Assembly: GCF_000969905.1 (NCBI RefSeq)
Contig: NZ_CP009520.1
Span: forward strand, 1,922,001 to 1,986,000
Reading direction: 5' to 3'
Length of the DNA stretch: 64,000 bases
DNA from: Methanosarcina vacuolata Z-761
Lineage (GTDB): Archaea > Halobacteriota > Methanosarcinia > Methanosarcinales > Methanosarcinaceae
Part shown: one piece after another, positions 1-64,000 of the stretch
Position numbering within the stretch: position 1 is the stretch's first letter
Layout of the letters: every line of letters starts with the position of its first letter
Program-made: the position numbers and the translations under genes
Notes under the pieces: model-generated
Told to the model about the DNA's origin: nothing
The model's database searches: none
What the model saw: the letters and a program-made list of their open reading frames with translations, nothing else

Positions 1-355
1 TGCAAGAGTCCAGGTCAGACTTAATGAGATCCGGGAAAGTATCTATATCCTGGAACAGTGTTTCGACCAGATTCCCAGCGGCCCTCTCTTCCCCGAAGGT
101 TCCCTGTACGGCAGGAGAACCCCTGTAATGAGAGTTCCTGCCGGTGAGGTGTTCTACAGGGTGGAAGACCCAAGAGGGGAAATGGGAATGTACATGATTT
201 CCGACGGTTCGGACAAGCCATACAGAGTAAAGATTAGAGGCCCCTACTATCCTACCCTGCAAGCTCTGCCTCCCCTTATAATAGGCACGACTGTTGCAGA
301 TGTAGCAGCAATCTCAGGCAGCATGGACGGGTGTACCAGTGAAGCGGACAGGTGA
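1..355 (+). CDS. fpoD: F420H2 dehydrogenase subunit FpoD, C-terminal part
   Basis: Only the last 117 codons lie in the window; the reading frame is open from base 2 and ends at the TGA at 353-355. The encoded end (LRGPYYPTL-like KIRGPYYPTLQALP, then GTTVADVAAISGSMDG and a terminal EADR) matches the NuoD/49-kDa family, whose members close in this way. In the complex FpoD belongs to the peripheral arm next to the quinone-type site, here for methanophenazine. The stop overlaps the fpoH start by four bases, as expected for coupled translation in the fpo operon. The start is outside the window. Confidence 0.95.
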   Translation, partial: ARVQVRLNEIRESIYILEQCFDQIPSGPLFPEGSLYGRRTPVMRVPAGEVFYRVEDPRGEMGMYMISDGSDKPYRVKIRGPYYPTLQALPPLIIGTTVADVAAISGSMDGCTSEADR

Positions 356-1401
356 TTCTGATGACAGTAGTAATTCCTGAATATATAACCCCTTTAATTC
401 CCTGGATCAGAGGAATATTTGGCCTTGTTCTGATTGGAATTATTTTCGTCGGAGCAATGGGAGCTGTCTGGCTTGAACGGAAGCTTTCTGCTGACATCCA
501 GACAAGGATGGGGCCCTGCCGCGTAGGAAAATATGGGCTCTTGCAGCTTGTAGCCGATGCAATCAAGCTTTTTACGAAAGAAGACTTAAAGCCGCTGAAT
601 GCTGACAGTTTACTTTTTAATAATGCTAATATTTTCATGCTTGGTTCGGTTTTTCTTATGCTTGTCGCCCTTCCTGTGGGCGCGGTCTTTATTAATGGGG
701 TCGAATACACGCTTGCGGTCACCCAGATGGACATCAGCGTGCTTTACATCGAAGCGGTGTCCGCATTATCCATTTTCGGAATTTTCATGGTGGCTTACGG
801 CTCGAATAACAAATACTCCCTGCTTGGGGCTTTTCGAAACTTTGCACGAATGGTAGGATATGAAGTACCTCTTGGAATAACTGTCATAAGTGTAGCTGCT
901 ATGACAGGTTCGCTTAATATCGTAGACATTTCGACTGCACAGGGCCTGCGCTGGAATATTTTCCTGCAGCCCCTGGGATGTTTTGTATTCTTTGTATCAC
1001 TAATGGCTGATATGGGAAGACTCCCCTTTGACCAGAACGAGTCCGAAGAAGAACTGATAGCAGGGTGGATTACGGAATACTGTGGAATGCGTTTCGGGCT
1101 GGGTTTCTTTGCCGAATACATCCACATGATCCTTGGTTCTTTCCTTGTAGCCCTTCTCTTCCTCGGCGGCTGGAACGTACCAGGCTTTATTGCAAACAAC
1201 TCTTTCTTTGGCATTATTGCTCCAACAGGCTTCCTCATTGTAAAAGTTGTCTTTGTACTTATGGTAATTATAGGGCTCAGATGGGCTGTCCCGAGGTTCA
1301 GGATTGACCAGGTTGTTGACCTGAGCTGGAAAAAATTGCTTCCTCTTGCCCTTTTAAACCTTGTCTGGGCTGTAGGGCTCGGACTCTACCTGGGGGCGTG
1401 A
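352..1401 (+). CDS. fpoH: F420H2 dehydrogenase membrane subunit FpoH
   Basis: A protein of 349 residues of the NuoH/ND1 family, which anchors the peripheral arm and lines the methanophenazine access channel. Visible family marks are the AVWLERKLSADIQTRMGP segment near residue 40, the RLPFDQNESEEELIAG acidic loop near residue 225, and about eight hydrophobic helices. Length is normal for the family. The start codon is the TTG/ATG region at the overlap with fpoD: translation from 352 (TTG-type start) gives MILMTVV, while the ATG at 361 would give a product three residues shorter. fpoI follows after four bases. Function is assigned by family and operon order. Confidence 0.96.
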   Translation: MILMTVVIPEYITPLIPWIRGIFGLVLIGIIFVGAMGAVWLERKLSADIQTRMGPCRVGKYGLLQLVADAIKLFTKEDLKPLNADSLLFNNANIFMLGSVFLMLVALPVGAVFINGVEYTLAVTQMDISVLYIEAVSALSIFGIFMVAYGSNNKYSLLGAFRNFARMVGYEVPLGITVISVAAMTGSLNIVDISTAQGLRWNIFLQPLGCFVFFVSLMADMGRLPFDQNESEEELIAGWITEYCGMRFGLGFFAEYIHMILGSFLVALLFLGGWNVPGFIANNSFFGIIAPTGFLIVKVVFVLMVIIGLRWAVPRFRIDQVVDLSWKKLLPLALLNLVWAVGLGLYLGA

Positions 1402-1405
1402 AATT

Positions 1406-1816
1406 ATGGTCCTTAAAAACATTAAATACGCAATTAGAAACATCACAAGGCCTCCCGTAACCAGGATGTACCCGGAAAAACAAAGCGAGCTTTCCGACCG
1501 GTTCAGGGGGCTTCAGATACTCGATAAAAGTAAATGCATAGGCTGTGGCATCTGTGCCAATACATGCCCCAATGCCGCAATCAAGATCGTAAAAGCTCCG
1601 ATTGCACCAGGCAGCACAAAACAACGCTGGTTCCCTCAGATTGACATCGGACACTGTCTTTTCTGCGGGCTATGTATCGACCAGTGCCCGAAAGAAGCGC
1701 TTTCCAGCGGCAAGGAATACGCTAAAGGTCTCGTTAAATGGAAGCACAAAGACCTGCTCATGACCCCTGAAAAACTTGCAAGGGAAGTCGATATTGAGGA
1801 AGGTGACGAGAAATGA
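1406..1816 (+). CDS. fpoI: F420H2 dehydrogenase iron-sulfur subunit FpoI
   Basis: A protein of 136 residues of the NuoI family that carries electrons through two [4Fe-4S] clusters in the arm facing the cytoplasm. Both cluster motifs are complete: C44-I-G-C47-G-I-C50 with C54 (CP follows), and C84-L-F-C87-G-L-C90 with C94. The gene starts at the ATG at 1406, directly after fpoH, and its end overlaps the start of the next gene by four bases (ATGA arrangement). The product is co-expressed with the rest of fpo by context. Confidence 0.97.
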   Translation: MVLKNIKYAIRNITRPPVTRMYPEKQSELSDRFRGLQILDKSKCIGCGICANTCPNAAIKIVKAPIAPGSTKQRWFPQIDIGHCLFCGLCIDQCPKEALSSGKEYAKGLVKWKHKDLLMTPEKLAREVDIEEGDEK

Positions 1817-2103
1817 TCGGACTCGAAACAATGGGAGAAGCCCTGAAAATGGCTGTCTTCTGGGTTCTTGCCATCTCTACAGTATTCTTTGCAGTCTTCG
1901 TAGTAACTGCAAAAGATATTGTCCGGGCCGGGCTTGCCCTGATCATGTGCATGTTTGGAATTGCAGCTCTCTACATCCTTTTGAATGCCCAGTTCCTGGG
2001 AATCATTCAGGTACTGGTTTACATCGGAGCAATCGGAGTTCTCATTCTCTTTGCGGTTATGCTGACAAAGCACGAGATAGGAGGTGGACCCGGTGAGGAT
2101 TAA
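1813..2103 (+). CDS. fpoJ: F420H2 dehydrogenase subunit FpoJ, N-terminal half
   Basis: A protein of 96 residues corresponding to the first half of NuoJ/ND6. It has three hydrophobic helices and the family segment LNAQFLGIIQVLVYIGAIG (around residues 56-74) that precedes the proton-translocation helix of ND6. In most complexes NuoJ is one chain; here the frame stops at 2103 and the second half continues in a separate, overlapping frame. To my knowledge a two-gene fpoJ is the usual state in Methanosarcina, so this is not a fresh mutation. It overlaps fpoI by four bases. Confidence 0.93.
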   Translation: MIGLETMGEALKMAVFWVLAISTVFFAVFVVTAKDIVRAGLALIMCMFGIAALYILLNAQFLGIIQVLVYIGAIGVLILFAVMLTKHEIGGGPGED

Positions 2104-2344
2104 CCGGCCTTTAGCCTTTCTCGTAGTTTTGCTCTTTACAGCTATTGTGGTAATCGGGGCTTTTGGAACTTCCTGGAACACGGTTTCCGAACTCCCCCAA
2201 AACCAGGCTGACCAGAGTAATATAGAGGGCATTGGAATGCTGATCTTTACTCATTATGTAGCGCCTTTTGAAGTCCTTTCAATCGTCCTGCTTGCCTCCC
2301 TCATAGGAGCGATTTACCTGGCAAAAGGGGAGGGCAACCGATGA
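2093..2344 (+). CDS. fpoJ: F420H2 dehydrogenase subunit FpoJ, C-terminal half
   Basis: A protein of about 83 residues with two hydrophobic helices, matching the second half of NuoJ; the end reads [19 protein letters not shown], a typical NuoJ finish. Two GTG starts are possible: 2084 and 2093. I prefer 2093 because the GGAGGTGG at 2080-2087 lies at ribosome-binding distance from it, whereas it would overlap the 2084 start. The gene overlaps the first fpoJ half by 11 bases. Its TGA overlaps the ATG of a 14-codon minigene at 2341. Confidence 0.92.
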
Positions 2345-2385
2345 CTCTAAACTTTTACCTGGCAAAAGGGGAGAGAAACCAATGA
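2341..2385 (+). CDS. 14-codon minigene copying the end of fpoJ
   Basis: The frame ATG at 2341 to TGA at 2383-2385 encodes [14 protein letters not shown]. It resembles the tail of the preceding gene ([10 protein letters not shown]) because the 20 bases at 2314-2333 recur at about 2354-2373. It overlaps the stop of fpoJ' and the ATG of fpoK, each in ATGA style. It may only carry the ribosome-binding GGGGAG to fpoK and couple translation; whether the peptide is made or useful is unknown. Confidence 0.45.
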
Positions 2386-2684
2386 TTCCTTTAATCTTTT
2401 ACCTCGGGCTTGCAGCCCTGCTGTTTTCAATAGGACTCTATGGCGTAATGACACATAAAAACGGTATCAGGATGATTATGTGCATTGAGCTCATGCTCAA
2501 CTCTGCAAACCTGAACCTGGTGGCTTTCTCCAGCTACACGGATACCCTGAACGGGCAGGTTTTCGCCATATTCTCAATTGCCCTTGCAGCTGCCGAAGCA
2601 GCAGTCGGGTTTGCAATCCTCATGGCAATCTATAGAATGCACGATAAGATCAACCTTAATGAGCTCAAGATCCTGAGGTGGTAA
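2382..2684 (+). CDS. fpoK: F420H2 dehydrogenase subunit FpoK
   Basis: A protein of 100 residues of the NuoK/ND4L family with three membrane helices. Visible are [20 protein letters not shown] (about 30-49), with the conserved glutamate in helix 2, and the [17 protein letters not shown] segment with the second membrane glutamate near residue 70. Both acids belong to the proton path in the family. The ATG at 2382 is preceded by GGGGAGAG at 2366-2373, which comes from the short duplication described for the minigene. The end overlaps the fpoL start by seven bases. Confidence 0.96.
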
Positions 2685-4696
2685 AAACGGCTCTGGAAGA
2701 ATTCGCATTTTTAATTCCTCTGCTTCCGGCACTGGCTTTTGTAATCACCTTCTTCTTCGGCAGGAAAATGCCAGCAGGTGGTGCCATTGTCCCTATACTG
2801 GCAATTGCCGCTTCCTTCGTAATCTCTTTAATGATTACTCTCAGGCTGCTGGCAAACCCAGAAGAGGTTATAAGTCAGTCTTATCCCTGGTTTGCAATGC
2901 TCAATATAGGAGTGTTGATTGATCCCCTGGCCGCAGTAATGCTGTCAATGGTCTCTTTTGTGAGCCTGCTGATCCATATCTATGCAGTTAGCTATATGTC
3001 AGGTGACCCGGGAGAAGCCAGGTATTTTGCAGAAACCGCACTCTTTACCGCAGCAATGCTTTCCCTGGTGCTTTCGGACAACATCCTTCAGCTCTTTGTT
3101 TCCTGGGAACTTGTAGGGCTGTGTTCCTATCTCTTAATTGGCTTCTGGTTCGAAAGGCCCTCGGCTGCAGCGGCTGCCAAGAAGGCTTTCCTGACAACCA
3201 GGATAGGAGATGTGATGTTCCTTACCGGGATAATTGTACTGACCTCCGACCTCCTGAAACTTGCAGGCGGATTCCAGGAAGGGACATACCTGCTCCGTTT
3301 TGACGAAATCTTCAGTTATATCCCGCAGCTTTCTGCCTTTCATTCAAACATTTTCGGCTTTGAAGTAAGCCACCTTACCATCATCACCCTGCTCCTCTTT
3401 GGAGGGGCCGTAGGAAAGTCCGGCCAGTTCCCTCTGCATGTATGGCTTCCTGACGCAATGGAAGGTCCGACAACCGTTTCGGCCCTTATCCATGCCGCAA
3501 CAATGGTTACTGCCGGTGTCTATCTGGTCGCAAGAACCTTCCCCATGTTTATTGCAGCCCCTGATACCCTCATGGTAGTTGCTTACCTTGGAGGTTTTAC
3601 CGCGCTCTTTGCAGGCACGATGGGAATCGTAATGAACGACCTCAAGCGCGTGCTTGCTTACTCGACCATAAGCCAGCTCGGTTACATGATGCTTGGCCTT
3701 GGCCTCGGTTCGGCAATCGGGCTTGAAGCAGTAGGCATTTCTCTCTTCCACCTGATCAACCATGCTTTCTTTAAGGCCCTTCTTTTCCTCTGTGCAGGCA
3801 GCGTAATCCACGCAGTAGGCACCCAGGACATGAGGGAACTCGGAGGCGTAAGAAAGGTAATGCCAGTTACGGCTGCCACTATGGCAATTGCAGCCCTGGC
3901 TCTGGCAGGTTTCGGAATACCCGGGACCTCAATAGGGACAAGCGGTTTTTTCTCAAAGGATGCGATTATTGAGGCTGCCTATCTCTTTGGAGAACACAGC
4001 AACAACTGGATCCCCTATGCATTCTCAATTGCGGCTGCACTTCTCACGTCAATTTACATCTTCAGGCTGATCTTCATGACCTTTACAGGGAAGCCGAAAA
4101 GTGACTACCATGGACATGAATCTCCCGCTATTATGACAATACCACTTTCAATTCTGGCAATCTTTTCCCTAGTGTTTGGGGGGCTGACAAAAACAGGGTT
4201 CATGGATTTCCTTGAAGAAACATTTGCAAACAGCTTCGTGAATCTTGACATAGGAAGCCTTGCAGCCTTAGGTCGAAATGAGCTTGTAGGGGCAGCAGGG
4301 AGCGAATCTCTCTTTGTCCAGTGGCTTCCGATGATAGTTGCCGTTGCAGGTCTTGCAGTTGCTTTTGTGATCTATTATCTGAGGATAATTAAATTCGGGC
4401 CGCTTGCTTCCATGAAGAACCCGGTTTACAGGCTGCTCTACAAGCGCTATTACCAGCATGAAATCTATACTGAATTCTTCTCGCTTGGAATCGTATACGG
4501 AGTCATTGCTTTCCTTTCACAGGTGCTTGATGTGATCATTGACAGTATCGTGGAAGGAATCGGAATTCTTACAGTAGGTGTAAGTGAGGAGCTCAGGAGA
4601 GTTCAGACCGGAGTTGTTCAGACTTATGCAATTGCAGTAGTTGTGGGTGTCAGCCTGCTAATAATACTTGTTAAGTTAATTATGGAGGTACTCTGA
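2678..4696 (+). CDS. fpoL: F420H2 dehydrogenase antiporter-like subunit FpoL
   Basis: A protein of 672 residues of the NuoL/ND5 family, the distal proton-pumping subunit. The family segments [16 protein letters not shown] (near residue 145), a [20 protein letters not shown] stretch near residue 250, the discontinuous-helix lysine region around [11 protein letters not shown], and a long C-terminal lateral helix are all present. It starts with GTG at 2678, inside the end of fpoK; no ATG lies nearby in frame. It ends at 4696, sharing one base with the ATG of fpoM. Length and order are those expected for the operon. Confidence 0.96.
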
Positions 4697-6183
4697 TGCT
4701 GCCGGTCGCATCACTGTTGATTCTGGTGCCGCTGATTTTTGCAGCAGTTACCTTTTTCACAAAAACGAAAGATCAGGCTGCAGGCCTGGCTTTTTTAGGG
4801 TCCATTGCAACTCTTGGCCTTACCCTGTATGCCTACCTGAACTTTGACAGCAGTACGGCTGTCATGCAGTTCTTTGAATCGATAGACTGGATCCCCTTGC
4901 TGGGAGTTAAATATTCAGTTGGGATTGACGGCGTTTCCCTGCCCCTTATCCTCCTGAATGCAATAGTTATCCCGTTCCTGATCCTTTATAGCTGGAAGGA
5001 AGACAGGGAATCTCCTAACCGGTTTTATGGTTTGATTCTTACCATGCAGGCTGCAGTTATAGGAGTCTTCGTATCCCTTGATTTCGTGGTCTTTTATGTA
5101 TTCTGGGAACTTACCCTGATCCCTCTTTTCTTCATGGTAAACATCTGGGGAGGAGAAAAGAGGGCCCATGCGTCTTATAAGTTCTTTATCTACACGCATG
5201 TTGCCTCTCTGGTAATGCTTCTTGGGATCTTCGGGCTCTTCTATGCCTCCTGGCAGCAGACCGGGGTCCCCACCTTTGATATAAGGACACTTGTTGCACA
5301 GTTCCAGTTCTTAGGGTCCGGCCTGTTAAGGGATGCAATCTTTCTCTCCATCATTTTCGGGTTCCTGGCAAAGCTGCCGATTTTCCCCTTCCACTCCTGG
5401 CTTCCGGATGCTTATACCGAAGCCCCGACCGCAGGCAGTGTACTCTTTATTCTGCTCAAAATAGGAGGATACGGGCTTTTCAGGATCTCACTTCCAATGC
5501 TCCCGAATACTGGCAACCCTGAGCTTATGATTACCATGCTGGGTTTCCTTGGAGCTTTCAGCATTCTTTATGGAGCTCTTGTAGCTCTGAGGCAGAAAGA
5601 CCTCAAGCGTATGATCGCTTATTCCAGTTTAAGCCACATGGGATATGTTTTACTGGGTTCGGCAGGCCTTGTTACCCTTTCGGTTTCAGGAGCTATGTTC
5701 CAGCAGTTTTCCCACGGGCTTATAATGAGTATCATGTTCATGTCCGCAGGAGCGATCCAGACAAGCACGGGGACAAGGATAATCAACAATCTTGGCGGGC
5801 TTGCAAAGAAGATGCCAATGCTGGCTGTACTTATGATGCTCGGTTTTATGGCATCCCTTGGCCTGCCAGGACTTACCGGCTTTATTGCCGAGTTCCTGGT
5901 GCTGGCCTTCAGCTACGTCAACCTGCCTGGATTTGTCTTGCTTGCCCTTCTGTCAATAGTGATTACTGCAGGTTACAATCTATGGGCAATGCAGAGGGCA
6001 ATGTTCGGAGTTTATAGCGAGAAGTTCGGGGATGTCAGGGACATCGATTCTCTTCAGGTCTTTTCGATGGGAATAATTGCCCTTCTTGTGCTTTATTTCG
6101 GCCTGAACCCGAATCCTGTGCTTAATATGATGATTACGAATTCGAAAGCAATAGTAAGCCTCGCGGCTGCCCTGGGGGTGTAA
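4696..6183 (+). CDS. fpoM: F420H2 dehydrogenase antiporter-like subunit FpoM
   Basis: A protein of 495 residues of the NuoM/ND4 family, a proton-translocating membrane subunit. Family marks include YVFWELTLIPLFFMVNIWGG with the helix-5 glutamate near residue 139, FPFHSWLPDAYTEAPTAGSV near residue 235, and LKRMIAYSSLSHMGYVLLG near residue 305. About fourteen hydrophobic helices are apparent. It overlaps fpoL by one base and is followed by fpoN after three bases. Confidence 0.96.
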   Translation: MLPVASLLILVPLIFAAVTFFTKTKDQAAGLAFLGSIATLGLTLYAYLNFDSSTAVMQFFESIDWIPLLGVKYSVGIDGVSLPLILLNAIVIPFLILYSWKEDRESPNRFYGLILTMQAAVIGVFVSLDFVVFYVFWELTLIPLFFMVNIWGGEKRAHASYKFFIYTHVASLVMLLGIFGLFYASWQQTGVPTFDIRTLVAQFQFLGSGLLRDAIFLSIIFGFLAKLPIFPFHSWLPDAYTEAPTAGSVLFILLKIGGYGLFRISLPMLPNTGNPELMITMLGFLGAFSILYGALVALRQKDLKRMIAYSSLSHMGYVLLGSAGLVTLSVSGAMFQQFSHGLIMSIMFMSAGAIQTSTGTRIINNLGGLAKKMPMLAVLMMLGFMASLGLPGLTGFIAEFLVLAFSYVNLPGFVLLALLSIVITAGYNLWAMQRAMFGVYSEKFGDVRDIDSLQVFSMGIIALLVLYFGLNPNPVLNMMITNSKAIVSLAAALGV

Positions 6184-6186
6184 AAA

Positions 6187-7632
6187 ATGGAAAATTTAAT
6201 GCTTCTCGCACCTGAAATTGTAGTCGCTGCAACCGGTCTGATTATACTGTTTATAGGGGTCTTCATGTCCCCCAGGACCAAGAATATTCTTGGTTACCTG
6301 GCAACTCTGGGAGTCCTTGCAGCTCTGGTTCTGACAATCCAGAGTTTCGGGATTGAAGCTACGATGTTCTCTGGCACTGTCAGCATTGATGCCCTTTCCC
6401 AGTTCTTCAAACTGGTCTTCCTGGCAGTTGCACTGATTGTTTCGGTTGCTTCAATTAAGTATAATGAAAACAGTGACCATACCGAAGAGTTTTATTCCCT
6501 GGTGCTTTTTGCAACCCTCGGGATGATGGTTGTTGCCTCCTCAAATGACTTTATCCTGCTCTTCTGTGCCTTTGAGCTGGCAAGCTTTGCTACCTATGCC
6601 CTTGCAGGTTTTGAGAAACAGAACCAAGTGTCCCTCGAAGGAGCCATGAAGTACTTTATGATGGGTGCAGTTTCTTCAGCGCTTATGCTTTTTGGGATAT
6701 CTTTTGTGTATGGGGCAACGGGCACTACCAGCATTCCAATGATTGCTGAAAATGCCTCCCTCCTGGCAGAAAACCCTATCGGGCTTGTTGCAGTTGTGCT
6801 GCTCATTGCAGGTTTTGGCTTCAAGATGGCTCTTGTACCTTTTCATATGTGGGCTCCGGATACCTATCAGGGTTCTCCTTCAGTTGTCTCCTCCCTTCTT
6901 GCAGCCGGGTCGAAGAAAATGGGTTTTGTGGCGGCTTTCAGGGTTTTCATCCTGGCGCTTGCTGCACTCCAGCCTGACTGGCAGTTAGCTTTTACAATTC
7001 TGGCAGTCGTAACCATGACCTTCGGAAACGTGGTTGCAGTCTCTCAGACCAGCGTGAAACGTATGCTTGCTTACTCTTCTCTGGCCCAGGCAGGGTATAT
7101 TGCAATGGCTTTTGTGGTAATGACCCCAATGGCTCTTACAGGTGGAATTTTCTATACCCTTGCCCATGCCTTTATGAAAGGAGGGGCATTTATCGCAGCC
7201 GGCGCAGTTGTCTGGATGATAACTACTCAAAGGACAGGGGACCTTCAGGTTCCAGACCACCTGGACAACTTTAGGGGCCTTGGGAAGAGAATGCCGCTAG
7301 TAGCTCTTTGCATGACGGTTTTCGTCTTTGCCCTTGCAGGCATTCCACTGACTTCCGGTTTCATGGCCAAGTTCGTGCTCTTCTCTTCAGCCATTCAGGC
7401 AGGTATGACCTGGCTTGCGGTAATTGCAATCCTGAACAGTGCCCTTTCATTGTTCTATTATGCACGGCTTGTAAGGTACATGTACTTCCTTCCCCCTGAA
7501 GGCAAAAAGATCGGCCTGCCTTTCCCATATGCAGCAGCCCTCCTGCTTGCAACAGCCGGCGTGTTTGCAATGGGCCTATGGCCTGAACCCTTCTTGCAGT
7601 GGGCAATGGAAGCAGCAAAGGTACTGATCTAA
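6187..7632 (+). CDS. fpoN: F420H2 dehydrogenase antiporter-like subunit FpoN
   Basis: A protein of 481 residues of the NuoN/ND2 family. FCAFELASFATYALAGF carries the conserved helix-5 glutamate; KMALVPFHMWAPDTYQGSPS and VKRMLAYSSLAQAGYIAM are the usual family segments. The ATG at 6187 follows a GGGGGTG that sits at the end of fpoM and can serve as its ribosome-binding site. It is the third antiporter-like subunit, next to the peripheral arm in the complex. fpoO follows after 13 bases. Confidence 0.96.
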   Translation: MENLMLLAPEIVVAATGLIILFIGVFMSPRTKNILGYLATLGVLAALVLTIQSFGIEATMFSGTVSIDALSQFFKLVFLAVALIVSVASIKYNENSDHTEEFYSLVLFATLGMMVVASSNDFILLFCAFELASFATYALAGFEKQNQVSLEGAMKYFMMGAVSSALMLFGISFVYGATGTTSIPMIAENASLLAENPIGLVAVVLLIAGFGFKMALVPFHMWAPDTYQGSPSVVSSLLAAGSKKMGFVAAFRVFILALAALQPDWQLAFTILAVVTMTFGNVVAVSQTSVKRMLAYSSLAQAGYIAMAFVVMTPMALTGGIFYTLAHAFMKGGAFIAAGAVVWMITTQRTGDLQVPDHLDNFRGLGKRMPLVALCMTVFVFALAGIPLTSGFMAKFVLFSSAIQAGMTWLAVIAILNSALSLFYYARLVRYMYFLPPEGKKIGLPFPYAAALLLATAGVFAMGLWPEPFLQWAMEAAKVLI

Positions 7633-7645
7633 GGAGATATGAGAC

Positions 7646-8020
7646 ATGACAGATTGTGATCTTTGCGGAAAAGCGATCCCGGCCGTAATTCCTGTCCGGG
7701 TTTTCCGCTCCCGCCTCAAATTCGCCTATCCTGAGGGTGTCTGGAAAGGGCTCTGTGAGACCTGCCTGGATTCCTCCCAGGAGACCTATTTAAGCATCGA
7801 CAAAAACGAAATCTCCTGCAGGCGAAACAAATGCGTCCTGTGCGGTAAAAAAGGCAGGGTTTACCCTGTGGAAATTCAGATTCCCGATTTTTCAAAAGGA
7901 GTTATAAGAAAAAAGGTAAATGTCTGCACAAAATGCCTGGATTCTATCAATGAGACTTATATCAGGTTTAAAGGAGAGCAGATTGAGGGTTCGGTTTGTG
8001 AACACGGGCATGAACACTGA
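7646..8020 (+). CDS. fpoO: F420H2 dehydrogenase accessory subunit FpoO
   Basis: A protein of 124 residues without membrane helices, found as the last gene of fpo operons. It has ten cysteines: C4/C7, C37/C40, C58, C63/C66, C94/C97 and C118, arranged largely as CxxC pairs that suggest an iron-sulfur or zinc site; its exact role is not established. The ATG at 7646 has GGAGA a few bases upstream. A hairpin follows the stop at once. A second, full-length copy with all ten cysteines lies at 14802-15179. Confidence 0.93.
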   Translation: MTDCDLCGKAIPAVIPVRVFRSRLKFAYPEGVWKGLCETCLDSSQETYLSIDKNEISCRRNKCVLCGKKGRVYPVEIQIPDFSKGVIRKKVNVCTKCLDSINETYIRFKGEQIEGSVCEHGHEH

Positions 8021-8028
8021 ATTTGAGT

Positions 8029-8049
8029 AAAGCTACGTTTTGTGTCTTT
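8029..8049 (+). terminator. Hairpin after fpoO, probable operon terminator
   Basis: AAAGCTAC at 8029-8036 pairs with GTGTCTTT at 8042-8049 around a GTTTT loop, with one mismatch; T-rich sequence follows. The same hairpin recurs after the fpoO paralog with a paired base change, which supports a functional structure. Confidence 0.6.
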
Positions 8050-8215
8050 ATATTACTTTATTGGTTCATTTCTTTCGTTATAATAAACGGAAAAAGACGG
8101 AATGGACAAGAATTACTAAGTAAGTTTAACTTTTCTTTTTTGGCTGAAACCGATTGCTTTTCCATCACCTTTGTCTGCTTATAATTTGCAATTTGAGTTT
8201 ATCAGTCGTTTATCT

Positions 8216-8423
8216 GACTTTTCGCAGATGTCCATTCAATTTTCACTATTTTTTTCGATATCGTTTTTTCTGAAAATTACCCTGCTTATTCAAGCTTCAT
8301 TGAAAGATTCTAACCTATATTTCCGGAAGTTTTAGTTGAGATAATAATTGTAAATTATTAAGTAAAAGAACAAAAACGATAGTCGGAAAAATGTTCTTTT
8401 TTTCAAGACATCTGCGGAAGGTC
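8216..8423. mobile_element. MITE-like element, family A, copy 1
   Basis: The 208-bp segment is bounded by GACTTTTCGCAGATGTC (8216-8232) and GACATCTGCGGAAGGTC (8407-8423), which are near-perfect inverted repeats. Inside, TATCGTTTTT and an AAAAACGATA form a second inverted pair. No gene is carried. A related, diverged copy lies at 22697-22946. I infer a non-autonomous transposon; the mobilising transposase is unknown. Confidence 0.7.
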
Positions 8424-8550
8424 GGGTTTATCTATATTCTCAGGTTCACAGTGTTGCATAACTAAAATCATTATAATATCTCTTAGTTTTAATTTTTATT
8501 GTACAATACTGAAAGCTCTTTTTAAAAATGTGCTTTCGGCTGTAATTTTA

Positions 8551-8668
8551 TAGGACTTACGCACTTGAGGACAAAATCAATCAAGGAAAATACTGTAGAT
8601 TGAAATCATTTTTTAGACGGTTAACAGTCTGATGCTATTGATTTTTCAGTTCAACTGCGTAAGTCTTA
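8551..8668. mobile_element. MITE-like element, family B
   Basis: A 118-bp segment with terminal inverted repeats: TAGGACTTACGCACTTGA at 8551-8568 and TCAACTGCGTAAGTCTTA at 8651-8668 (16 of 18 bases pair). It has no coding potential. A lone end of the same type (TGCGTAAGTCCTA) lies at 26177-26189. It sits just upstream of the lipoprotein gene. Confidence 0.7.
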
Positions 8669-8767
8669 ATAATATTACTTTTGGGATGATCTTAATGAAT
8701 ATAACTCTAATCAAATACAAATTGAACGCCAGATACCATAATATGATAAAAAAACTATAGAAGATAT

Positions 8768-9364
8768 ATGAAAAAAGTAGTTATTTTAGGAATTCTACAA
8801 ATGATCCTTCTCGGTGCGTTCCTGCTCTCGTCTGGATGTTCATCATCGACAGAAAGTACGACTACCTCCTCTTCTACGTCTCAGTCAATTTCCATGATCA
8901 CAGACAAGACGCAATATGTCCACGGCGAAATGGTCAAGCTAAAAGTAACAAACAACCTAGATGATCCTATTTGGTATATAGGCTACCCTCAGCGCGATCT
9001 AGTCTTCTGGGAGATTGAAAAGTCTCAAAGCAATGGTTGGCAAAGTGTGGACTTTCGTCTGCCAGTGATTGAAGAAGGAAAAGAGGTTTGTCAAGTAATA
9101 CTTTATGAACGACCTATTGGTGACGTAACGGAGCTTAAACCCCACTCTGACCTTCTTTACGAGTGGAACCAGCAAATATGCTCACTCAAGACAGTGACTG
9201 AACCATTCGAACCTGAGATAATTAAGCGAGGTAAATACAGATTTGTATTCCACTACAGTTTGTTCACAGTGAAATCAGAAAACGTCGAGAATGAACCTTG
9301 GAAAAGACCGATTGACCTAGGTGAAACGAAGACAATTTATTCTAATGAATTTGTTTTGAAGTAA
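8768..9364 (+). CDS. Secreted lipoprotein with Ig-like/BsuPI-like fold
   Basis: A protein of 198 residues. It begins with a charged MKKVV, a hydrophobic stretch and LLSSGCSSS, a lipobox-like site with the likely lipid-bearing Cys near residue 24, followed by a Ser/Thr-rich linker. The rest is beta-rich: DKTQYVHGEMVKLKVTNN at the start and GKYRFVFHYSL near the end look like the BsuPI/intracellular proteinase inhibitor type of Ig-like domain. The likely site is the outer face of the membrane. No operon partner is visible; the IS630-type element lies downstream. Function is not known; family call is by pattern only. Confidence 0.7.
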   Translation: MKKVVILGILQMILLGAFLLSSGCSSSTESTTTSSSTSQSISMITDKTQYVHGEMVKLKVTNNLDDPIWYIGYPQRDLVFWEIEKSQSNGWQSVDFRLPVIEEGKEVCQVILYERPIGDVTELKPHSDLLYEWNQQICSLKTVTEPFEPEIIKRGKYRFVFHYSLFTVKSENVENEPWKRPIDLGETKTIYSNEFVLK

Positions 9365-9575
9365 ATGGAATAACGTTTCCAGGATTATGGAGAGCCTATA
9401 CGAGAGTAGAATAACTGCAACTTATTATAATACAGAGTAATGACCCCACGAAAAAATCATATACAACTAATAGTGTCATGGCAACTTAGTTATGATGCCT
9501 TAATACCTAGACAACATTTCATCCTTAGTCCCATTCTTAATTATAGTGATCCATAACTAAATTGCTCAGATACTA

Positions 9576-10785
9576 GTGTCGAGTCAATCTTCAATTGTCG
9601 GATAAAGACATGATAATTTTATCCTTGCATCATCTGTTGTGAATTGCCAGTTAACCTTTGAATTTTTGTTGTTTCTGTAATTTTGCCATGCCAATACTTC
9701 TTTTCTAACAAGCTCGATGTTATCCATTCTTCTTTTTAAACATTGACCTGAAAGCACGTTCAACTCAATCTCTGCTATGTTCAACCAACTTCCATGTTTT
9801 GGTGTGTACACAAACTCAAACCTATCCCACAGTGCCTTTGCTTTAGCTGGTGGAAATGCTTCATAGAGAGATCCAGGGACATGAGTATTTGATTGTCCAT
9901 TATCAGCGTAATTTTATTTGCATTTTCACGTTGAAGTGCGATTTTTTCCCGAAAATACGCCCAATCTTGCTTGGTTTTTCTTTCAGTAATATTTACCATT
10001 CGTTTTCCTGCTAACGGTTCACAGGCAAGAAATATATTGCACACTCCACAACGTTTGTATTCGTAATCATATCTGGCTGTTTTTCCAGATGAACAGGGGA
10101 TAGGAATTATGGTTTCTGCAATCAGTTGTTTTGGAGATTCGTCCATACATATGACAGGATTTAACGGATCAAATGGACGTTTATAAACGTCCAGAACCAT
10201 TTCCATATTTGCAACAAAACTACTGTTCTGTTCAGGAGGAATTACCCATTCTTTCTTTTGCCAGGGTTTAATTTCGTTTTTTTAATATATGACGTATTGT
10301 TTCGTGAGAAATGCTTTCGATATAGCCAAGCTCTATAACTTTATCAGCTAACAACCTCAAAGACCATCTTGCAAAACCTTCAGGAGGTTCACTGCAACTC
10401 AATGCAACTAAATGGGCTTCAAAATCACCATCAACTTTTTTAGTATAAATCCGATTTCTGTTTTTTCCATTAAGGGCAATTTCAAGACCGTCTTCAACAA
10501 AGCGCCTTTTTACACGATCAATTTTTCTCATACTGATGTTCAGGATACGGGAGATTTCTTCGTTGGTTGAATGGTTGACATTACATTCACCTTTATCGCA
10601 ATTGAGTAAGATTAGAGCATTGAGAATTTTTTGTGAATTTTGTTTACCCTTTGAGATAAGTTCACAAAGATCTTTGCGTTCGTCTTCAGTGAGTGTTACA
10701 GTATATCTTTTCATAAGTAATCCTAAAGATTACTTATGAAAAAATACAAGAAATACATTACGACCGTTTAGGTTTGACTCGACAC
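9576..10785 (-). mobile_element. IS630-type insertion sequence, degenerate
   Basis: The 1210-bp element has perfect inverted ends GTGTCGAGTCAA (9576-9587) and TTGACTCGACAC (10774-10785). TA flanks both ends, as expected from the TA target duplication of the IS630/Tc1 group. Its only gene is a transposase on the minus strand that is broken twice. Confidence 0.88.
9584..10714 (-). pseudogene. IS630-family transposase, two frameshifts
   Basis: The minus-strand gene starts at 10714 (MKRYTVTLTEDERKDL) with an N-terminal helix-turn-helix region. Its first frame ends at 10268. The continuation (KPWQKKEWVIPPEQ, then CMDESPKQL with the first catalytic Asp) is in the +1 frame after an A-run near 10280, so a base is missing. 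A second shift near 9895, within the MDN catalytic segment, moves the rest into a third frame (YTPKHGSWLNIAEIEL), which ends at 9584 inside the terminal repeat. Joined, the pieces cover the whole DDE transposase. With two shifts it is probably dead, though slippage at the A-run cannot be excluded. Confidence 0.88.
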
Positions 10786-11229
10786 TAGCCTTAAACTGCT
10801 TTTTACTTGCTTTTCTTGTATAGTAAGATGTTGAAAAGTCAGCAACCGATTTTGATCTTGAAAGAGCATGCCAAATACATATGACATTGATAAAACATTT
10901 GATTACCCGAATTTTAAAAAATATTTTAAATAAGAAAGTTTTAATAGAATACATTTGTAATTCTTAATAGTTAAAAACGTTTATTTTTATTTCATTTGGA
11001 AAATTAACTAACGGGTACTGGACATCATAGCCCTATTATAATTTTAATGGTCGTTGATAACTTTTCCGATCAAGCTGTCTCAAAACTCGACCAATTCCTA
11101 CAATTAAATAATTTTTATTATTGAATTTAAATTTAGATCGGAAACTATTCTGAAATTTAAGCATATATTTCCCTTAATTTCGATAGTATGAGCAGGTGTC
11201 TAATATTCGTCAAGGAGGACAAGGATATT
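10786..11229. other. Gap between IS630 element and peptidase gene
   Basis: AT-rich sequence with no convincing gene. The last bases hold the ribosome-binding AAGGAGG at 11212-11218 of the next gene. Confidence 0.6.
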
Positions 11230-14043
11230 ATGAAACATATACTCAGAATGTTTGCGTTCATAGCAGTTGTGCTCTTGATCGCAGGAGTGCCAGTTGCTCA
11301 GGCTACTGTTGAAGAAGGTTGGCCAGTTAGCAAACCGAACACTCCCAAAAATGCAGATGATCTTTTCATAGACTTTGAGAAGGGAATCGATGGAATTCAG
11401 ATTGAAAACACTATTCCAAGTCTGAAGTTCACTACAACCTCTGGGCTCAATTGGAGATACGGTGATATCCGAACAGGTAATTATAATGTTGATCCATACG
11501 GGAGCAAAGCATATGAAACTAGAGGAAATTTCTTTGCCTGGTTGGGTGAAACTGGAGACACGGGCCGAATCGATTTTCCAGGAGGAGGCGCTACTTACTG
11601 TTCCGTCCTTGTTAGTACATATTCTGGTGTGGTTCTGGATGCCTACAACAGTACGGGTGTATTAATAGCTACTAGTGGCAGGTGTGGTTCTAATCTTGAC
11701 ACCGGAACCTTAACTCGTCTGACCGTTGACGCTCCCACAGGACAGTATATTTCTTACGTTTTGATTCATGATACGGGCAACTACTGGCTAATGGATGATC
11801 TGTGCACAGATGCCAAAGGTGTTATCCCTGTGCCCGGGAGATCTATTGGGAAACACAGCGATAAGTTCGACATAGTGTTTGTACCCGATGATGACTATGG
11901 ATCATCAGCAGATATTGATAAGTGGTTGCCGACTTTTCTCGATGACATTAATCATCAAATTGATGAGAGGCTTGGTGGAGCAGCTCCCGTGAGTGGAAAT
12001 CTAAGCAAGTTCAATTTTTACTACACGAAACTTCAGGGAACTGCCAGCAGCAAGACACTTCCAGCCGACTTAACTCAGATGTCGCCTTTTGCCGATGCAT
12101 ACGTAATCTTTCATACTGAAGAGTTCGGTGATTCAACTAGAATGGGCCCACCCAGTATTTATGGAGCTGAAGGACCGGTCGGAAGGTCATTTATCCATGA
12201 AAGTGGCCACGGGATTTTTGGACTGGCGGACGAATATGATGACGATAACTGCATCACGTTCTACTTCCAGCCAAATCCGATGCCAAATATCTGGGCCACC
12301 GAAGCTGAAGGTAGAGCAGATGCAACTAAAGAAGGTTGGAACCCTGATGATATTCAAAATTTCACAGATTGTCAGGGTGATTGGTGGAAACTTGGCACCA
12401 AAGAATACATTATGTGTGACGGAAGTTTCTTTGCCAATGGATGGGGAGCGCCGGCCTCCAGGAGAATCCAATGGTTCTTAGGCCAATATCCAAGTGACAA
12501 TACGAAAGCAAAAGCTTCTACCCAATCGGAGAAATCCATATCCTTGAATCTGCAAATATCGTCGGATGTATTCAGTCTGTTGGATGATAGTTTTGTTACA
12601 GACTCTGCCCCTAGCTATCTTCCTGGAAAGTATGATTTTACGACAAAGGTATATTCAACCAGCGGAGAATTGTTGAGAGAATATGGATTTAATGATCCGA
12701 GACGAATATTAGCTGAATCGGACTATGAAGGACCAACCTTGTTAGATAATGTTAATTTCCAATTGACACTACCGTATTTCAACAATGGTGGTAGAGTTGA
12801 TTTGATTGAATCTGCGACTGGGAGCGTTAAATTGTCGGTTGACATATCCAAATATGCCTCAACGGATACTACTCCACCTTCCTCAATAACTAATATCCAG
12901 TCCACCAACGGCACAACCTGGCTCAACTGGACTTGGACTAATCCCTCAGATCCCGATTTCTCCCACACAGAAATCTACCTGAACGGTCCTTTCCAGACCA
13001 ACACCTCTGCTGGATACTTCAACACCACCGACCCCCAGCCAGAAAAAAGTTATACTCTCATTAGGACCAACCCCTCAAATCCCGATTTCTCCCACACAGA
13101 AATCTACCTGAACGGTCCTTTCCAGACCAACACTTCTGCTGAATACTTCAACGCCACCGGCCTCCAGCCAGAAAAAAGTTATACTCTCAGTACGCGCACT
13201 GTAGATGATTCTGGAAATGTCAATCAGACGTGGGTCAATTCAACAGGTACTACCAAAAAAGAACTTGTACTCCCTGTAGCGAACTTTTCTGCAAAACCCA
13301 CCGAAGGAAAAGCACCATTAACGGTTGCTTTCACTGACACCAGTACAGGAGACCCGACCAAATGGAAATGGGATTTTGGAGATGGAACAACTTCAATCCA
13401 ACAGAATCCTAAGCATAAATATTCCAAAGCAGGAAACTATACGGTAGCACTTACGGTAAGCAATGCGGCAGGCAGTAATACAGTAACAAAAGACGGCTAT
13501 ATACAAGTTATAGAAAAACCTGTAGCTAACTTTTCTGCTTCCCCGACTTCTGGGAAAGCACCATTAAACGTTAAATTTGCTGACACAAGCACAGGAACAC
13601 CTACTTACTGGTACTGGAACTTTGGAGACGGATCAAAGTCATACCTACAGAATCCGACTCATAAGTATTCAAAGATAGGGGTCTATACTGTTAGCTTAAT
13701 AGTAAAGAATGCTGCAGGAAGTAGCGAAGTAACAAAAACAAATTATATAAAAGTAGTAACAAAGCCGGTTGCCGCATTCTCTGCGTCTCCGACCTCTGGA
13801 AAAGCTCCATTAACGGTTGCCTTTACTGACAAAAGTACAGGCTTACCAGAGAAGTGGAAATGGAGTTTTGGAGACGGGACAATTTCAAGGGAACAGAATC
13901 CAGAACATCAGTATTTACAGGAAGGAAAATATAAGGTTACACTTACAGTAAGCAATGCGGCAGGCAGCAATACTGTAACAAAAACAAATTACATAACAGT
14001 GACAACAAATACAAGACCGGGAATATACTCTGAAAACGAATAA
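11230..14043 (+). CDS. Secreted M64-like metallopeptidase with PKD domains
   Basis: About 937 residues. The frame is open from 11188, but the ATG at 11230 has AAGGAGG at a suitable distance and gives a clean signal peptide (MKHILRMFAFIAVVLL, cleavage after QA). The central region holds HESGHGIFGLADEYDD at about residue 323, the HExxH zinc site with the following LADEY of the M64 (IgA peptidase-like) group. A Fn3-like part follows and contains a 43-residue tandem duplication. Three PKD domains close the protein (each with WxFGDG and ending in an NAAGS-type strand). It is likely exported and cell-surface bound or released. No partner genes are adjacent. Confidence 0.85.
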   Translation: MKHILRMFAFIAVVLLIAGVPVAQATVEEGWPVSKPNTPKNADDLFIDFEKGIDGIQIENTIPSLKFTTTSGLNWRYGDIRTGNYNVDPYGSKAYETRGNFFAWLGETGDTGRIDFPGGGATYCSVLVSTYSGVVLDAYNSTGVLIATSGRCGSNLDTGTLTRLTVDAPTGQYISYVLIHDTGNYWLMDDLCTDAKGVIPVPGRSIGKHSDKFDIVFVPDDDYGSSADIDKWLPTFLDDINHQIDERLGGAAPVSGNLSKFNFYYTKLQGTASSKTLPADLTQMSPFADAYVIFHTEEFGDSTRMGPPSIYGAEGPVGRSFIHESGHGIFGLADEYDDDNCITFYFQPNPMPNIWATEAEGRADATKEGWNPDDIQNFTDCQGDWWKLGTKEYIMCDGSFFANGWGAPASRRIQWFLGQYPSDNTKAKASTQSEKSISLNLQISSDVFSLLDDSFVTDSAPSYLPGKYDFTTKVYSTSGELLREYGFNDPRRILAESDYEGPTLLDNVNFQLTLPYFNNGGRVDLIESATGSVKLSVDISKYASTDTTPPSSITNIQSTNGTTWLNWTWTNPSDPDFSHTEIYLNGPFQTNTSAGYFNTTDPQPEKSYTLIRTNPSNPDFSHTEIYLNGPFQTNTSAEYFNATGLQPEKSYTLSTRTVDDSGNVNQTWVNSTGTTKKELVLPVANFSAKPTEGKAPLTVAFTDTSTGDPTKWKWDFGDGTTSIQQNPKHKYSKAGNYTVALTVSNAAGSNTVTKDGYIQVIEKPVANFSASPTSGKAPLNVKFADTSTGTPTYWYWNFGDGSKSYLQNPTHKYSKIGVYTVSLIVKNAAGSSEVTKTNYIKVVTKPVAAFSASPTSGKAPLTVAFTDKSTGLPEKWKWSFGDGTISREQNPEHQYLQEGKYKVTLTVSNAAGSNTVTKTNYITVTTNTRPGIYSENE
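12938..13195 (+). repeat. In-gene tandem duplication, 129-bp unit
   Basis: Two nearly identical 129-bp units (12938-13066 and 13067-13195) encode NPSxPDFSHTEIYLNGPFQT-type repeats of 43 residues each. The frame is kept. Few differences suggest a recent duplication in the Fn3-like part of the peptidase. Confidence 0.9.
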
Positions 14044-14537
14044 AACCCAAATTAAAAAACAAGAAAAATATCAAGACTAAAGGATAGTGGTGGGTCATTG
14101 ATCAAATCTGACAAAGGGCCCACACACCCTATTTTGCAGAGTTGAGAATCCATACATATATATTATTTTTAATAAATTATTGTCACTATCTAATCAGCAT
14201 GAAAGTATTTTCAACTACTTTCAGATTTCTGAAAGGATGTTCAGGTCTAACCGTGAAGAAGTTGAAGGCATCCTTAAAGCTGGAGATCAGGTAAAAGTCG
14301 TTTTTACGGACAAAGTAAAGTATGAAAATGAGATCTCTTAAGGAATGGCAAGTTTTGAAGGAGCAATTTAATAACAGTGATTGAAAAGGGAAGAAAAAGG
14401 GATACAACGAAATAATAAGTGTGATTTAAAACTTATTTTTTAATGCACAAGTGCATTTTAGTCTAAAATGCGAGTTTGAGTCACCAGCATATAATTTATT
14501 TTTTCATTGACTTTTATATATAACTCAACTACCTTTT
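14044..14537. other. Gap after peptidase with a possible 34-codon ORF
   Basis: ATG at 14237 (after GAAAGG) to TAA at 14339-14341 would encode 34 residues containing ILKAGDQVKVVFTDKVKYE. It looks more coding-like than chance but is short and unidentified, perhaps a remnant. A GCATGAAAGT...CTTTCA motif at 14198 recurs at 15241, downstream of the fpoO paralog. Nothing else is apparent. Confidence 0.35.
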
Positions 14538-14744
14538 TTACTGCAAGTTGAAAACTATCCTTTCTCCTTTTGTAAGTTTGCTGGAAAGATAAACACCTAT
14601 ATCAATATCGCTTAGCGGTCCTTCCGTTCCCTCTGCTGTCGAACCAAAGAGATATGCAAGTTCTACATATTCCTTTTTATTAAAAAATTCAGGAAGCAAG
14701 ATACACAGAATTTCTTTCCCTATCTCGTGAATTTTAAGACCCAT
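14538..14744 (-). pseudogene. Truncated MNT-type nucleotidyltransferase
   Basis: The 68 residues begin MGLKIHEIGKEIL and reach GSTAEGTEGPLSDIDIGVYL, the GSxxxG...DxD active-site segment of minimal nucleotidyltransferases (MntA-type, often the antitoxin partner of HEPN proteins). The frame stops soon after, at residue 68, while intact relatives continue for roughly another 50-70 residues. No HEPN gene is adjacent. I read it as the 5' part of a lost two-gene module; its start faces away from the fpoO paralog. Confidence 0.7.
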
Positions 14745-14801
14745 TGTATTTTCTCTATGTCCTGTTCTTTCAAATACGTTATGTTGTAAGAATGGATATA
14801 C

Positions 14802-15179
14802 ATGATAGGTTGTGCTCTTTGCAGGCTCACAATTCCAATAGTTATTCCTGTCCGGGTTTTCCGTTCCCGCCTCAAATTCGCCTATTCTGAGGGTATCTGG
14901 AAAGGGCTATGTGATACCTGCCTGGATTCCTCCCAGGAGACCTATTTAAGCATCGACAAAAACGAAATCTCCTGCAGGAGAAACAAATGCGTTTTGTGCG
15001 GTAAAAAAGGCAGGGTTTACCCTGTGGAAATCCAGATTCCTGATTTTTCAACAGGAGTTATAAAAAGAAAGGTAAATGTCTGCACAAAATGCCTGGATTC
15101 TATCAATGAGACTTATATAAGGTTTAAAGGGGAACAGATTGAGGGTTCGGCTTGTGAACACGGGCATGGGCATTTGTAA
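14802..15179 (+). CDS. FpoO paralog outside the fpo operon
   Basis: A protein of 125 residues that aligns end to end with FpoO at 7646. The first 15 residues differ, but from IPVRVFRSRLKFAY onward the DNA is nearly the same, with scattered substitutions. All ten cysteines of FpoO keep their positions (4, 7, 37, 40, 58, 63, 66, 94, 97, 118), so selection has likely kept it functional. No other fpo gene is near. It is followed by a hairpin like that of fpoO. It could supply extra FpoO, replace it under some condition, or serve another partner. Confidence 0.85.
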   Translation: MIGCALCRLTIPIVIPVRVFRSRLKFAYSEGIWKGLCDTCLDSSQETYLSIDKNEISCRRNKCVLCGKKGRVYPVEIQIPDFSTGVIKRKVNVCTKCLDSINETYIRFKGEQIEGSACEHGHGHL

Positions 15180-15203
15180 GTTCATGAATATTGAGTTTTG
15201 AGT

Positions 15204-15224
15204 AAAGCTGCAGTTTGCGGCTTT
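15204..15224 (+). terminator. Hairpin after fpoO paralog
   Basis: AAAGCTGC at 15204-15211 pairs fully (one T-G pair) with GCGGCTTT at 15217-15224 around AGTTT, then a T-rich run. Compared with the fpoO hairpin, an A-T pair has become G-C and a mismatch is repaired. Confidence 0.65.
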
Positions 15225-15257
15225 ATTTCTTTTCTTATTAGCATGAAAGTTCTTTCA

Positions 15258-15305
15258 AGTACTTTCATTTCTTTGTGCCTGTGATTAGAAGAATTTCATG
15301 TGCGT
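15258..15305. repeat. Dispersed 47-bp repeat, copy 1
   Basis: The segment starting AGTACTTTCATTTCTTTGTG resembles 26067-26114 closely. Its nature is unknown. It is part of the 373-base gap between the fpoO paralog and the next gene, where nothing else was recognised. Confidence 0.55.
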
Positions 15306-15552
15306 TTTTGTTATTAAGCAAATATTCATTCGGAATATATTTGGCTCATGTTTTTTATATAGATATTATCCCAAATAGTATACTATATTTTGATATATCC
15401 AGTAGTCAATTGATATTTTAGCCGGTTTTATTTTTATTAACAGTCTTGTTAAGTTATTTCAGTGTAAATCGAATTGCTCATTTACCTGAAAGTAAAAAAA
15501 TAATTAGAATTGAATCTTTAAACCCGAAATGAAATTTCTGTAAGTGAGCCAG

Positions 15553-18279
15553 ATGAAAAATAGTTACATGCTACTAATAGTATCTTTACTACTGCTTACA
15601 TCAGCAGGTGTTGCTTCTGCTGCACTACCATATTACATTGACCCACAGCGGAATTTGTGGCTTAATATCAGCATGGATGGTAGTACACAATATTTCAATG
15701 TATATAATACACCTGGATATTCTCCAAATGGGGATGCAGTCATGTGGGCGTATGATAATTTCAGCTCAAGCAACTTAGACACATCAAAGTGGACCAGTTA
15801 TAAAAAAGGGAGTAGTAAATCAACAGTAGCTATAAAGAATGGACAGCTTATATTGTCAGGTTCAGGCGTGACCTCCTCTGCAAATGTTGTGCTGAATAAA
15901 CCGTTTACTAACGGAATTGAACTGGCAGTTAATGAAACGATTTCGAAGGGTACCGGTGATGTAGGTACATATACTGATGCTTCTTTTGGTTCTGGCCCAC
16001 TCGCAGGTGTGACTAATGAAGTCGATTTAGATTTGTGTCATATAGTTCTCTATTCGCTCCACAGATTGATCTCTATCTTAAGACTTGACAATCTGGTTGA
16101 TATTGGCAGTAATTCAGGAACAGGTTGGTGGCACACCGTTTTCTCCACCGTTGATGGATCATTCCAAAGTCAGGGAATATCAAGATCAATAATTTGGACA
16201 AATTCAAGCACTTCGGATGCTATTATGCCTAATCCTGGCATCACGCTAAGTGAGTACACCGGAGAAAATCTTCCACATACAGTTGCATATAGTTACGATA
16301 CTTACGGCAATGCAAATATGAGTATGCTCAATGTAAACCAAAATCGTCTCCCATTATCTATACCTGACCCATACGGTTGTAACCAGTTTAATCACATTGC
16401 CGTATATTACAATTCATCTGGAGTATTTGGCCACAACTGGTGGATGCTTGTTACAACAATATGTACATATTCAGATAGTAAGTATGAAAATGCATGTTTA
16501 TATTATTCTGATGATGGCCTGCTCTGGTATGTACCACCAGGAGTAACAAATCCAATAGGAAAGCAGATTGTATCTAAATATGACTCAAACGTTTATGGGT
16601 CTGATCCTGATGTTGTATACAATCCTGCGACTGGAAAACTTATGTGCTACTATGTAATTGGAGACGATACCGGTAATGTAAATGTAGAAGATTTAAAAGT
16701 TAAGACATATGATGGTAATACTGTTTCGCCTGAAATGAAAGTTATCGCTCATGGAGTAGCAACAACTGTTTTGTACGATAACACCGCAGGAACGTTTTAC
16801 ATATGGACTGTTGATAATGATTCCAATCCAAATGTAATATACAGGTATACTTCAACTGACGGTATAAATTTCACTAATAAGCAAGTAGTTGGTCAGTCAA
16901 GCGAGTGCGAACCCTATCATGTAAAAGTAATTAATCGTCCTGGAGACTCAAAGCTCTATGCGCTTTTTACATTCAAAGGCAACAACGATCTATATATTGC
17001 AACTGCAAACAAATACACGGATAATTTTACAATTCAAAATTCACCTCTTCTACAGGTTGATGACTCTTCATCTATCACACATAAAAATATTGAATTCTCT
17101 TTCAGTGCAGGTAAATTTAGCGATGACGGAAACATTCTGAAACTATGGATAACTGCTAAAGATACCAATGGGGTTTGGGATGCTTTTTACACACAAGCAA
17201 CTCAGGCAAATGGTATCTGGAAAGTTGGAAATTTCACAACTCTACATGCTCCTGTCATGACAGTCAAAAATGAAAAGTGTCTCAATACCCCGAAACAGTG
17301 GATGCTCTCACAGGGCGACTACGTAAACAACAAAGGAGTCATAAGGAAAATCAACGAAATTTGGGGATACAAAATAGGTCACACACCAAAAGTAAAAGTA
17401 ACGAATATGGGAACATATATGCAAATTGAAGTTGTGCCAACTGATTCCCAGAAAGTGACTGATTACCAGGTGATGATCCCTGCTAGTTTTCTTAACTTAT
17501 CATCTCAGATTGACTCTCTGGATATTGAACCTGTGCCAGATGACTCCGAGAACACGACTAATTCTCAAGTGATGGCTTCTGCGAGTCTTCTTAACTCATC
17601 ATCCCAAAATGATTCTCCGGATATTGAACGTGTCCAGGCAGGAAAGGACACGTCCACTTCAAAAGGAGTAATTAATTGGAAAGGGCAAAACTGGTATTTG
17701 ACAGGTGACAAAGCAAACCCTGGCAATAATTACTGGAATACTTCGGGTGCATGGATAGATAACCAGGACAGAATGCACTTAACAGTTGTAAATAATAACA
17801 GTAAATGGGAATGCACAATGTTAAACAGCCAGTATACATACTGTTATGGTACTTTTACGTGGACTGTAGCTTCACCTGTTTACACATTTGATAAAAACAG
17901 TGTAGTAGGACTCTGTACTTATTTAGATGACAATAATGCATTAAATCTGGGAATTTCAAGATGGGGTGACCATAATGGAAATCAACTATGGTACTTTATA
18001 GAACCTTCTATAATTAAAGGAAACAGTAAGGCGTATGGGGTTCCACCGAGCATCGAAGGCACAAACACGACTTATAGAATTGAGTGGAAACCAAATTATA
18101 TAAGATTCACATCCACAAAGGCAGACGGAACAGTTATAGCAGGCTATACTAATACAAATATTTCTACAATTCCGAAGGAGCCCGAAAATGTCATAATGAA
18201 TTTGTGGTTAGTGGATCCTCCATCCGATGGAAAAAACATTGAACTTATACTAAGTAATTTCACAGTTACAGATGAGTGA
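15553..18279 (+). CDS. Large secreted protein with lectin-like and GH16-like domains
   Basis: About 908 residues from the ATG at 15553; a GTG at 15544 would add three. A signal peptide (MKNSYMLLIVSLLLLTSAG, cleavage near ASA) is followed by a concanavalin A-like segment (DNFSSSNLDTSKWTS), a long central part with beta-propeller-like repeats resembling glycoside-binding or sialidase-like blades, a two-unit linker (SQVM..SLLNSSSQ type), and a C-terminal domain of about 205 residues homologous to the GH16-like proteins at 21641 and 53148. Where those have EIDIEATQWG this protein has LNLGISRWG, so the catalytic acids are missing. It probably binds rather than cuts glycans at the cell surface. Confidence 0.7.
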   Translation: MKNSYMLLIVSLLLLTSAGVASAALPYYIDPQRNLWLNISMDGSTQYFNVYNTPGYSPNGDAVMWAYDNFSSSNLDTSKWTSYKKGSSKSTVAIKNGQLILSGSGVTSSANVVLNKPFTNGIELAVNETISKGTGDVGTYTDASFGSGPLAGVTNEVDLDLCHIVLYSLHRLISILRLDNLVDIGSNSGTGWWHTVFSTVDGSFQSQGISRSIIWTNSSTSDAIMPNPGITLSEYTGENLPHTVAYSYDTYGNANMSMLNVNQNRLPLSIPDPYGCNQFNHIAVYYNSSGVFGHNWWMLVTTICTYSDSKYENACLYYSDDGLLWYVPPGVTNPIGKQIVSKYDSNVYGSDPDVVYNPATGKLMCYYVIGDDTGNVNVEDLKVKTYDGNTVSPEMKVIAHGVATTVLYDNTAGTFYIWTVDNDSNPNVIYRYTSTDGINFTNKQVVGQSSECEPYHVKVINRPGDSKLYALFTFKGNNDLYIATANKYTDNFTIQNSPLLQVDDSSSITHKNIEFSFSAGKFSDDGNILKLWITAKDTNGVWDAFYTQATQANGIWKVGNFTTLHAPVMTVKNEKCLNTPKQWMLSQGDYVNNKGVIRKINEIWGYKIGHTPKVKVTNMGTYMQIEVVPTDSQKVTDYQVMIPASFLNLSSQIDSLDIEPVPDDSENTTNSQVMASASLLNSSSQNDSPDIERVQAGKDTSTSKGVINWKGQNWYLTGDKANPGNNYWNTSGAWIDNQDRMHLTVVNNNSKWECTMLNSQYTYCYGTFTWTVASPVYTFDKNSVVGLCTYLDDNNALNLGISRWGDHNGNQLWYFIEPSIIKGNSKAYGVPPSIEGTNTTYRIEWKPNYIRFTSTKADGTVIAGYTNTNISTIPKEPENVIMNLWLVDPPSDGKNIELILSNFTVTDE

Positions 18280-19068
18280 ATTATAAAGCGGCTTTGAAAA
18301 ATAAGACCGTAAGTCTCTTTCCTTTATAATTTGCTGTGAGAACAGGAATGTAGCAGGTAGAGAATGAACCTGTGGACTCTTATCTATATTTAGGGAATAA
18401 TTACAGGACTCAGAGATACTTTGTTTGCGTCTAGCTGAGTGAGTTATGGTTGTCTTATTACAGACTTCAGAGATACTTTGTTTGAGTCTAGCTGAGTGAG
18501 TTATAGTTGTCGTATATCAGATGCCTATTTGATAGTATACAGGCACACTGTATACATTAAATTCTGTATTGCCATTAGATAAAACATTGCATGTTGCCAT
18601 TGTTTGACATTTAGCCACAGGTACTGCAGATCAACATTATGGAGTTATACAAAAATGCGGCTGATGCCAAAGATGAGCATTAGTAAACCTACTAGGAATG
18701 TTGTAGTTTTCTGGACTCTGCCGCTATCTATTAACAGCGAGGCATATTTGTTGAATTCTGGATATGCTTTTTCACGAACCCATTTGGAGATTGTCCAGTT
18801 TAATACTAACAACCCTTTCGATTCTTCTGCAAAATTCTTGTTTTGTAGATGTCTTTTGATAATTTTATAGTAACATCCGCCGAAACCAGTAATGAGACGA
18901 ACGTCTGCAGGTACCGCGTCAACAACATATGCCAGTTATTAAATTGATAATACACACGATATGTAAAAATAATATGCAAATAGTGCGTTAATAATGCATG
19001 CCAGATATTAATTTGATCCGGTACGCGATACATGCCAATCGTATTCAGGTAGTAGGTCAATGACATTA
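18280..19068. other. Gap with two imperfect repeat sets
   Basis: No supported gene. The gap holds the 57-bp tandem repeat at 18401-18511 and an imperfect pair of about 69 bp starting at 18916 and 18985 (both contain TGCCAG-TATTAA-TTGAT elements), which ends beside the glycosyltransferase stop. Confidence 0.6.
18401..18511. repeat. Tandem repeat, 57-bp period, two units
   Basis: Both units carry CAGAGATACTTTGTTTG and CTAGCTGAGTGAGTTAT in the same order; the starts are at 18401 and 18458. The units differ at only a few bases. Confidence 0.8.
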
Positions 19069-20166
19069 TTACCAATCCTGATTCGGTTTAAAGAGGAAGA
19101 GGTAGTATGCATAGACCAGCTGAGCAATAGTAAACCATGCATAAAAAATCTGAGGAATAAATGTTATTCTTACAAGATAGTCCCAATTACTGGGATTCTG
19201 TACATATCGAAGTGTGTAAACACTGTCCACGTACATTAAAATCATTACCAGTAAGAATATCCAATTGGGATGATAAACACCCGTCACTATGTCATAAAAA
19301 GCATAGTGTAGCAAAAGAATCTGGAAAGCCAACATAATCCAGAAAAATCCAGCATTCAGGATGTCTTTTCTGGTGCTTTTATTCCATCCGTGCTCCCACA
19401 ATGTGTCAAGTCCCCCACGAAGCCAGCGAACCCGTTGTTTCCATAACTCATTTAGTTTTAATGGGACATCTGTCCAGGCAAGCATCCCAAAGCCTGAAGC
19501 TGTGTGGTAACCAAGTTCTTTTAGAGTCATCGTTAACTCGTAGTCTTCGGTGATATTATGCACATCGTACACGGTGCAGTCAACTTTTCCGGTATCGATG
19601 CGCTTTTGCATAACTGCTTTTATTGCTTTCACTTTATATACCGTGCACATCCCGTGTGCGACTTTAATTCCCCTATCCTGACTAACTCGGCTTCTGTCGA
19701 ACTCTGCATATTCGACATACTGCCAGTGATATACTAACTTTTCAAAAAATCCATTAGTTTCCTGTTTGACTACACCGGCGCGAGAGCACACTGCCCCAAG
19801 CAGGGGGTCCAGTTGAAATTCGATTAATGCCTGCTCAACAAGATCTGGAGCTATGACTGTATCACCATCGACTGATAACACGTAATCATATGAATTCAGA
19901 TCAACATTTTCATAGGCAGCATTAAGTGCTCCAGATTTTTTAAATTTATTTCCAACAGTTTCTATCAAATTTACGCGGTTATCAGTAGCAGCTATACTTC
20001 TTACTATGCCCGCTGTATTATCTGTACTGTTATCACTTATTACAAGAACATCGACCTTGACTGTTTGAGTAAGAATGGATTCAATGGTAGAGCGGATTAT
20101 ATCTTCTTCATTATGAGCTGGCACAAACGCGATGACGTTGTTCCTTGAGGGCAGAACGGTTGTCAT
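19069..20166 (-). CDS. Family 2 glycosyltransferase, processive type
   Basis: A protein of 365 residues starting at the ATG at 20166, preceded by AGGAGG. The N-terminal GT-A domain has VLVISDNSTDNT, the SVDGDTVIAPD nucleotide-sugar site (DxD-like) near residue 99, the ED of NITEDYELT near residue 208, and QRVRWLRGG near residue 243. This D-D-ED-QxxRW set marks the processive polysaccharide synthases (IcaA/hyaluronan/cellulose synthase relatives). Three or so membrane helices close the protein. It likely makes or extends a surface polysaccharide from the cytoplasmic side. No operon partner is adjacent; the substrate cannot be told. Confidence 0.88.
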   Translation of the reverse strand: MTTVLPSRNNVIAFVPAHNEEDIIRSTIESILTQTVKVDVLVISDNSTDNTAGIVRSIAATDNRVNLIETVGNKFKKSGALNAAYENVDLNSYDYVLSVDGDTVIAPDLVEQALIEFQLDPLLGAVCSRAGVVKQETNGFFEKLVYHWQYVEYAEFDRSRVSQDRGIKVAHGMCTVYKVKAIKAVMQKRIDTGKVDCTVYDVHNITEDYELTMTLKELGYHTASGFGMLAWTDVPLKLNELWKQRVRWLRGGLDTLWEHGWNKSTRKDILNAGFFWIMLAFQILLLHYAFYDIVTGVYHPNWIFLLVMILMYVDSVYTLRYVQNPSNWDYLVRITFIPQIFYAWFTIAQLVYAYYLFLFKPNQDW

Positions 20167-21640
20167 TTTTCAATTCCTCCTGATATATACTACAATAATT
20201 TATTGGTTCTGTTCTCTAATACTATACTTTTTAAAGTAATACTCATAAATTGTAAGTATCTATATACATATAGTCCTATTTTTACCATCTAACTACTTAC
20301 CGAGTAGTAATATACATAGATTTTTAGTATATAGAAGTATTTGTAATAATAAATCATATATTTCATAAAAAATAATAAAACTTGCTATTAAATAGAGTGC
20401 TATTTTATTAATATGAAAATATACAAGTTGATCCCAAAAATCAAAGATTTTTTTAAAATATAGAACTTTGGAGAATCAATCAAGCTTCTAATCAGAAAAG
20501 TAATTCTAAAACTCTCTCTTTTTGAGAACAAAGTTAGTTTGGATAATCTCATTAGATATTTACTAAAAATTAAATCTATAGCATTCTCAATAACTCGCTT
20601 TCCGCAGAAAAATTTTATATTTAATAATCTTTACAGATATCGATTTTCAATCAAACATGGATTTATTAAACTTTTATACAGAAGGTAAAAGCAACTCTTT
20701 TGGAGTCGGTTAAGATACGATTCTTCAAAAATATGTTATTTTTGTTGCTGATTTTGTAATCTTATTTTGACAGCACCCACTAATTAATACTGAATATTTC
20801 TCTTATTTTTACCCAAGTTGGCTTAACAAGTCCTATAAATTTCTAAAAATTTGTTATATATTCTACATAATTCCATTAATTTTTGCTACAATCAAGTTAT
20901 TGATCTGATAAAAATTCGCAAAAATATATATTTTTATCAAGGCCGGTTTACTTTTCCCCATTTTGGTCGGATTACTTTTCCCCATTTTGGCCTGATTACT
21001 TTTCCCCATTTTGGCCTGATTACTTTTCTCCATATTTTGATATAAATTTTACCCAATTTTTGTATCCTCAAATTTTATGGATAAAAGTAAATTTCATGTA
21101 TTTGCTGAAAATTTAAAAATTTGACTAAGTCTAGAAAACAACCTCATGCGATGTATTAAACTGTATAACTGTATTCTAAAATTGTTGCATATTTTTCGAG
21201 TTAGAAAATTTTCAATTGAATTTGAAGAGGACACCTTATTTTTTATTTAACTGTAAAAGTTAGGTTGTAAACCTAAAAATATAAATTTGGATGAGTAGAT
21301 GGTTGCAGTAGTCATTTCGAGATTAATAGATTCCTCAACCGAATCTAAATGATAAGTAACTATATAGTATATTTAGAAATCAATATATCATCCTTTATTC
21401 ACCAAATGTGATTAAAAGATTAAACTATTGGTATCTGTTTTAAAAATGCTATCCGAAGAAAATATTTATTTTCAAAAAAATACTGCGTATCCTGGGCAGT
21501 AAGTAGAAACAGAAAAATTTGCTCAGTAAGTAGAAACAGAAAAATTTGCTAATTTTGTCTCATTTCGTTTTCGAAATTGAATGAGTTGTGCCCTGAGAAC
21601 GTGTCTAAAAACTAAAAAAGGAAAGAGTCTTTCGCCTCAG
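20167..21640. other. Long AT-rich gap with repeats
   Basis: Nearly 1.5 kb without a convincing gene. It contains a segment at 20656-20696 shared with 52662-52703, the 24-bp tandem repeat at 20948-21043, and, from about 21356, the downstream flank shared with the second GH16-like gene. An open frame across the 24-bp repeat (FPHFGLIT repeats) reflects the unit length being a multiple of three. Confidence 0.65.
20948..21043. repeat. Tandem repeat, 24-bp unit, four copies
   Basis: Unit TTACTTTTCCCCATTTTGG plus five bases; starts at 20948, 20972, 20996 and 21020. The last copy is diverged. Confidence 0.9.
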
Positions 21641-22300
21641 TTAAGATGGCACATAACTAAAGTCAGATAAAACCATCTCTGCATTCTGTCCATTTATTGG
21701 CGCTAAATGATTCATAAGCCACATCTGCATCGCAACTCCACCTTCTACATGCGGAATGCTTGTCTGGTCTGTACAGTTCCAGTCAGATATGACAGTTCCA
21801 TTAGAAAGCTTTGCAGTAAAGTGGACATACGTTGGCTCCCAATCAAAACTGTATGTTACGTCTGTAGCGTTCTGGTAAGGAGAGTCATAAGTTATTGCAC
21901 TCTGGTATGCATTTGGCTGGGCACTATAACTAAGTCTGTCACTGCATATCCAGCCCCACTGAGTAGCTTCAATATCTATCTCATTGGCATCGTTATGGCG
22001 GAAAAACATAGCAGCTACAATATTCGGATCGAGATTCAGTATTGGTGATGAAACCGTCCACTTGTATACACCATAGCTATAGTCAGTGGATGTTGTGTCA
22101 ACTTCTGTTGAATACCAGATATCTCCGACTTTCTGGATTGTAAGGTGTAGTTTCTGGTTTTCATCAATCCAAACATTATTGCTGGAACTGCTCCAGTAGT
22201 TACCACCAGGATTACCAGTTCCACTTCTTACCCACCACTCTTCACCACACCAGTTTAGATAAGTTTCTGCATCAGCAACATTTGTAATCATAAGCAAGCC
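21356..22300. repeat. Segmental duplication, copy A
   Basis: This stretch (GH16-like gene body and about 280 bp downstream of it) closely matches 52887-53815. Differences are mainly point changes plus a 27-bp tandem duplication (unit containing AGTAAGTAGAAACAGAAAAA) at 21499-21552 that copy B lacks. The signal-peptide coding end differs more strongly, so similarity fades near 22300. Confidence 0.85.
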
Positions 22301-22342
22301 TAACATACTTGACATTATGATTTGAGTATATTTATTCCCCAT
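21641..22342 (-). CDS. Small secreted GH16-like protein, copy A
   Basis: A protein of 233 residues with a signal peptide (cleavage near VADA-E, residue 25) and one concanavalin-like jelly-roll domain. EIDIE at residues 121-125 followed by ATQWG fits the GH16 catalytic ExDxxE type pattern (E121, D123, E125), and WEPTYVHFTAKLSNGTVI near the end is typical of the fold. It likely acts outside the cell on a beta-glucan-like polymer, but the substrate is unknown. The mature part differs from copy B (53148-53858) at roughly eight of 208 residues, while the signal peptides differ widely. Confidence 0.82.
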   Translation of the reverse strand: MGNKYTQIIMSSMLGLLMITNVADAETYLNWCGEEWWVRSGTGNPGGNYWSSSSNNVWIDENQKLHLTIQKVGDIWYSTEVDTTSTDYSYGVYKWTVSSPILNLDPNIVAAMFFRHNDANEIDIEATQWGWICSDRLSYSAQPNAYQSAITYDSPYQNATDVTYSFDWEPTYVHFTAKLSNGTVISDWNCTDQTSIPHVEGGVAMQMWLMNHLAPINGQNAEMVLSDFSYVPS

Positions 22343-23089
22343 ATTTATTAATTGGAGTAATTAGATAAAAATTAGTATTACTTTGATAAAATAGAAACTG
22401 TTAAGTAGTGTTATATGTACAAACACTTTCCTGAGGAAAACTTCATATTTAAGAATTTAGGCTCTTCGTCATTTCAGATGGGTAGTTTGAAATCTAACTT
22501 TCCTAATTTTAGATAGATCATAGTAATAAAATACTTAGTGTTTCGATATCCTCTTGCATTTCTTTTTATTAACCTTAACTCTCCCTCGCATAGAAAGTAA
22601 ACCAATTAAAGAATTGTGTCTTTTAATGTTGTTTTTCAACGGATTTTTGCATTTTTCCCTTCTCTATTGCTTTTAACTTACTTTCCGCAGATTAACTTAC
22701 TTTCCGCAGATGCCCGTTCAATTTTCACAATTTTTCCTGTTATCGTTTTTTCTGAAAACCGTCCTGTCTACTCAAACATGTGTTTTTGAAACATCCCACA
22801 ATTTTCTGCCTTTTGCCTTCATTGAAAACTTCCAGCACCTATTTCCCGAAGCTTCAGTTGAGATAATAACTCCAGATTTCCAAATAATTTTCCAAAAACG
22901 ATAGCAGAAAAACACGTTATCATTTTGAAGACACCTGCGGAAGGTCAAATGGAAAATAAAACAGTAATAATAAAAAAACAATCATCAATAATTGAAAATG
23001 AAAGGAAAATAAATAAAATTAGCAGAAGGTAAATTAAATTGAAAGAAATCCCAAAAAAGCCAGAAGTAAAGCCGAAAGCCCTTCTGAAT
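22343..23089. other. Gap with MITE ends
   Basis: No gene supported. It contains a lone family C end (TAGGCTCTTCGTCATT at 22458-22473) and family A copy 2 at 22697-22946, with CTTACTTTCCGCAGAT repeated in tandem at its left side. Confidence 0.65.
22697..22946. mobile_element. MITE-like element, family A, copy 2
   Basis: About 250 bp bounded by ACTTTCCGCAGATGCC at left and GACACCTGCGGAAGGTC (22930-22946) at right. The interior aligns with copy 1 (8216-8423): a TTATCGTTTTTTCTGAAAA block, a TTCATTGAAA block, a CAGTTGAGATAATAA block and an AAAAACGATAG block occur in the same order. Confidence 0.7.
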
Positions 23090-23689
23090 TTAACAATTAA
23101 ACACTTTATCCAGGAAGTACTGATGAATCCGTAAATCCTCGGTTAATTCCGGATGGAAAGCAAGAGCCAGCACATTTCCCTGCTCTGCAGCAATAATCAG
23201 GTCATCGAGCCTGGAAAGCACGCGAACCCCAGGCCCACAGCTCACGATTCCGGGAGCCCTTATAAACACGCCGGTGAAAGGAGAATCAAGTATCTCGACC
23301 TCAAGTTCAGCTTCAAAAGAATCCCTCTGCCTTCCGAAAGCGTTTCTATTGACCTTTGTATCCATAATTCCGAGCAATTCCTGGCTGGTTTTCTCAACCT
23401 GCTCGTCGCCACCCTTTGCAAGTACAATCAAACCTGCACAGGTCCCAAGGATCGGAACTCCTCTTGAAGCCGCATCCTTTATCTCCTCTGCAATCCCCTC
23501 GCGGGCAAGCAACCTGCAAAGTGTGGTACTCTCTCCGCCAGGAATCACAATTCCGCTGCACTCCGGGATAACACCCTTATGCTTTACCGCAACTACCTCT
23601 GCATCTATCCCTCTTTCCTTGAGGGCTTTCTTCAAAGCATTAATATGCTCAGAAACCGCTCCTTGAATAGCGATTACACCTATCTTCAT
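23090..23689 (-). CDS. pdxT: Pyridoxal 5'-phosphate synthase glutaminase PdxT
   Basis: A protein of 199 residues starting at the ATG at 23689 (MKIGVIAIQGAVSEH); the upstream ATG at 23701 would add four residues, but GGTG lies at a better distance from 23689. It hydrolyses glutamine and passes ammonia to PdxS. The class I glutaminase triad is visible: C84 in GTCAGLIVLA and the HPE near residue 182. PGGESTTL near residue 50 binds glutamine. Its partner pdxS lies about 450 bases upstream on the same strand. Confidence 0.96.
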   Translation of the reverse strand: MKIGVIAIQGAVSEHINALKKALKERGIDAEVVAVKHKGVIPECSGIVIPGGESTTLCRLLAREGIAEEIKDAASRGVPILGTCAGLIVLAKGGDEQVEKTSQELLGIMDTKVNRNAFGRQRDSFEAELEVEILDSPFTGVFIRAPGIVSCGPGVRVLSRLDDLIIAAEQGNVLALAFHPELTEDLRIHQYFLDKVFNC

Positions 23690-24144
23690 GAAAAACACCA
23701 TTTTCCAAAATTAATTCATTATCTGTTAATCCGAAAATAAAAAATTTTAATTGATTTATTCTTACAGCCCGTAAGAAAGAATCCATTTTTAAAAATTGAA
23801 TTTCAACCGTTGCACCGGTTTATCACACCGTTTCAAGGGATTTTCGATCAAGCCTCTTAAAAAAGCTTGCGAGCAAGCAGTTTTTCCAAAAGGCTTGCAG
23901 GCAATCACATATTAAAAAGACCTGTGATTGCGCCCTCTGCTGACCCAAAACAAAATTCGGGTAAATCAGCCGTCCTCAGAGAGTTGGAAATATAGCCTTT
24001 CTTGCCCATAGTTCAACCCTCCTAGCTAAGTTCAGTATCTTCATTATAATTCAGCCCTCTTGAGCGAACGAAGTGAGCGAAAAGGGCACCGTCCTCCCGA
24101 GACGGGACTCGGGTGGCGGAACTCGGGTGGCGGAACTCAGGGGG
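23690..24144. other. Gap between pdxS and pdxT
   Basis: The 455-base spacer holds no gene. Near the pdxS end, ACTCGGGTGGCGGA-type units of about 15 bp repeat at 24107-24140. Further on there are several short inverted stretches (GCTTGCGAGCAAGC near 23866) that could end transcription or process the transcript. The spacing is wide for a two-gene operon, so separate promoters are possible. Confidence 0.5.
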
Positions 24145-25041
24145 TTACCAGCCGCGTTCCTGAAGGGCTTCCTTTTCAGGGATAGTGTCTGCGCTGATGC
24201 CTTTCATGCCTGCGCCCACGCCTTTTGAGATTTCTGCGAGTTTTGCAGGGTTGTCAAAGTTGTTTACGGCTTCAACAACGGCTTTTGCCATTTTCTCAGG
24301 GTTTTCGGCTTTGAAAATGCCTGAACCTACAAAGACCCCGTCTGCACCAAGGCGCATCATGAGAGCGGCATCCGCAGGGGTTGCAACTCCGCCGGCTGCA
24401 AAGTTTACCACAGGCAGGCGCTGCATTTTTGAGGTTTCGACTACAAGTTCTATCGGAGCTTCGATTTCCCTTGCAACCATAATGAGTTCTTCCTTGGTTT
24501 TGCCAGCAAGGGCACGGATTTCGCCCTGAATCTGCTTCATGTGCTTAACTGCCTGGCTGACATCTCCGGTTCCAGCCTCTCCTTTAGTTCGGATCATGGC
24601 TGCTCCTTCGTTAATTCTCCTGAGGGCTTCTCCGAGGTTTCTGGCACCGCAGACAAAAGGCACGGTGAACTGCGTTTTGTCTATGTGGAAGTAGGGGTCA
24701 GCGGGGGTCAGGACTTCAGACTCGTCCACCATGTCAACACCGAGAGCTTCTAAAATTTCGGCTTCGACAAAGTGCCCGATCCTGGCTTTTGCCATTACAG
24801 GAATTGTAACCGTATCAATAATCTGCTGGACAATCTCAGGGTCGGCCATCCTGGCAACCCCACCCGCTTTTCTTATATCTGCTGGAACAGCCTGGAGGGC
24901 CATAACAGCAACTGCTCCGGCTTCTTCTGCGATCCTGGCCTGTTCCGGGTTTGTAACATCCATGATTACACCCCCTTTCTGCATTCTTGCAAAGCCCCTT
25001 TTGATAAGTTCGGTCCCATGTCGTAATTTTTCAAAGTCCAT
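24145..25041 (-). CDS. pdxS: Pyridoxal 5'-phosphate synthase lyase subunit PdxS
   Basis: A protein of 298 residues. ATG at 25041 ([18 protein letters not shown]) is preferred over 25050 because GAGAGG abuts the earlier ATG and is correctly spaced for the later one. The TIM-barrel enzyme joins ribose 5-phosphate, glyceraldehyde 3-phosphate and ammonia into PLP. Family marks are [54 protein letters not shown] and [17 protein letters not shown]. Length is normal. It works with PdxT as a dodecamer in the family. Confidence 0.97.
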
Positions 25042-25493
25042 GAATGTCATCCTCTCTGTCTTGATATGATTATAAGATTCTATGCCGTGGGAAACCCTTT
25101 ACACGATGAAATAACTCTTGGGTCTTTTCCACTGATTGCAACCAATAGGTTGCGGTTTTCAGTTAGTTATTTCTCCAGTGAATTGTGAATACGCTCAATA
25201 GTCAAAGGCATTATTTAAGTTATTCCTTATTAATAAATACAAAGTAAATCATATATAATAACTTAATATTTTTTCCATTAACTAAAAGTATTTCTTACAC
25301 CTGTAATGTTTATTCTGCTCTTTTAAATAATGCATTACAGAGCCTTAATGCTATTTATTATTCTACCTCTAATATGCTTGCCTGAGGTTAATTAGCACTA
25401 TCTCTGTTTTCATATAATATATATGATCTCCTTCAGGTTCTTAAATATATAGTTTTCTAAGAATACAATAGTTCCGATTTATCCAGGTTCCGA

Positions 25494-25727
25494 ATGCCAA
25501 TTACAAAATACATTCAATATTCTCGACCTAAAATGAATTATGCAGGATCAATGAATTCGAATGCGTGCAAAAAAACGACTCTGACCCCTACATTGGAAAT
25601 TACAGCACATGAAATGAGATCCGTAGTCAATGAAGACATTGGCAAATCTATAAATTGGGGAATAAAATCACTAATTGGAATGCCAATTAAGTCGTTTCTG
25701 CGTCGGTTAAAAGAGTACATTCAGTAA
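25494..25727 (+). CDS. Hypothetical 77-residue ORF
   Basis: The frame MPITKYIQYSRPKMN to RRLKEYIQ has no recognised motif and no clear ribosome-binding site. It is basic at the C-terminus. It is followed within ten bases by another open frame in a different phase, so both may be parts of one decayed gene. Weak call. Confidence 0.25.
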   Translation: MPITKYIQYSRPKMNYAGSMNSNACKKTTLTPTLEITAHEMRSVVNEDIGKSINWGIKSLIGMPIKSFLRRLKEYIQ

Positions 25728-25735
25728 AGAGATAA

Positions 25736-26014
25736 GCAACTACGCAGACAGTTAAGTGGAACATAGTAGCCAAAAAATATCATAAAATAGAGAATCATTG
25801 GATAGCAGAAGTTAATGAAGTTTTTAGAAACAAATGGTATTTTGATTTCTGTTGTACGAGAAATAGTTTAAAAATAAATATTTTTGATGGAAGACTCGTA
25901 ATATGTAATATTTCAGTTATCAATGAAGAAAAAGTAATTGGCTATTTCAGCCATTCGGAACTATACCTGATCGGAACTACTGAGTTTAGCGATGGTTTGA
26001 AAAACCAAAATTAG
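25736..26014 (+). pseudogene. Open frame without start, coding-like remnant
   Basis: After the TAA at 25733-25735 the frame is open for 92 codons to TAG at 26012-26014. It lacks an ATG in the first part. The translation (…NEVFRNKWYFDFCCTRNS, GRLVICNISVINEEKVIGYF) has a balanced composition that looks coding in this AT-rich gap. Not identified. Confidence 0.35.
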
Positions 26015-26066
26015 GACAACTACCCAAGGTAATTACGAGGTCGATAGTCAAAGAAGGGTAAAGTGG

Positions 26067-26189
26067 AGTACTTTCTTTTCTTTGTGCCTGTTATTCGAAG
26101 AATACCATGTGCATTTAAAGACCCAGTGGTTTGCATTTCTCCACACTCGTTGACGTAATTAATTTTGTTCCGCAGGTGCGTAAGTCCTA
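26067..26189. repeat. Dispersed repeat copy 2 and lone MITE family B end
   Basis: 26067-26114 matches 15258-15305. At 26177-26189 TGCGTAAGTCCTA equals the right end of the family B element at 8551-8668; no matching left end was found nearby, so it is a remnant. Confidence 0.55.
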
Positions 26190-26900
26190 AGCCATTATCA
26201 AGGCTAACTTGATAATGAATTCCTCTTTACGAAGATTATCAAAGAAAATATCTGTTCGATCATTGAATACACTACCTTATTTGAGGCAGGTCTATTTGCA
26301 AACTCTTTTGTTCTTGATTTGATACTTGCCATTGCCTATGATATTTCATTTTTCAGTGATATGATGAAATTTGCAATTTTAATCAGGACAGAAAACATCA
26401 GTGAATTTTGGTTTTGTTCCTTGTTTTTCCATTAAAGCACAATTATATTTTTATTATATAATATCACTCAAATAAAAACAGCACAGAAAAATTACTTATT
26501 TATCTCTTTTTATGTTATTTGTATGATAATTGAGGGTTTTTCTAATCTAATATTCTTTAATAGATTATAATAAAATCTTTTGAAAAATAAATATGTAAAC
26601 TATATAAATAAAGTAATACACGTTATGAAACAGATTTTTGAAGATATTTAAGGTCCTATGTAGTCTTCGGTTAATAGATTTTAAAAAGACTGGGGTGTAA
26701 ACTATAAGCGGGTTTCTTGAAAATTTAGTTATTGATCACATATTAACTCTGAATCGCTATCTATTAATGAAAAACTATCAAAGATTATGCTCAATAATTA
26801 AATTGCCATAACGCCAGGAATTAGGAGTTTTTTGAGTGTATATTTGTTTGGAGCAATTATTAAATAGACTACATGAATATCTGATTTCTTTTGACAAAGA

Positions 26901-26953
26901 GGTAAATGCAAAAATAGTACGAAATCGGGTAAATGCAAAAATAGTACAAAATA
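26901..26953. repeat. Tandem repeat, 27-bp unit, two copies
   Basis: GGTAAATGCAAAAATAGTAC occurs at 26901 and 26928 with the same following bases. Confidence 0.85.
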
Positions 26954-27222
26954 GATAGTAATATTAATTTAACATTGGCTGATTACGATTTCAACCAAGA
27001 CTTTAATAAAAATGTGATTACTGAGCCCATTCCAAAACATATTAATTTAAATATAACTATATTTTTAAAGTTGTTTTCGTGAGTTATTTTTCATGACCTG
27101 ATATTTTGTAAATAACTAAAAATACAGGATCCGATAAGTAATTTTGAGTTTTGGTATCAGCCCAATATAAAAGCACTTTTTATAAAAGCTGGAAATGGTA
27201 AGTAAGTTCCAACTTTTCCAAT

Positions 27223-27651
27223 TTAGGAAATAACAATATTTTTATGAACCCACAGTTTTCCATTATAACCCGTACACTTTATAGTCATACAACTTATGTA
27301 AAAACCAGTCTTTGAATACTTGTGCACTGGATATTTTAGTGATGAAGTAATTTTTGTTCCTGATTTTGAGGTTCCATCCCCAAAGTCCCATCTGATATAT
27401 GTCTCTGTACCTTTTGATAGGTCCTTAAATCGCACTATTCGAGGATCAGTATTCGAAGCGGCTACCGCAGTATAATCAATACGATTATTTCCACCTGTTA
27501 GACGTTCTGTTGCTGGTGGAGTTCCTGCACCTAGAGGAGTCTTGGTTACAACACATTTTGCACAGACTCCTTGAGACAATAAAGCTAGTATCATTAATAC
27601 GGTAAAAACAGATACTGTTATTTTCCATATAGACTTTCTATTATTTTTCAT
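27223..27651 (-). CDS. Small secreted single-PKD protein
   Basis: A protein of 142 residues starting at the ATG at 27651 (MKNNRKSIWKITVSV), which has AGGAGG upstream; the longer frame to 27699 reads through that site and is unlikely. A signal peptide (cleavage near VCA-K) precedes a single PKD-type domain with IRWDFGDGTSKSG and HKYSKTGFYISC. Two cysteines in the last strand pair may form a disulfide. It is a minimal PKD protein, likely at the cell surface; its partner and ligand are unknown. No operon context. Confidence 0.8.
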   Translation of the reverse strand: MKNNRKSIWKITVSVFTVLMILALLSQGVCAKCVVTKTPLGAGTPPATERLTGGNNRIDYTAVAASNTDPRIVRFKDLSKGTETYIRWDFGDGTSKSGTKITSSLKYPVHKYSKTGFYISCMTIKCTGYNGKLWVHKNIVIS

Positions 27652-28403
27652 ATTTTCCTCCTGTTTTTTTTTATATTTATCTGGTAGTCCACGTAGCAAA
27701 AAATTACAGGAGAAATTACCTTATAAGCATACTTATTTTCAAAAAATTTAATAAAAAACGCGATGACAATTTAAAGCTTGATAAAGCTTTATCTTCTTAC
27801 CTAAAAGATGATAACACTGTAAATTCATTGATAATTGTTCTAATTTTTTGCAAGCTTAAAAATAATGACTAGGAGAAGATTATATAATCCTAGATCTTAA
27901 GACAGTTCTTTATTTCCAGTAATAACCGCTGAAACCTCTACAATTTACTAGAAACCATCTATTTCAGGTATATGGTTATTGACCAACCATACAGTACCTA
28001 TAGCCAGCCTTCTCAACAGACCTCCCAGTCGCCTCATCAGTCCTCCTGGCCTGTTCTGTATACACATCTTCCAGTATACTCAAACGGGGTTTTAAAAGAG
28101 GATTGATAAACCCAAGAGAATTTTACTATATCCTGAAATAATTTCGCAGATCCAGAACTGTATGAAAGTTCAATAGATGATACAAAAGCATGTCAGATAT
28201 AAGCTAAACGTTGGGTAATTCTAACTCGCTTTAGTAAAGGAAAATGACTATGTAATATGAAAAAATTTAAAAAATGAAATGAAATAGTGTGTTTCCTGGA
28301 TACGTGACATTACTACAATAAAAAAATTAAAACTAAAACGAATTTTGGAACTGAGTCCATAATAAGAGAAAATTATTTACAAAACATCCCCAACCTTTCT
28401 AAC
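27652..28403. other. Gap with ambiguous short frames
   Basis: ATG at 27972 to TGA at 28104-28106 on the plus strand would encode 44 residues rich in Q, S and P. The opposite strand of the same stretch (stop at 27976-27978) is also open and reads LSILEDVYTEQARRTDEA, which looks more like a gene remnant. Neither can be confirmed. Otherwise AT-rich with no gene. Confidence 0.35.
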
Positions 28404-29033
28404 ATGAATTTCGGATTTTTGATTTTCCCAGGGCTGGAAGAACTGGACCTTGTTGGCCCCTGGGAAATAATATCACTCTGGAGCAAATTTGCCCAGGGAC
28501 CTGAGAAATGCTTCATGGTTGCCGAAAATCCTGCTCCCGTGATCTGCAGCAAAGGAATGTCCGTAAATCCTCATGTCACCTTTGCAGATTGCCCTCCACT
28601 TGATTTTCTCCTTGTGCCTGGAGGGGAAGGTACACAGATAGAAGTTGATAACCCATCCCTGATCCAATTCGTTGCCGAGCAGGCTGAACAGTGCCAAGCT
28701 GTGCTGTCGGTCTGTACTGGCACATTCATACTTCACAGTGCCGGCTTGCTCTCAAACAGGCGAGCCACTACACACTGGGCTTCCCTCCAGAAACTGCGAG
28801 ACATGGGTGACGTGGAGGTAGTGGAGGATCGAATCGTAAGGGATGGGAATATCTGGACCTCGGCAGGCATTTCTGCTGGAATTGATATGGCGCTTGCATT
28901 TGTTGAATACATGACAGATGAAAAAACGGCGGGTAAAATTCAGCTTGGTGCCGAGTACTACCCTTCCGGCAGGTCTTATGGTATGATGCACAAAATTCCG
29001 CAGGCTCCTGAATATTTAAGGAAAAGGGACTAA
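28404..29033 (+). CDS. DJ-1/PfpI family protein, isonitrile hydratase-like
   Basis: A protein of 209 residues. FPGLEELDLVGPWE near the start and the nucleophile-elbow Cys104 in SVCTGTFIL are the family marks; WTSAGISAGIDMALAFVE is the segment shared with isonitrile hydratases and the GlxA N-terminal domain. No helix-turn-helix is attached, so an enzyme or stress protein is more likely than a regulator. An acetyltransferase gene, broken by a stop, follows 15 bases downstream and may have shared its transcript. Confidence 0.85.
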   Translation: MNFGFLIFPGLEELDLVGPWEIISLWSKFAQGPEKCFMVAENPAPVICSKGMSVNPHVTFADCPPLDFLLVPGGEGTQIEVDNPSLIQFVAEQAEQCQAVLSVCTGTFILHSAGLLSNRRATTHWASLQKLRDMGDVEVVEDRIVRDGNIWTSAGISAGIDMALAFVEYMTDEKTAGKIQLGAEYYPSGRSYGMMHKIPQAPEYLRKRD

Positions 29034-29048
29034 GGAAAATGACTGACT

Positions 29049-29498
29049 ATGAGTGAAATTATTCGCTATATTCAAAAACATGAATTGAGAGAACTGCTGG
29101 ACCTCTATAAATACCTGAACAAGGATGACCCAGATATTGTAGAGGATGCTGAACTCAAAAAGCTATGGTAAGAAATATTGGAAGACCCGAGTCAGCACTA
29201 CCTTGTGGTCGAAGTAGATGGAAAACTGGTATCCACCTGCGTAATGATTATTATTAAGAACCTGACAAGGAGCGCAAGTCCTTATGCTATTATCGAGAGT
29301 GTTGTGACGCATCCAGATTATAGAAAAAGGGGGATTGGAACAAGACTTTTAAAAAAGGCGCAGGAGATAGCTAGAGAAAAAGGCTGTTATAAAATTATGC
29401 TCCTTACGGGAAGAAAAGAAGCTATACCGTTTTACGAAAATGCTGGATTTGAGTGTAAATCTAAGACAGGATTTATTATCAGGTTTGACGGACGCTGA
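29049..29498 (+). pseudogene. GNAT acetyltransferase with in-frame TAA
   Basis: From the ATG at 29049 the frame reads MSEIIRYIQKHELRELLDLY and so on to KKLW, then meets TAA at 29169-29171, and continues in the same frame for 108 codons with EILEDPSQHYLVVEVDG and the acetyl-CoA site RKRGIGTRLLKKAQEIA, ending at 29498. Family members have a residue in place of the stop (LWxEIL). A single base change explains it. A shorter product from the TTG at 29178 would lack the first strand and helix. The stop is TAA, not TAG, so pyrrolysine does not rescue it. Confidence 0.85.
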
Positions 29499-29555
29499 TA
29501 AAACAGGTGTTTAATTAAGACTCGTGAACTATTCTTGATGCCTTCAATGATCAGC

Positions 29556-29620
29556 TTTAAACTTTACTTTCAAAGAAGTGCGATTTTTGCCTGGATTTTT
29601 CCTCAAAACCACTATCAGAT
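29556..29620. repeat. Dispersed 65-bp repeat, copy 1
   Basis: The stretch containing TTTCAAAGAAGTGCGATTTT and CCTCAAAACCACTATCAGAT recurs at 57522-57584 and, shortened and diverged, at 33014-33049. Nature unknown; possibly an insertion-sequence fragment. Confidence 0.65.
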
Positions 29621-29735
29621 GCCATTTCATTTCTCTTTGATTTGTTGATCCTAACTACTAAATTCACTTTAAAAAGTCTATTGATAATGATTTACTTGGA
29701 AAAGTATATATAAAGGTTGATCCTAATTAAAGAGT

Positions 29736-31505
29736 ATGGTATTTTTGAGAAAGAAACTTATCAAAGGCAAACCTTACTGGTACATTGTAGAAGCTGCCAG
29801 GGTTAACGGAAAGGTAAAGACTGTTTTTCAGATTTATCTGGGTAGTGCAGAAAAAATACTTGAAATGAAAAAACAATGTGAATCGATGCCTTATGATAAA
29901 CTTAAGTCTTTTGAGTACGGCAAGCTTGCCGCACTCCTTCATGTAAATGAAGAACTTGGATTCATTGACATAGTAAACAGGCATACTGACAAAAAATTAA
30001 TAGATGGATTGAGTGTTGGAGAATACCTTTTACTCGATATAATTGGGAAATGTCACGGCATTTTAAGTGAAAACGGGATCGAAGACTGGTTCAAAAAATC
30101 CCCAATATCTTTCATGTGGAAGTTTCCTCACAAACTAAATTGCCAGAATTTCCTGAACCAAATGAGTTACATTGATTCAGATACGATGAAAAAGATTGAA
30201 GACGACCTTTGTCGGATTCTTGTTGAGAAGGGGTTAACTCCATCAATAATGTTTGTTGATGAATCAAACTGGTTTACCCATGCAACCAATTATGACGAAA
30301 AAAGTGAACTGCTTCATAAAGGATATAACAAAAAGCATCGTAAAGACAAAAATCAAATTTGTGTATCACTGGCTGTAAATGAAAACAATATACCCTTTAT
30401 TCACGAAACTTATCCTGGAAATGTTCCTGATTCGGAAGAATTTTCGGGCATTGTAGACAAAATCATAAATCGACTGACTGAATTAAATATCTGTTCTGAA
30501 GATCTTGTTCTTGTTTTCGATAAAGGTAACAACTCTAAGGATAACATTGAAAAGGTAATCTCAAAAATGAGTTTTGTAGGAGCCGCAAAAGCAAATCAGG
30601 CTGAGGAACTCCTTGATGTTCCACTTTCAAGGTATAATTACTTGTATAAAAACACAAAAGGTAACGAGATTTTTGGATATAGGACAAAACATCAGTTCTA
30701 CGGAACAGAATTCATAACCGTAATTACCTATAATGAAGGGACTTACAAACTTCAAAAAAGCACTTATGAAACAAACAAATCAAAAATAATTGATCAACTC
30801 CAAGACCTGCAGAGAAGATTAGAAAGCAGTAAAGGAAAAGAGAGAAACAGAAGCAGTGTCGAAAATGAAGTTGCAGAAATTATTCTGAAAAAATTCAGGA
30901 CTGTCATAAAATACGAAATAATTGAAGCTCCTGAAGGTAAGAAAAAACCTCAGTTGAAGTTCTGGGTTGATGAGGAAAATGAAAAAAGGTGTGAAAAAAC
31001 GTTTGGTAAGAATATTCTGTTTACGGATAAGCAGGAGTGGCATACTAAAAAGATAGGCTCTTCGTCATTCCCTGTGGATAAGATGATTTTCAATTCGAAA
31101 CCGAACTGGTTTTTATGAAGACATTATGAGGATAGCCACACAAAACAACGAAGAGCCAAAAGAGTGAAAACATATAACAGTAAAAATCTTGTTGAAGACG
31201 ATTTTAAGCTGTTGAACGATCATTTACTTGTCCCTGTAGGACCAGTGTATCACCACAAGGATGAAAATATAAGGGTTCATGTATTTTTGGCTATGATTGG
31301 CCTGCTTTTCTACAGATATTTGGCCTGGGAAGCAAAGATATATGGGTTTTCTATGAAACAACTGATTGAAAAACTGTCTGAAATTAAGATTGCAGTAGTT
31401 CAGGAAAAAGAATCCAAAAAAAGCAAAATTATTGTGGAAGAAATGGACACTAAACAAGCATCGTTATTTTCTTTTCTGAATATGGAGAAATATCTGCCAT
31501 CGTAA
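29736..31505 (+). pseudogene. IS1634/IS4-type transposase split by a MITE
   Basis: The first part (29736-31118) encodes MVFLRKKLIKGKPYWYIVEA and a DDE transposase core (MFVDESNWFTHATNY with a catalytic Asp, LVFDKGNNSKDN with the second). The remaining C-terminal part (31164-31505, YNSKNLVEDDFKLLNDHLLV to SFLNMEKYLPS) lies in the same frame. Between them sits a 102-bp family C MITE that brings stop codons. Without it the two parts join in frame. The insertion probably killed this copy. The ends of the parent insertion sequence were not determined. Confidence 0.85.
31056..31157. mobile_element. MITE-like element, family C, copy in transposase
   Basis: A 102-bp element with ends GGCTCTTCGTC (from 31056) and AACGAAGAGCC (to 31157). 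It is flanked by A-rich sequence with AAAAGA on both sides. Its interior matches 35916-36016 nearly base for base, which shows it is a unit separate from the transposase gene. Confidence 0.85.
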
Positions 31506-31894
31506 TGGAATCGTTGTTGGTAGGATTATTCTTTTGTTAGGCATACACAGATAAAGCCGCAGGATAACGTAAAATCACTCATCTTTGAAAGCAAAGTTAA
31601 AACTGGTAGTAGTCACTCAGTCACTCGGCAGCAGTTATTATATGTATGATAATTTTTCATATGTGTAAATTAATACAGTGAGGATAAATAGGCTCTTTTG
31701 ATTCAAGAGACTCCTTTAATTCCGGTACTTCTGGCCTCAGGTCCATGTCAGTATATGGGAAAAGTTAGTCGAGCCAGGCTTTGGTCTGGTTCTTGATCCC
31801 AGCAAAATAGTAGTGTTGCCGTTCATTCAAGAGTTTCCCAGGAGAACGGCAATTTTTATCATAGTATTTGTCGCTTCCTCAAAATATTTCAACC
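31506..31894. other. Gap after transposase
   Basis: About 390 bases with no gene or clear repeat recognised. Confidence 0.5.
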
Positions 31895-32713
31895 TTACTT
31901 CCACATAACCTCAAGAGGCTTCCTGCGGGGGATTCCATAAACCCTGTACTCCGGATTGCCAAACATCATTGCGTAGGCACATTTCCTTCCTACGGGAAAG
32001 CCCAGTTCATTTTGAAGAGGTTCATAGGACATGGCAGCAGCCGCAACAAAGCCAGCCCAGCATGTCCCGATCCCGAATGCCGGTGCAGCGATATCGAAAT
32101 GTGTGAGGGCGATGATAGCATCAGTAGGCGCAATAGGGTTGTCTTCCGGGATGTGGGCGAAAAGCAGGTGTGGAGCACCACGGCAGATGACATCGATTCC
32201 CTGTTCCCATGCTGAAATAAGCATCGGCACAAACCCGCTCATAGGATGGTCGGTGTTAAGCAGGTTTTTCATCCATTCGATTGTGAGTCCGGCAATCTTC
32301 TTTACTTCTTCTGGATCATGGATTATCAGCCACTGTACCGGCTGACCGTTACCTCCGGACGCGGCGTAGCGGGCAATATCGAGGACTTCAAGGATTTTCT
32401 CCTTTGGCACGGGTTCCCGGGTAAAGTGCCGGATAGACCTGCGTTTTTTGAGGTAGAAAGCCACATCCTCAGGAGAGATGTTGCCTGCATCTGAAGGAAG
32501 AAGAACTTTTTCATCAGGTAGGAAATTCAGGGTGAGTGCCTGAGATGGGCAGAAAACCTCACAGTGCCCGCAGTAGAGGCAGTGTGAAACGTTTGCTTCC
32601 TGTACCTGGGGGAGATTAGACTCATCATCCAGACCGATAATACCTGAAGAGCACATCTTTACACAAAAGCCGCATCCTGTGCAGCGATCCTGATCGACAA
32701 TAATGTGAGTCAT
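31895..32713 (-). CDS. Nitroreductase with N-terminal ferredoxin domain
   Basis: A protein of 272 residues. The N-terminal 60 residues bind two [4Fe-4S] clusters: C11-T-G-C14-G-F-C17 with a fourth Cys at 21, and C44-L-Y-C47-G-H-C50 with C54 (CP follows). An FMN-binding nitroreductase domain follows: RRSIRHFTREPVP near residue 92, ASGGNGQPVQW near 118 and GIGTCWAGFV near 217. The clusters probably feed electrons from a ferredoxin to FMN for reduction of an unknown substrate. Start at 32713. It stands alone. Confidence 0.9.
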   Translation of the reverse strand: MTHIIVDQDRCTGCGFCVKMCSSGIIGLDDESNLPQVQEANVSHCLYCGHCEVFCPSQALTLNFLPDEKVLLPSDAGNISPEDVAFYLKKRRSIRHFTREPVPKEKILEVLDIARYAASGGNGQPVQWLIIHDPEEVKKIAGLTIEWMKNLLNTDHPMSGFVPMLISAWEQGIDVICRGAPHLLFAHIPEDNPIAPTDAIIALTHFDIAAPAFGIGTCWAGFVAAAAMSYEPLQNELGFPVGRKCAYAMMFGNPEYRVYGIPRRKPLEVMWK

Positions 32714-33052
32714 CGTATCAAATCCTATTAAAAGTAGATATATCGACCAGCCGGCATTTATTACTTTTCTTTTTTTATCGGTCTGTGAAGTTTCATTTAT
32801 TCGATAACTGGATGGGCAAAGAATAAGAGACTGGGTACTTTTCTATTTACATTATGCCATTAAGTTTTACAACAGGTTTTCATCTGCCCATCTATAAAAT
32901 CTCTTCAATTTCTCTTCCATATAAAAGTAATGTTCCCCGTGGTCCAGGACTTTAATTGTTTAGTGATGCCTCGCTGCAAATGCTGAAATTTCGCCCCATT
33001 CAGACAGATTATCGTTAGACTTTCCTTTCAAAGAAATGCATTTTTTGCCAAA
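32714..33052. other. Gap before IS1-type remnant
   Basis: No gene. A short copy of the dispersed TTTCAAAGAA repeat occurs at 33014-33049. Confidence 0.5.
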
Positions 33053-33430
33053 ATGAAAAATATTCAACGTATTATTTTTGGAGATCCTGAAGAAATAGTT
33101 GAAATGCTTGGAGCTAATTCGGAAGATTACATTGGTACTTCATATGTAGAAAGGATAAATCTTACGATCAGGACCTCTCTTGTGAGATTTGTAAGGAGAA
33201 CAATGAATTTCAGTAAAATAATGAAGATGCATACGAAAACATTTGATTTATTCCAGGCATGGTATAACTTTATAAAACCTCATGATTCTCTAAAATTAAG
33301 AATAAACTCTAAAAATAGAAAATGGTTACAAAGAACTCCACCAATGGCAGAAGGAATAACATATCACATATGGAATTTAAAGGAATTACTAACGTTTAGA
33401 GTTCCTGTTCAATAACTTAGGGACACGACC
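33053..33430 (+). pseudogene. IS1-type transposase remnant with one end
   Basis: The 120-residue frame (IGTSYVERINLTIRTSLVRF, then NFIKPHDSLKL) is the C-terminal half of an IS1-family transposase with the late catalytic glutamate region. The N-terminal half is missing. Just after the stop lies AATAACTTAGGGACACGACC, the apparent right end of the element; the reverse of the same end occurs alone at 48930. No left end was found. Confidence 0.75.
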
Positions 33431-33660
33431 ACAAATCAAAGTATAAATGAGTATATATTCTAAATATTTTAATAAATAGCGGGTACTGCAAAATAGTGTT
33501 ACATAGATACCTTTCACAAATATTGAGTATGAATCTGCATATGTTCTATATGTGAAAGATTCAAATACAGATGGCTTCTTTTTTAAAAATGGGATTTGTA
33601 TTTTTTATATTGCGTTAGACCCGAAACTTAAAAAATTATTCTAAAAGTTGAGGTAATTCT

Positions 33661-35430
33661 ATGGAGACTAAGGAAACAGATACTTTATTTATTATTTCAA
33701 TACTGGGACTTTTGCTGCTGGGAAACGTTGGTTCTGCAGCAGCTGTACAATTTGATTCGAATTCTAGCGTTAATTTCACGAACTCTACTAACTGCGAATT
33801 TCCTGTTACGCCGGAAGCTAATATAAAGAACGTGATTGTCCTGATTCCTGATGGTTGTTCTCAAAGTGTGGAGACTTTAGCTCGCTGGTATAGCGGAAAG
33901 CCTCTTGAGCTTGACAATATGGTGACTGGGACAGTCTCGACTTATAGCACTGACTCAGTCATTACTGACTCATCCTCAGCTGCAACCGCATTTGCTGCAG
34001 GATATAAAACTACTAACGGTTTTGTAAGCGTCGGGCCGAGCAATAGCTCTGTGTTAAGTACACTGGAAATTCCACCTGAAGAACTGCAGTACAGACCACT
34101 TGCAACAGTGCTTGAAGGTTCAAAGCTCGAAGGCAAGGCTACAGGACTTGTAGCAACCTCTCGTATTACCCATGCCACACCTGCGGCTTTTGCTGCTCAC
34201 GTAGATAACAGAGATAATGAAACCGAAATCATGAAACAGATGGTTTATGAGAATATTGATGTGGTCTTTGGCGGCGGTTCCAGTTATCTCACACCTGTAA
34301 CTGGGGGAGGAAAAAGGGCTGACGGAGAAAACCTGACAAAAGTACTTCTTGAAAGAGGCTACCAGTATGTTGACAGCAGAGATCAAATGATGAACCTGAC
34401 CACTGGAAAGGTTTGGGGTCTTTTTGCCAGTAGCCACATGATGCCGGATATCGATCGTTCTTCACTTGCACCTGAACAGCCTTCTCTCTCAGAAATGACC
34501 AATAAGTCCATCGAACTGTTATCTCATGATAAAAATGGCTTCTTCCTGATGGTCGAAGGCAGCCAGGTTGACTGGGCAGACCACGCCAATGACCCTAACT
34601 ATGCTGTAACCGATTTTCTGGCTTTTGACAAAGCTGTTAAGGTTGCAGTTGACTTTGCTAAAAAGGACGGGCATACACTAGTCCTGGTTTTCCCGGATCA
34701 TAATACAGGCGGCATGACTATTGGCAGCGACTATGATCCCAATTATACATCCACAACCGTAGAAGATGTTATTGCGCCTCTCAAAGGTATGAAACTCAGT
34801 TCCACAGGCCTTGAGACAAAAATAGGGACTGATCTTTCATCTGAAAATATCAAAAAACAGCTAAAGACCTGGTGGGGCATTGATGCTACTGATGAGGATA
34901 TATCTGAAATTCTTAAGCTCTACAACGATGGAAAAGGCCTATCACTTGACTATGCCATCAGCGAGGTAATAAGCCGCAATCACACAGTAATTGGCTGGAC
35001 TACTCACGGGCATTCTGGAGACGATGTTCCTCTATGGGCTTATGGTCCTGACCATCCGACAGGCCATATGGATAATACCGAAATTGCAGGATATATAGCT
35101 AAAGACCTCGGATTTGACCTTAACAAGACCAATTCGAATCTCTTTATTGAAGTGGGGGAAGTTTTCTCCAAAGACAACGGAGATGGGAAACTGGATAAAG
35201 ATGAATATTTGATGAACATGACAGATTCCTCAAACCCTGTGCTGGAAATTGGAGATGCCGAACTGCCAGTTGACACGAATATTCTTATCAAGAATGGCGT
35301 AGCTCATGAGCTAGAAGGAATAGTTGTCTACGCTCCGGCAACTGGTAAAGTCTATATTCCCTGTGAAGCACTTTCACTTGTAAATGGAACAAAAATTAAT
35401 GGAGCTCAAAAAGCAGCCGAAGCTGCCTGA
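33661..35430 (+). CDS. Secreted alkaline phosphatase, PhoA family
   Basis: A protein of 589 residues with GAGGT ahead of the ATG and a signal peptide ending near GSAAA. Family sites in order: the metal Asp in IPDGCSQSVETLARWY (near residue 64), the catalytic Ser in TDSSSAATAFAAGY (near residue 105), EGSQVDWADHAND (near 300), FPDHNTGGM (near 345) and THGHSGDDVPLWAYGP (near 445). The enzyme releases phosphate from monoesters outside the cell. A C-terminal insert with DNGDGKLDKDEYL resembles an EF-hand loop, suggesting calcium binding. It stands alone; no phosphate-box was identified. Confidence 0.93.
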   Translation: METKETDTLFIISILGLLLLGNVGSAAAVQFDSNSSVNFTNSTNCEFPVTPEANIKNVIVLIPDGCSQSVETLARWYSGKPLELDNMVTGTVSTYSTDSVITDSSSAATAFAAGYKTTNGFVSVGPSNSSVLSTLEIPPEELQYRPLATVLEGSKLEGKATGLVATSRITHATPAAFAAHVDNRDNETEIMKQMVYENIDVVFGGGSSYLTPVTGGGKRADGENLTKVLLERGYQYVDSRDQMMNLTTGKVWGLFASSHMMPDIDRSSLAPEQPSLSEMTNKSIELLSHDKNGFFLMVEGSQVDWADHANDPNYAVTDFLAFDKAVKVAVDFAKKDGHTLVLVFPDHNTGGMTIGSDYDPNYTSTTVEDVIAPLKGMKLSSTGLETKIGTDLSSENIKKQLKTWWGIDATDEDISEILKLYNDGKGLSLDYAISEVISRNHTVIGWTTHGHSGDDVPLWAYGPDHPTGHMDNTEIAGYIAKDLGFDLNKTNSNLFIEVGEVFSKDNGDGKLDKDEYLMNMTDSSNPVLEIGDAELPVDTNILIKNGVAHELEGIVVYAPATGKVYIPCEALSLVNGTKINGAQKAAEAA

Positions 35431-35598
35431 AAATGTGAGTTAATTGACAGGGATTATTTCCCTTTTCTTGTTTTTTGCTCTGTCTATGGATTGTGAAATG
35501 TGAAATATCTTCACCAGACCCACATTTGAGAAGTCCGGAACAGGTTTTAATTTACAAATTGGCATACTTCCCACGCAAGCTGTGGAGAAGTTTCTTTT

Positions 35599-35676
35599 CT
35601 GGTTGTATTTTCTGGTTGTATTTTCTGGTTGTATTTTCTGGTTGTATTTTCTGGTTGTATTTTCTGGCTGTACTTT
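35599..35676. repeat. Tandem repeat, 13-bp unit, six copies
   Basis: CTGGTTGTATTTT repeats from 35599 with starts every 13 bases; the last copy has a C for T. Confidence 0.95.
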
Positions 35677-35915
35677 TACTTAAGATGGTACGGTCAAGAA
35701 CCCATCGAGGGGTGTCAGTGATCCCTTTCCCTACATTAGAGATAACCCGTAAAATAAATTTTTACATTAATTGCCTTGATATTTCTCTACAAGATCGCCA
35801 CCGTTATTGACTTCATCGACATCATGTTTGTTTCATGGCGGTTATAAGCAGTTATGACAGCTTCAACCTATTTATTAAAGTATTATGAACCGTGTTCCGA
35901 AAACTTAAACTTTCA

Positions 35916-36016
35916 GGCTCTTCGCTATTCCCCATGGATAAGATGATTTTCAATTCAAGACCGAATTATTTTTATGAGGACATTATGGGGATAGCCACAC
36001 AAAACAGCGAAGAGCC
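35916..36016. mobile_element. MITE-like element, family C, intergenic copy
   Basis: A 101-bp element with ends GGCTCTTCGC and GCGAAGAGCC. Its interior matches the copy inside the transposase gene at 31056-31157 (GATAAGATGATTTTCAATTC shared). Confidence 0.85.
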
Positions 36017-36166
36017 AAAAATTATATCAGACAATTTAACGAGACGCGAAGAACTGGTATTTTTAGATCAAAGCTTAAAGCATTCAACAGCGCAATGGCT
36101 TTTTTGAAAATTTATTGCGGTATCTGATATTATTGTTGACACTGTAAGATAACGTTGCGATATTGA

Positions 36167-36201
36167 TATTTAGGTACCTAAATATATTAGGTGCTTAAAT
36201 A
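36167..36201. promoter_or_regulatory. Tandem palindromic operator of MarR regulator
   Basis: TATTTAGGTACCTAAATA at 36167-36184 is a perfect 18-bp palindrome. A second, imperfect site (TATTAGGTGCTTAAATA) follows at 36185-36201. The marR ATG is 20 bases downstream, so bound regulator would probably block transcription of its own operon. The TTTAGGTACCTAAA type of sequence is common for bacterial MarR operators as I recall. Confidence 0.7.
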
Positions 36202-36220
36202 ACAGTGTGGACGTAGTCAA

Positions 36221-36706
36221 ATGCAGAATAAGAATGTGATACAGCTGTATAATACGTTGAACCGTCTGAACAAGCAAATGCACCGTTTTTCTCATAAGGC
36301 GGACCACAAACACGGTCTATTCCACATGCAGTCAAAATTGCTGCAGCTAATCGCGAAAAATGAAGGAATTATCCAGCGGGACCTTGCGAAAAAAATGGAT
36401 ATGCGTCCTTCGTCTATGACAGAAGCACTCGGAAGACTGGAGCAACTGAACCTTATTTTGCGTAAACGGGATGAAAAGGATCAGAGGTCAATGCACATCT
36501 ACCTGACAGATAAAGGCAGGGAAATTGTTGAAGACACTGTCAGGTCCGAAGAAGAATTCATGAAAAAATTTACAGATATCGTGTTCAGAGAAATCTCGGA
36601 AGAAGAAATCGAAAAGATGCTTGCAATTACCTCAAAGCTGTGTAAAAGTCTTGATACGCTGGACTTGAAAGAACCGAAAGATTGTAGCGAGGAATGTTGC
36701 CAATAA
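36221..36706 (+). CDS. MarR-family transcriptional regulator
   Basis: A protein of 161 residues with a winged helix-turn-helix (GIIQRDLAKKMDMRPSSMTE recognition region near residues 50-70, then the wing LRKRDEKDQRSMHIYLTDKG near 95). A Cys-rich tail (CSEECC) could sense metal or oxidation. It precedes two ABC exporter genes on the same strand and has a palindromic operator pair in front, so it most likely represses this operon until a drug or metabolite binds. The gene set resembles marR-ABC-ABC operons of Firmicutes, suggesting transfer from bacteria. Confidence 0.9.
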   Translation: MQNKNVIQLYNTLNRLNKQMHRFSHKADHKHGLFHMQSKLLQLIAKNEGIIQRDLAKKMDMRPSSMTEALGRLEQLNLILRKRDEKDQRSMHIYLTDKGREIVEDTVRSEEEFMKKFTDIVFREISEEEIEKMLAITSKLCKSLDTLDLKEPKDCSEECCQ

Positions 36707-36729
36707 TCACTGCCTTTGTAGAAAATAGG

Positions 36730-36741
36730 GATAACGTTATC
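36730..36741. promoter_or_regulatory. 12-bp palindrome between marR and exporter gene
   Basis: GATAACGTTATC is a perfect palindrome 38 bases before the exporter ATG; GATAACGTT also occurs at 36148 before marR. It could be a second regulatory site. Weak. Confidence 0.3.
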
Positions 36742-36778
36742 ATTTTGAATAATTACAAAACAGCAAAAGGATACATTT

Positions 36779-38518
36779 ATGTTTCAACTTATTAAAAAAA
36801 ATCTTAAGGGCATAGCTCTGATTTGTTCTTTACTTGCTCCTCTTTTGATGTTGATAGAAGTCTTCATGGACCTTCAACAACCAAGGCTTATGTCAAATAT
36901 TGTGGACATAGGAGTTCAAAACAGAGACCTGGGATATATATTATCGACAGGCTTCGAAATGGTGCTTTGTGCGCTTACGGGATTAATTGGCGGTGCAGGA
37001 TGCGGTGTGCTCGCCTCATTTGCATCTGTGATGTTAGCTGGAAGTTTGAGAGAAGAGCTTTTTCATAAAATACAATCGCTTTCCTATACGGAAATTGACC
37101 ATTTCAAAACATCGTCGCTTATTACAAGGCTGACCAACGATGTAATGCAAATTCAGAATATGTTTCTCATGTTGCTGCGTGGCATGGTGCGTTCACCATT
37201 GTTGTGCATTGGCGGAATAATTATGTCCTTTTTGCTGAGTCCCCGTCTTGCCGTTGTTTTCTGCATCATTCTGCCTATTCTCATCACTTGTGTCGTATTT
37301 GTGATGATGAAATCGGTGCCGCTTTACACGCAGATGCAGCTCTGGCTTGACAAAGTTAATACCGTCATGCGTGAAAATCTGCTGGGTGTACGTGTTATAA
37401 AAGCCTTTAATTTAGAAGACAAACAGAATGCACTTTTCGGCAAAGTAAATACGGAATTTACAGAAAAAAGCATACGGGCACAGAACCTGACCTTTACGCT
37501 GATGCCGATAGCTACTCTGGTTATGAATCTGAGCATTGTTGCCATCCTGTGGTTCGGAGGCAATATGGTCGTTTCCGGAAATATTGAAACAGGCAAGATA
37601 ATGGCGTTTGTCAATTACCTTGTGCAGATAACAAATTCTCTTATAATGCTTGTCAATATGATTATAAACGTTTCACGCGCACAGGCATCATCAGGTCGTA
37701 TAAAAGAGGTTTTGGACTGCGAAACGAGTATTAAGGAGTGCAATTCTCCCGTATTGCCAGAGAATTATGACATTGAGTTCAAAAACGTCAGTTTCAGATA
37801 CGGCGAAAGTGGAGAATATGTTCTGAAAAACCTGTCGTTCCTGTTTAAGGAAGGGCAGACAATAGGTATTATAGGAGCTACCGGCTCAGGAAAGAGCTCA
37901 GTTGTAAGCCTGATTCCGCGGCTGTATGAGGTAACCTGTGGACAGGTCCTGATAGGAGGTTGTGATGTTAAGGATATACCAGTACAGCACCTGCGCAGCA
38001 GTATCGGGATCGTGCTGCAGGAAAACGTCCTTTTTCAGGGGACGGTTAAAGAAAATATGAATTTTGGCGATGAAGAAGCAGAGGAGGAAGAAATATGGGA
38101 TAGCCTTCAAGCTGCTCAGGCAGAAGATTTTATTCAGGCTCTCCCGGACAAATTACAAAGTCAAGTTGAACAAAGAGGAAAAAACTTATCAGGTGGGCAG
38201 AAACAGCGCCTTTCCATCGCAAGAACTCTTCTGAAAAAGCCAAAAATTTTGATTTTTGATGATTCCACAAGCGCAGTTGACCTCTCGACCGAGGCTCGCC
38301 TGCAATTTGAAATTGCAAAAAAGATGAACGAAAACACGATAATCGTCATTGCGCAGCGTATATCCGGTGTTATGGATGCGGACACAATATTGATGCTTGA
38401 TCATGGCAGTGTTATTGCAAAAGGTACCCATAAAGAATTACTGCAAAGCAACGAAGTATATCGCAATATAGCCGTTTCACAGCTTGGCAAGGAGGTGCTC
38501 CTTAATGTCACAGAATAA
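36779..38518 (+). CDS. ABC exporter half-transporter, degenerate NBD
   Basis: A protein of 579 residues: six-helix transmembrane domain (about 1-310), then a nucleotide-binding domain with GATGSGKSS (Walker A, about 366), LSGGQKQR (about 470) and ILIFDDSTSAVD (Walker B, about 491). The residue after the Walker B Asp is Asp where a catalytic Glu is usual, typical of one half of heterodimeric exporters such as BmrCD or TM287/288. Its partner is the following gene, which it overlaps by 14 bases. It probably exports a drug or lipid-like compound. Confidence 0.9.
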   Translation: MFQLIKKNLKGIALICSLLAPLLMLIEVFMDLQQPRLMSNIVDIGVQNRDLGYILSTGFEMVLCALTGLIGGAGCGVLASFASVMLAGSLREELFHKIQSLSYTEIDHFKTSSLITRLTNDVMQIQNMFLMLLRGMVRSPLLCIGGIIMSFLLSPRLAVVFCIILPILITCVVFVMMKSVPLYTQMQLWLDKVNTVMRENLLGVRVIKAFNLEDKQNALFGKVNTEFTEKSIRAQNLTFTLMPIATLVMNLSIVAILWFGGNMVVSGNIETGKIMAFVNYLVQITNSLIMLVNMIINVSRAQASSGRIKEVLDCETSIKECNSPVLPENYDIEFKNVSFRYGESGEYVLKNLSFLFKEGQTIGIIGATGSGKSSVVSLIPRLYEVTCGQVLIGGCDVKDIPVQHLRSSIGIVLQENVLFQGTVKENMNFGDEEAEEEEIWDSLQAAQAEDFIQALPDKLQSQVEQRGKNLSGGQKQRLSIARTLLKKPKILIFDDSTSAVDLSTEARLQFEIAKKMNENTIIVIAQRISGVMDADTILMLDHGSVIAKGTHKELLQSNEVYRNIAVSQLGKEVLLNVTE

Positions 38519-40351
38519 CGTGATGCCTCGTGATATACCTCATAATATTACAGGCCGTCCCGCGGGGGGACCAGGCGCTTTTCTTAACAGGGAAAAAACA
38601 GAAATCAAGGACGTTAAGGAAACACTCATACGCATTATTATGTACCTTGGAAAATGGCGGCGCACATTGCTCATCGTTTTTTTCTGTGCTCTTGTTACAA
38701 CGCTGATTACAATTATCGGCATTCAACTAAATGGGTACACGGTTGACGAGTTCATATCTAAAAAAGATATTGCCGGACTTGCTCGCATCTGTATTGTCAT
38801 GGTTCTCATTTACCTTGTTGCGGTTTTTTCTACTTACATGCAGAATTCTCTGATGATCCGTGTTGCTCAGAAAACTTCGGCCAATATCCGGAGCGATCTT
38901 TTCAGCAGCCTGCAAAAGCTGCCCCTCAAGTATTTTGATACCCATTCAAGCGGGGACCTCATGAGCCGCCTGACAAACGACGTTGATAATATCAACCTTA
39001 CACTTTCACAGAGTGTCGTGCAGCTTTTTTCAGGTGTCGTCAGTGTTGTCGGTATGCTGGTAGCAATGCTGCTGCTCAGCCCGTTGCTTACACTGATCGG
39101 GCTGCTGACAATGCCTCTGATGTTCTTTACATCAAAAGCCCTCGCCGTAAAGTCCCAGAAGTTTTTTAAGAAGCAGCAATCTGAGCTTGGACGGCTCAAC
39201 GGATACATAGAGGAAATGGTCTCCGGCCAAAAAGTTATTAAGGTCTTTTCCCGAGAAAAGGAAGTGAGGGTCACTTCAAAGAAATCAACGAAAAGCTTGT
39301 CTCCAGTTCTATGAAAGCACAGACGATAAGCAGTGTTATGGGACCGGTGAATAACACTATTAATAATCTGACCTATTTGGTTATCACGGTCTGCGGCGGT
39401 ATTTTAATAATAAAGGGGTTTGCGGGAATCACTGTCGGCGTAATATTTTCTTTCCTGCTCTATATGCGCAATTTTACCCAGCCGATCAACAATATCCTCA
39501 ACCTTTTCAGCACTATCCAGTCAGCCCTTGCAGGCGCAGAGCGAGTGTTTGAGGTAATGGACGAAGAAAAAGAAAAGGACGCGGATAATGCCAGAGACAT
39601 TCAAAACATTGAAGGCAACGTGGAAATAGAATCCGTTAATTTTTCATACATACCGGGTAAGCCTGTACTTAAAGAAGCAACAATTTCTGCGGAAAAAGGC
39701 CAGACGATTGCCATTGTGGGACCGACTGGTGCAGGCAAAACAACCATTATCAATCTTCTCACCAGGTTTTATGGCATTGATGACGGGGCAATCTATATTG
39801 ATGGGCAGAATATAAATGCCATTACTCGAAAGAGTCTGCGGCAGTCTATTTCAATGGTACTCCAGGATACTTTTCTCTTCTCAGACACCATACGCGAGAA
39901 TATCCGCTATGGCAAGCTGACAGCAACGGACGAAGAAGTTGAACAGGCAGCAAAGCTGGCACATGCCCATGACTTTATTATGCAACTGCCACAGGGTTAT
40001 GATACAATTCTTTCTGACAATGGCGGCAACCTTTCACAGGGACAGCGGCAATTGCTCAGTATTGCGAGAGCGATGATCGCACAATCTTCTGTGTTGATAC
40101 TTGATGAAGCGACTTCTTCAATTGATACACGGACAGAGCTGATTATTCAGAGTGCGCTGCTCAAACTGATGCACGGAAAAACAAGTTTTGTCATCGCACA
40201 CCGCCTTTCTACCATCAAAAACGCAGATAAAATTATCGTCTTAGACGACGGAAGAGTAGTAGAAACAGGCACGCATAACGAACTGCTTCTTTCGGGCGGT
40301 TTTTATGCCAACCTTTACAACAGCCAGTTCAAAAAAGGCATGGCAATATAA
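38505..40351 (+). pseudogene. ABC exporter partner half, frameshifted
   Basis: ATG at 38505 follows GGAGGTG at a good distance. The first frame (to 39314) covers the transmembrane domain up to KVIKVFSREKEV. Then the frame slips: the expected GHFKEINEKLVSSSMKA continues in another frame (joined with 39311-40351). One base seems lost near 39268, in GTGAGGGTC. The second part has GPTGAGKTT, LSQGQRQLLS and VLILDEATSSID with the catalytic Glu, so it is the active-site half of the pair. If the shift is real, the exporter is dead or needs slippage; a sequencing error is the alternative. Confidence 0.88.
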
Positions 40352-40417
40352 GTAGTCGGGTGGTTCAACAATGACAGGCATTTGCTCTGCCTTGTGGAAT
40401 CAAAGTTGAGATGGCGC

Positions 40418-40445
40418 ACCCCGCAGCAAGCTAGCGGGGTATTCG
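40418..40445. other. Hairpin with GGGGTATTCG tail, site 1
   Basis: ACCCCGC (40418-40424) pairs with GCGGGGT (40434-40440) around a nine-base loop, then ATTCG. The same tail and a similar hairpin occur at 46743-46770 and, interrupted, at 58734-58881. It lies between convergent genes and may end transcription. Confidence 0.55.
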
Positions 40446-40476
40446 ACTGAAATAAACGATTCAAAAAATACGCTAT

Positions 40477-40986
40477 TTAGCGTGTAAGAATTTCGACAAT
40501 TTCTCCGATATAAAGATCGTGATAATCCTTATCCGCATACCATTGTTCATCAATTTGCTCCATCACAAAGCTTTCAGGTTTGATTGGCTGGCAGCACATT
40601 TTTTTGCAGACCAAAACCTTAGAAGCCTCATTATAATAAGGAATTCCTTCATAATGATTTATTGTCAAACCAGATTTTTTCACTTTGTCTTCATCTCTTC
40701 CTGATACCGTACCCATATAAGTCAACATTTTTCCATATTTTTCACGGTCAAAGAAAGAAATTGAGAAATTATCTGAACCATCAATAAATTCTTTTGTATA
40801 ACGACTCTTGCGTACTACAATAAATGCAGCGTTTTTATTCCACATTACACCAAGCCCACCCCATGAGGCAGTCATGCTGTTAACCTTTCCTTCTTTCTCT
40901 GCTGTAATTAGCATCCATTCTTTTCCTATCATCCGAAATGGACTAAAATCAAATGCATCTGCTTTCAATGGTTGAAATGTGCTCAT
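40477..40986 (-). CDS. Flavin reductase-like (flavoredoxin) protein
   Basis: A protein of 169 residues from the ATG at 40986, which has AGGAGA upstream; the ATG at 41010 is less likely. The FMN-binding flavin-reductase fold is seen in KVNSMTASWGGLGVMWN (near 38) and RYTKEFIDGSDNFSISFF. KMCCQPIKPESF near residue 130 adds a Cys pair. Members pass electrons between flavin and protein partners. It stands alone; the partner is unknown. Confidence 0.85.
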   Translation of the reverse strand: MSTFQPLKADAFDFSPFRMIGKEWMLITAEKEGKVNSMTASWGGLGVMWNKNAAFIVVRKSRYTKEFIDGSDNFSISFFDREKYGKMLTYMGTVSGRDEDKVKKSGLTINHYEGIPYYNEASKVLVCKKMCCQPIKPESFVMEQIDEQWYADKDYHDLYIGEIVEILTR

Positions 40987-41271
40987 ATGTTGTCTCCTTT
41001 TAAGCTGCATTATTTACATTTGAATTGGTGATATCTTTTATATAGAGCTGATATATAGAGCTGATCCCAAAACGCAAAATTGCTTCTTTGAATATCGTAT
41101 TCGGATTACAAATAAGAGATTATGATCCTGAAAAATAATTCTGAAACTCTTATTGATGTGGGAATAAAATTGGTTTTGGGATGAATTCTTTACAAAACAG
41201 CGTGGCATTTTTTGAAGATACCTATTCCCCGCACTAATTTTTCATCTATTTTATTGTGATTTCAGACCAGC

Positions 41272-43650
41272 TTAAGCCAGATTATCTTTTTCTGTTACTG
41301 TAAATCTCATAATGAATTCTGTGCCATTATTCCTTTTCAATTCAAATTTCCCATCTAATTGGTCTACAAGGGAAGTTATAAGCTGAAATCCCAGACTATC
41401 AAGCTCTTCAATTTCAAGATTTTCAGGAATGCCTATACCGTCATCTAAAACGGTGAGAATGAAGTGAGTGCGCTTCCAGTCTTCGTTTATGTTTTTTATA
41501 CACTCTTTTTCCTCTCTACTAAGTTTAATTTGGATTTCTCCTTTCTCTCTGTCAGGGAATGCATGTTTTAGGGAATTGGAAACAAGTTCATTGACAATTA
41601 TTCCTAATGGGACTGCAGTATCCATATCAAAAGAAACGTTTTCTTCCAGATTCATGCTTAAGGTGATATTGGAATTTCCAAGCATGTATGTTAATAAAAG
41701 ATTCTCAGCAAGTTCTTGAATGTACGGGGAAAAGTTTAGTGTTTCGAATCCGCCGCCTCTATACAGTTCTTCGTGTATCAAAGCCATAGATATTACTCTA
41801 TCCTGGCTTTCTCTGAAGGCTTCCAGAACTTCTGAATCTTTAATATCCTCTCTATCTCTAAACTGTTCAGCCTGAAGGTCCAGCAGAGAGGAAATTACCT
41901 GAAGGTTATTCTTTATTCTATGATGGATTTCCTTTTTCCGAGCAGTCTCAATATTTGCAAGAGCTTCTTCAGCTTCCTTTCGTTTGGTGATGTCGATATC
42001 CATCTCAAGGATCATGGGAGAACCATCAACGTCTGTGAACGGAAGGTCATAAGCATCAAACATGCTTCCGTTAGGCATGGTGATCTCCCAATGATGGGGT
42101 TTACCGGTTTCAAGTACGTTATATGCTTTACAGAACTCACAGGGTTCGTTACGCCCAAAACAATACTCAAAACAATGTTTATCGCCTAACTCGCCAAACT
42201 TCTCACGGAAACAACGGTTTGCAAAGGCAATGCGATGGTCAGGTGTTAATAGAGCAACCATTATCGGCAGTGCCTCCAGTACATCAAAGAACCGCTTCCG
42301 CTCAGTATCGACAGCTTCGGTAACCTTACGGCGTGATTCGCTCTCGCACAGCACTTCCTCAGCCTGTTTTAGCTTGGTGATGTCAGTCAGTACACCGTCC
42401 CAGATTGTTCGGCCGTCGGGCAGCCTGCGCGGACGGGAGTGCAACCGTATCCAGTGAGCTTGGCCGTTGGGCAGCTGCGCAGGTAATTCCATATCGATAT
42501 CTGATAATTCGAGGGCACTGCGTGCCTCGGCTTCGACAAGCTGTTCTAAGTATGTCCGTGGAACGTGCCTGTACAGTGTGTTGGGATCACGCAGCAAATC
42601 GGACATGCTGATGCCGAACAAACACTCGATTCCTGCGCTGAAGTATAAGAAATTGGTACTGCCATCGGGCTCAAGGACATACTGATATACAGCGCTTTCT
42701 GGCAGGTTGTTGCTCAGGAGATACAGCCGCTTTTCACTCTCTTGCAATGCATCCAATACAGCATCACGCTCAGCCAGCGATTGATACAGCTTGATGTTGC
42801 TGTAGCCTAGCTGCGAAACCATATTGGCAAATGTCGTAAGAAAAGACATGCATATATCCACAGCTATCGGGCTCAACCTCGGAACTTTCTCAAGCGCTGC
42901 TATGTACTCCTGCTCATTGAAGCCATATTTCCTGGCCTGGGCTCGGAATAATTCATAGTCTACAGGCTCATCCTCAAAAAAGAACTGCCCTGAAAAGGCA
43001 TAGCCAACATGCCGGTCGCCTACAATAATGGAAGTCGCTATATCCCACATATTATTTTTGCATTTATTCAGCTTAAATTCTCTTGGGAGAATGCCTGAGG
43101 ATAGCTTGATGTAATTTTCCATGCAGTGTTTGCAGGATTCGGGGTGAACCCTGTGGAATTTCGTGCAAATGTCCTGCCACCCGGCACATGCCAGAACATT
43201 GCCTTTGAGGTCAACCAGGGCTATTGGAATGTTAGCAAGCTTATAGAAATCCTCCATCATGGACTGGATAGCCTGAACATCAATAATATTGGCAAGTTCC
43301 AGATTTGGCATCTCCAGAGATTCACTTTCCTGGAGTTTTCCCTCATGCCTTTTACTCTCACTTATATCAAATCCGTAAATGTTTACGCATTCTTGCTCAG
43401 GCAAGGGATGAAAAATAATAAAGTATACTCTTTCCCCCACTCTAATTTTTATTTTTTCACTAACTTCCTGGGAAATTACCCTGTGAACAAAAATTTTGAT
43501 ATGCGGAGGCAATTTTTCTCTTACTCTCACGCCCCACTCATGCAATAAAGGCTTTCCCGCTTCATTAGAGTAAAGCACTGTGCCATCCTTTGCCACACTG
43601 ATTACAGGATTCGGGTTTATTGCCTGAGACTGCTCCATTTTAGCTGTCAT
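41272..43650 (-). CDS. PAS-PocR-PAS-PAS sensor histidine kinase
   Basis: A protein of 792 residues without membrane helices. In order: a short PAS (about 1-105), a PocR-type sensory domain (about 120-300, with the CxxHPESCKHC cysteines and DRHVGYAFSGQFF), two PAS domains (about 310-430 and 455-580), a HisKA_2-type phosphoacceptor (EIHHRIKNNLQVISSLLDLQ, His near 597) and a HATPase (VNELVSNSLKHAF; DDGIGIPENL; LGFQLITSLVDQL). It likely senses a small molecule in the cytoplasm. PocR domains in bacteria link to propanediol or B12 use; the signal here is unknown. No response regulator is adjacent. Confidence 0.9.
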   Translation of the reverse strand: MTAKMEQSQAINPNPVISVAKDGTVLYSNEAGKPLLHEWGVRVREKLPPHIKIFVHRVISQEVSEKIKIRVGERVYFIIFHPLPEQECVNIYGFDISESKRHEGKLQESESLEMPNLELANIIDVQAIQSMMEDFYKLANIPIALVDLKGNVLACAGWQDICTKFHRVHPESCKHCMENYIKLSSGILPREFKLNKCKNNMWDIATSIIVGDRHVGYAFSGQFFFEDEPVDYELFRAQARKYGFNEQEYIAALEKVPRLSPIAVDICMSFLTTFANMVSQLGYSNIKLYQSLAERDAVLDALQESEKRLYLLSNNLPESAVYQYVLEPDGSTNFLYFSAGIECLFGISMSDLLRDPNTLYRHVPRTYLEQLVEAEARSALELSDIDMELPAQLPNGQAHWIRLHSRPRRLPDGRTIWDGVLTDITKLKQAEEVLCESESRRKVTEAVDTERKRFFDVLEALPIMVALLTPDHRIAFANRCFREKFGELGDKHCFEYCFGRNEPCEFCKAYNVLETGKPHHWEITMPNGSMFDAYDLPFTDVDGSPMILEMDIDITKRKEAEEALANIETARKKEIHHRIKNNLQVISSLLDLQAEQFRDREDIKDSEVLEAFRESQDRVISMALIHEELYRGGGFETLNFSPYIQELAENLLLTYMLGNSNITLSMNLEENVSFDMDTAVPLGIIVNELVSNSLKHAFPDREKGEIQIKLSREEKECIKNINEDWKRTHFILTVLDDGIGIPENLEIEELDSLGFQLITSLVDQLDGKFELKRNNGTEFIMRFTVTEKDNLA

Positions 43651-44415
43651 TATTCCCCTGCTCTCCCTCTTTTATGCAACAAAATGCCTGATTTTAATGA
43701 TAATTAAATAAATCAATATTTTAGTTTTTATATTAATATAATTTTAATTATTATGTAATGAAGCATCATTTGCATTCACCGTATTTGTCAACATTAGGGT
43801 ATCTATTACAATCAGTTCACATCGATACATTATCTAAGTTGACCTTCTTTCTTTTTTGACCTTCTTTCTTTTTTGACTTTTTTTCTTTTGCATAGCTGAG
43901 ATAAACTATAGACTTAATAAAATATTATAAATTTATAAAATATGCCATTGACATTGTTAAAGAATTTATTGCCAATAAAATAATAGTTAAATTTGGAAAT
44001 ATAAAGGCAGAAAATCTCTTATAACTAAATAAAAGCCTTTAGATAAAGAACTTTTGTCAGAATTAGAAAGCTGTCATTTATATATTTCACTATTTATTAA
44101 TTATCCTAGTGCATCGATTATACTGAATATGGAAGAAATTCACTGGAAAATATGGAGTCTCATGGGGGAAAAATATGAAAATATATCTCTCTAGTTGCGT
44201 TAACCTGCCGAATCCAGGCTAAAATATCCAGGTTCCAAATTTCGGCCTGCCATCTTTAACTATATAGCCATGGTGTATAATCTAAAGATTCTTTATCTAT
44301 ATAGTATATTAGGATAATCTCTATATATTTGATGTGCAAATATAGTGGTTGAGGAGAAGAGAAATCGAACCGAAATGAAGAGAAAACTAAAAACAATAAA
44401 AAGAGGTGATAAAAA
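43651..44415. other. Gap upstream of kinase and small gene
   Basis: AT-rich, no gene. A 17-bp tandem repeat (GACCTTCTTTCTTTTTT) starts at 43841 and 43858. TATA-like runs near 44300-44330 may serve the small gene at 44416. Confidence 0.5.
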
Positions 44416-44628
44416 ATGGAAAGACTAAGGAATTTGATCCTCGAAAACGTAGCAATGTTCAATAAGGCGTTTCCGAACAGATTCTGCCATAGTCCGGACG
44501 TCATCTCCGCAATCTCATACGACTATAAGTTCACTTACGGACAGGTTGAAAACGAGATCGAGAAGATGGTCCATGAAGGGGTTCTTGATGCAGAACTCTC
44601 GGACTGGTATGAGATAAAGCTCGTATAA
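44416..44628 (+). CDS. Small winged-helix-like protein, unknown
   Basis: A protein of 70 residues starting at the ATG at 44416, with GAGGTG at good distance. MERLRNLILENVAMFN, then SPDVISAISYDYKFTYGQVENEIEKMVHEGVL, reads like a compact winged-helix: helix, turn, recognition helix, then EIKLV as wing strand. The clean start signal and composition make it a real gene. Regulator of unknown target is a guess; it is the first in a series of small genes up to 47681. Confidence 0.75.
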   Translation: MERLRNLILENVAMFNKAFPNRFCHSPDVISAISYDYKFTYGQVENEIEKMVHEGVLDAELSDWYEIKLV

Positions 44629-45550
44629 AGAGCTTGCTGCCTTTCGAGCAGGAATTAAAGAAATAGAAATCACAAAACACTGCACGACGACAAAAAGGAC
44701 TAACTGAGAAATAGTAAATCGGACTGAGTATCTAAGAACTTAACTGGATATTTGGCCGCTTAGTTAAGTATTTGCACACCAGATCAGGTGTCCAAATCGG
44801 ATAAAGAAGTAACATACAGCGAAAACTTCCGTACAGATATGAATTCATTAGAAGTTTCGCGGGTAGCTAGATTCTTTTTCCCAAAAACCTTTTTTAATCT
44901 TAGATAATTTTAAGAAACGGGCATTTTGAATAACTGCTTTTTTCTGATAATGCTTTTTAAGTAAGTGATTTGCTAATTTTTAAATGTTTATATATTGAAG
45001 GCTTTTTTGACAGTTTGATCCTGATTTTTTTATCTGCTGGGCCGAGTGTCATAGATTGTGATATGACTTACATCATGGCAGCCAAGATGATTGCTCAGGG
45101 GATATTGGTGGGATTCGCGATTGATAGGTTCCATATTACGGAAGCTACTGTCGCGATTTTTGGCACAGAGTGAGTGTGAATATTCTGGATTGTCAGTGGC
45201 ACTAAGAAAAGGAGGTTCGCAAGTATCATGCAATATGGTTTGGGCTCAAGTTTAAGGAGCAATGGTTGCGCCAGATATACTCGGGATGTTTTGAACTTAG
45301 CTAATTAACACAAAATGTTTTTATATATTGTCCTCATTAATTTATACGGTTCGTGGTAGAAAAGATAAACAAGTAAAAGATAAAACAGTTAATAATAAAA
45401 GATAAAACAGTTAATAATAACTGTAGGCTTATTGGATTGATACGAGTTCTAAGATCTATTTTGATAAAAGTTTCCCCGCGAGTCTTTAAAGATGTAATGT
45501 TACGTGGTTTAGATAACTCTACTAGATTTTAATGGAGAAATAATAAATAA
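44629..45550. other. Gap with coding remnant and small tandem repeat
   Basis: An open frame at 44970-45173 ends with DCDMTYIMAAKMIAQGILVG and FAIDRFHITEATVAIFGTE, which looks like the tail of an unidentified gene; its first part looks non-coding. A 22-bp unit (AAAAGATAAAACAGTTAATA) is repeated at 45376 and 45398. Otherwise nothing. Confidence 0.4.
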
Positions 45551-45634
45551 ATGTCAAAAATCGATTTAGAAATCGTAAAAAGTATTGAGGTAATAACTGT
45601 TTGTATTACCATCATCTTTGCTCTGTTGAAGTAA
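45551..45634 (+). CDS. Possible 27-residue membrane peptide
   Basis: ATG at 45551 to TAA at 45634 encodes MSKIDLEIVKSIEVITVCIT followed by IIFALLK: a charged start and one membrane-spanning stretch. GGAGA lies at 45534-45538, a little far. It may be a tiny membrane protein or chance. Confidence 0.4.
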   Translation: MSKIDLEIVKSIEVITVCITIIFALLK

Positions 45635-45926
45635 TAGTGCAAATGCGAATCGATCGGGAAGTCCAATAAACTTATCCCGTACTTTCTTATTTTTGTTCTA
45701 ATTTTTGCTCTTTTGTGTTTTCTATCTTATTCTGTTATTTATCAGCAGTTTTAACTGTAACCCACGATGGGATTGCTAGACTGATCACAAGTCAATAAGG
45801 AAATTCGGTTAACTAGTAGAAACTGAAAAACGAAAAAAAACCAAAACTCGTTATTGGTTAATGAAATTTCTGCAATGGTAACTATGCAACATCACAACAC
45901 GAACATTATAACATACCCACACGCTA

Positions 45927-45940
45927 AATTTATATATTAT
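45927..45940 (+). promoter_or_regulatory. TATA-box-like element
   Basis: AAATTTATATATTA sits about 45-55 bases before the ATG at 45984 and fits the archaeal TATA pattern. The 349-base stretch 45635-45983 holds nothing else that I recognise. Confidence 0.4.
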
Positions 45941-45983
45941 AATTTCCATTTATATTAAATAAATAGAAATAACTGGAGTGCAT

Positions 45984-46214
45984 ATGTCACATACAGTCAA
46001 GTGTGAAATAAAATGCAAAGAACATAATATCTGTTTCAAATCGCCAATATTTTTCGGCACGCCTGGCACATTTACCAGCGCAATAACGTATGGAAACATT
46101 GTAAGCTGTCCCATCGGCGGAGAAATGATTCCATGCAACAAAGACAATATGAGATTCCAATACCGTGACGACAATGGTAGAGTTTTTCATGAGGAGGGCA
46201 AGGATACCTTTTAA
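45984..46214 (+). CDS. Small Cys-rich protein, unknown
   Basis: A protein of 76 residues (MSHTVKCEIKCKEHNICFKS, later SCPIGGEMIPCNKDNM). ATG at 45984 has GGAG at 45975-45978; a GTG six bases earlier is less likely. Five cysteines suggest a metal site or disulfides. A TATA-like box lies upstream. No known family recognised. It is followed by a coiled-coil gene and then the deoxyribosyltransferase-like gene on the same strand. Confidence 0.65.
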   Translation: MSHTVKCEIKCKEHNICFKSPIFFGTPGTFTSAITYGNIVSCPIGGEMIPCNKDNMRFQYRDDNGRVFHEEGKDTF

Positions 46215-46414
46215 TTCCCTCTAACTTTTTTACAATCCCACGCTGAGCACCTACATTATTATGCCGAATAATGCTAAGCGTGGCACACATATTCGATTAA
46301 GGCTTTCAGCTTTACATAAAAAATGTTTGTATTTATACCCAAGTTCATCATTATTTGCGAAAGCCGGCAGATCAATATATCGCACTCTTGGACATATATT
46401 TACAGGCGAATAAC

Positions 46415-46693
46415 ATGGATAACTTGAACAGAATATTCAATGAAGTGCAAGATATCGAAAAGGCGCAGTCTGACTACTGGAAACAAATAGATCAGATGCA
46501 AACGGTTCCTGTTGAAAACATGAGATTAGAAAATGAGGAATTACTAAAAAATATACTCAAAGAATTAAAAGGAATATCGAGAAAACTGGATACACTTGGA
46601 GAAATATCTAAAGAACTCAAGGAAATTAGAGAAATATCTAAAAATTTAACAATTGCAGGTGAAACTGCTAATACCTGCATAGGGATTGCGTAA
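46415..46693 (+). CDS. Small coiled-coil protein, unknown
   Basis: About 92 residues from the ATG at 46415 (MDNLNRIFNEVQDIEKAQSD). The frame is open from 46355 with a TTG start, but the part before 46415 has no start signal. The centre (ELKGISRKLDTLGEISKELK, then EIREISKNL) is a heptad-patterned coiled coil, with a slightly hydrophobic tail. No family recognised. Possibly a partner of the next gene at 46809. Confidence 0.55.
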   Translation: MDNLNRIFNEVQDIEKAQSDYWKQIDQMQTVPVENMRLENEELLKNILKELKGISRKLDTLGEISKELKEIREISKNLTIAGETANTCIGIA

Positions 46694-46742
46694 AAGAAGG
46701 TCGCAGAATAAAGCGAATCTTTTAGTTCGCATGTGACACTGC

Positions 46743-46770
46743 ATACCCACATCTTACAGTGGGGTATTCG
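46743..46770. other. Hairpin with GGGGTATTCG tail, site 2
   Basis: ATACCCAC pairs with GTGGGGTAT (one bulge) around ATCTTACA, then TCG. Second of three such sites. It lies between the coiled-coil gene and the 46809 gene. Confidence 0.55.
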
Positions 46771-46808
46771 AATAAAATATAAGACAACATAACCAACGAG
46801 ATGATTTA

Positions 46809-47681
46809 TTGGATAGTAATAAAAATTGTTTTGTTATATGTCCCATAGGGAATGAAAGATCTGCGACTAGGAGATGTTCTGATTTAACGTTTGATTATAT
46901 TATCACACCTGTGGTTAAAAACCATGGATATAGTCTGAATAGAGCAGATCGTATGGGAAAGACCGGAATGATCTCTAATCATATAATTAAACAACTTCTT
47001 GATTCAGATTTAGTTATTGCAGATCTTACGGATTATAATCCCAATGTGTTTTATGAATTAGCAATACGTCATATTACACAAAAACCTTGCATTCAGATGT
47101 TAAAATATGGTCAAAAAGTACCATTTGATGTTTATGGAATTGAAACAATTTTTTTTGACATTGACTTAAAAAATGCAGAACAAGCCAAAAATAAACTAGA
47201 CGAGCAAATTAAATTAATAGAGAAAGGCGAGTTCAAAGGGACGAATCCTATAACGCCAGTTCATGAAAACCCATTAATTCAGCAAGCTTTACAAGATAGT
47301 AAAAGGGAATTGAAAGATAATGAAATCTTAATTTCTATTCTCGAAACCGTAAATTACCTTACTAATGAAACAGTTGAAATTCAAAGAGAAATTTCTTCTC
47401 TAAGAGAATCTGGAAATTACATCGGAAACTTGGGAAACAAAAGATTTTATAAAAGCTTTAATGACTCCGATCTAAAACGTGATCTCGACTCTATAAATCA
47501 AGAATTGTCCTTATTAAATAGTGTCTACATCATATTAGATAATAATGTAGAGAAAGTGGCCGAAACAGTTGAACCTGGTGAAGCATGGGAATTAAATGAA
47601 GCAATGGCTGAGAGGGGTGTTATTGAAAACAGGATTGAATTTTTGAAAAATGTAAAGAAGGAAATCGAAAAAATTTATTAA
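46809..47681 (+). CDS. Deoxyribosyltransferase/TIR-like domain protein
   Basis: A protein of 290 residues. It starts at TTG (46809) with a GAGATGAT stretch before it; no in-frame ATG is nearer. The N-terminal 130 residues form a Rossmann-like domain: FVICPIGNERS (7-17), SDLVIADLTDYNPNVFYELA (66-85, with E83) and an IRHITQKP strand. This ADLT-NPNVFYELG pattern is known from nucleoside 2-deoxyribosyltransferase-like and TIR-like families that cleave nucleosides or NAD. The rest (140-290) is helical and coiled-coil rich with an EPGEAWELNEAMAERGVIE segment. It may be a defence effector; this is inference. Confidence 0.6.
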   Translation: MDSNKNCFVICPIGNERSATRRCSDLTFDYIITPVVKNHGYSLNRADRMGKTGMISNHIIKQLLDSDLVIADLTDYNPNVFYELAIRHITQKPCIQMLKYGQKVPFDVYGIETIFFDIDLKNAEQAKNKLDEQIKLIEKGEFKGTNPITPVHENPLIQQALQDSKRELKDNEILISILETVNYLTNETVEIQREISSLRESGNYIGNLGNKRFYKSFNDSDLKRDLDSINQELSLLNSVYIILDNNVEKVAETVEPGEAWELNEAMAERGVIENRIEFLKNVKKEIEKIY

Positions 47682-47976
47682 GGACTTTTATCCTAGAAAC
47701 CAAGTTTTCCCAAGCCTCAACCCTCTCCAAAACATGGCTGTTGAGGATGAAGGTTTTATCATTTTTGGTCTTCGGGATATGCTACAAATATCCCGGCAAC
47801 TGAACCGCGAAACTCAGTCATGGCCAAACAAAACAAATAATAACTTCAAAAAGCCTTCAAATACCTTCTTCTTGATAAAGCTTAAAGTTGGGCCTTGAGG
47901 GTATATGCTAAACTTTAGCTAGCCCAGCACACATATCCCAGGACCCAAACAAAATTCACTAACCCCTAACTAAATA

Positions 47977-48696
47977 TTATACAGATCTATCTAATTCTGA
48001 GTAAAATCGATCCTCATTAGATGCGCTTCCATAAATATAGAAAGCAATCAGGGGAAACCAGATATCACCTATATAAATTCCATAAATCGCCATGAGAATA
48101 GCAATAAACTTTCCGATGGAAGCTGCACTATGAGTAGCCTTTACATAAGACATTTTCCTGGCAAAAAGTGAACGGAGTATCCTGCCACCATCCATAGGAA
48201 AAGCAGGCAGTAAATTAAAGATCCCAAGCACTAAGTTCATTGATCCAAGGACCCAGATAATAAGATATATAGGGTTTTGAGAAAGCGCAGAGCTAGAGGA
48301 TATTACGTAATTGTATGTGAACAGGCAGATAAAACCTATAATGAGGCTCGTTAAAGGCCCTGCAAAAGCTATCTTTGCTTCCTGTCCGGGTTTCTGTGGG
48401 ATCTCCATAGAGGCCACACCTCCGAAGAGGAGGAGAGTAATGCTAGAAATATTTGCCCCATAACGTTTTGCAAGATAAGAGTGTGCAAGTTCATGTAAAA
48501 GTACTGAGACAAAAAGGAAGATGGCAGAAAGAGTAGAAAGAGTATATCTAACTACAGTTGGCTCAACTCCCACAAAACCATATGGCTGTGAATTGATCGC
48601 AAAAAAATATGCAGATATCGGAAGTGCCAGAAGGAAAGATGTGTCCAGTTTGATAGGTATGTCCATTATGTTTCCGATTTTAAAAGATGACTGCAT
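47977..48696 (-). CDS. Site-2 protease family membrane metallopeptidase (M50)
   Basis: A protein of 239 residues with about six membrane helices. HELAH at 68-72 gives the zinc ligands and catalytic Glu, and NLLPAFPMDGGRILRS near 160-175 gives the third ligand (Asp in PMDGG). The fold cuts substrates within the membrane. Unlike many archaeal relatives it has no C-terminal CBS pair. The substrate is unknown. Its ATG at 48696 opens onto a gap with an insertion-sequence end. Confidence 0.9.
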   Translation of the reverse strand: MQSSFKIGNIMDIPIKLDTSFLLALPISAYFFAINSQPYGFVGVEPTVVRYTLSTLSAIFLFVSVLLHELAHSYLAKRYGANISSITLLLFGGVASMEIPQKPGQEAKIAFAGPLTSLIIGFICLFTYNYVISSSSALSQNPIYLIIWVLGSMNLVLGIFNLLPAFPMDGGRILRSLFARKMSYVKATHSAASIGKFIAILMAIYGIYIGDIWFPLIAFYIYGSASNEDRFYSELDRSV

Positions 48697-49144
48697 TGTT
48701 GAAACAACTCCGTTTTATTTCTATAAAATTAAACAATTAATATTTTAAACTTGAGTTCTGAATCTCTAAAATTCAGATCTTTACTCAACATGTACAAAAA
48801 TGTAAAATTCATTTTCTATTCGTTCACCATTAGGACCTGGAGGCATTAAGGGTTTTTAGAAACAACATCGAATAATTAATAGATAAGCTTATCCTGAAAC
48901 TCAAAATTTGATTTTTGAATTTTTGATTTTTGGGTCGTGTCCCTGAGTTATTGATCAATTCCGAAAAAGCGAGTACATCTCACGTATTTAATGAATATAT
49001 TGAGAGATTCTTGCGCTTTCGGTTTTCAATGATTCAAACCCACTACCAATTTTTGATTTTTGAATTTTTGATTTTTGAATTTCGTATATGGAAAAGTCAG
49101 TTGAATACCTAATCACTAAAATGATCCTGAAAACTCATGGTTAT
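48697..49144. other. Gap with IS1-type end and low-complexity runs
   Basis: GGTCGTGTCCCTGAGTTATTG at 48933 (reverse of the end after 33415) marks a lone IS1-type terminus, followed by a short decayed stretch (TSHVFNEYIERFLRF-like). TTTTTGATTTTTGAA runs flank it on both sides. Confidence 0.5.
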
Positions 49145-49642
49145 TTAGAATAAAATAGGTTTTGGGCTAGGTTCCGAATGTAAGTCCATCGTTGTGTCCG
49201 ATTGTGCAGGCTCTTTTTCGGCAGCTGGTTTGCATTCGCGGCAAATATATTTCAGCTCATATTGTTTATCGATGTCAATACGGTCCAGATATTTATAAAA
49301 CGTTTTGCACATCCGATATTTGCAGTCGCTGAACGCAGTCTGTATTTGCTCCTCTATCGGTTGTGCAGACTCAAGAAAATACTCCTTCCCACACTTCTTA
49401 CATTCCGTTTTCGTGATGCATAGTATATGTACAGTTTCAATGCCAGTCGATAACGATTTTTCAGAGGTCCGAGCGACTGCTTTAAGCACAACTCTGGCAG
49501 TGTCATCGTTTAGCTCGGAGCCACAATCGCAAAGTTTACTGTTCTCGAAAATTTTACTATAATCAATTTCAATACATTTGTCGTTCAGCGCTTTCTTATG
49601 ATCTGCACAGACATACACGTCCATCGCATCTGTCTCGTCCAT
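49145..49642 (-). CDS. Cys-rich protein with zinc-ribbon-like motifs
   Basis: A protein of 165 residues. Cysteines are grouped as C38-D-C40 (KLCDCGSEL), then CITKTECKKCGKEYFL (about 75-90), MCKTFYKYL and YICRECKPAAEKE (about 130-145). The CxxC pairs suggest one or two zinc ribbons. Start at 49642 or the second ATG (MDVYVC) 18 bases later; no strong ribosome-binding site. It is a soluble protein of unknown role. It stands between an insertion-sequence scar and the MgtC-type gene. Confidence 0.65.
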   Translation of the reverse strand: MDETDAMDVYVCADHKKALNDKCIEIDYSKIFENSKLCDCGSELNDDTARVVLKAVARTSEKSLSTGIETVHILCITKTECKKCGKEYFLESAQPIEEQIQTAFSDCKYRMCKTFYKYLDRIDIDKQYELKYICRECKPAAEKEPAQSDTTMDLHSEPSPKPILF

Positions 49643-49922
49643 ATTATCACAGTGAAATATTATGCACTGTTTACAGTATAAACTTTTTCATAAACTTGCA
49701 AATCGCTCAATATTGAATATCCTGAGGTCAAACTCACAAAATAGCCAGCTTAGCCAGTTAAATAAGATTTGTTCTTACCCTGGAGGGACTTAAATCCCCA
49801 AGTCATAAAAACGATAACAGAAAAAATGTTATTTTACTTTTTCAAATTACTTTTGTTTTTTTAGCAATTGCTACTTTTAAAAATCTTTCAACTCGTGTAT
49901 GAGATCTAAAAGTCAGGCCCTG

Positions 49923-51155
49923 TTACATGAAGTTCCACAAAATTAAAGAAAGGATCCCAAAAACTGTAATTATCCCAAAAGTCTTCTTTGTAAGGGCGAA
50001 AAGGTTGGGGGAACCGGAAATTTTCGAAAGCAGGATCTTGTTAATCGTGCTAATCAGGCTTGCAAGCACTGCAGTGTTCGCTGCGGTTGCATAGGAAATA
50101 TTTCCACTTACTGCAAGTAAGGTTACCGAAACAATCACTCCCGAACTGCTAACAAGAGCACCCAGGGCGGTAACGTAAATTCCGGCAGTCCCTGCAACTT
50201 TATAAGCAAAACTTCCTACTACCAGGATGACGGTAAAAGCAAAGCCGAATTTAAACGCCTGTCCAAGTGAGAAAGGAGATTCAATTTTAAGTTCTCCTCC
50301 ACTTATAGGGCAGAATTTTTTGTCATACCTGAGAACTATTGCTACAGAAGCAAGGATGATCACTGCCTGGGGAGGAAGCATATGCAAAGTTGTCTGGCCA
50401 GTCGGATCAACAATCAGGGCTAATACAAGGTTCCGAATGAGCATGGAGATATTGCAGAGCAGTATTCCGGTAAGCACGGGATCGGCCATTTCCTCCACTA
50501 GTTTTGAGAGACCTGCAAGCGCGGCTGTTGTTGCCTCACTGTTCACAAAGCCTCCTACAAAACCTGAATAACAGATTCCACGCTTTGTGCCGAACTTTCT
50601 CAGGAGCACATAACTTAAAAAACTGATAAGAGAAACAAGAATTACAATAAGTATTGCAGTCCTGAAATTTATAATTCCGTAAAACTCCCTATCCGGCACT
50701 ACCGGATAAAGTATAAAAGTCACGGCCAGAAACTGTATGGCATTGTAGAGTTCTTCTTTTGTCAGGTTTCCTGCGAACTGGTGAAGAGGCTGTTTCTGGA
50801 TCAGAAGAAAAGCCACAACTATTGAAGAAATAATAGCAAACAGGCCATAATCATAGCCAACAAGCACTCCCATAACGAAAATGAAAAAGAGACTGATAGG
50901 GCTGGTAACTCCTATCCGTTTAAAGAGAAATATCTTGGAATAAGTGATTATGCAGCAAATTGCTCCGAAAAAGAGCGCAGCTACGTAAACAAAACCCGGC
51001 CCTTTTGCCTCGCTTACGAAAGCAGCTAACATACCTGTTATACAGGTTATGCTGTAAGTTCTCACCCCTGCAAAAATTTCATGTTCGATTCCTCTGTGCT
51101 CCCTTTCAATACCTACCATTATCCCTATAAGAAAAGAGATGGCAAGTTTTGTCAT
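49923..51155 (-). CDS. MgtC/DUF4010 family membrane protein
   Basis: A protein of 410 residues with about a dozen membrane helices. The N-terminus FLIGIMVGIEREHRGIEHEIF GVRTYS (spaced) is the MgtC signature region; the remainder is DUF4010 (RGICYSGFVGGFVNSEATTA near residue 200 and GNISYATAANTAVLASLIST near 350). Relatives of MgtC help survive low magnesium, but the role of the two-part form is not established. The ATG at 51155 is the first possible in the frame after an upstream stop. Confidence 0.88.
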   Translation of the reverse strand: MTKLAISFLIGIMVGIEREHRGIEHEIFAGVRTYSITCITGMLAAFVSEAKGPGFVYVAALFFGAICCIITYSKIFLFKRIGVTSPISLFFIFVMGVLVGYDYGLFAIISSIVVAFLLIQKQPLHQFAGNLTKEELYNAIQFLAVTFILYPVVPDREFYGIINFRTAILIVILVSLISFLSYVLLRKFGTKRGICYSGFVGGFVNSEATTAALAGLSKLVEEMADPVLTGILLCNISMLIRNLVLALIVDPTGQTTLHMLPPQAVIILASVAIVLRYDKKFCPISGGELKIESPFSLGQAFKFGFAFTVILVVGSFAYKVAGTAGIYVTALGALVSSSGVIVSVTLLAVSGNISYATAANTAVLASLISTINKILLSKISGSPNLFALTKKTFGIITVFGILSLILWNFM

Positions 51156-51695
51156 GAAATCCAGAAAAACCGGATCGAAACCAAAATCCTCTATGATGTC
51201 CGTGGCTCAACCTCTATAATTTTTCAAGTTATAAAATTCAGAGTCAAGTTCCAAGAAACTTCTATTTAATGTTTCTATTAAATCTCTATTAATATTTCCA
51301 GAACTTATTTAAGTATTCTATCTGCCAATTTACTCCGACATCTACCATTTAACGCTTTTATTCCCGTCTCTCAAAGCGCTTTTAATCAAACGCTATTTGC
51401 TTTTTATGCAAGTAAATAAAGAAAGTAAGTCGACGGAGGTAAGTGAATAATTGTGATAGCAAAATGGATTTTTCCTTAAGGTAAAGTAAACAGAGTGAGC
51501 TAAAATAAAATATAATTATATAGTACAGATTTTCCAGGTAATGAATTTAGTCCCTGAAAAGAGAAAAGGTTCAGAGTGTATTGAGGGCCTGTCTAATACT
51601 TTTTCAGGCAATTGCTACACCTGAATACCTGAGCTAAACCTGGTTGTCCCTGGGTAAATTTTCCAAGCCTGACTGAAGCTGATTAGAACTTGAGG
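51156..51695. other. Gap before the 31-bp repeat
   Basis: AT-rich sequence with no gene supported. Confidence 0.5.
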
Positions 51696-51788
51696 CTTGG
51701 ATGTTATTGAATCTTGTTATTTTACACTTGGATGTTATTGAATCTTGTTATTTTACGCTTGGATGTTATTGAATCTTGTTATTTTACA
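51696..51788. repeat. Tandem repeat, 31-bp unit, three copies
   Basis: CTTGGATGTTATTGAATCTT begins copies at 51696, 51727 and 51758. The last copy runs into the stop codon of the phosphoesterase gene. Confidence 0.9.
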
Positions 51789-52443
51789 CCTCTATAAATT
51801 TAACCTCAATAGATTTGTTTTCCTCCTTTTCTCCGAGAGTTATAAGGGTGCAGGAGCCTTTACAGGCTTCGCCAGGGTTTACCACTACAGTCTTTCCGAC
51901 CTGCTCCAGGCCTTTTGCCTCATGGATGTGTCCGCAGACGATCAGGTCAACACGGTCAAGGAATTTCTGGATAGCCGTGCTGCCCACGTGTCCGAAAGGA
52001 AGTTCATCTCTTGCACCGTAAGGTGGGGCATGCGTCAGAAGCACTATGGTGCCGCAATCTTTGTCGTTTTCGGCAGAGCGGACCATTCCTTCAAGGGTCT
52101 TTTCAATTTCGTCTTCGGATAACTCAAAGGGAGAATTGAAAGGGGTGGGATTTGAGCCGCCCAGGCCTATAAACCTGATATTTCCTATCTGTTCGGCTTT
52201 TCCGTGCAGGTTAGTAGCTTTAGAAGCGTCAAGGGCTTTTAAAATGCTCCTATAGTCGCAATTACCCGGGATCGCAAGTACAGGTCTGTCAAACATTTCC
52301 ATCAGTTCTTCAACCTTCTCATCGGGCCCAAAATTAGTAATGTCCCCAACAATAACTACAAGATCAAAATCTCCTGCCTTTTCAATCATTTCCTTTATTT
52401 TCGAATAATCTCCATGGGGGTCAGTAATAGCCAGTATCTTCAT
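51784..52443 (-). CDS. Calcineurin-like metallophosphoesterase
   Basis: A protein of 219 residues. All five motifs are present: D8-P-H (ITDPHGD), GDITNFGP near 33, GNCD near 60, THAPPYG near 138 and GHIHEAKG near 168. The two metal ions cut a phosphoester; the substrate is unknown, with the short YfcE-like class a likely relative. Length is right for the family. Start at 52443; the stop is at the edge of a tandem repeat. Confidence 0.92.
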   Translation of the reverse strand: MKILAITDPHGDYSKIKEMIEKAGDFDLVVIVGDITNFGPDEKVEELMEMFDRPVLAIPGNCDYRSILKALDASKATNLHGKAEQIGNIRFIGLGGSNPTPFNSPFELSEDEIEKTLEGMVRSAENDKDCGTIVLLTHAPPYGARDELPFGHVGSTAIQKFLDRVDLIVCGHIHEAKGLEQVGKTVVVNPGEACKGSCTLITLGEKEENKSIEVKFIEV

Positions 52444-53147
52444 TTTTATCAGGTCCTGTTATTAGTAGCTATTATCAATAAGGTTTCTGTTATTCATGTT
52501 TGTTCGTAGAAGTCATATCATTCATAGCTATTCGAAAAGACCCTATCGCGTCGAATTTTTTTGATAAACTTTTTTTTCACCTTTTTTCTAAAAAAATTTG
52601 AAAAATATTGAGGGAATTGACGCAACTTGTCATGATTACTCACTTAAACAAAGATGCATGAATGCGGATTTATTGAACTTTTATGCAGAAGGTAAAAGCA
52701 ACTGTAGTCACGCCTGTAATTGTTGCAACAAAAAACTTCATTGTACCTCATTGGGCAGTTTCATTATTTAGCCTCGTGACTATGTATCGTGTATTTAGAA
52801 ACCGTGACTATATGTCGTGTATTTAGAAACCGTGACTATATGTCGTGTATTTAGAAACCGTGACTATATGTCGTGTATTTAGAAACCGTGACTATATATC
52901 GTGTACTTAGAAACCAATATATCATCCTTTATTCACCAAATATGATTAAAAGATTAAATTATTGGGATCTGTTTTAAAAATGCTAGCTGGAAAAAGTATT
53001 TATTTTCAAAAAATACTGCGCATCCTGGGCAGTAAGTAGAAACAGAAAAATTTGCTAATTTTGTCTCATTTTGTTTTTGAAATTGGAAGAGTTATGCCCT
53101 GAGAGCCGTATCTAAAAATTAAAAAAGGAAAGAGGCTTTCGCCTCAG
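52444..53147. other. Gap with shared repeats and VNTR
   Basis: No gene. 52610-52661 resembles 54421-54473; 52662-52703 resembles 20656-20696; the 28-bp tandem repeat is at 52775-52914; the rest is the duplicated flank of the GH16-like gene. Confidence 0.7.
52775..52914. repeat. Tandem repeat, 28-bp unit, five copies
   Basis: CGTGACTATATGTCGTGTAT begins units at 52775, 52803, 52831, 52859 and 52887. Copy A of the duplication (near 21356) keeps only one diverged unit. Confidence 0.95.
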
Positions 53148-53815
53148 TTAAGATGGCACATAACTAAAGTTAGATAAAACCATCTCTGCATTCTGTCCAT
53201 TTATTGGCGCTAAATGACTCATAAGCCACATCTGCATCGCAACTCCGCCTTCTACATGCGGAATGCTTGTCTGATCTGTACAGTTCCAGTCAGATATGAC
53301 AGCTCCGTTAGAAAGCTTTGCAGTAAAGTGGACATACGTTGGCTCCCAATCAAAACTGTATGTTACGTCTGCAGCGTTCTGGTAAGGAGAGTCATAAGTT
53401 ATCGCACTCTGGTATGCATTTGGCTGGACACTATAACTAAGTCTGTCACTGTATATCCAGCCCCACTGAGTAGCTTCAATATCTATCTCATTGGTATCGT
53501 TATGGCGGAAAAACATAGCAGCTACAATATTCGGATCGAGATTCAGTATTGGTGATGAAACCGTCCACTTGTATACACCATAGCTATAGTCAGTGGATGT
53601 TGTGTCAACTTCTGTTGAATACCAGATATCTCCGACTTTCTGGATTGTAAGGTGTAGTTTCTGGTTTTCATCAATCCAAACATTATTGCTGGAACTGCTC
53701 CAGTAGTTACCACCAGGATTACCAGTTCCACTTCTTACCCACCACTCCTTACCACACCAATTTAAATAGGTGTCTGCAGCAGCGGTGTTTGCAATCAAAA
53801 GCAAGCCTAATGTAC
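52887..53815. repeat. Segmental duplication, copy B
   Basis: Matches 21356-22300 over the GH16-like gene body and its downstream flank. It starts in the last unit of the 28-bp repeat and fades in the signal-peptide coding end. Confidence 0.85.
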
Positions 53816-53858
53816 TTAACATTACGAGCTTTAGATATTTTTTGTTCATATTACTCAT
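53148..53858 (-). CDS. Small secreted GH16-like protein, copy B
   Basis: A protein of 236 residues, a near-copy of 21641-22342. The mature domain keeps EIDIEATQWG with all three acids and differs from copy A at only a few residues (for example K for E after WCG, T for A before NEIDI). The signal peptide (LKLVMLSTLGLLLIANTAAA) is quite different from that of copy A. Start at 53858 (MSNMNKKY) or 53849. It is expected to be exported and to act on, or bind, a beta-glucan-like polymer. Confidence 0.82.
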   Translation of the reverse strand: MSNMNKKYLKLVMLSTLGLLLIANTAAADTYLNWCGKEWWVRSGTGNPGGNYWSSSSNNVWIDENQKLHLTIQKVGDIWYSTEVDTTSTDYSYGVYKWTVSSPILNLDPNIVAAMFFRHNDTNEIDIEATQWGWIYSDRLSYSVQPNAYQSAITYDSPYQNAADVTYSFDWEPTYVHFTAKLSNGAVISDWNCTDQTSIPHVEGGVAMQMWLMSHLAPINGQNAEMVLSNFSYVPS

Positions 53859-55010
53859 AATATGAATGGCATAACTTGATGAAAAATTAGCATGTTTTTC
53901 TTTTAATAGAAAAGTTCAAATATCTCAGAATTAATATAGAAGTTTACAAAATTTAAGCATTAATGATAATTAATTAGAAAATAAAGATTACTTAATCTTA
54001 AGACAGCATTTAAGAGGAAAAACACCCTCAATGGCCAGACCCACCGAAATTTTTGGCGTAATATAAATTAACTATTTATTTGTAAACATAACTATTTATA
54101 TATATCTTATATCTAAAAGTCGTACTTCCTTTTTTATAATATAGAGCCGTAAAAGTATTTTTTTGCTCTATTTAGTAATTCAGAATGTTCACTGATGGTA
54201 ATTGTCCTTCTTTCTCGAACAGTAGATTTTTGCTTCAATTTGCAGTTTCCAAAATCTTTTTTATTAAAATAGAAAGTGATCTTCATTGGTCATCGGTTAA
54301 GGAATTTTTTTGCCTGAAAGCTATTGATATTGCATTAGAAGCCAGCCTTAAATTTTGGCCTATTAACATGAAATTGATACCCGGGCCCAGTTAATAATAT
54401 ACAAAATATTCGATAAATGTTAAGGGCATTGACGCAATTTGTCACGTTTCCTTACTTAAACGAAGACGCATGAAAAACTACCTGCCTGAATACTGCGGCA
54501 ACACTTTTAATACTATATATATTATAAGATAATCACTTTGAAAAAACAGTGTTAATTTTTCAAAAAATATAAATATAAAAAACTGTAATAAGAGAAAATA
54601 GAATTGATCATAAAATGTTCCATCTTGTTAAATTAAACATAATATTTTTATTTATTAACTTCTATGTTCCTATTCACACATACTAACTAAAATTTATACT
54701 AATATTTCATTAAAAACAGAAAGTTAGATTAAATAAACTTTAGATTTTACAATTATACCTTGAACTCAAAAAATTAACAGGTTGTAACAGACTCTGACAA
54801 CATATATAGTATATTTTTATTTATAATCTTACACGTTTTATCGTTTCCACTTAAAGCAAAAGATCACTTGAAAAAGCAAAAGATCACTTGAATTCTGAAG
54901 ATTTGTGAATGCAAAATTCAGGATATAAAGCTTATATTACTGAGCTAAAATGTTTGCGTTTTAAAATAAATGCAAAAATAAAACATGGATTGAACAGGAA
55001 ATAGTATCTT
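53859..55010. other. Long AT-rich gap
   Basis: No convincing gene in 1.15 kb. A copy of the 52610 repeat lies at 54421-54473, and AAAGCAAAAGATCACTTG is repeated with a 20-bp period at 54853 and 54873. TATA-like runs are frequent. Confidence 0.55.
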
Positions 55011-56180
55011 ATGAACTCAATTTCATTTTCCAAACACAGACCTCATGTCCCTGAAATAAAATATATCCTATTGATGTTCTTCAGTACGCGAATAATTTTG
55101 AGTATAATCGGGGTAATATCCCGTAAAATTTTATCAGTATACGGAGAGTCTCAATTCGCCTGTCAACCTGACTGGATAGGTCATGTCTGGCTGGATATAT
55201 GGGGTGTTTGGGATACAGGCTGGTATATGAAGATTTCTCAGTCTGGTTACACTCCAGTTTCTCTGGGTCAGGTTATTTCACAGGAGACTAATATCGCATT
55301 TTTTCCCTTATACCCCTTACTTATGAGACTTTTAAGCCTGGTTACAGGAAATGAGTATCTTGCCGGCTTAATAATATCAAACTTTTGTTTGATAATTTCT
55401 TGTGTTTATCTTTACCGGCTTGTAAGGCTTGATTATGATGAAGACACCTCCATTAAATCAATAAAATATCTACTTCTTTTTCCGGTCTCTTTCATCCTTT
55501 CGGGAGTTTTCACCGAGTCCCTGTATCTCACTCTTACTTTGGTGTGTTTCTATTATGCCAGAACAAGTAAATGGTACATAGTTGGAATCACAGGGTTCTT
55601 TTTATCCCTAACAAGGTCTACTGGTGTTCTTATCATTTTACCTTTACTTTACGAGGGTCTTATGCCCTTGATAAGAGATAAGGAAAACTTAAAAAACCTT
55701 AAAAACTCCATGCATAAGATACTGCCTCTTTTTTATCTCTCCCTAATTCCCCTGGGCACAATTTCTTTCATGATTTTTAATTATCACCTAACTGGAGATT
55801 TCATGGCTTTTGCACATGCTCAGGTAATGTGGCAAAGGCATTTTGGAAATCCTCTGGAGACTCTACTTAACGGTTATCATGGGAATACTGGCACAGCCTT
55901 CGAGGCAGTTTTTGCCGTTATTACTATCTTTATAGTTATATTGTTTTACAGAAAGATCCGGTTTTCTTACTGGTTGTTTTGTATGTATTCTCTTTTCGTC
56001 CCACTTTGTACAGGAATTCAGTCCATGCCTCGTTTTATTCTTGTAATTTTTCCGATTTACATCCTCTTTGCGGACATTACTAAAAACCACATTTCAGAAG
56101 ACCTTGTTACGCTATCTTTTGCTCTTCTCCAGGGTTTTTTAATGGTTTTCTGGACTAATAGTTTCAATTTGGTGGTATAA
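55011..56180 (+). CDS. PIG-V-like membrane mannosyltransferase
   Basis: A protein of 389 residues with about ten membrane helices. The first loop has WGVWDTGWYMKISQSGY (near residue 63), followed by IAFFPLYPLLMRL, the pattern of the PIG-V/GPI mannosyltransferase II family, which uses polyprenol-phosphate sugars on the outer face. It is followed after 80 bases by a polyprenol-phosphate sugar synthase gene that could supply its donor. The target in an archaeon would be a glycolipid or glycoprotein; this is inference. Confidence 0.8.
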   Translation: MNSISFSKHRPHVPEIKYILLMFFSTRIILSIIGVISRKILSVYGESQFACQPDWIGHVWLDIWGVWDTGWYMKISQSGYTPVSLGQVISQETNIAFFPLYPLLMRLLSLVTGNEYLAGLIISNFCLIISCVYLYRLVRLDYDEDTSIKSIKYLLLFPVSFILSGVFTESLYLTLTLVCFYYARTSKWYIVGITGFFLSLTRSTGVLIILPLLYEGLMPLIRDKENLKNLKNSMHKILPLFYLSLIPLGTISFMIFNYHLTGDFMAFAHAQVMWQRHFGNPLETLLNGYHGNTGTAFEAVFAVITIFIVILFYRKIRFSYWLFCMYSLFVPLCTGIQSMPRFILVIFPIYILFADITKNHISEDLVTLSFALLQGFLMVFWTNSFNLVV

Positions 56181-56260
56181 AATGAGATTTTTTATAAATT
56201 TCATACAAGTACATGATTATTATTTTGCTTATTATATTTAAGTCACAAGTTGGAGTTAAA

Positions 56261-57388
56261 ATGTATTCTAATTATGAACTAACAGTAATTATTCCCACCT
56301 TTAATGAAGAGGTCAATATTGCCAGGATGATCGAAGCTGTGAATTCAACCCTTTCATTAAATAAAATTCATGGTGAGATTCTTATTGTTGATGACGAATC
56401 TCGCGACAAAACTATTAAAATTGTCGAGGAGCTTATGCTGAAATACAATAATCTGAGAATTATTGTAAGGCACACAGACCATGGTCTTTCACAATCTGTA
56501 GTTGAGGGCTTCAGGCAGGCAAATTCGAACGCTTTTATGGTAATTGATGCCGATTTTTCTCATCCTCCGGAATTAATTCCTCTTTTTTATGAAGAAATAA
56601 AAAAAGGAACAGATATCGTCATAGGAAGTCGATATACTCGAGGAGGAGGCATTAAACAATGGCCTCTTAAACGTCGGATTTTATCTCTTGGAGCAACTGG
56701 CCTCGGAAGAATACTATTTCCTGAAATTACAGACCCTGTAAGCGGATTTTTTGCCCTAAAAAAGAAAGTGGTCTCCGGAGCTCAACTCCACCCAAGAGGG
56801 TACAAAATTCTGATGGAAGTCCTTGGGAAAGGAAAATGGAATTCAGTTGTAGAGATTCCGTTTACATTTACAGATCGGGAGAATGGAGAGAGTAAGCTCA
56901 CTTTTTGCATCATAACTGACTATGTAAAACAAATTTCAAATATCGCTAAGTATTCTCTTGTTTTTCGTAATAACCATGTCTGGAATGAATGGGAAAAATT
57001 GGGAAAATTCTGTTTTGTCGGATTGTCCGGGGTACTGGTCAACGTAGGTTCTTTATATTTATTTACTGAATACATAGGCCTTTATTATATTATATCCAGT
57101 TTAGTAGCAATCGAAATATCTATCCTGAGTAATTTTTTCCTGAATGACTACTGGACATTTAAACTGAAGGATAAGGCCAACAAATATACACAGAATAGAT
57201 TTAAGAGATTCTTTTCTTTCCAGTGTATCTCAATTGTGGGACTTATTATTAATATAGGAGTACTGTATTTCCTGACAGATTTCTTTGGTATCTATTATCT
57301 GGTTTCAAACCTCATAGGAATAGTAATTGTCTTTTTTTGGAACTATCTTATGAACAGACATGTTACATGGAAACTGAAAACTTACTAA
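56261..57388 (+). CDS. Polyprenol-phosphate mannosyltransferase with GtrA domain
   Basis: A protein of 375 residues from the ATG at 56261, which has GGAG upstream; the earlier ATG at 56213 lacks one. The N-terminal GT2 domain resembles dolichol-phosphate mannose synthase: VIIPTFNEEVNIARMI, LIVDDESRDKT, VIDADFSHPPELIP (DxD-type) and SRYTRGGGIKQWP. The C-terminal third (KFCFVGLSGVLVNVGSLYLF onwards) is a four-helix GtrA domain, thought to help flip the lipid-linked sugar. It likely makes the donor for the 55011 gene. Confidence 0.9.
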   Translation: MYSNYELTVIIPTFNEEVNIARMIEAVNSTLSLNKIHGEILIVDDESRDKTIKIVEELMLKYNNLRIIVRHTDHGLSQSVVEGFRQANSNAFMVIDADFSHPPELIPLFYEEIKKGTDIVIGSRYTRGGGIKQWPLKRRILSLGATGLGRILFPEITDPVSGFFALKKKVVSGAQLHPRGYKILMEVLGKGKWNSVVEIPFTFTDRENGESKLTFCIITDYVKQISNIAKYSLVFRNNHVWNEWEKLGKFCFVGLSGVLVNVGSLYLFTEYIGLYYIISSLVAIEISILSNFFLNDYWTFKLKDKANKYTQNRFKRFFSFQCISIVGLIINIGVLYFLTDFFGIYYLVSNLIGIVIVFFWNYLMNRHVTWKLKTY

Positions 57389-58746
57389 TAAAAAATAAGA
57401 AGAATACATAACATAGAAGTGCCGCTAAACACAGTACGAAAATTCAGTACGAAGTATTGCCGAATCCCTCTTTTAATCATGGCTTTGTCAGCATTCTGTA
57501 TTTCAGCGAAGATAACCATGGTTAAACTTTATTTCAAAGAAGTGCGATTTTTGCTTGGATTTCTCCTCAAAACCACTATCAGATTTACATTTCGACCCTA
57601 AATTCCGCCTTTTTAGGCGCATATATTCTTTTCTTTATCTCTGTGAGGTCAGAAGATTACGATTTAAAAATTTTACCTTGCATATGATGTGCCTAAGTCT
57701 GAGCACATGTATCGATTTCCAACGACATTTATGTGCCTAAAAATGCGGAACTAAGTTTGAAAGATATTATTGAAAAAAACTTTGACAAAAAATCCATTTG
57801 ATGTCGTAATCAATATTATAAAAAATAAATTCTGTTTAATTTTTAAGGGGGGTCGAAATGTAAAATATAGTACATATTTTACTTTTGGATATAACTTTAT
57901 ATCCAAAATACCAGATAGTTTATCATATTAAGTGTTATCAATGAAAAACGAAATCAGAGATTAAACATCTGATTTGATAGTTTAATGATATAGCTAAAAA
58001 CTTTGTGTTTTATATAGAATGCATTAGTATTAAATTATGGAGTTCAAAGATCTCTGAAAAACCAATTGAATCCAAATGCTCAGAGACTTAATTAAGTTAG
58101 CTTTAAACGTTTAAAGTTTTACTTAATCCTGTCTCTGGAGTCAAATCACGGGGTGAGAGGAAATGACAACAAGAGTACACCTATAAACGGTGTACTTTTG
58201 TTGCTTTCCTGCTGGAAAATATTGAGGCTACTATGGCTTCTTGAGAGAATCGCTATAGTATTGTTCTACAATTACTGCTCCCTAAATAATTTATAACTAT
58301 TTTGGGGAGTACACAAAAAGCTCTGTGATTGGAAACTGGTGAAGTTGTATGGAGAAGTAACTGAAGATGTGTACGGCGATCAGATAACCCTTTTTATGTA
58401 GAATAATCTTCAACGACTCAGTACCAAAATCTAGTGCATTGATTCCAAGTATGTCCAAAACGGATTTTTTGAAAGCAGCGGAAAGTACTGAAGACACGGA
58501 AATCAGTAGTAAAGGCGTGTTTCTTCCGTGTTTTCTGTGTTTTCCGTGTTTTCTATGTTTTCCGTGTTTTCCGTGTTTTCCATGTTTGTAATATCCAGAC
58601 CGAATCACTCTATGACCGGCTACGTTTTCCGTGTTTTCCATGTTTGTAATATCCAGACCGAATCACTCTGTGACCGGCTGCGTTTTCTGTGTTACAAAAT
58701 TCCTGTGACTTTAAAATCAAATTGCGGGAGGCCACCCCACCCTAAA
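57389..58746. other. Long gap with repeats and hairpins
   Basis: No gene supported in 1.36 kb. It contains the dispersed repeat (57522-57584), a hairpin AGTACACC/GGTGTACT at 58174-58196 followed by T-rich sequence (a possible terminator, right after a six-codon ATG frame with AGAGG), and tandem repeats at 58524-58681. Confidence 0.6.
58524..58681. repeat. Nested tandem repeats, 9-bp and 58-bp units
   Basis: TTTTCCGTG-type 9-mers repeat about seven times at 58524-58583. A larger unit of 58 bp (58566-58623, 58624-58681) contains two of these plus AATATCCAGACCGAATCACT. The opposite strand reads as KHGKHR repeats, which is an artefact of the 9-bp period. Confidence 0.9.
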
Positions 58747-58863
58747 CAGGCTGTCCGACAATTATTGGTAGTAATAAAAAGTGATATAAATAAAGCAAAT
58801 AAGACCTTTAAATCAAAAAAGAAGGAATCATTTTATTACCAAAAGTAATTGTTGGACAGCCTG
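58747..58863. mobile_element. MITE-like element, family D, with target duplication
   Basis: A 117-bp element: CAGGCTGTCCGACAATTA at the left and TAATTGTTGGACAGCCTG at the right (one mismatch), with pairing extended inwards by the TAATAAAA blocks. TAAA flanks it at 58743-58746 and 58864-58867, a clear 4-bp target duplication. It sits inside a third copy of the ACCCC...GGGGTATTCG hairpin. Confidence 0.88.
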
Positions 58864-58947
58864 TAAAGGACGGGGTATTCGTGACCCTCTGCGCTCCCAC
58901 AGTAATAAACAGTGATGATTTACTAATTTTAAAAAAGATCATGATGC

Positions 58948-60669
58948 TTAATGAGTATGACAACACAGTCCTATTCTTGACCCCACAAGCCTTTTTGTAT
59001 ACTCATCAGAAGGTGAGAGCATTACATCATGGGAATTCCCCATCTCTACAATCTTTCCGGAATTCATAACGGCTATTCTGTCAGCAATCTTTAGTGTCAG
59101 GGAGAGATCGTGTGAAATATATATCATTGCAAACCCTCTCCTGTTCTGAAGGCCCTTTAAAAGACGCAATATATTTGCAGAGGTTGAAACATCCAGAGCC
59201 GAAGTTATTTCATCGGCAATAAGAAGTTTTGGCTCCATAACCATTGCTCTTGCAAGTGCAACCCTCTGCCTCTGCCCGCCGCTGAGTTCCCCGCAATATT
59301 TACTGAGGAAATTGTCAGTACTGGGAAGACGAACAAGTTCAAGGGTACTTTTAACCATTTTCAGTCTATCTCCATTGGATCCGATCTTATTGATATAAAG
59401 AGGCTCTTTGATTGCATCAAGCACAGTAAACCTGTTGCTGGTTGAACTGAATGGGTCCTGGAATACTATCTGAATACCGTTGAACCTGCTTCCATAGTTT
59501 CCCCCGACAACATTCCCATCCATAAACAATACCTCTCCGCACTCGGGCCTTATCACATTTGCAAGAATATGTGCGAGGGTCGACTTCCCCGAACCGGTCT
59601 GGCCGACAATTGCAAGAACCTCTCCTTCCCTCACTTCCAGATTAACGTTGTCAACTGCCTGAAGATCTTTTCCATCTGGCAGGCGGTAGCTGAAACTCAG
59701 GTTTTTAGCCACCAGAAGGTCTGCTATGCCCCCTCTATGGCATGCAATTTCCCTCCCATCTCCTATCGGCTTCAGAACCGGAGAAACTTTACTGCAGATA
59801 TCGATTTTTTGTGTACATCTCGGGCTGAAAGGACAGCCTTTAAACTCATCTCCTGTCGGAACATCCCCGGGAATTCCCCATAAATCTTTATAAACGAAAA
59901 TATCCGGGGTAGAGTGGACAAGGCCCCTTGTATAAGGATGACGGGGAGATACGAGAATATCCCTTACAGGTCCTGTTTCAACAACCCTTCCTGAATACAT
60001 AACAGCAATCCTGGACGCAACAGAAGATACAAAAGTGATATCATGAGAGATCATTAACATCGTATACCTGTTCTTCTTTTGAAGGTCGACCAGAAGGTCC
60101 CTGATTTCCTTTCGGGTAAATGCGTCAAGGGCAGAAGTAACTTCATCGAGAATCAGTAATTTCGGGTCGCATGAAAGAGCCATTGCCAGAAGAACCCTCT
60201 GCCTCATGCCACCGGATAATTGATGCGGATATGAATCCATCCATTCAGGATCGAGGCCAACTTTTCTGAACAGATCAGCACATTTACTCTGTGCTTTCTC
60301 AGGGCTGATATCAAGGTGCTTTATCATCGGTTCTCTTACCTGAACGCCCACTTTCATAACAGGGTTCAGCACCTCAAGACTGTTCTGAAAAACTATTGCA
60401 ATATCCTTCCATCTGAATTTGTCCATTTCAGGTTCAGGCAAAGAGGAGATTAGCTCATCCCTGTAAAGAATTTCCCCTGAAATAGCTGTATTTTCCGGTA
60501 ATAGCCCTATAATCCCGAGAGCAACAGTGGTCTTGCCACTTCCGGATTCTCCGACAATGCCCAGAATTTCTCCTTTTTCAATCTCAAAAGAAATGCCGTC
60601 AACAGCCTTAACAGTATCAATGTCAGTCAGATAGTGGCATTTAAAATCATTGATTTTAAGCAGACTCAT
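58948..60669 (-). CDS. Peptide/nickel ABC transporter, fused double ATPase
   Basis: A protein of 573 residues that joins OppD- and OppF-like ATPases. First domain: GESGSGKTT (near 42), LSGGMRQR (near 155), LLILDEVTSALD; then the oligopeptide/dipeptide C-terminal motif GCPFSPRCTQKID (near 285). Second domain: GQTGSGKST (near 350), LSGGQRQR (near 465), LLIADEITSALD. ATG at 60669 overlaps the preceding permease gene by 14 bases. It energises the two permeases upstream in the operon. Confidence 0.93.
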   Translation of the reverse strand: MSLLKINDFKCHYLTDIDTVKAVDGISFEIEKGEILGIVGESGSGKTTVALGIIGLLPENTAISGEILYRDELISSLPEPEMDKFRWKDIAIVFQNSLEVLNPVMKVGVQVREPMIKHLDISPEKAQSKCADLFRKVGLDPEWMDSYPHQLSGGMRQRVLLAMALSCDPKLLILDEVTSALDAFTRKEIRDLLVDLQKKNRYTMLMISHDITFVSSVASRIAVMYSGRVVETGPVRDILVSPRHPYTRGLVHSTPDIFVYKDLWGIPGDVPTGDEFKGCPFSPRCTQKIDICSKVSPVLKPIGDGREIACHRGGIADLLVAKNLSFSYRLPDGKDLQAVDNVNLEVREGEVLAIVGQTGSGKSTLAHILANVIRPECGEVLFMDGNVVGGNYGSRFNGIQIVFQDPFSSTSNRFTVLDAIKEPLYINKIGSNGDRLKMVKSTLELVRLPSTDNFLSKYCGELSGGQRQRVALARAMVMEPKLLIADEITSALDVSTSANILRLLKGLQNRRGFAMIYISHDLSLTLKIADRIAVMNSGKIVEMGNSHDVMLSPSDEYTKRLVGSRIGLCCHTH

Positions 60670-61630
60670 GATCAGAACCCTTTTTTATCTTTAATTTCGG
60701 ATCAAGTATCCTTTCCATATCCCTGCTTATGAACGCAAGACAGAGCAGGAGGAAAATGAGCATAAACAACGGAGGCAATAACCACCATTTCCAGTAAGGT
60801 GTAAAATATATCGAACGGAAACTGGTTGCATGATTAAGCATCATTCCCCAGCTCTTGGAAGTAGGATCTCCGAGGCCCAGGAAGGCAAGTCCTGCTTCGG
60901 CTATGATTGCGTGTGAGGATATGCCGATAACAAGCACAAAAAGGACAGGCAGAACTTCAGGAAATATATGCCTCCAGAGCAGGTAAAATGGTTTTGCGCC
61001 GTAGTTCCGGGCGGCAATAATATAGCTGTTCTTCTTTAGCGACAGTGTCTGGGAACGCGCAATACGTGCGGGTTTGGCCCAGCTGAAAAGAACAAGTATA
61101 AGAATCACGTTAAGAATACTTGGCCCAAGAAAAGCAGATATTACAATAAGGAGAGGAAAGCTTGGAAGAGCCATTGTCACATCAATTACTCTCATAAGGC
61201 TCTGATCAATGTACCCTCCAATATATCCTGCCAGTATTCCAATGGCTCCTCCCCCAAAACCTGCTATAAAGGCTACTGCAAGCCCTATTGTAAGGCTCAT
61301 TCTGGCACCGTAACATACCTGTGACCAGATATCCATACCGAGTTCATCGGTCCCAAGTATGTGTCCGGGACCGGGAGGTTCAAGTGAATCCCCTGTGATC
61401 TTCTGAGGAGGATAAATTGTTATCACAGGAGCAAAAACTGCCATTAAAATGATGCAGAGAATTCCAAAGATACCAATTTTACCTTCAGTACTGAACCTGG
61501 AGAATGGCTTAACTATACTGCTGACAATTCTGTTTATACTGCTAACAATTCTGTTAATTCTGTCAATATTCAAAGCCTGAACAAACGAAAGTATTCCGGC
61601 ATTTCCAGAGGCAGCAGTATCTTTCATCAT
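60656..61630 (-). CDS. Peptide/nickel ABC transporter permease (OppC/NikC-like)
   Basis: A protein of 324 residues. DELGMDIWSQVCYGARMSL (near 108) and the EAA loop GAKPFYLLWRHIFPEVLPVL (near 215) mark the family; six membrane helices. The N-terminal extension has a duplicated INRIVSSINRIVSSI (near 22-38, 24-bp repeat). Start at 61630, overlapping the previous gene by four bases. It forms the channel with the OppB-like subunit. Confidence 0.92.
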   Translation of the reverse strand: MMKDTAASGNAGILSFVQALNIDRINRIVSSINRIVSSIVKPFSRFSTEGKIGIFGILCIILMAVFAPVITIYPPQKITGDSLEPPGPGHILGTDELGMDIWSQVCYGARMSLTIGLAVAFIAGFGGGAIGILAGYIGGYIDQSLMRVIDVTMALPSFPLLIVISAFLGPSILNVILILVLFSWAKPARIARSQTLSLKKNSYIIAARNYGAKPFYLLWRHIFPEVLPVLFVLVIGISSHAIIAEAGLAFLGLGDPTSKSWGMMLNHATSFRSIYFTPYWKWWLLPPLFMLIFLLLCLAFISRDMERILDPKLKIKKGSDHESA

Positions 61631-62610
61631 GTCACAACCCTCGGATCAAGTTTCCCGTATATTTTGTCAACCAGAAGGTTGCAGAGAAGTATGGAAACTG
61701 CAATTACCAGGAGAATACCCTGGATAAGCGGGTAATCCCGGCCGACTACAGCACTTCTGAGTGTCATCCCTATGCCTGGATAGGAAAAAACATTCTCAAC
61801 CAGGACAACACCTCCCATCATTATGCCGATCGTAAAACCTGTTCTTGTCACTACAGGGAGCAGTGCATTCCGGAGTGCGTGCCGGATCCAAACTTTTTTT
61901 TCGCCCAGACCTTTGGCTCGGGCAGTTCGGATATAATCCTTTGTTGTCACTGTAATCAGTGTGTTTCTGGTGAGCAGGTATACGCCGGTCAGTTGTGAAA
62001 GTGATAGAGTCAAAACAGGCAGAAAGGCATGGTACGATATATCCAGTATCTGCTCTGCCAGACCATTATAGTTTGCAAAAGGAGTAACAGCACCTGCAAG
62101 TGGAAATAGCCTGAGATACACACTAAAAATCAGAAGAAGGATCAGCCCAAGCAGAAAGGAAGGAATTTCTGCAAAGGCAATCATACCAGTCATCATAATT
62201 CGATCACTCCCCTTCTTCCGGTTCTTTGCAGAAATTGTTCCAAGAACCACACCGGAGATTGTACTGATTACTGTCGCACTCACGACAATCAATATAGTCC
62301 AAGGAAGATGGAGCACTATTACGTCACTGACCGGCATTTTGTAATAAATACTCCTCCCAAGATTGCCAGTCATCAGGTTTTTCATATATGCTAAAAACTG
62401 TTCAGGCAACGGCCTATCAAGTCCGTAATAGTTTATGTAATAAAGATGCTGCTCCTCTGTCATTACAATAATATCTTCCCCAACTTCATCTGCGGAAGTG
62501 GTTGAGAATGGGTCTCCAGGCATCATCCTTGGTAGAAAAAAATTAATGACAAGAATTACAAAAAGTGTCGATAACAACCTAAAAATAAACGAATTCCTGT
62601 CATTTACCAT
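61627..62610 (-). CDS. Peptide/nickel ABC transporter permease (OppB/NikB-like)
   Basis: A protein of 327 residues with six membrane helices. The long outer loop (YYINYYGLDRPLPEQFLAYM) and LTGNLGRSIYY-like MTGNLGRSIYY near residue 85 are typical, as is the EAA loop TARAKGLGEKKVWIRHALRN near 235. Start at 62610. The gene overlaps the OppC-like gene by four bases, so the two are made together. Confidence 0.93.
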   Translation of the reverse strand: MVNDRNSFIFRLLSTLFVILVINFFLPRMMPGDPFSTTSADEVGEDIIVMTEEQHLYYINYYGLDRPLPEQFLAYMKNLMTGNLGRSIYYKMPVSDVIVLHLPWTILIVVSATVISTISGVVLGTISAKNRKKGSDRIMMTGMIAFAEIPSFLLGLILLLIFSVYLRLFPLAGAVTPFANYNGLAEQILDISYHAFLPVLTLSLSQLTGVYLLTRNTLITVTTKDYIRTARAKGLGEKKVWIRHALRNALLPVVTRTGFTIGIMMGGVVLVENVFSYPGIGMTLRSAVVGRDYPLIQGILLVIAVSILLCNLLVDKIYGKLDPRVVT

Positions 62611-62638
62611 CCAATCATCTTACCCCTTTACTATCCAA

Positions 62639-63499
62639 TCATCTGCCGTTAACTTCCCAGGTCATCATACCGGTATATACATCAGACTCAGAATGGTAGA
62701 TTCCATCCACAGAGGCGTTTTTATAATAATCTCTTATTTTTTCTTTTGTCTCGTCATCAAAATCGCGTCCCCTTCCGATGAAATCTATTGCCTGGTCTGC
62801 AGCTTCTCGCCAGTCTGTTTTTTCATCCCATTTAGAATAGTTAACCCTGATCAGTGGCCTGTAGCCTGAGATATAAAGATACATGAATGGAAAAACTATA
62901 CCGTTCATGTTATTCTCGGATTTTTCACCGAGTATTGAACTCCTTATATCACGATATGCCCTGTCCTCTTCTCTTCTCAAAAAATTACTGTAATAACAGA
63001 GATTTTTTGAGCAAGCTATCATCTTGTCAAAACTTTCGATATCCTTTACTCCAGGAGTCATGGATGCAATTACTAGGTCAAATTCATTCCGGAATCCAAG
63101 CTCGTCTATGTCCGCGGTCCACCAGGAGCATTCAATGATATCTACCGGAAGAGACTCTTTTTTCACAGCATCTTTCAGTCTGTCGAGCATTCCGGATGAG
63201 ATATCAAGTGCTGTCACCTCTGCTCCAAGTTTTGAAAGAGGAAGAGTGAGGGTACCGGGCCCGCACCCGATATCCAGGACTCTGGAACCTTCCGGAGTAA
63301 AGCCGGATTCTTCAAGTAATTCGAGAATCTCATCGGTCCTCTTTTTTCTGTTATCTTTTTCAATGTTATTGGCATAGTTTCCAGACCGTTTGTTCCAGAA
63401 CTCTGCCATCCTGCCCTCATCCTGGATCATCCCATTACCTGTAGCTTTTTTCCAGCATTCGACCAGGTTATCCATGTTATCTTTTTGCTGCAATTCCAT
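62639..63499 (-). CDS. SAM-dependent methyltransferase in transporter operon
   Basis: A protein of 286 residues of the class I fold. VLDIGCGPGTLTLPLSKLG near residue 78 (motif I) and EVTALDISSGMLDRL near 100 bind SAM; VIASMTPGV near 150 is motif IV-like. The ATG at 63499 overlaps the end of the binding-protein gene by 23 bases; the later ATG at 63475 is also possible. It sits between the binding-protein and permease genes, so it probably acts on the transported compound or on a partner chelator. Its substrate cannot be told. Confidence 0.8.
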   Translation of the reverse strand: MELQQKDNMDNLVECWKKATGNGMIQDEGRMAEFWNKRSGNYANNIEKDNRKKRTDEILELLEESGFTPEGSRVLDIGCGPGTLTLPLSKLGAEVTALDISSGMLDRLKDAVKKESLPVDIIECSWWTADIDELGFRNEFDLVIASMTPGVKDIESFDKMIACSKNLCYYSNFLRREEDRAYRDIRSSILGEKSENNMNGIVFPFMYLYISGYRPLIRVNYSKWDEKTDWREAADQAIDFIGRGRDFDDETKEKIRDYYKNASVDGIYHSESDVYTGMMTWEVNGR

Positions 63500-64000
63500 C
63501 CCTCTCTAAATACGAAAGAATACACTGTGTTCTTGCATGATGATCGTACCTGGTCATCCAGCCGTCATATTTTGAAATACGCCATATATCATACGACGTA
63601 GTATAATAGAGCGGTATTGTGGGTACATCATTAGCAAGCAAGGTCTGCATATTGTATACTATTTCTTTCCGTTTACTATCGTTCAATTCTTGCAATTCCC
63701 GAGTGCCAAGATCATTCAGGGTATCGTTGTGGTAACCAAATATTGCTGCTCCAGATGATACACTTCCTGACTGTGAACCTGTATCACAGTACCTTGTACG
63801 GAGATAATCTGCGTCTGCCCCCCAGCCGCCAAAGCCGCTTATCGCAAGTTCAAAGTCTCCGCTCTTTAGATTGGCATCACGGGATTTGCTCTCAAGGGCT
63901 TTTACCTGAATGTCAATTCCCACTTCACTTAATCTCTCTTTTATAAGTTCACCAATACGGACTTCGCCACTAGCAAGAGATAATACATATGACAGTTTTT
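63477..64000 (-). CDS. Peptide/nickel-type solute-binding protein, C-terminal part
   Basis: The frame is open from the window edge at 64000 to the stop at 63477, about 174 codons; the true start lies beyond. RIGELIKERLSEVGIDIQVK, FELAISGFGGWGADADYLRT and VPTIPLYYTTSYDIWRIS are typical of family 5 extracellular solute-binding proteins (DppA/NikA type), near their C-terminus. It captures the substrate outside for the permeases encoded downstream in the operon. Confidence 0.93.
   Translation of the reverse strand, partial: KLSYVLSLASGEVRIGELIKERLSEVGIDIQVKALESKSRDANLKSGDFELAISGFGGWGADADYLRTRYCDTGSQSGSVSSGAAIFGYHNDTLNDLGTRELQELNDSKRKEIVYNMQTLLANDVPTIPLYYTTSYDIWRISKYDGWMTRYDHHARTQCILSYLERDGIAAKR

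Follow-up and report, generated by a model that had tools for sequence, protein, structure and literature searches.

The second fpoO open reading frame (ORF) in the genome of Methanosarcina vacuolata Z-761 is a chimera and not a plain duplicate of the operon gene. This mosaic was very probably produced by ectopic gene conversion of an fpoO relic by live fpoO. The ORF is named copy B and the genome G000, and all positions are those of the window, the 64-kb stretch of G000 that was analysed.

The fpoO gene proper is located at 7646–8020 on the plus strand, directly after fpoN, as the last gene of the fpo operon. It encodes 124 amino acids, matches Pfam family FpoO (PF10621) with E = 2.5e-49 and is the likely donor of the conversion tract. 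Copy B is located at 14802–15179 on the plus strand, 6.8 kb downstream of true fpoO and outside the operon, and encodes 125 amino acids. The interval between the two holds transposase remnants, a lipoprotein-like gene and the gene of a PKD-repeat protein. Two adjoining ORFs in this interval (9781–10714, minus strand) resemble broken transposase pieces; a domain scan of the second ORF only showed helix-turn-helix domains. Copy B matched PF10621 over its whole length (profile 1–108 of 1–108), with E = 3.7e-43 and 146.7 bits against a gathering cut-off of 25.2. Cysteines 4, 7, 37, 40, 58, 63, 66, 94, 97 and 118 occupied identical positions in copy B and fpoO. A second full-length fpoO with all ten cysteines, away from the operon, had been claimed in the first-pass annotation, and this was confirmed. 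The four CxxC motifs (4/7, 37/40, 63/66 and 94/97) were all present in copy B. Their eight cysteines were kept in 21 of 21 Methanosarcina fpoO genes and C58 in 20 of 21; C118 was found in only 7 of 21 and is thus not a family feature.

The AlphaFold model of copy B had a mean pLDDT of 85.9. The second CxxC of each pair was placed near the start of a helix (38–50 and 95–119), an arrangement that in the model appears to resemble treble-clef metal sites. If made, the copy B protein would be FpoO-like with two CxxC-CxxC metal sites. A PDB sequence search with FpoO gave no match and a PDB fold search with the model of copy B gave no significant match, so no known structure was available for locating the metal sites.

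Copy B was compared with its own fpoO at the DNA level. Identity was 26 of 42 nucleotides in codons 1–14 and 94.6% in codons 15–118. The first 14 codons (14802–14843, plus strand) were identical to the relic at 36 of 42 nucleotides, and they derive from this old copy rather than from fpoO. Sites at which fpoO and the relic of genome G023 differ were diagnostic. Copy B agreed with the relic at 12 of 14 such sites in codons 1–14; after codon 14, it agreed with fpoO at 15 of 17 sites and with the relic at 2 of 17 (Fisher p 5e-5). The switch from relic to fpoO occurred at 14843/14846. Both fpoO-like exceptions in codons 1–14 lay around the start codon, and the ATG of copy B may accordingly have arisen as a point change or through a small patch.

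The conversion tract from fpoO extends over 14844–15239 on the plus strand and contains codon 15 to the stop codon, the 3′ tail and the hairpin. Its boundaries are approximate: the 5′ end lies between 14843 and 14846, and the 3′ end lies at about 15239, where matches to the fpoO genes of other species stop. In the tree of the body, copy B clustered with its own fpoO (UFBoot 100). As in a gene-converted paralogue, one breakpoint was found, the body was nearer to its own paralogue than to the positional orthologues, and the recipient locus was in positional orthology with other species. The relic-to-fpoO switch, the clade of the body with its own fpoO and the tract end near 15239 form the signature of ectopic conversion from fpoO to the relic. 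Grouping of the G000 and G023 copy B bodies gave a marginal AU test (p 0.054) on only 137 shared sites. This pair took the place of a constraint that also put the distant copy of G045 in the B clade, which had made the AU test too strong. A recent duplication or gene conversion had been suggested earlier for the second copy. The mosaic and the UFBoot value agreed with conversion; a recent duplication did not agree with the old locus, which is positionally common to three to four other species.

Extra fpoO copies were searched for in 31 Methanosarcina genomes. Pieces were common across the genus, mostly 1–12 kb downstream of fpoO. A type truncated at about codon 15, termed copy A, was found in G002, G016, G007 and G014. 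Further pieces were found in G022, G004, G040 and G045, some of them far off or on other contigs. The paralogue search proposed in the first-pass annotation thus showed widespread downstream copies, but no second full-length intact copy in the other genomes searched. The annotation had regarded presence only in this strain, with a relaxed substitution pattern, as an argument against its proposal, and at the species level the restriction in presence was observed. Four fpoO-like copies were present within 12 kb in G045 (G045:C33:16949–29183).

The locus of copy B is old. Window positions 14555–14913 cover a truncated divergent MNT gene together with the beginning of copy B. This stretch aligned at 87–91% with a single locus each in G002, G016 and G023, and at lower identity in G045. 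The MNT gene, a truncated nucleotidyltransferase (14538–14744, minus strand; PF18765/PF01909), is divergent from copy B. Homology to the relatives begins at 14555; over 238 nt, identity was 95% with G002 and G023, and with G045 it was 84%. The gene marks the positional orthology of the copy B locus. The MNT frame is longer in G045 and G002; the break in the window adjoins the rearrangement that brought the PKD-protein region alongside. The upstream 250 nt and codons 1–14 of copy B matched a positional orthologue that is broken in three related genomes. The relics of G002, G016 and G023 have ATT for the start ATG and contain stops; all three share one 85-nt frameshifting deletion, bounded by CTGTG repeats (offsets 107 and 192). 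As a deletion between short direct repeats, it may possibly have originated independently in other lineages. In the distant relative G045, copy B was found at the same place with a full body, no deletion and TGA at the Cys94 codon.

A species tree was built from fpoH, I, L, M and N. The branching order was (G000,(G040,G041)), then (G002,G016), then (G022,G023), with UFBoot 100, and G000 nested among the relic carriers. Since relic carriers are on both sides of G000, parsimony suggests that the ancestor of G000 also had a relic, probably broken in the same way. The B locus was absent from G040 and G041, the two closest species, which leaves no direct view of the state before conversion. The following history is proposed. 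An old fpoO duplicate beside the divergent MNT gene would have decayed to a relic before G000 and its relatives diverged, through loss of the start codon and the 85-nt deletion between the CTGTG direct repeats. In the G000 lineage, fpoO would have overwritten this relic from about codon 15 through the 3′ hairpin, and the overwriting would have restored the open frame and the cysteines. Codons 1–14 and all upstream sequence would have remained relic-derived, and the in-frame ATG would be due to point mutation or to conversion of a very short patch. The donor could be an fpoO allele of an unsampled close relative.

The 3′ end of copy B is better preserved than that of its likely donor. Copy B retains a 3′ tail lost from G000 fpoO, and the transfer probably took place before this loss. 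By folding energy, the terminator-like hairpin of copy B (15200–15228, plus strand) was strong, with −15.0 kcal/mol and z −3.5; the hairpin behind G000 fpoO was eroded, with −5.2 kcal/mol and z 0.3. The earlier claim of near-identity from about codon 15 through the downstream hairpin was therefore correct for the coding part and incorrect for the hairpin.

The 5′ side was degraded. In the alignments, the leader at 14777–14801 (plus strand) had TAAGAATGG in place of the TAAGGAG Shine-Dalgarno sequence of the operon. Copy B stands outside the fpo operon and without its Shine-Dalgarno sequence, and in this it departs from an operon-encoded subunit of F420H2 dehydrogenase. No convincing promoter was found upstream of copy B; the bacterial promoter scan was uninformative for an archaeon. 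The only notable TATA-like word was at 14513, about 290 nt upstream of copy B, and was not conserved in G040. Expression of copy B at a useful level would be more unlikely than likely.

The high identity to its own fpoO between codon 15 and the hairpin could also be produced by a plain recent duplication of fpoO and its 3′ end into the place of copy B. However, codons 1–14 and the upstream flank are those of the orthologous relic locus, and an insertion exactly in register with an fpoO relic is not credible without homology. The dS between the copies was 0.16 versus 0.20–0.22 to the nearest species, near that between species, and such a duplication is highly improbable. Copy B might also never have been a pseudogene in the G000 lineage, if an ancestral intact second gene underwent concerted evolution with fpoO, with independent losses elsewhere. 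Copy B is older than the sampled species, as the full body in G045 indicates, and concerted evolution alone gives the same tree. Against this, the same deletion junction and the missing ATG occur on either side of G000 in the species tree, in G023 and in G002/G016, and four genus-invariant residues are broken in the N-terminus of copy B. Continuous integrity of copy B is accordingly quite improbable, and conversion of a broken relic is the preferred explanation.

The conversion history is compatible with the proposal of the first-pass annotation, which concerns function, that copy B serves as an alternative FpoO subunit. Purifying selection would maintain copy B, conversion would homogenise it, and the subunit would be swapped into F420H2 dehydrogenase under some condition. 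The intact ORF, the complete CxxC cysteines and the strong hairpin are consistent with such use. In the codon model, the copy B branch had an omega of 0.28, with p 0.82 against the rest of the tree and p = 0.046 against omega 1. The pairwise dN/dS between copy B and fpoO was 0.18. The low omega could instead reflect the donor fpoO evolving under selection before the transfer. Unambiguous parsimony changes were 4 non-synonymous and 3 synonymous in copy B, and 0 and 2 in fpoO. So few non-synonymous changes were obtained with P = 0.29 in the neutral simulation, which is compatible with neutrality. The simulated neutral chance of no stop and no CxxC cysteine loss was 0.57 with 7 changes and 0.28 with 15, so retention of the cysteines is expected by chance. 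Copy B also broke 3 of 19 order-invariant positions (D3G, G8R and P29S), and the operon FpoO proteins broke 0–1. These positions were defined by 27 FpoO proteins of the order; they are not part of the Pfam definition and were taken as a sign of intact function. Copy B resembles operon FpoO (PF10621) in family, length and CxxC pattern, but differs in standing outside the operon and in breaking 6 of 42 genus-invariant positions (T2, D3, D5, G8, P29 and K84), compared with 0–3 elsewhere. Four of these are in the N-terminus, where no constraint was visible. P29S, E38D and K84T postdate the conversion. The degraded Shine-Dalgarno sequence, the lack of a clear promoter and the restriction of an intact full-length second copy to G000 among the genomes searched also argue against a working subunit. 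The claim of the first-pass annotation that copy B is under selection was thus favoured by omega, but not by the ratio of changes or by the three broken order-invariant residues. It is doubtful that the copy B protein has a function, and a role as an alternative subunit is unlikely to the same degree.

The copies of other genomes provide a comparison. G014 is a genome which we take to be M. acetivorans C2A. By position, its copy A (L039; G014:C1:1780873–1781088) is fpoO2 (MA1509, MA_RS25205). A nearby additional FpoO with undefined role was described under this name in a 2026 paper (PMC12918732). The copy was colinear with copy A of G002 over 2.8 kb, and its body was nearest to its own fpoO (93.1%; alternative rejected, AU p 6e-6), so the same overwriting logic applies as for copy B. 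Like copy B, fpoO2 lies within a few kb of the fpo operon, on its downstream side, and has a body overwritten by its own fpoO. Unlike the full-length copy B, it is at another position, of the copy A type, and is truncated at both ends: about the first 11–14 residues are missing, including C4/C7, and it stops after residue 82, without C94/C97. Concerted evolution by gene conversion has been reported for mtrA-1 and mtrA-2 in Methanococcales and Methanomicrobiales (PMC4632066). In both cases, duplicated genes of methanogenesis are homogenised by conversion; however, both mtrA genes are conserved in one operon, whereas the recipient in G000 would be a relic that stands apart from the operon, with an event specific to one lineage.

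A full-length paralogue near an operon, with every cysteine in place, can be a relic that its parent gene has renewed, and high identity and motif retention are therefore not evidence of function. M. acetivorans fpoO2 is placed among partial fpoO copies that form a family across the genus and have been repeatedly overwritten, and its role thereby becomes a testable question. It is conceivable, though improbable, that the conversion-mended copy B is expressed from its new start, so that part of the F420H2 dehydrogenase pool contains a second FpoO that differs at the N-terminus; the recurrent downstream copies, including fpoO2, would then be a standing stock for such events.

Further minor observations were made in G000. 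A dispersed palindromic repeat, GCATGAAAGTNNTTTCAANTACTTTCA, is located at 15241–15267, immediately beyond the tract on its 3′ side, with a second copy at 14197–14223; it had 40 genome sites at ≤2 mismatches, compared with 0 for the reversed control. Two window segments, 21361–21899 and 52895–53406, lie 31.5 kb from each other and share about 88–96% identity; they include part of the gene of a secreted 233-aa protein (21641–22342), which had no Pfam match, and its flank. Over its first 10 kb, the second contig of G000 was 98.9% identical to the plasmid of Methanosarcina sp. Kolksee, and G000 probably belongs to that lineage or to a very close one. A third, tiny fpoO relic covering residues 105–125 (L114:3266–3322; G000:C2:2725262–2725324) is located about 790 kb away.
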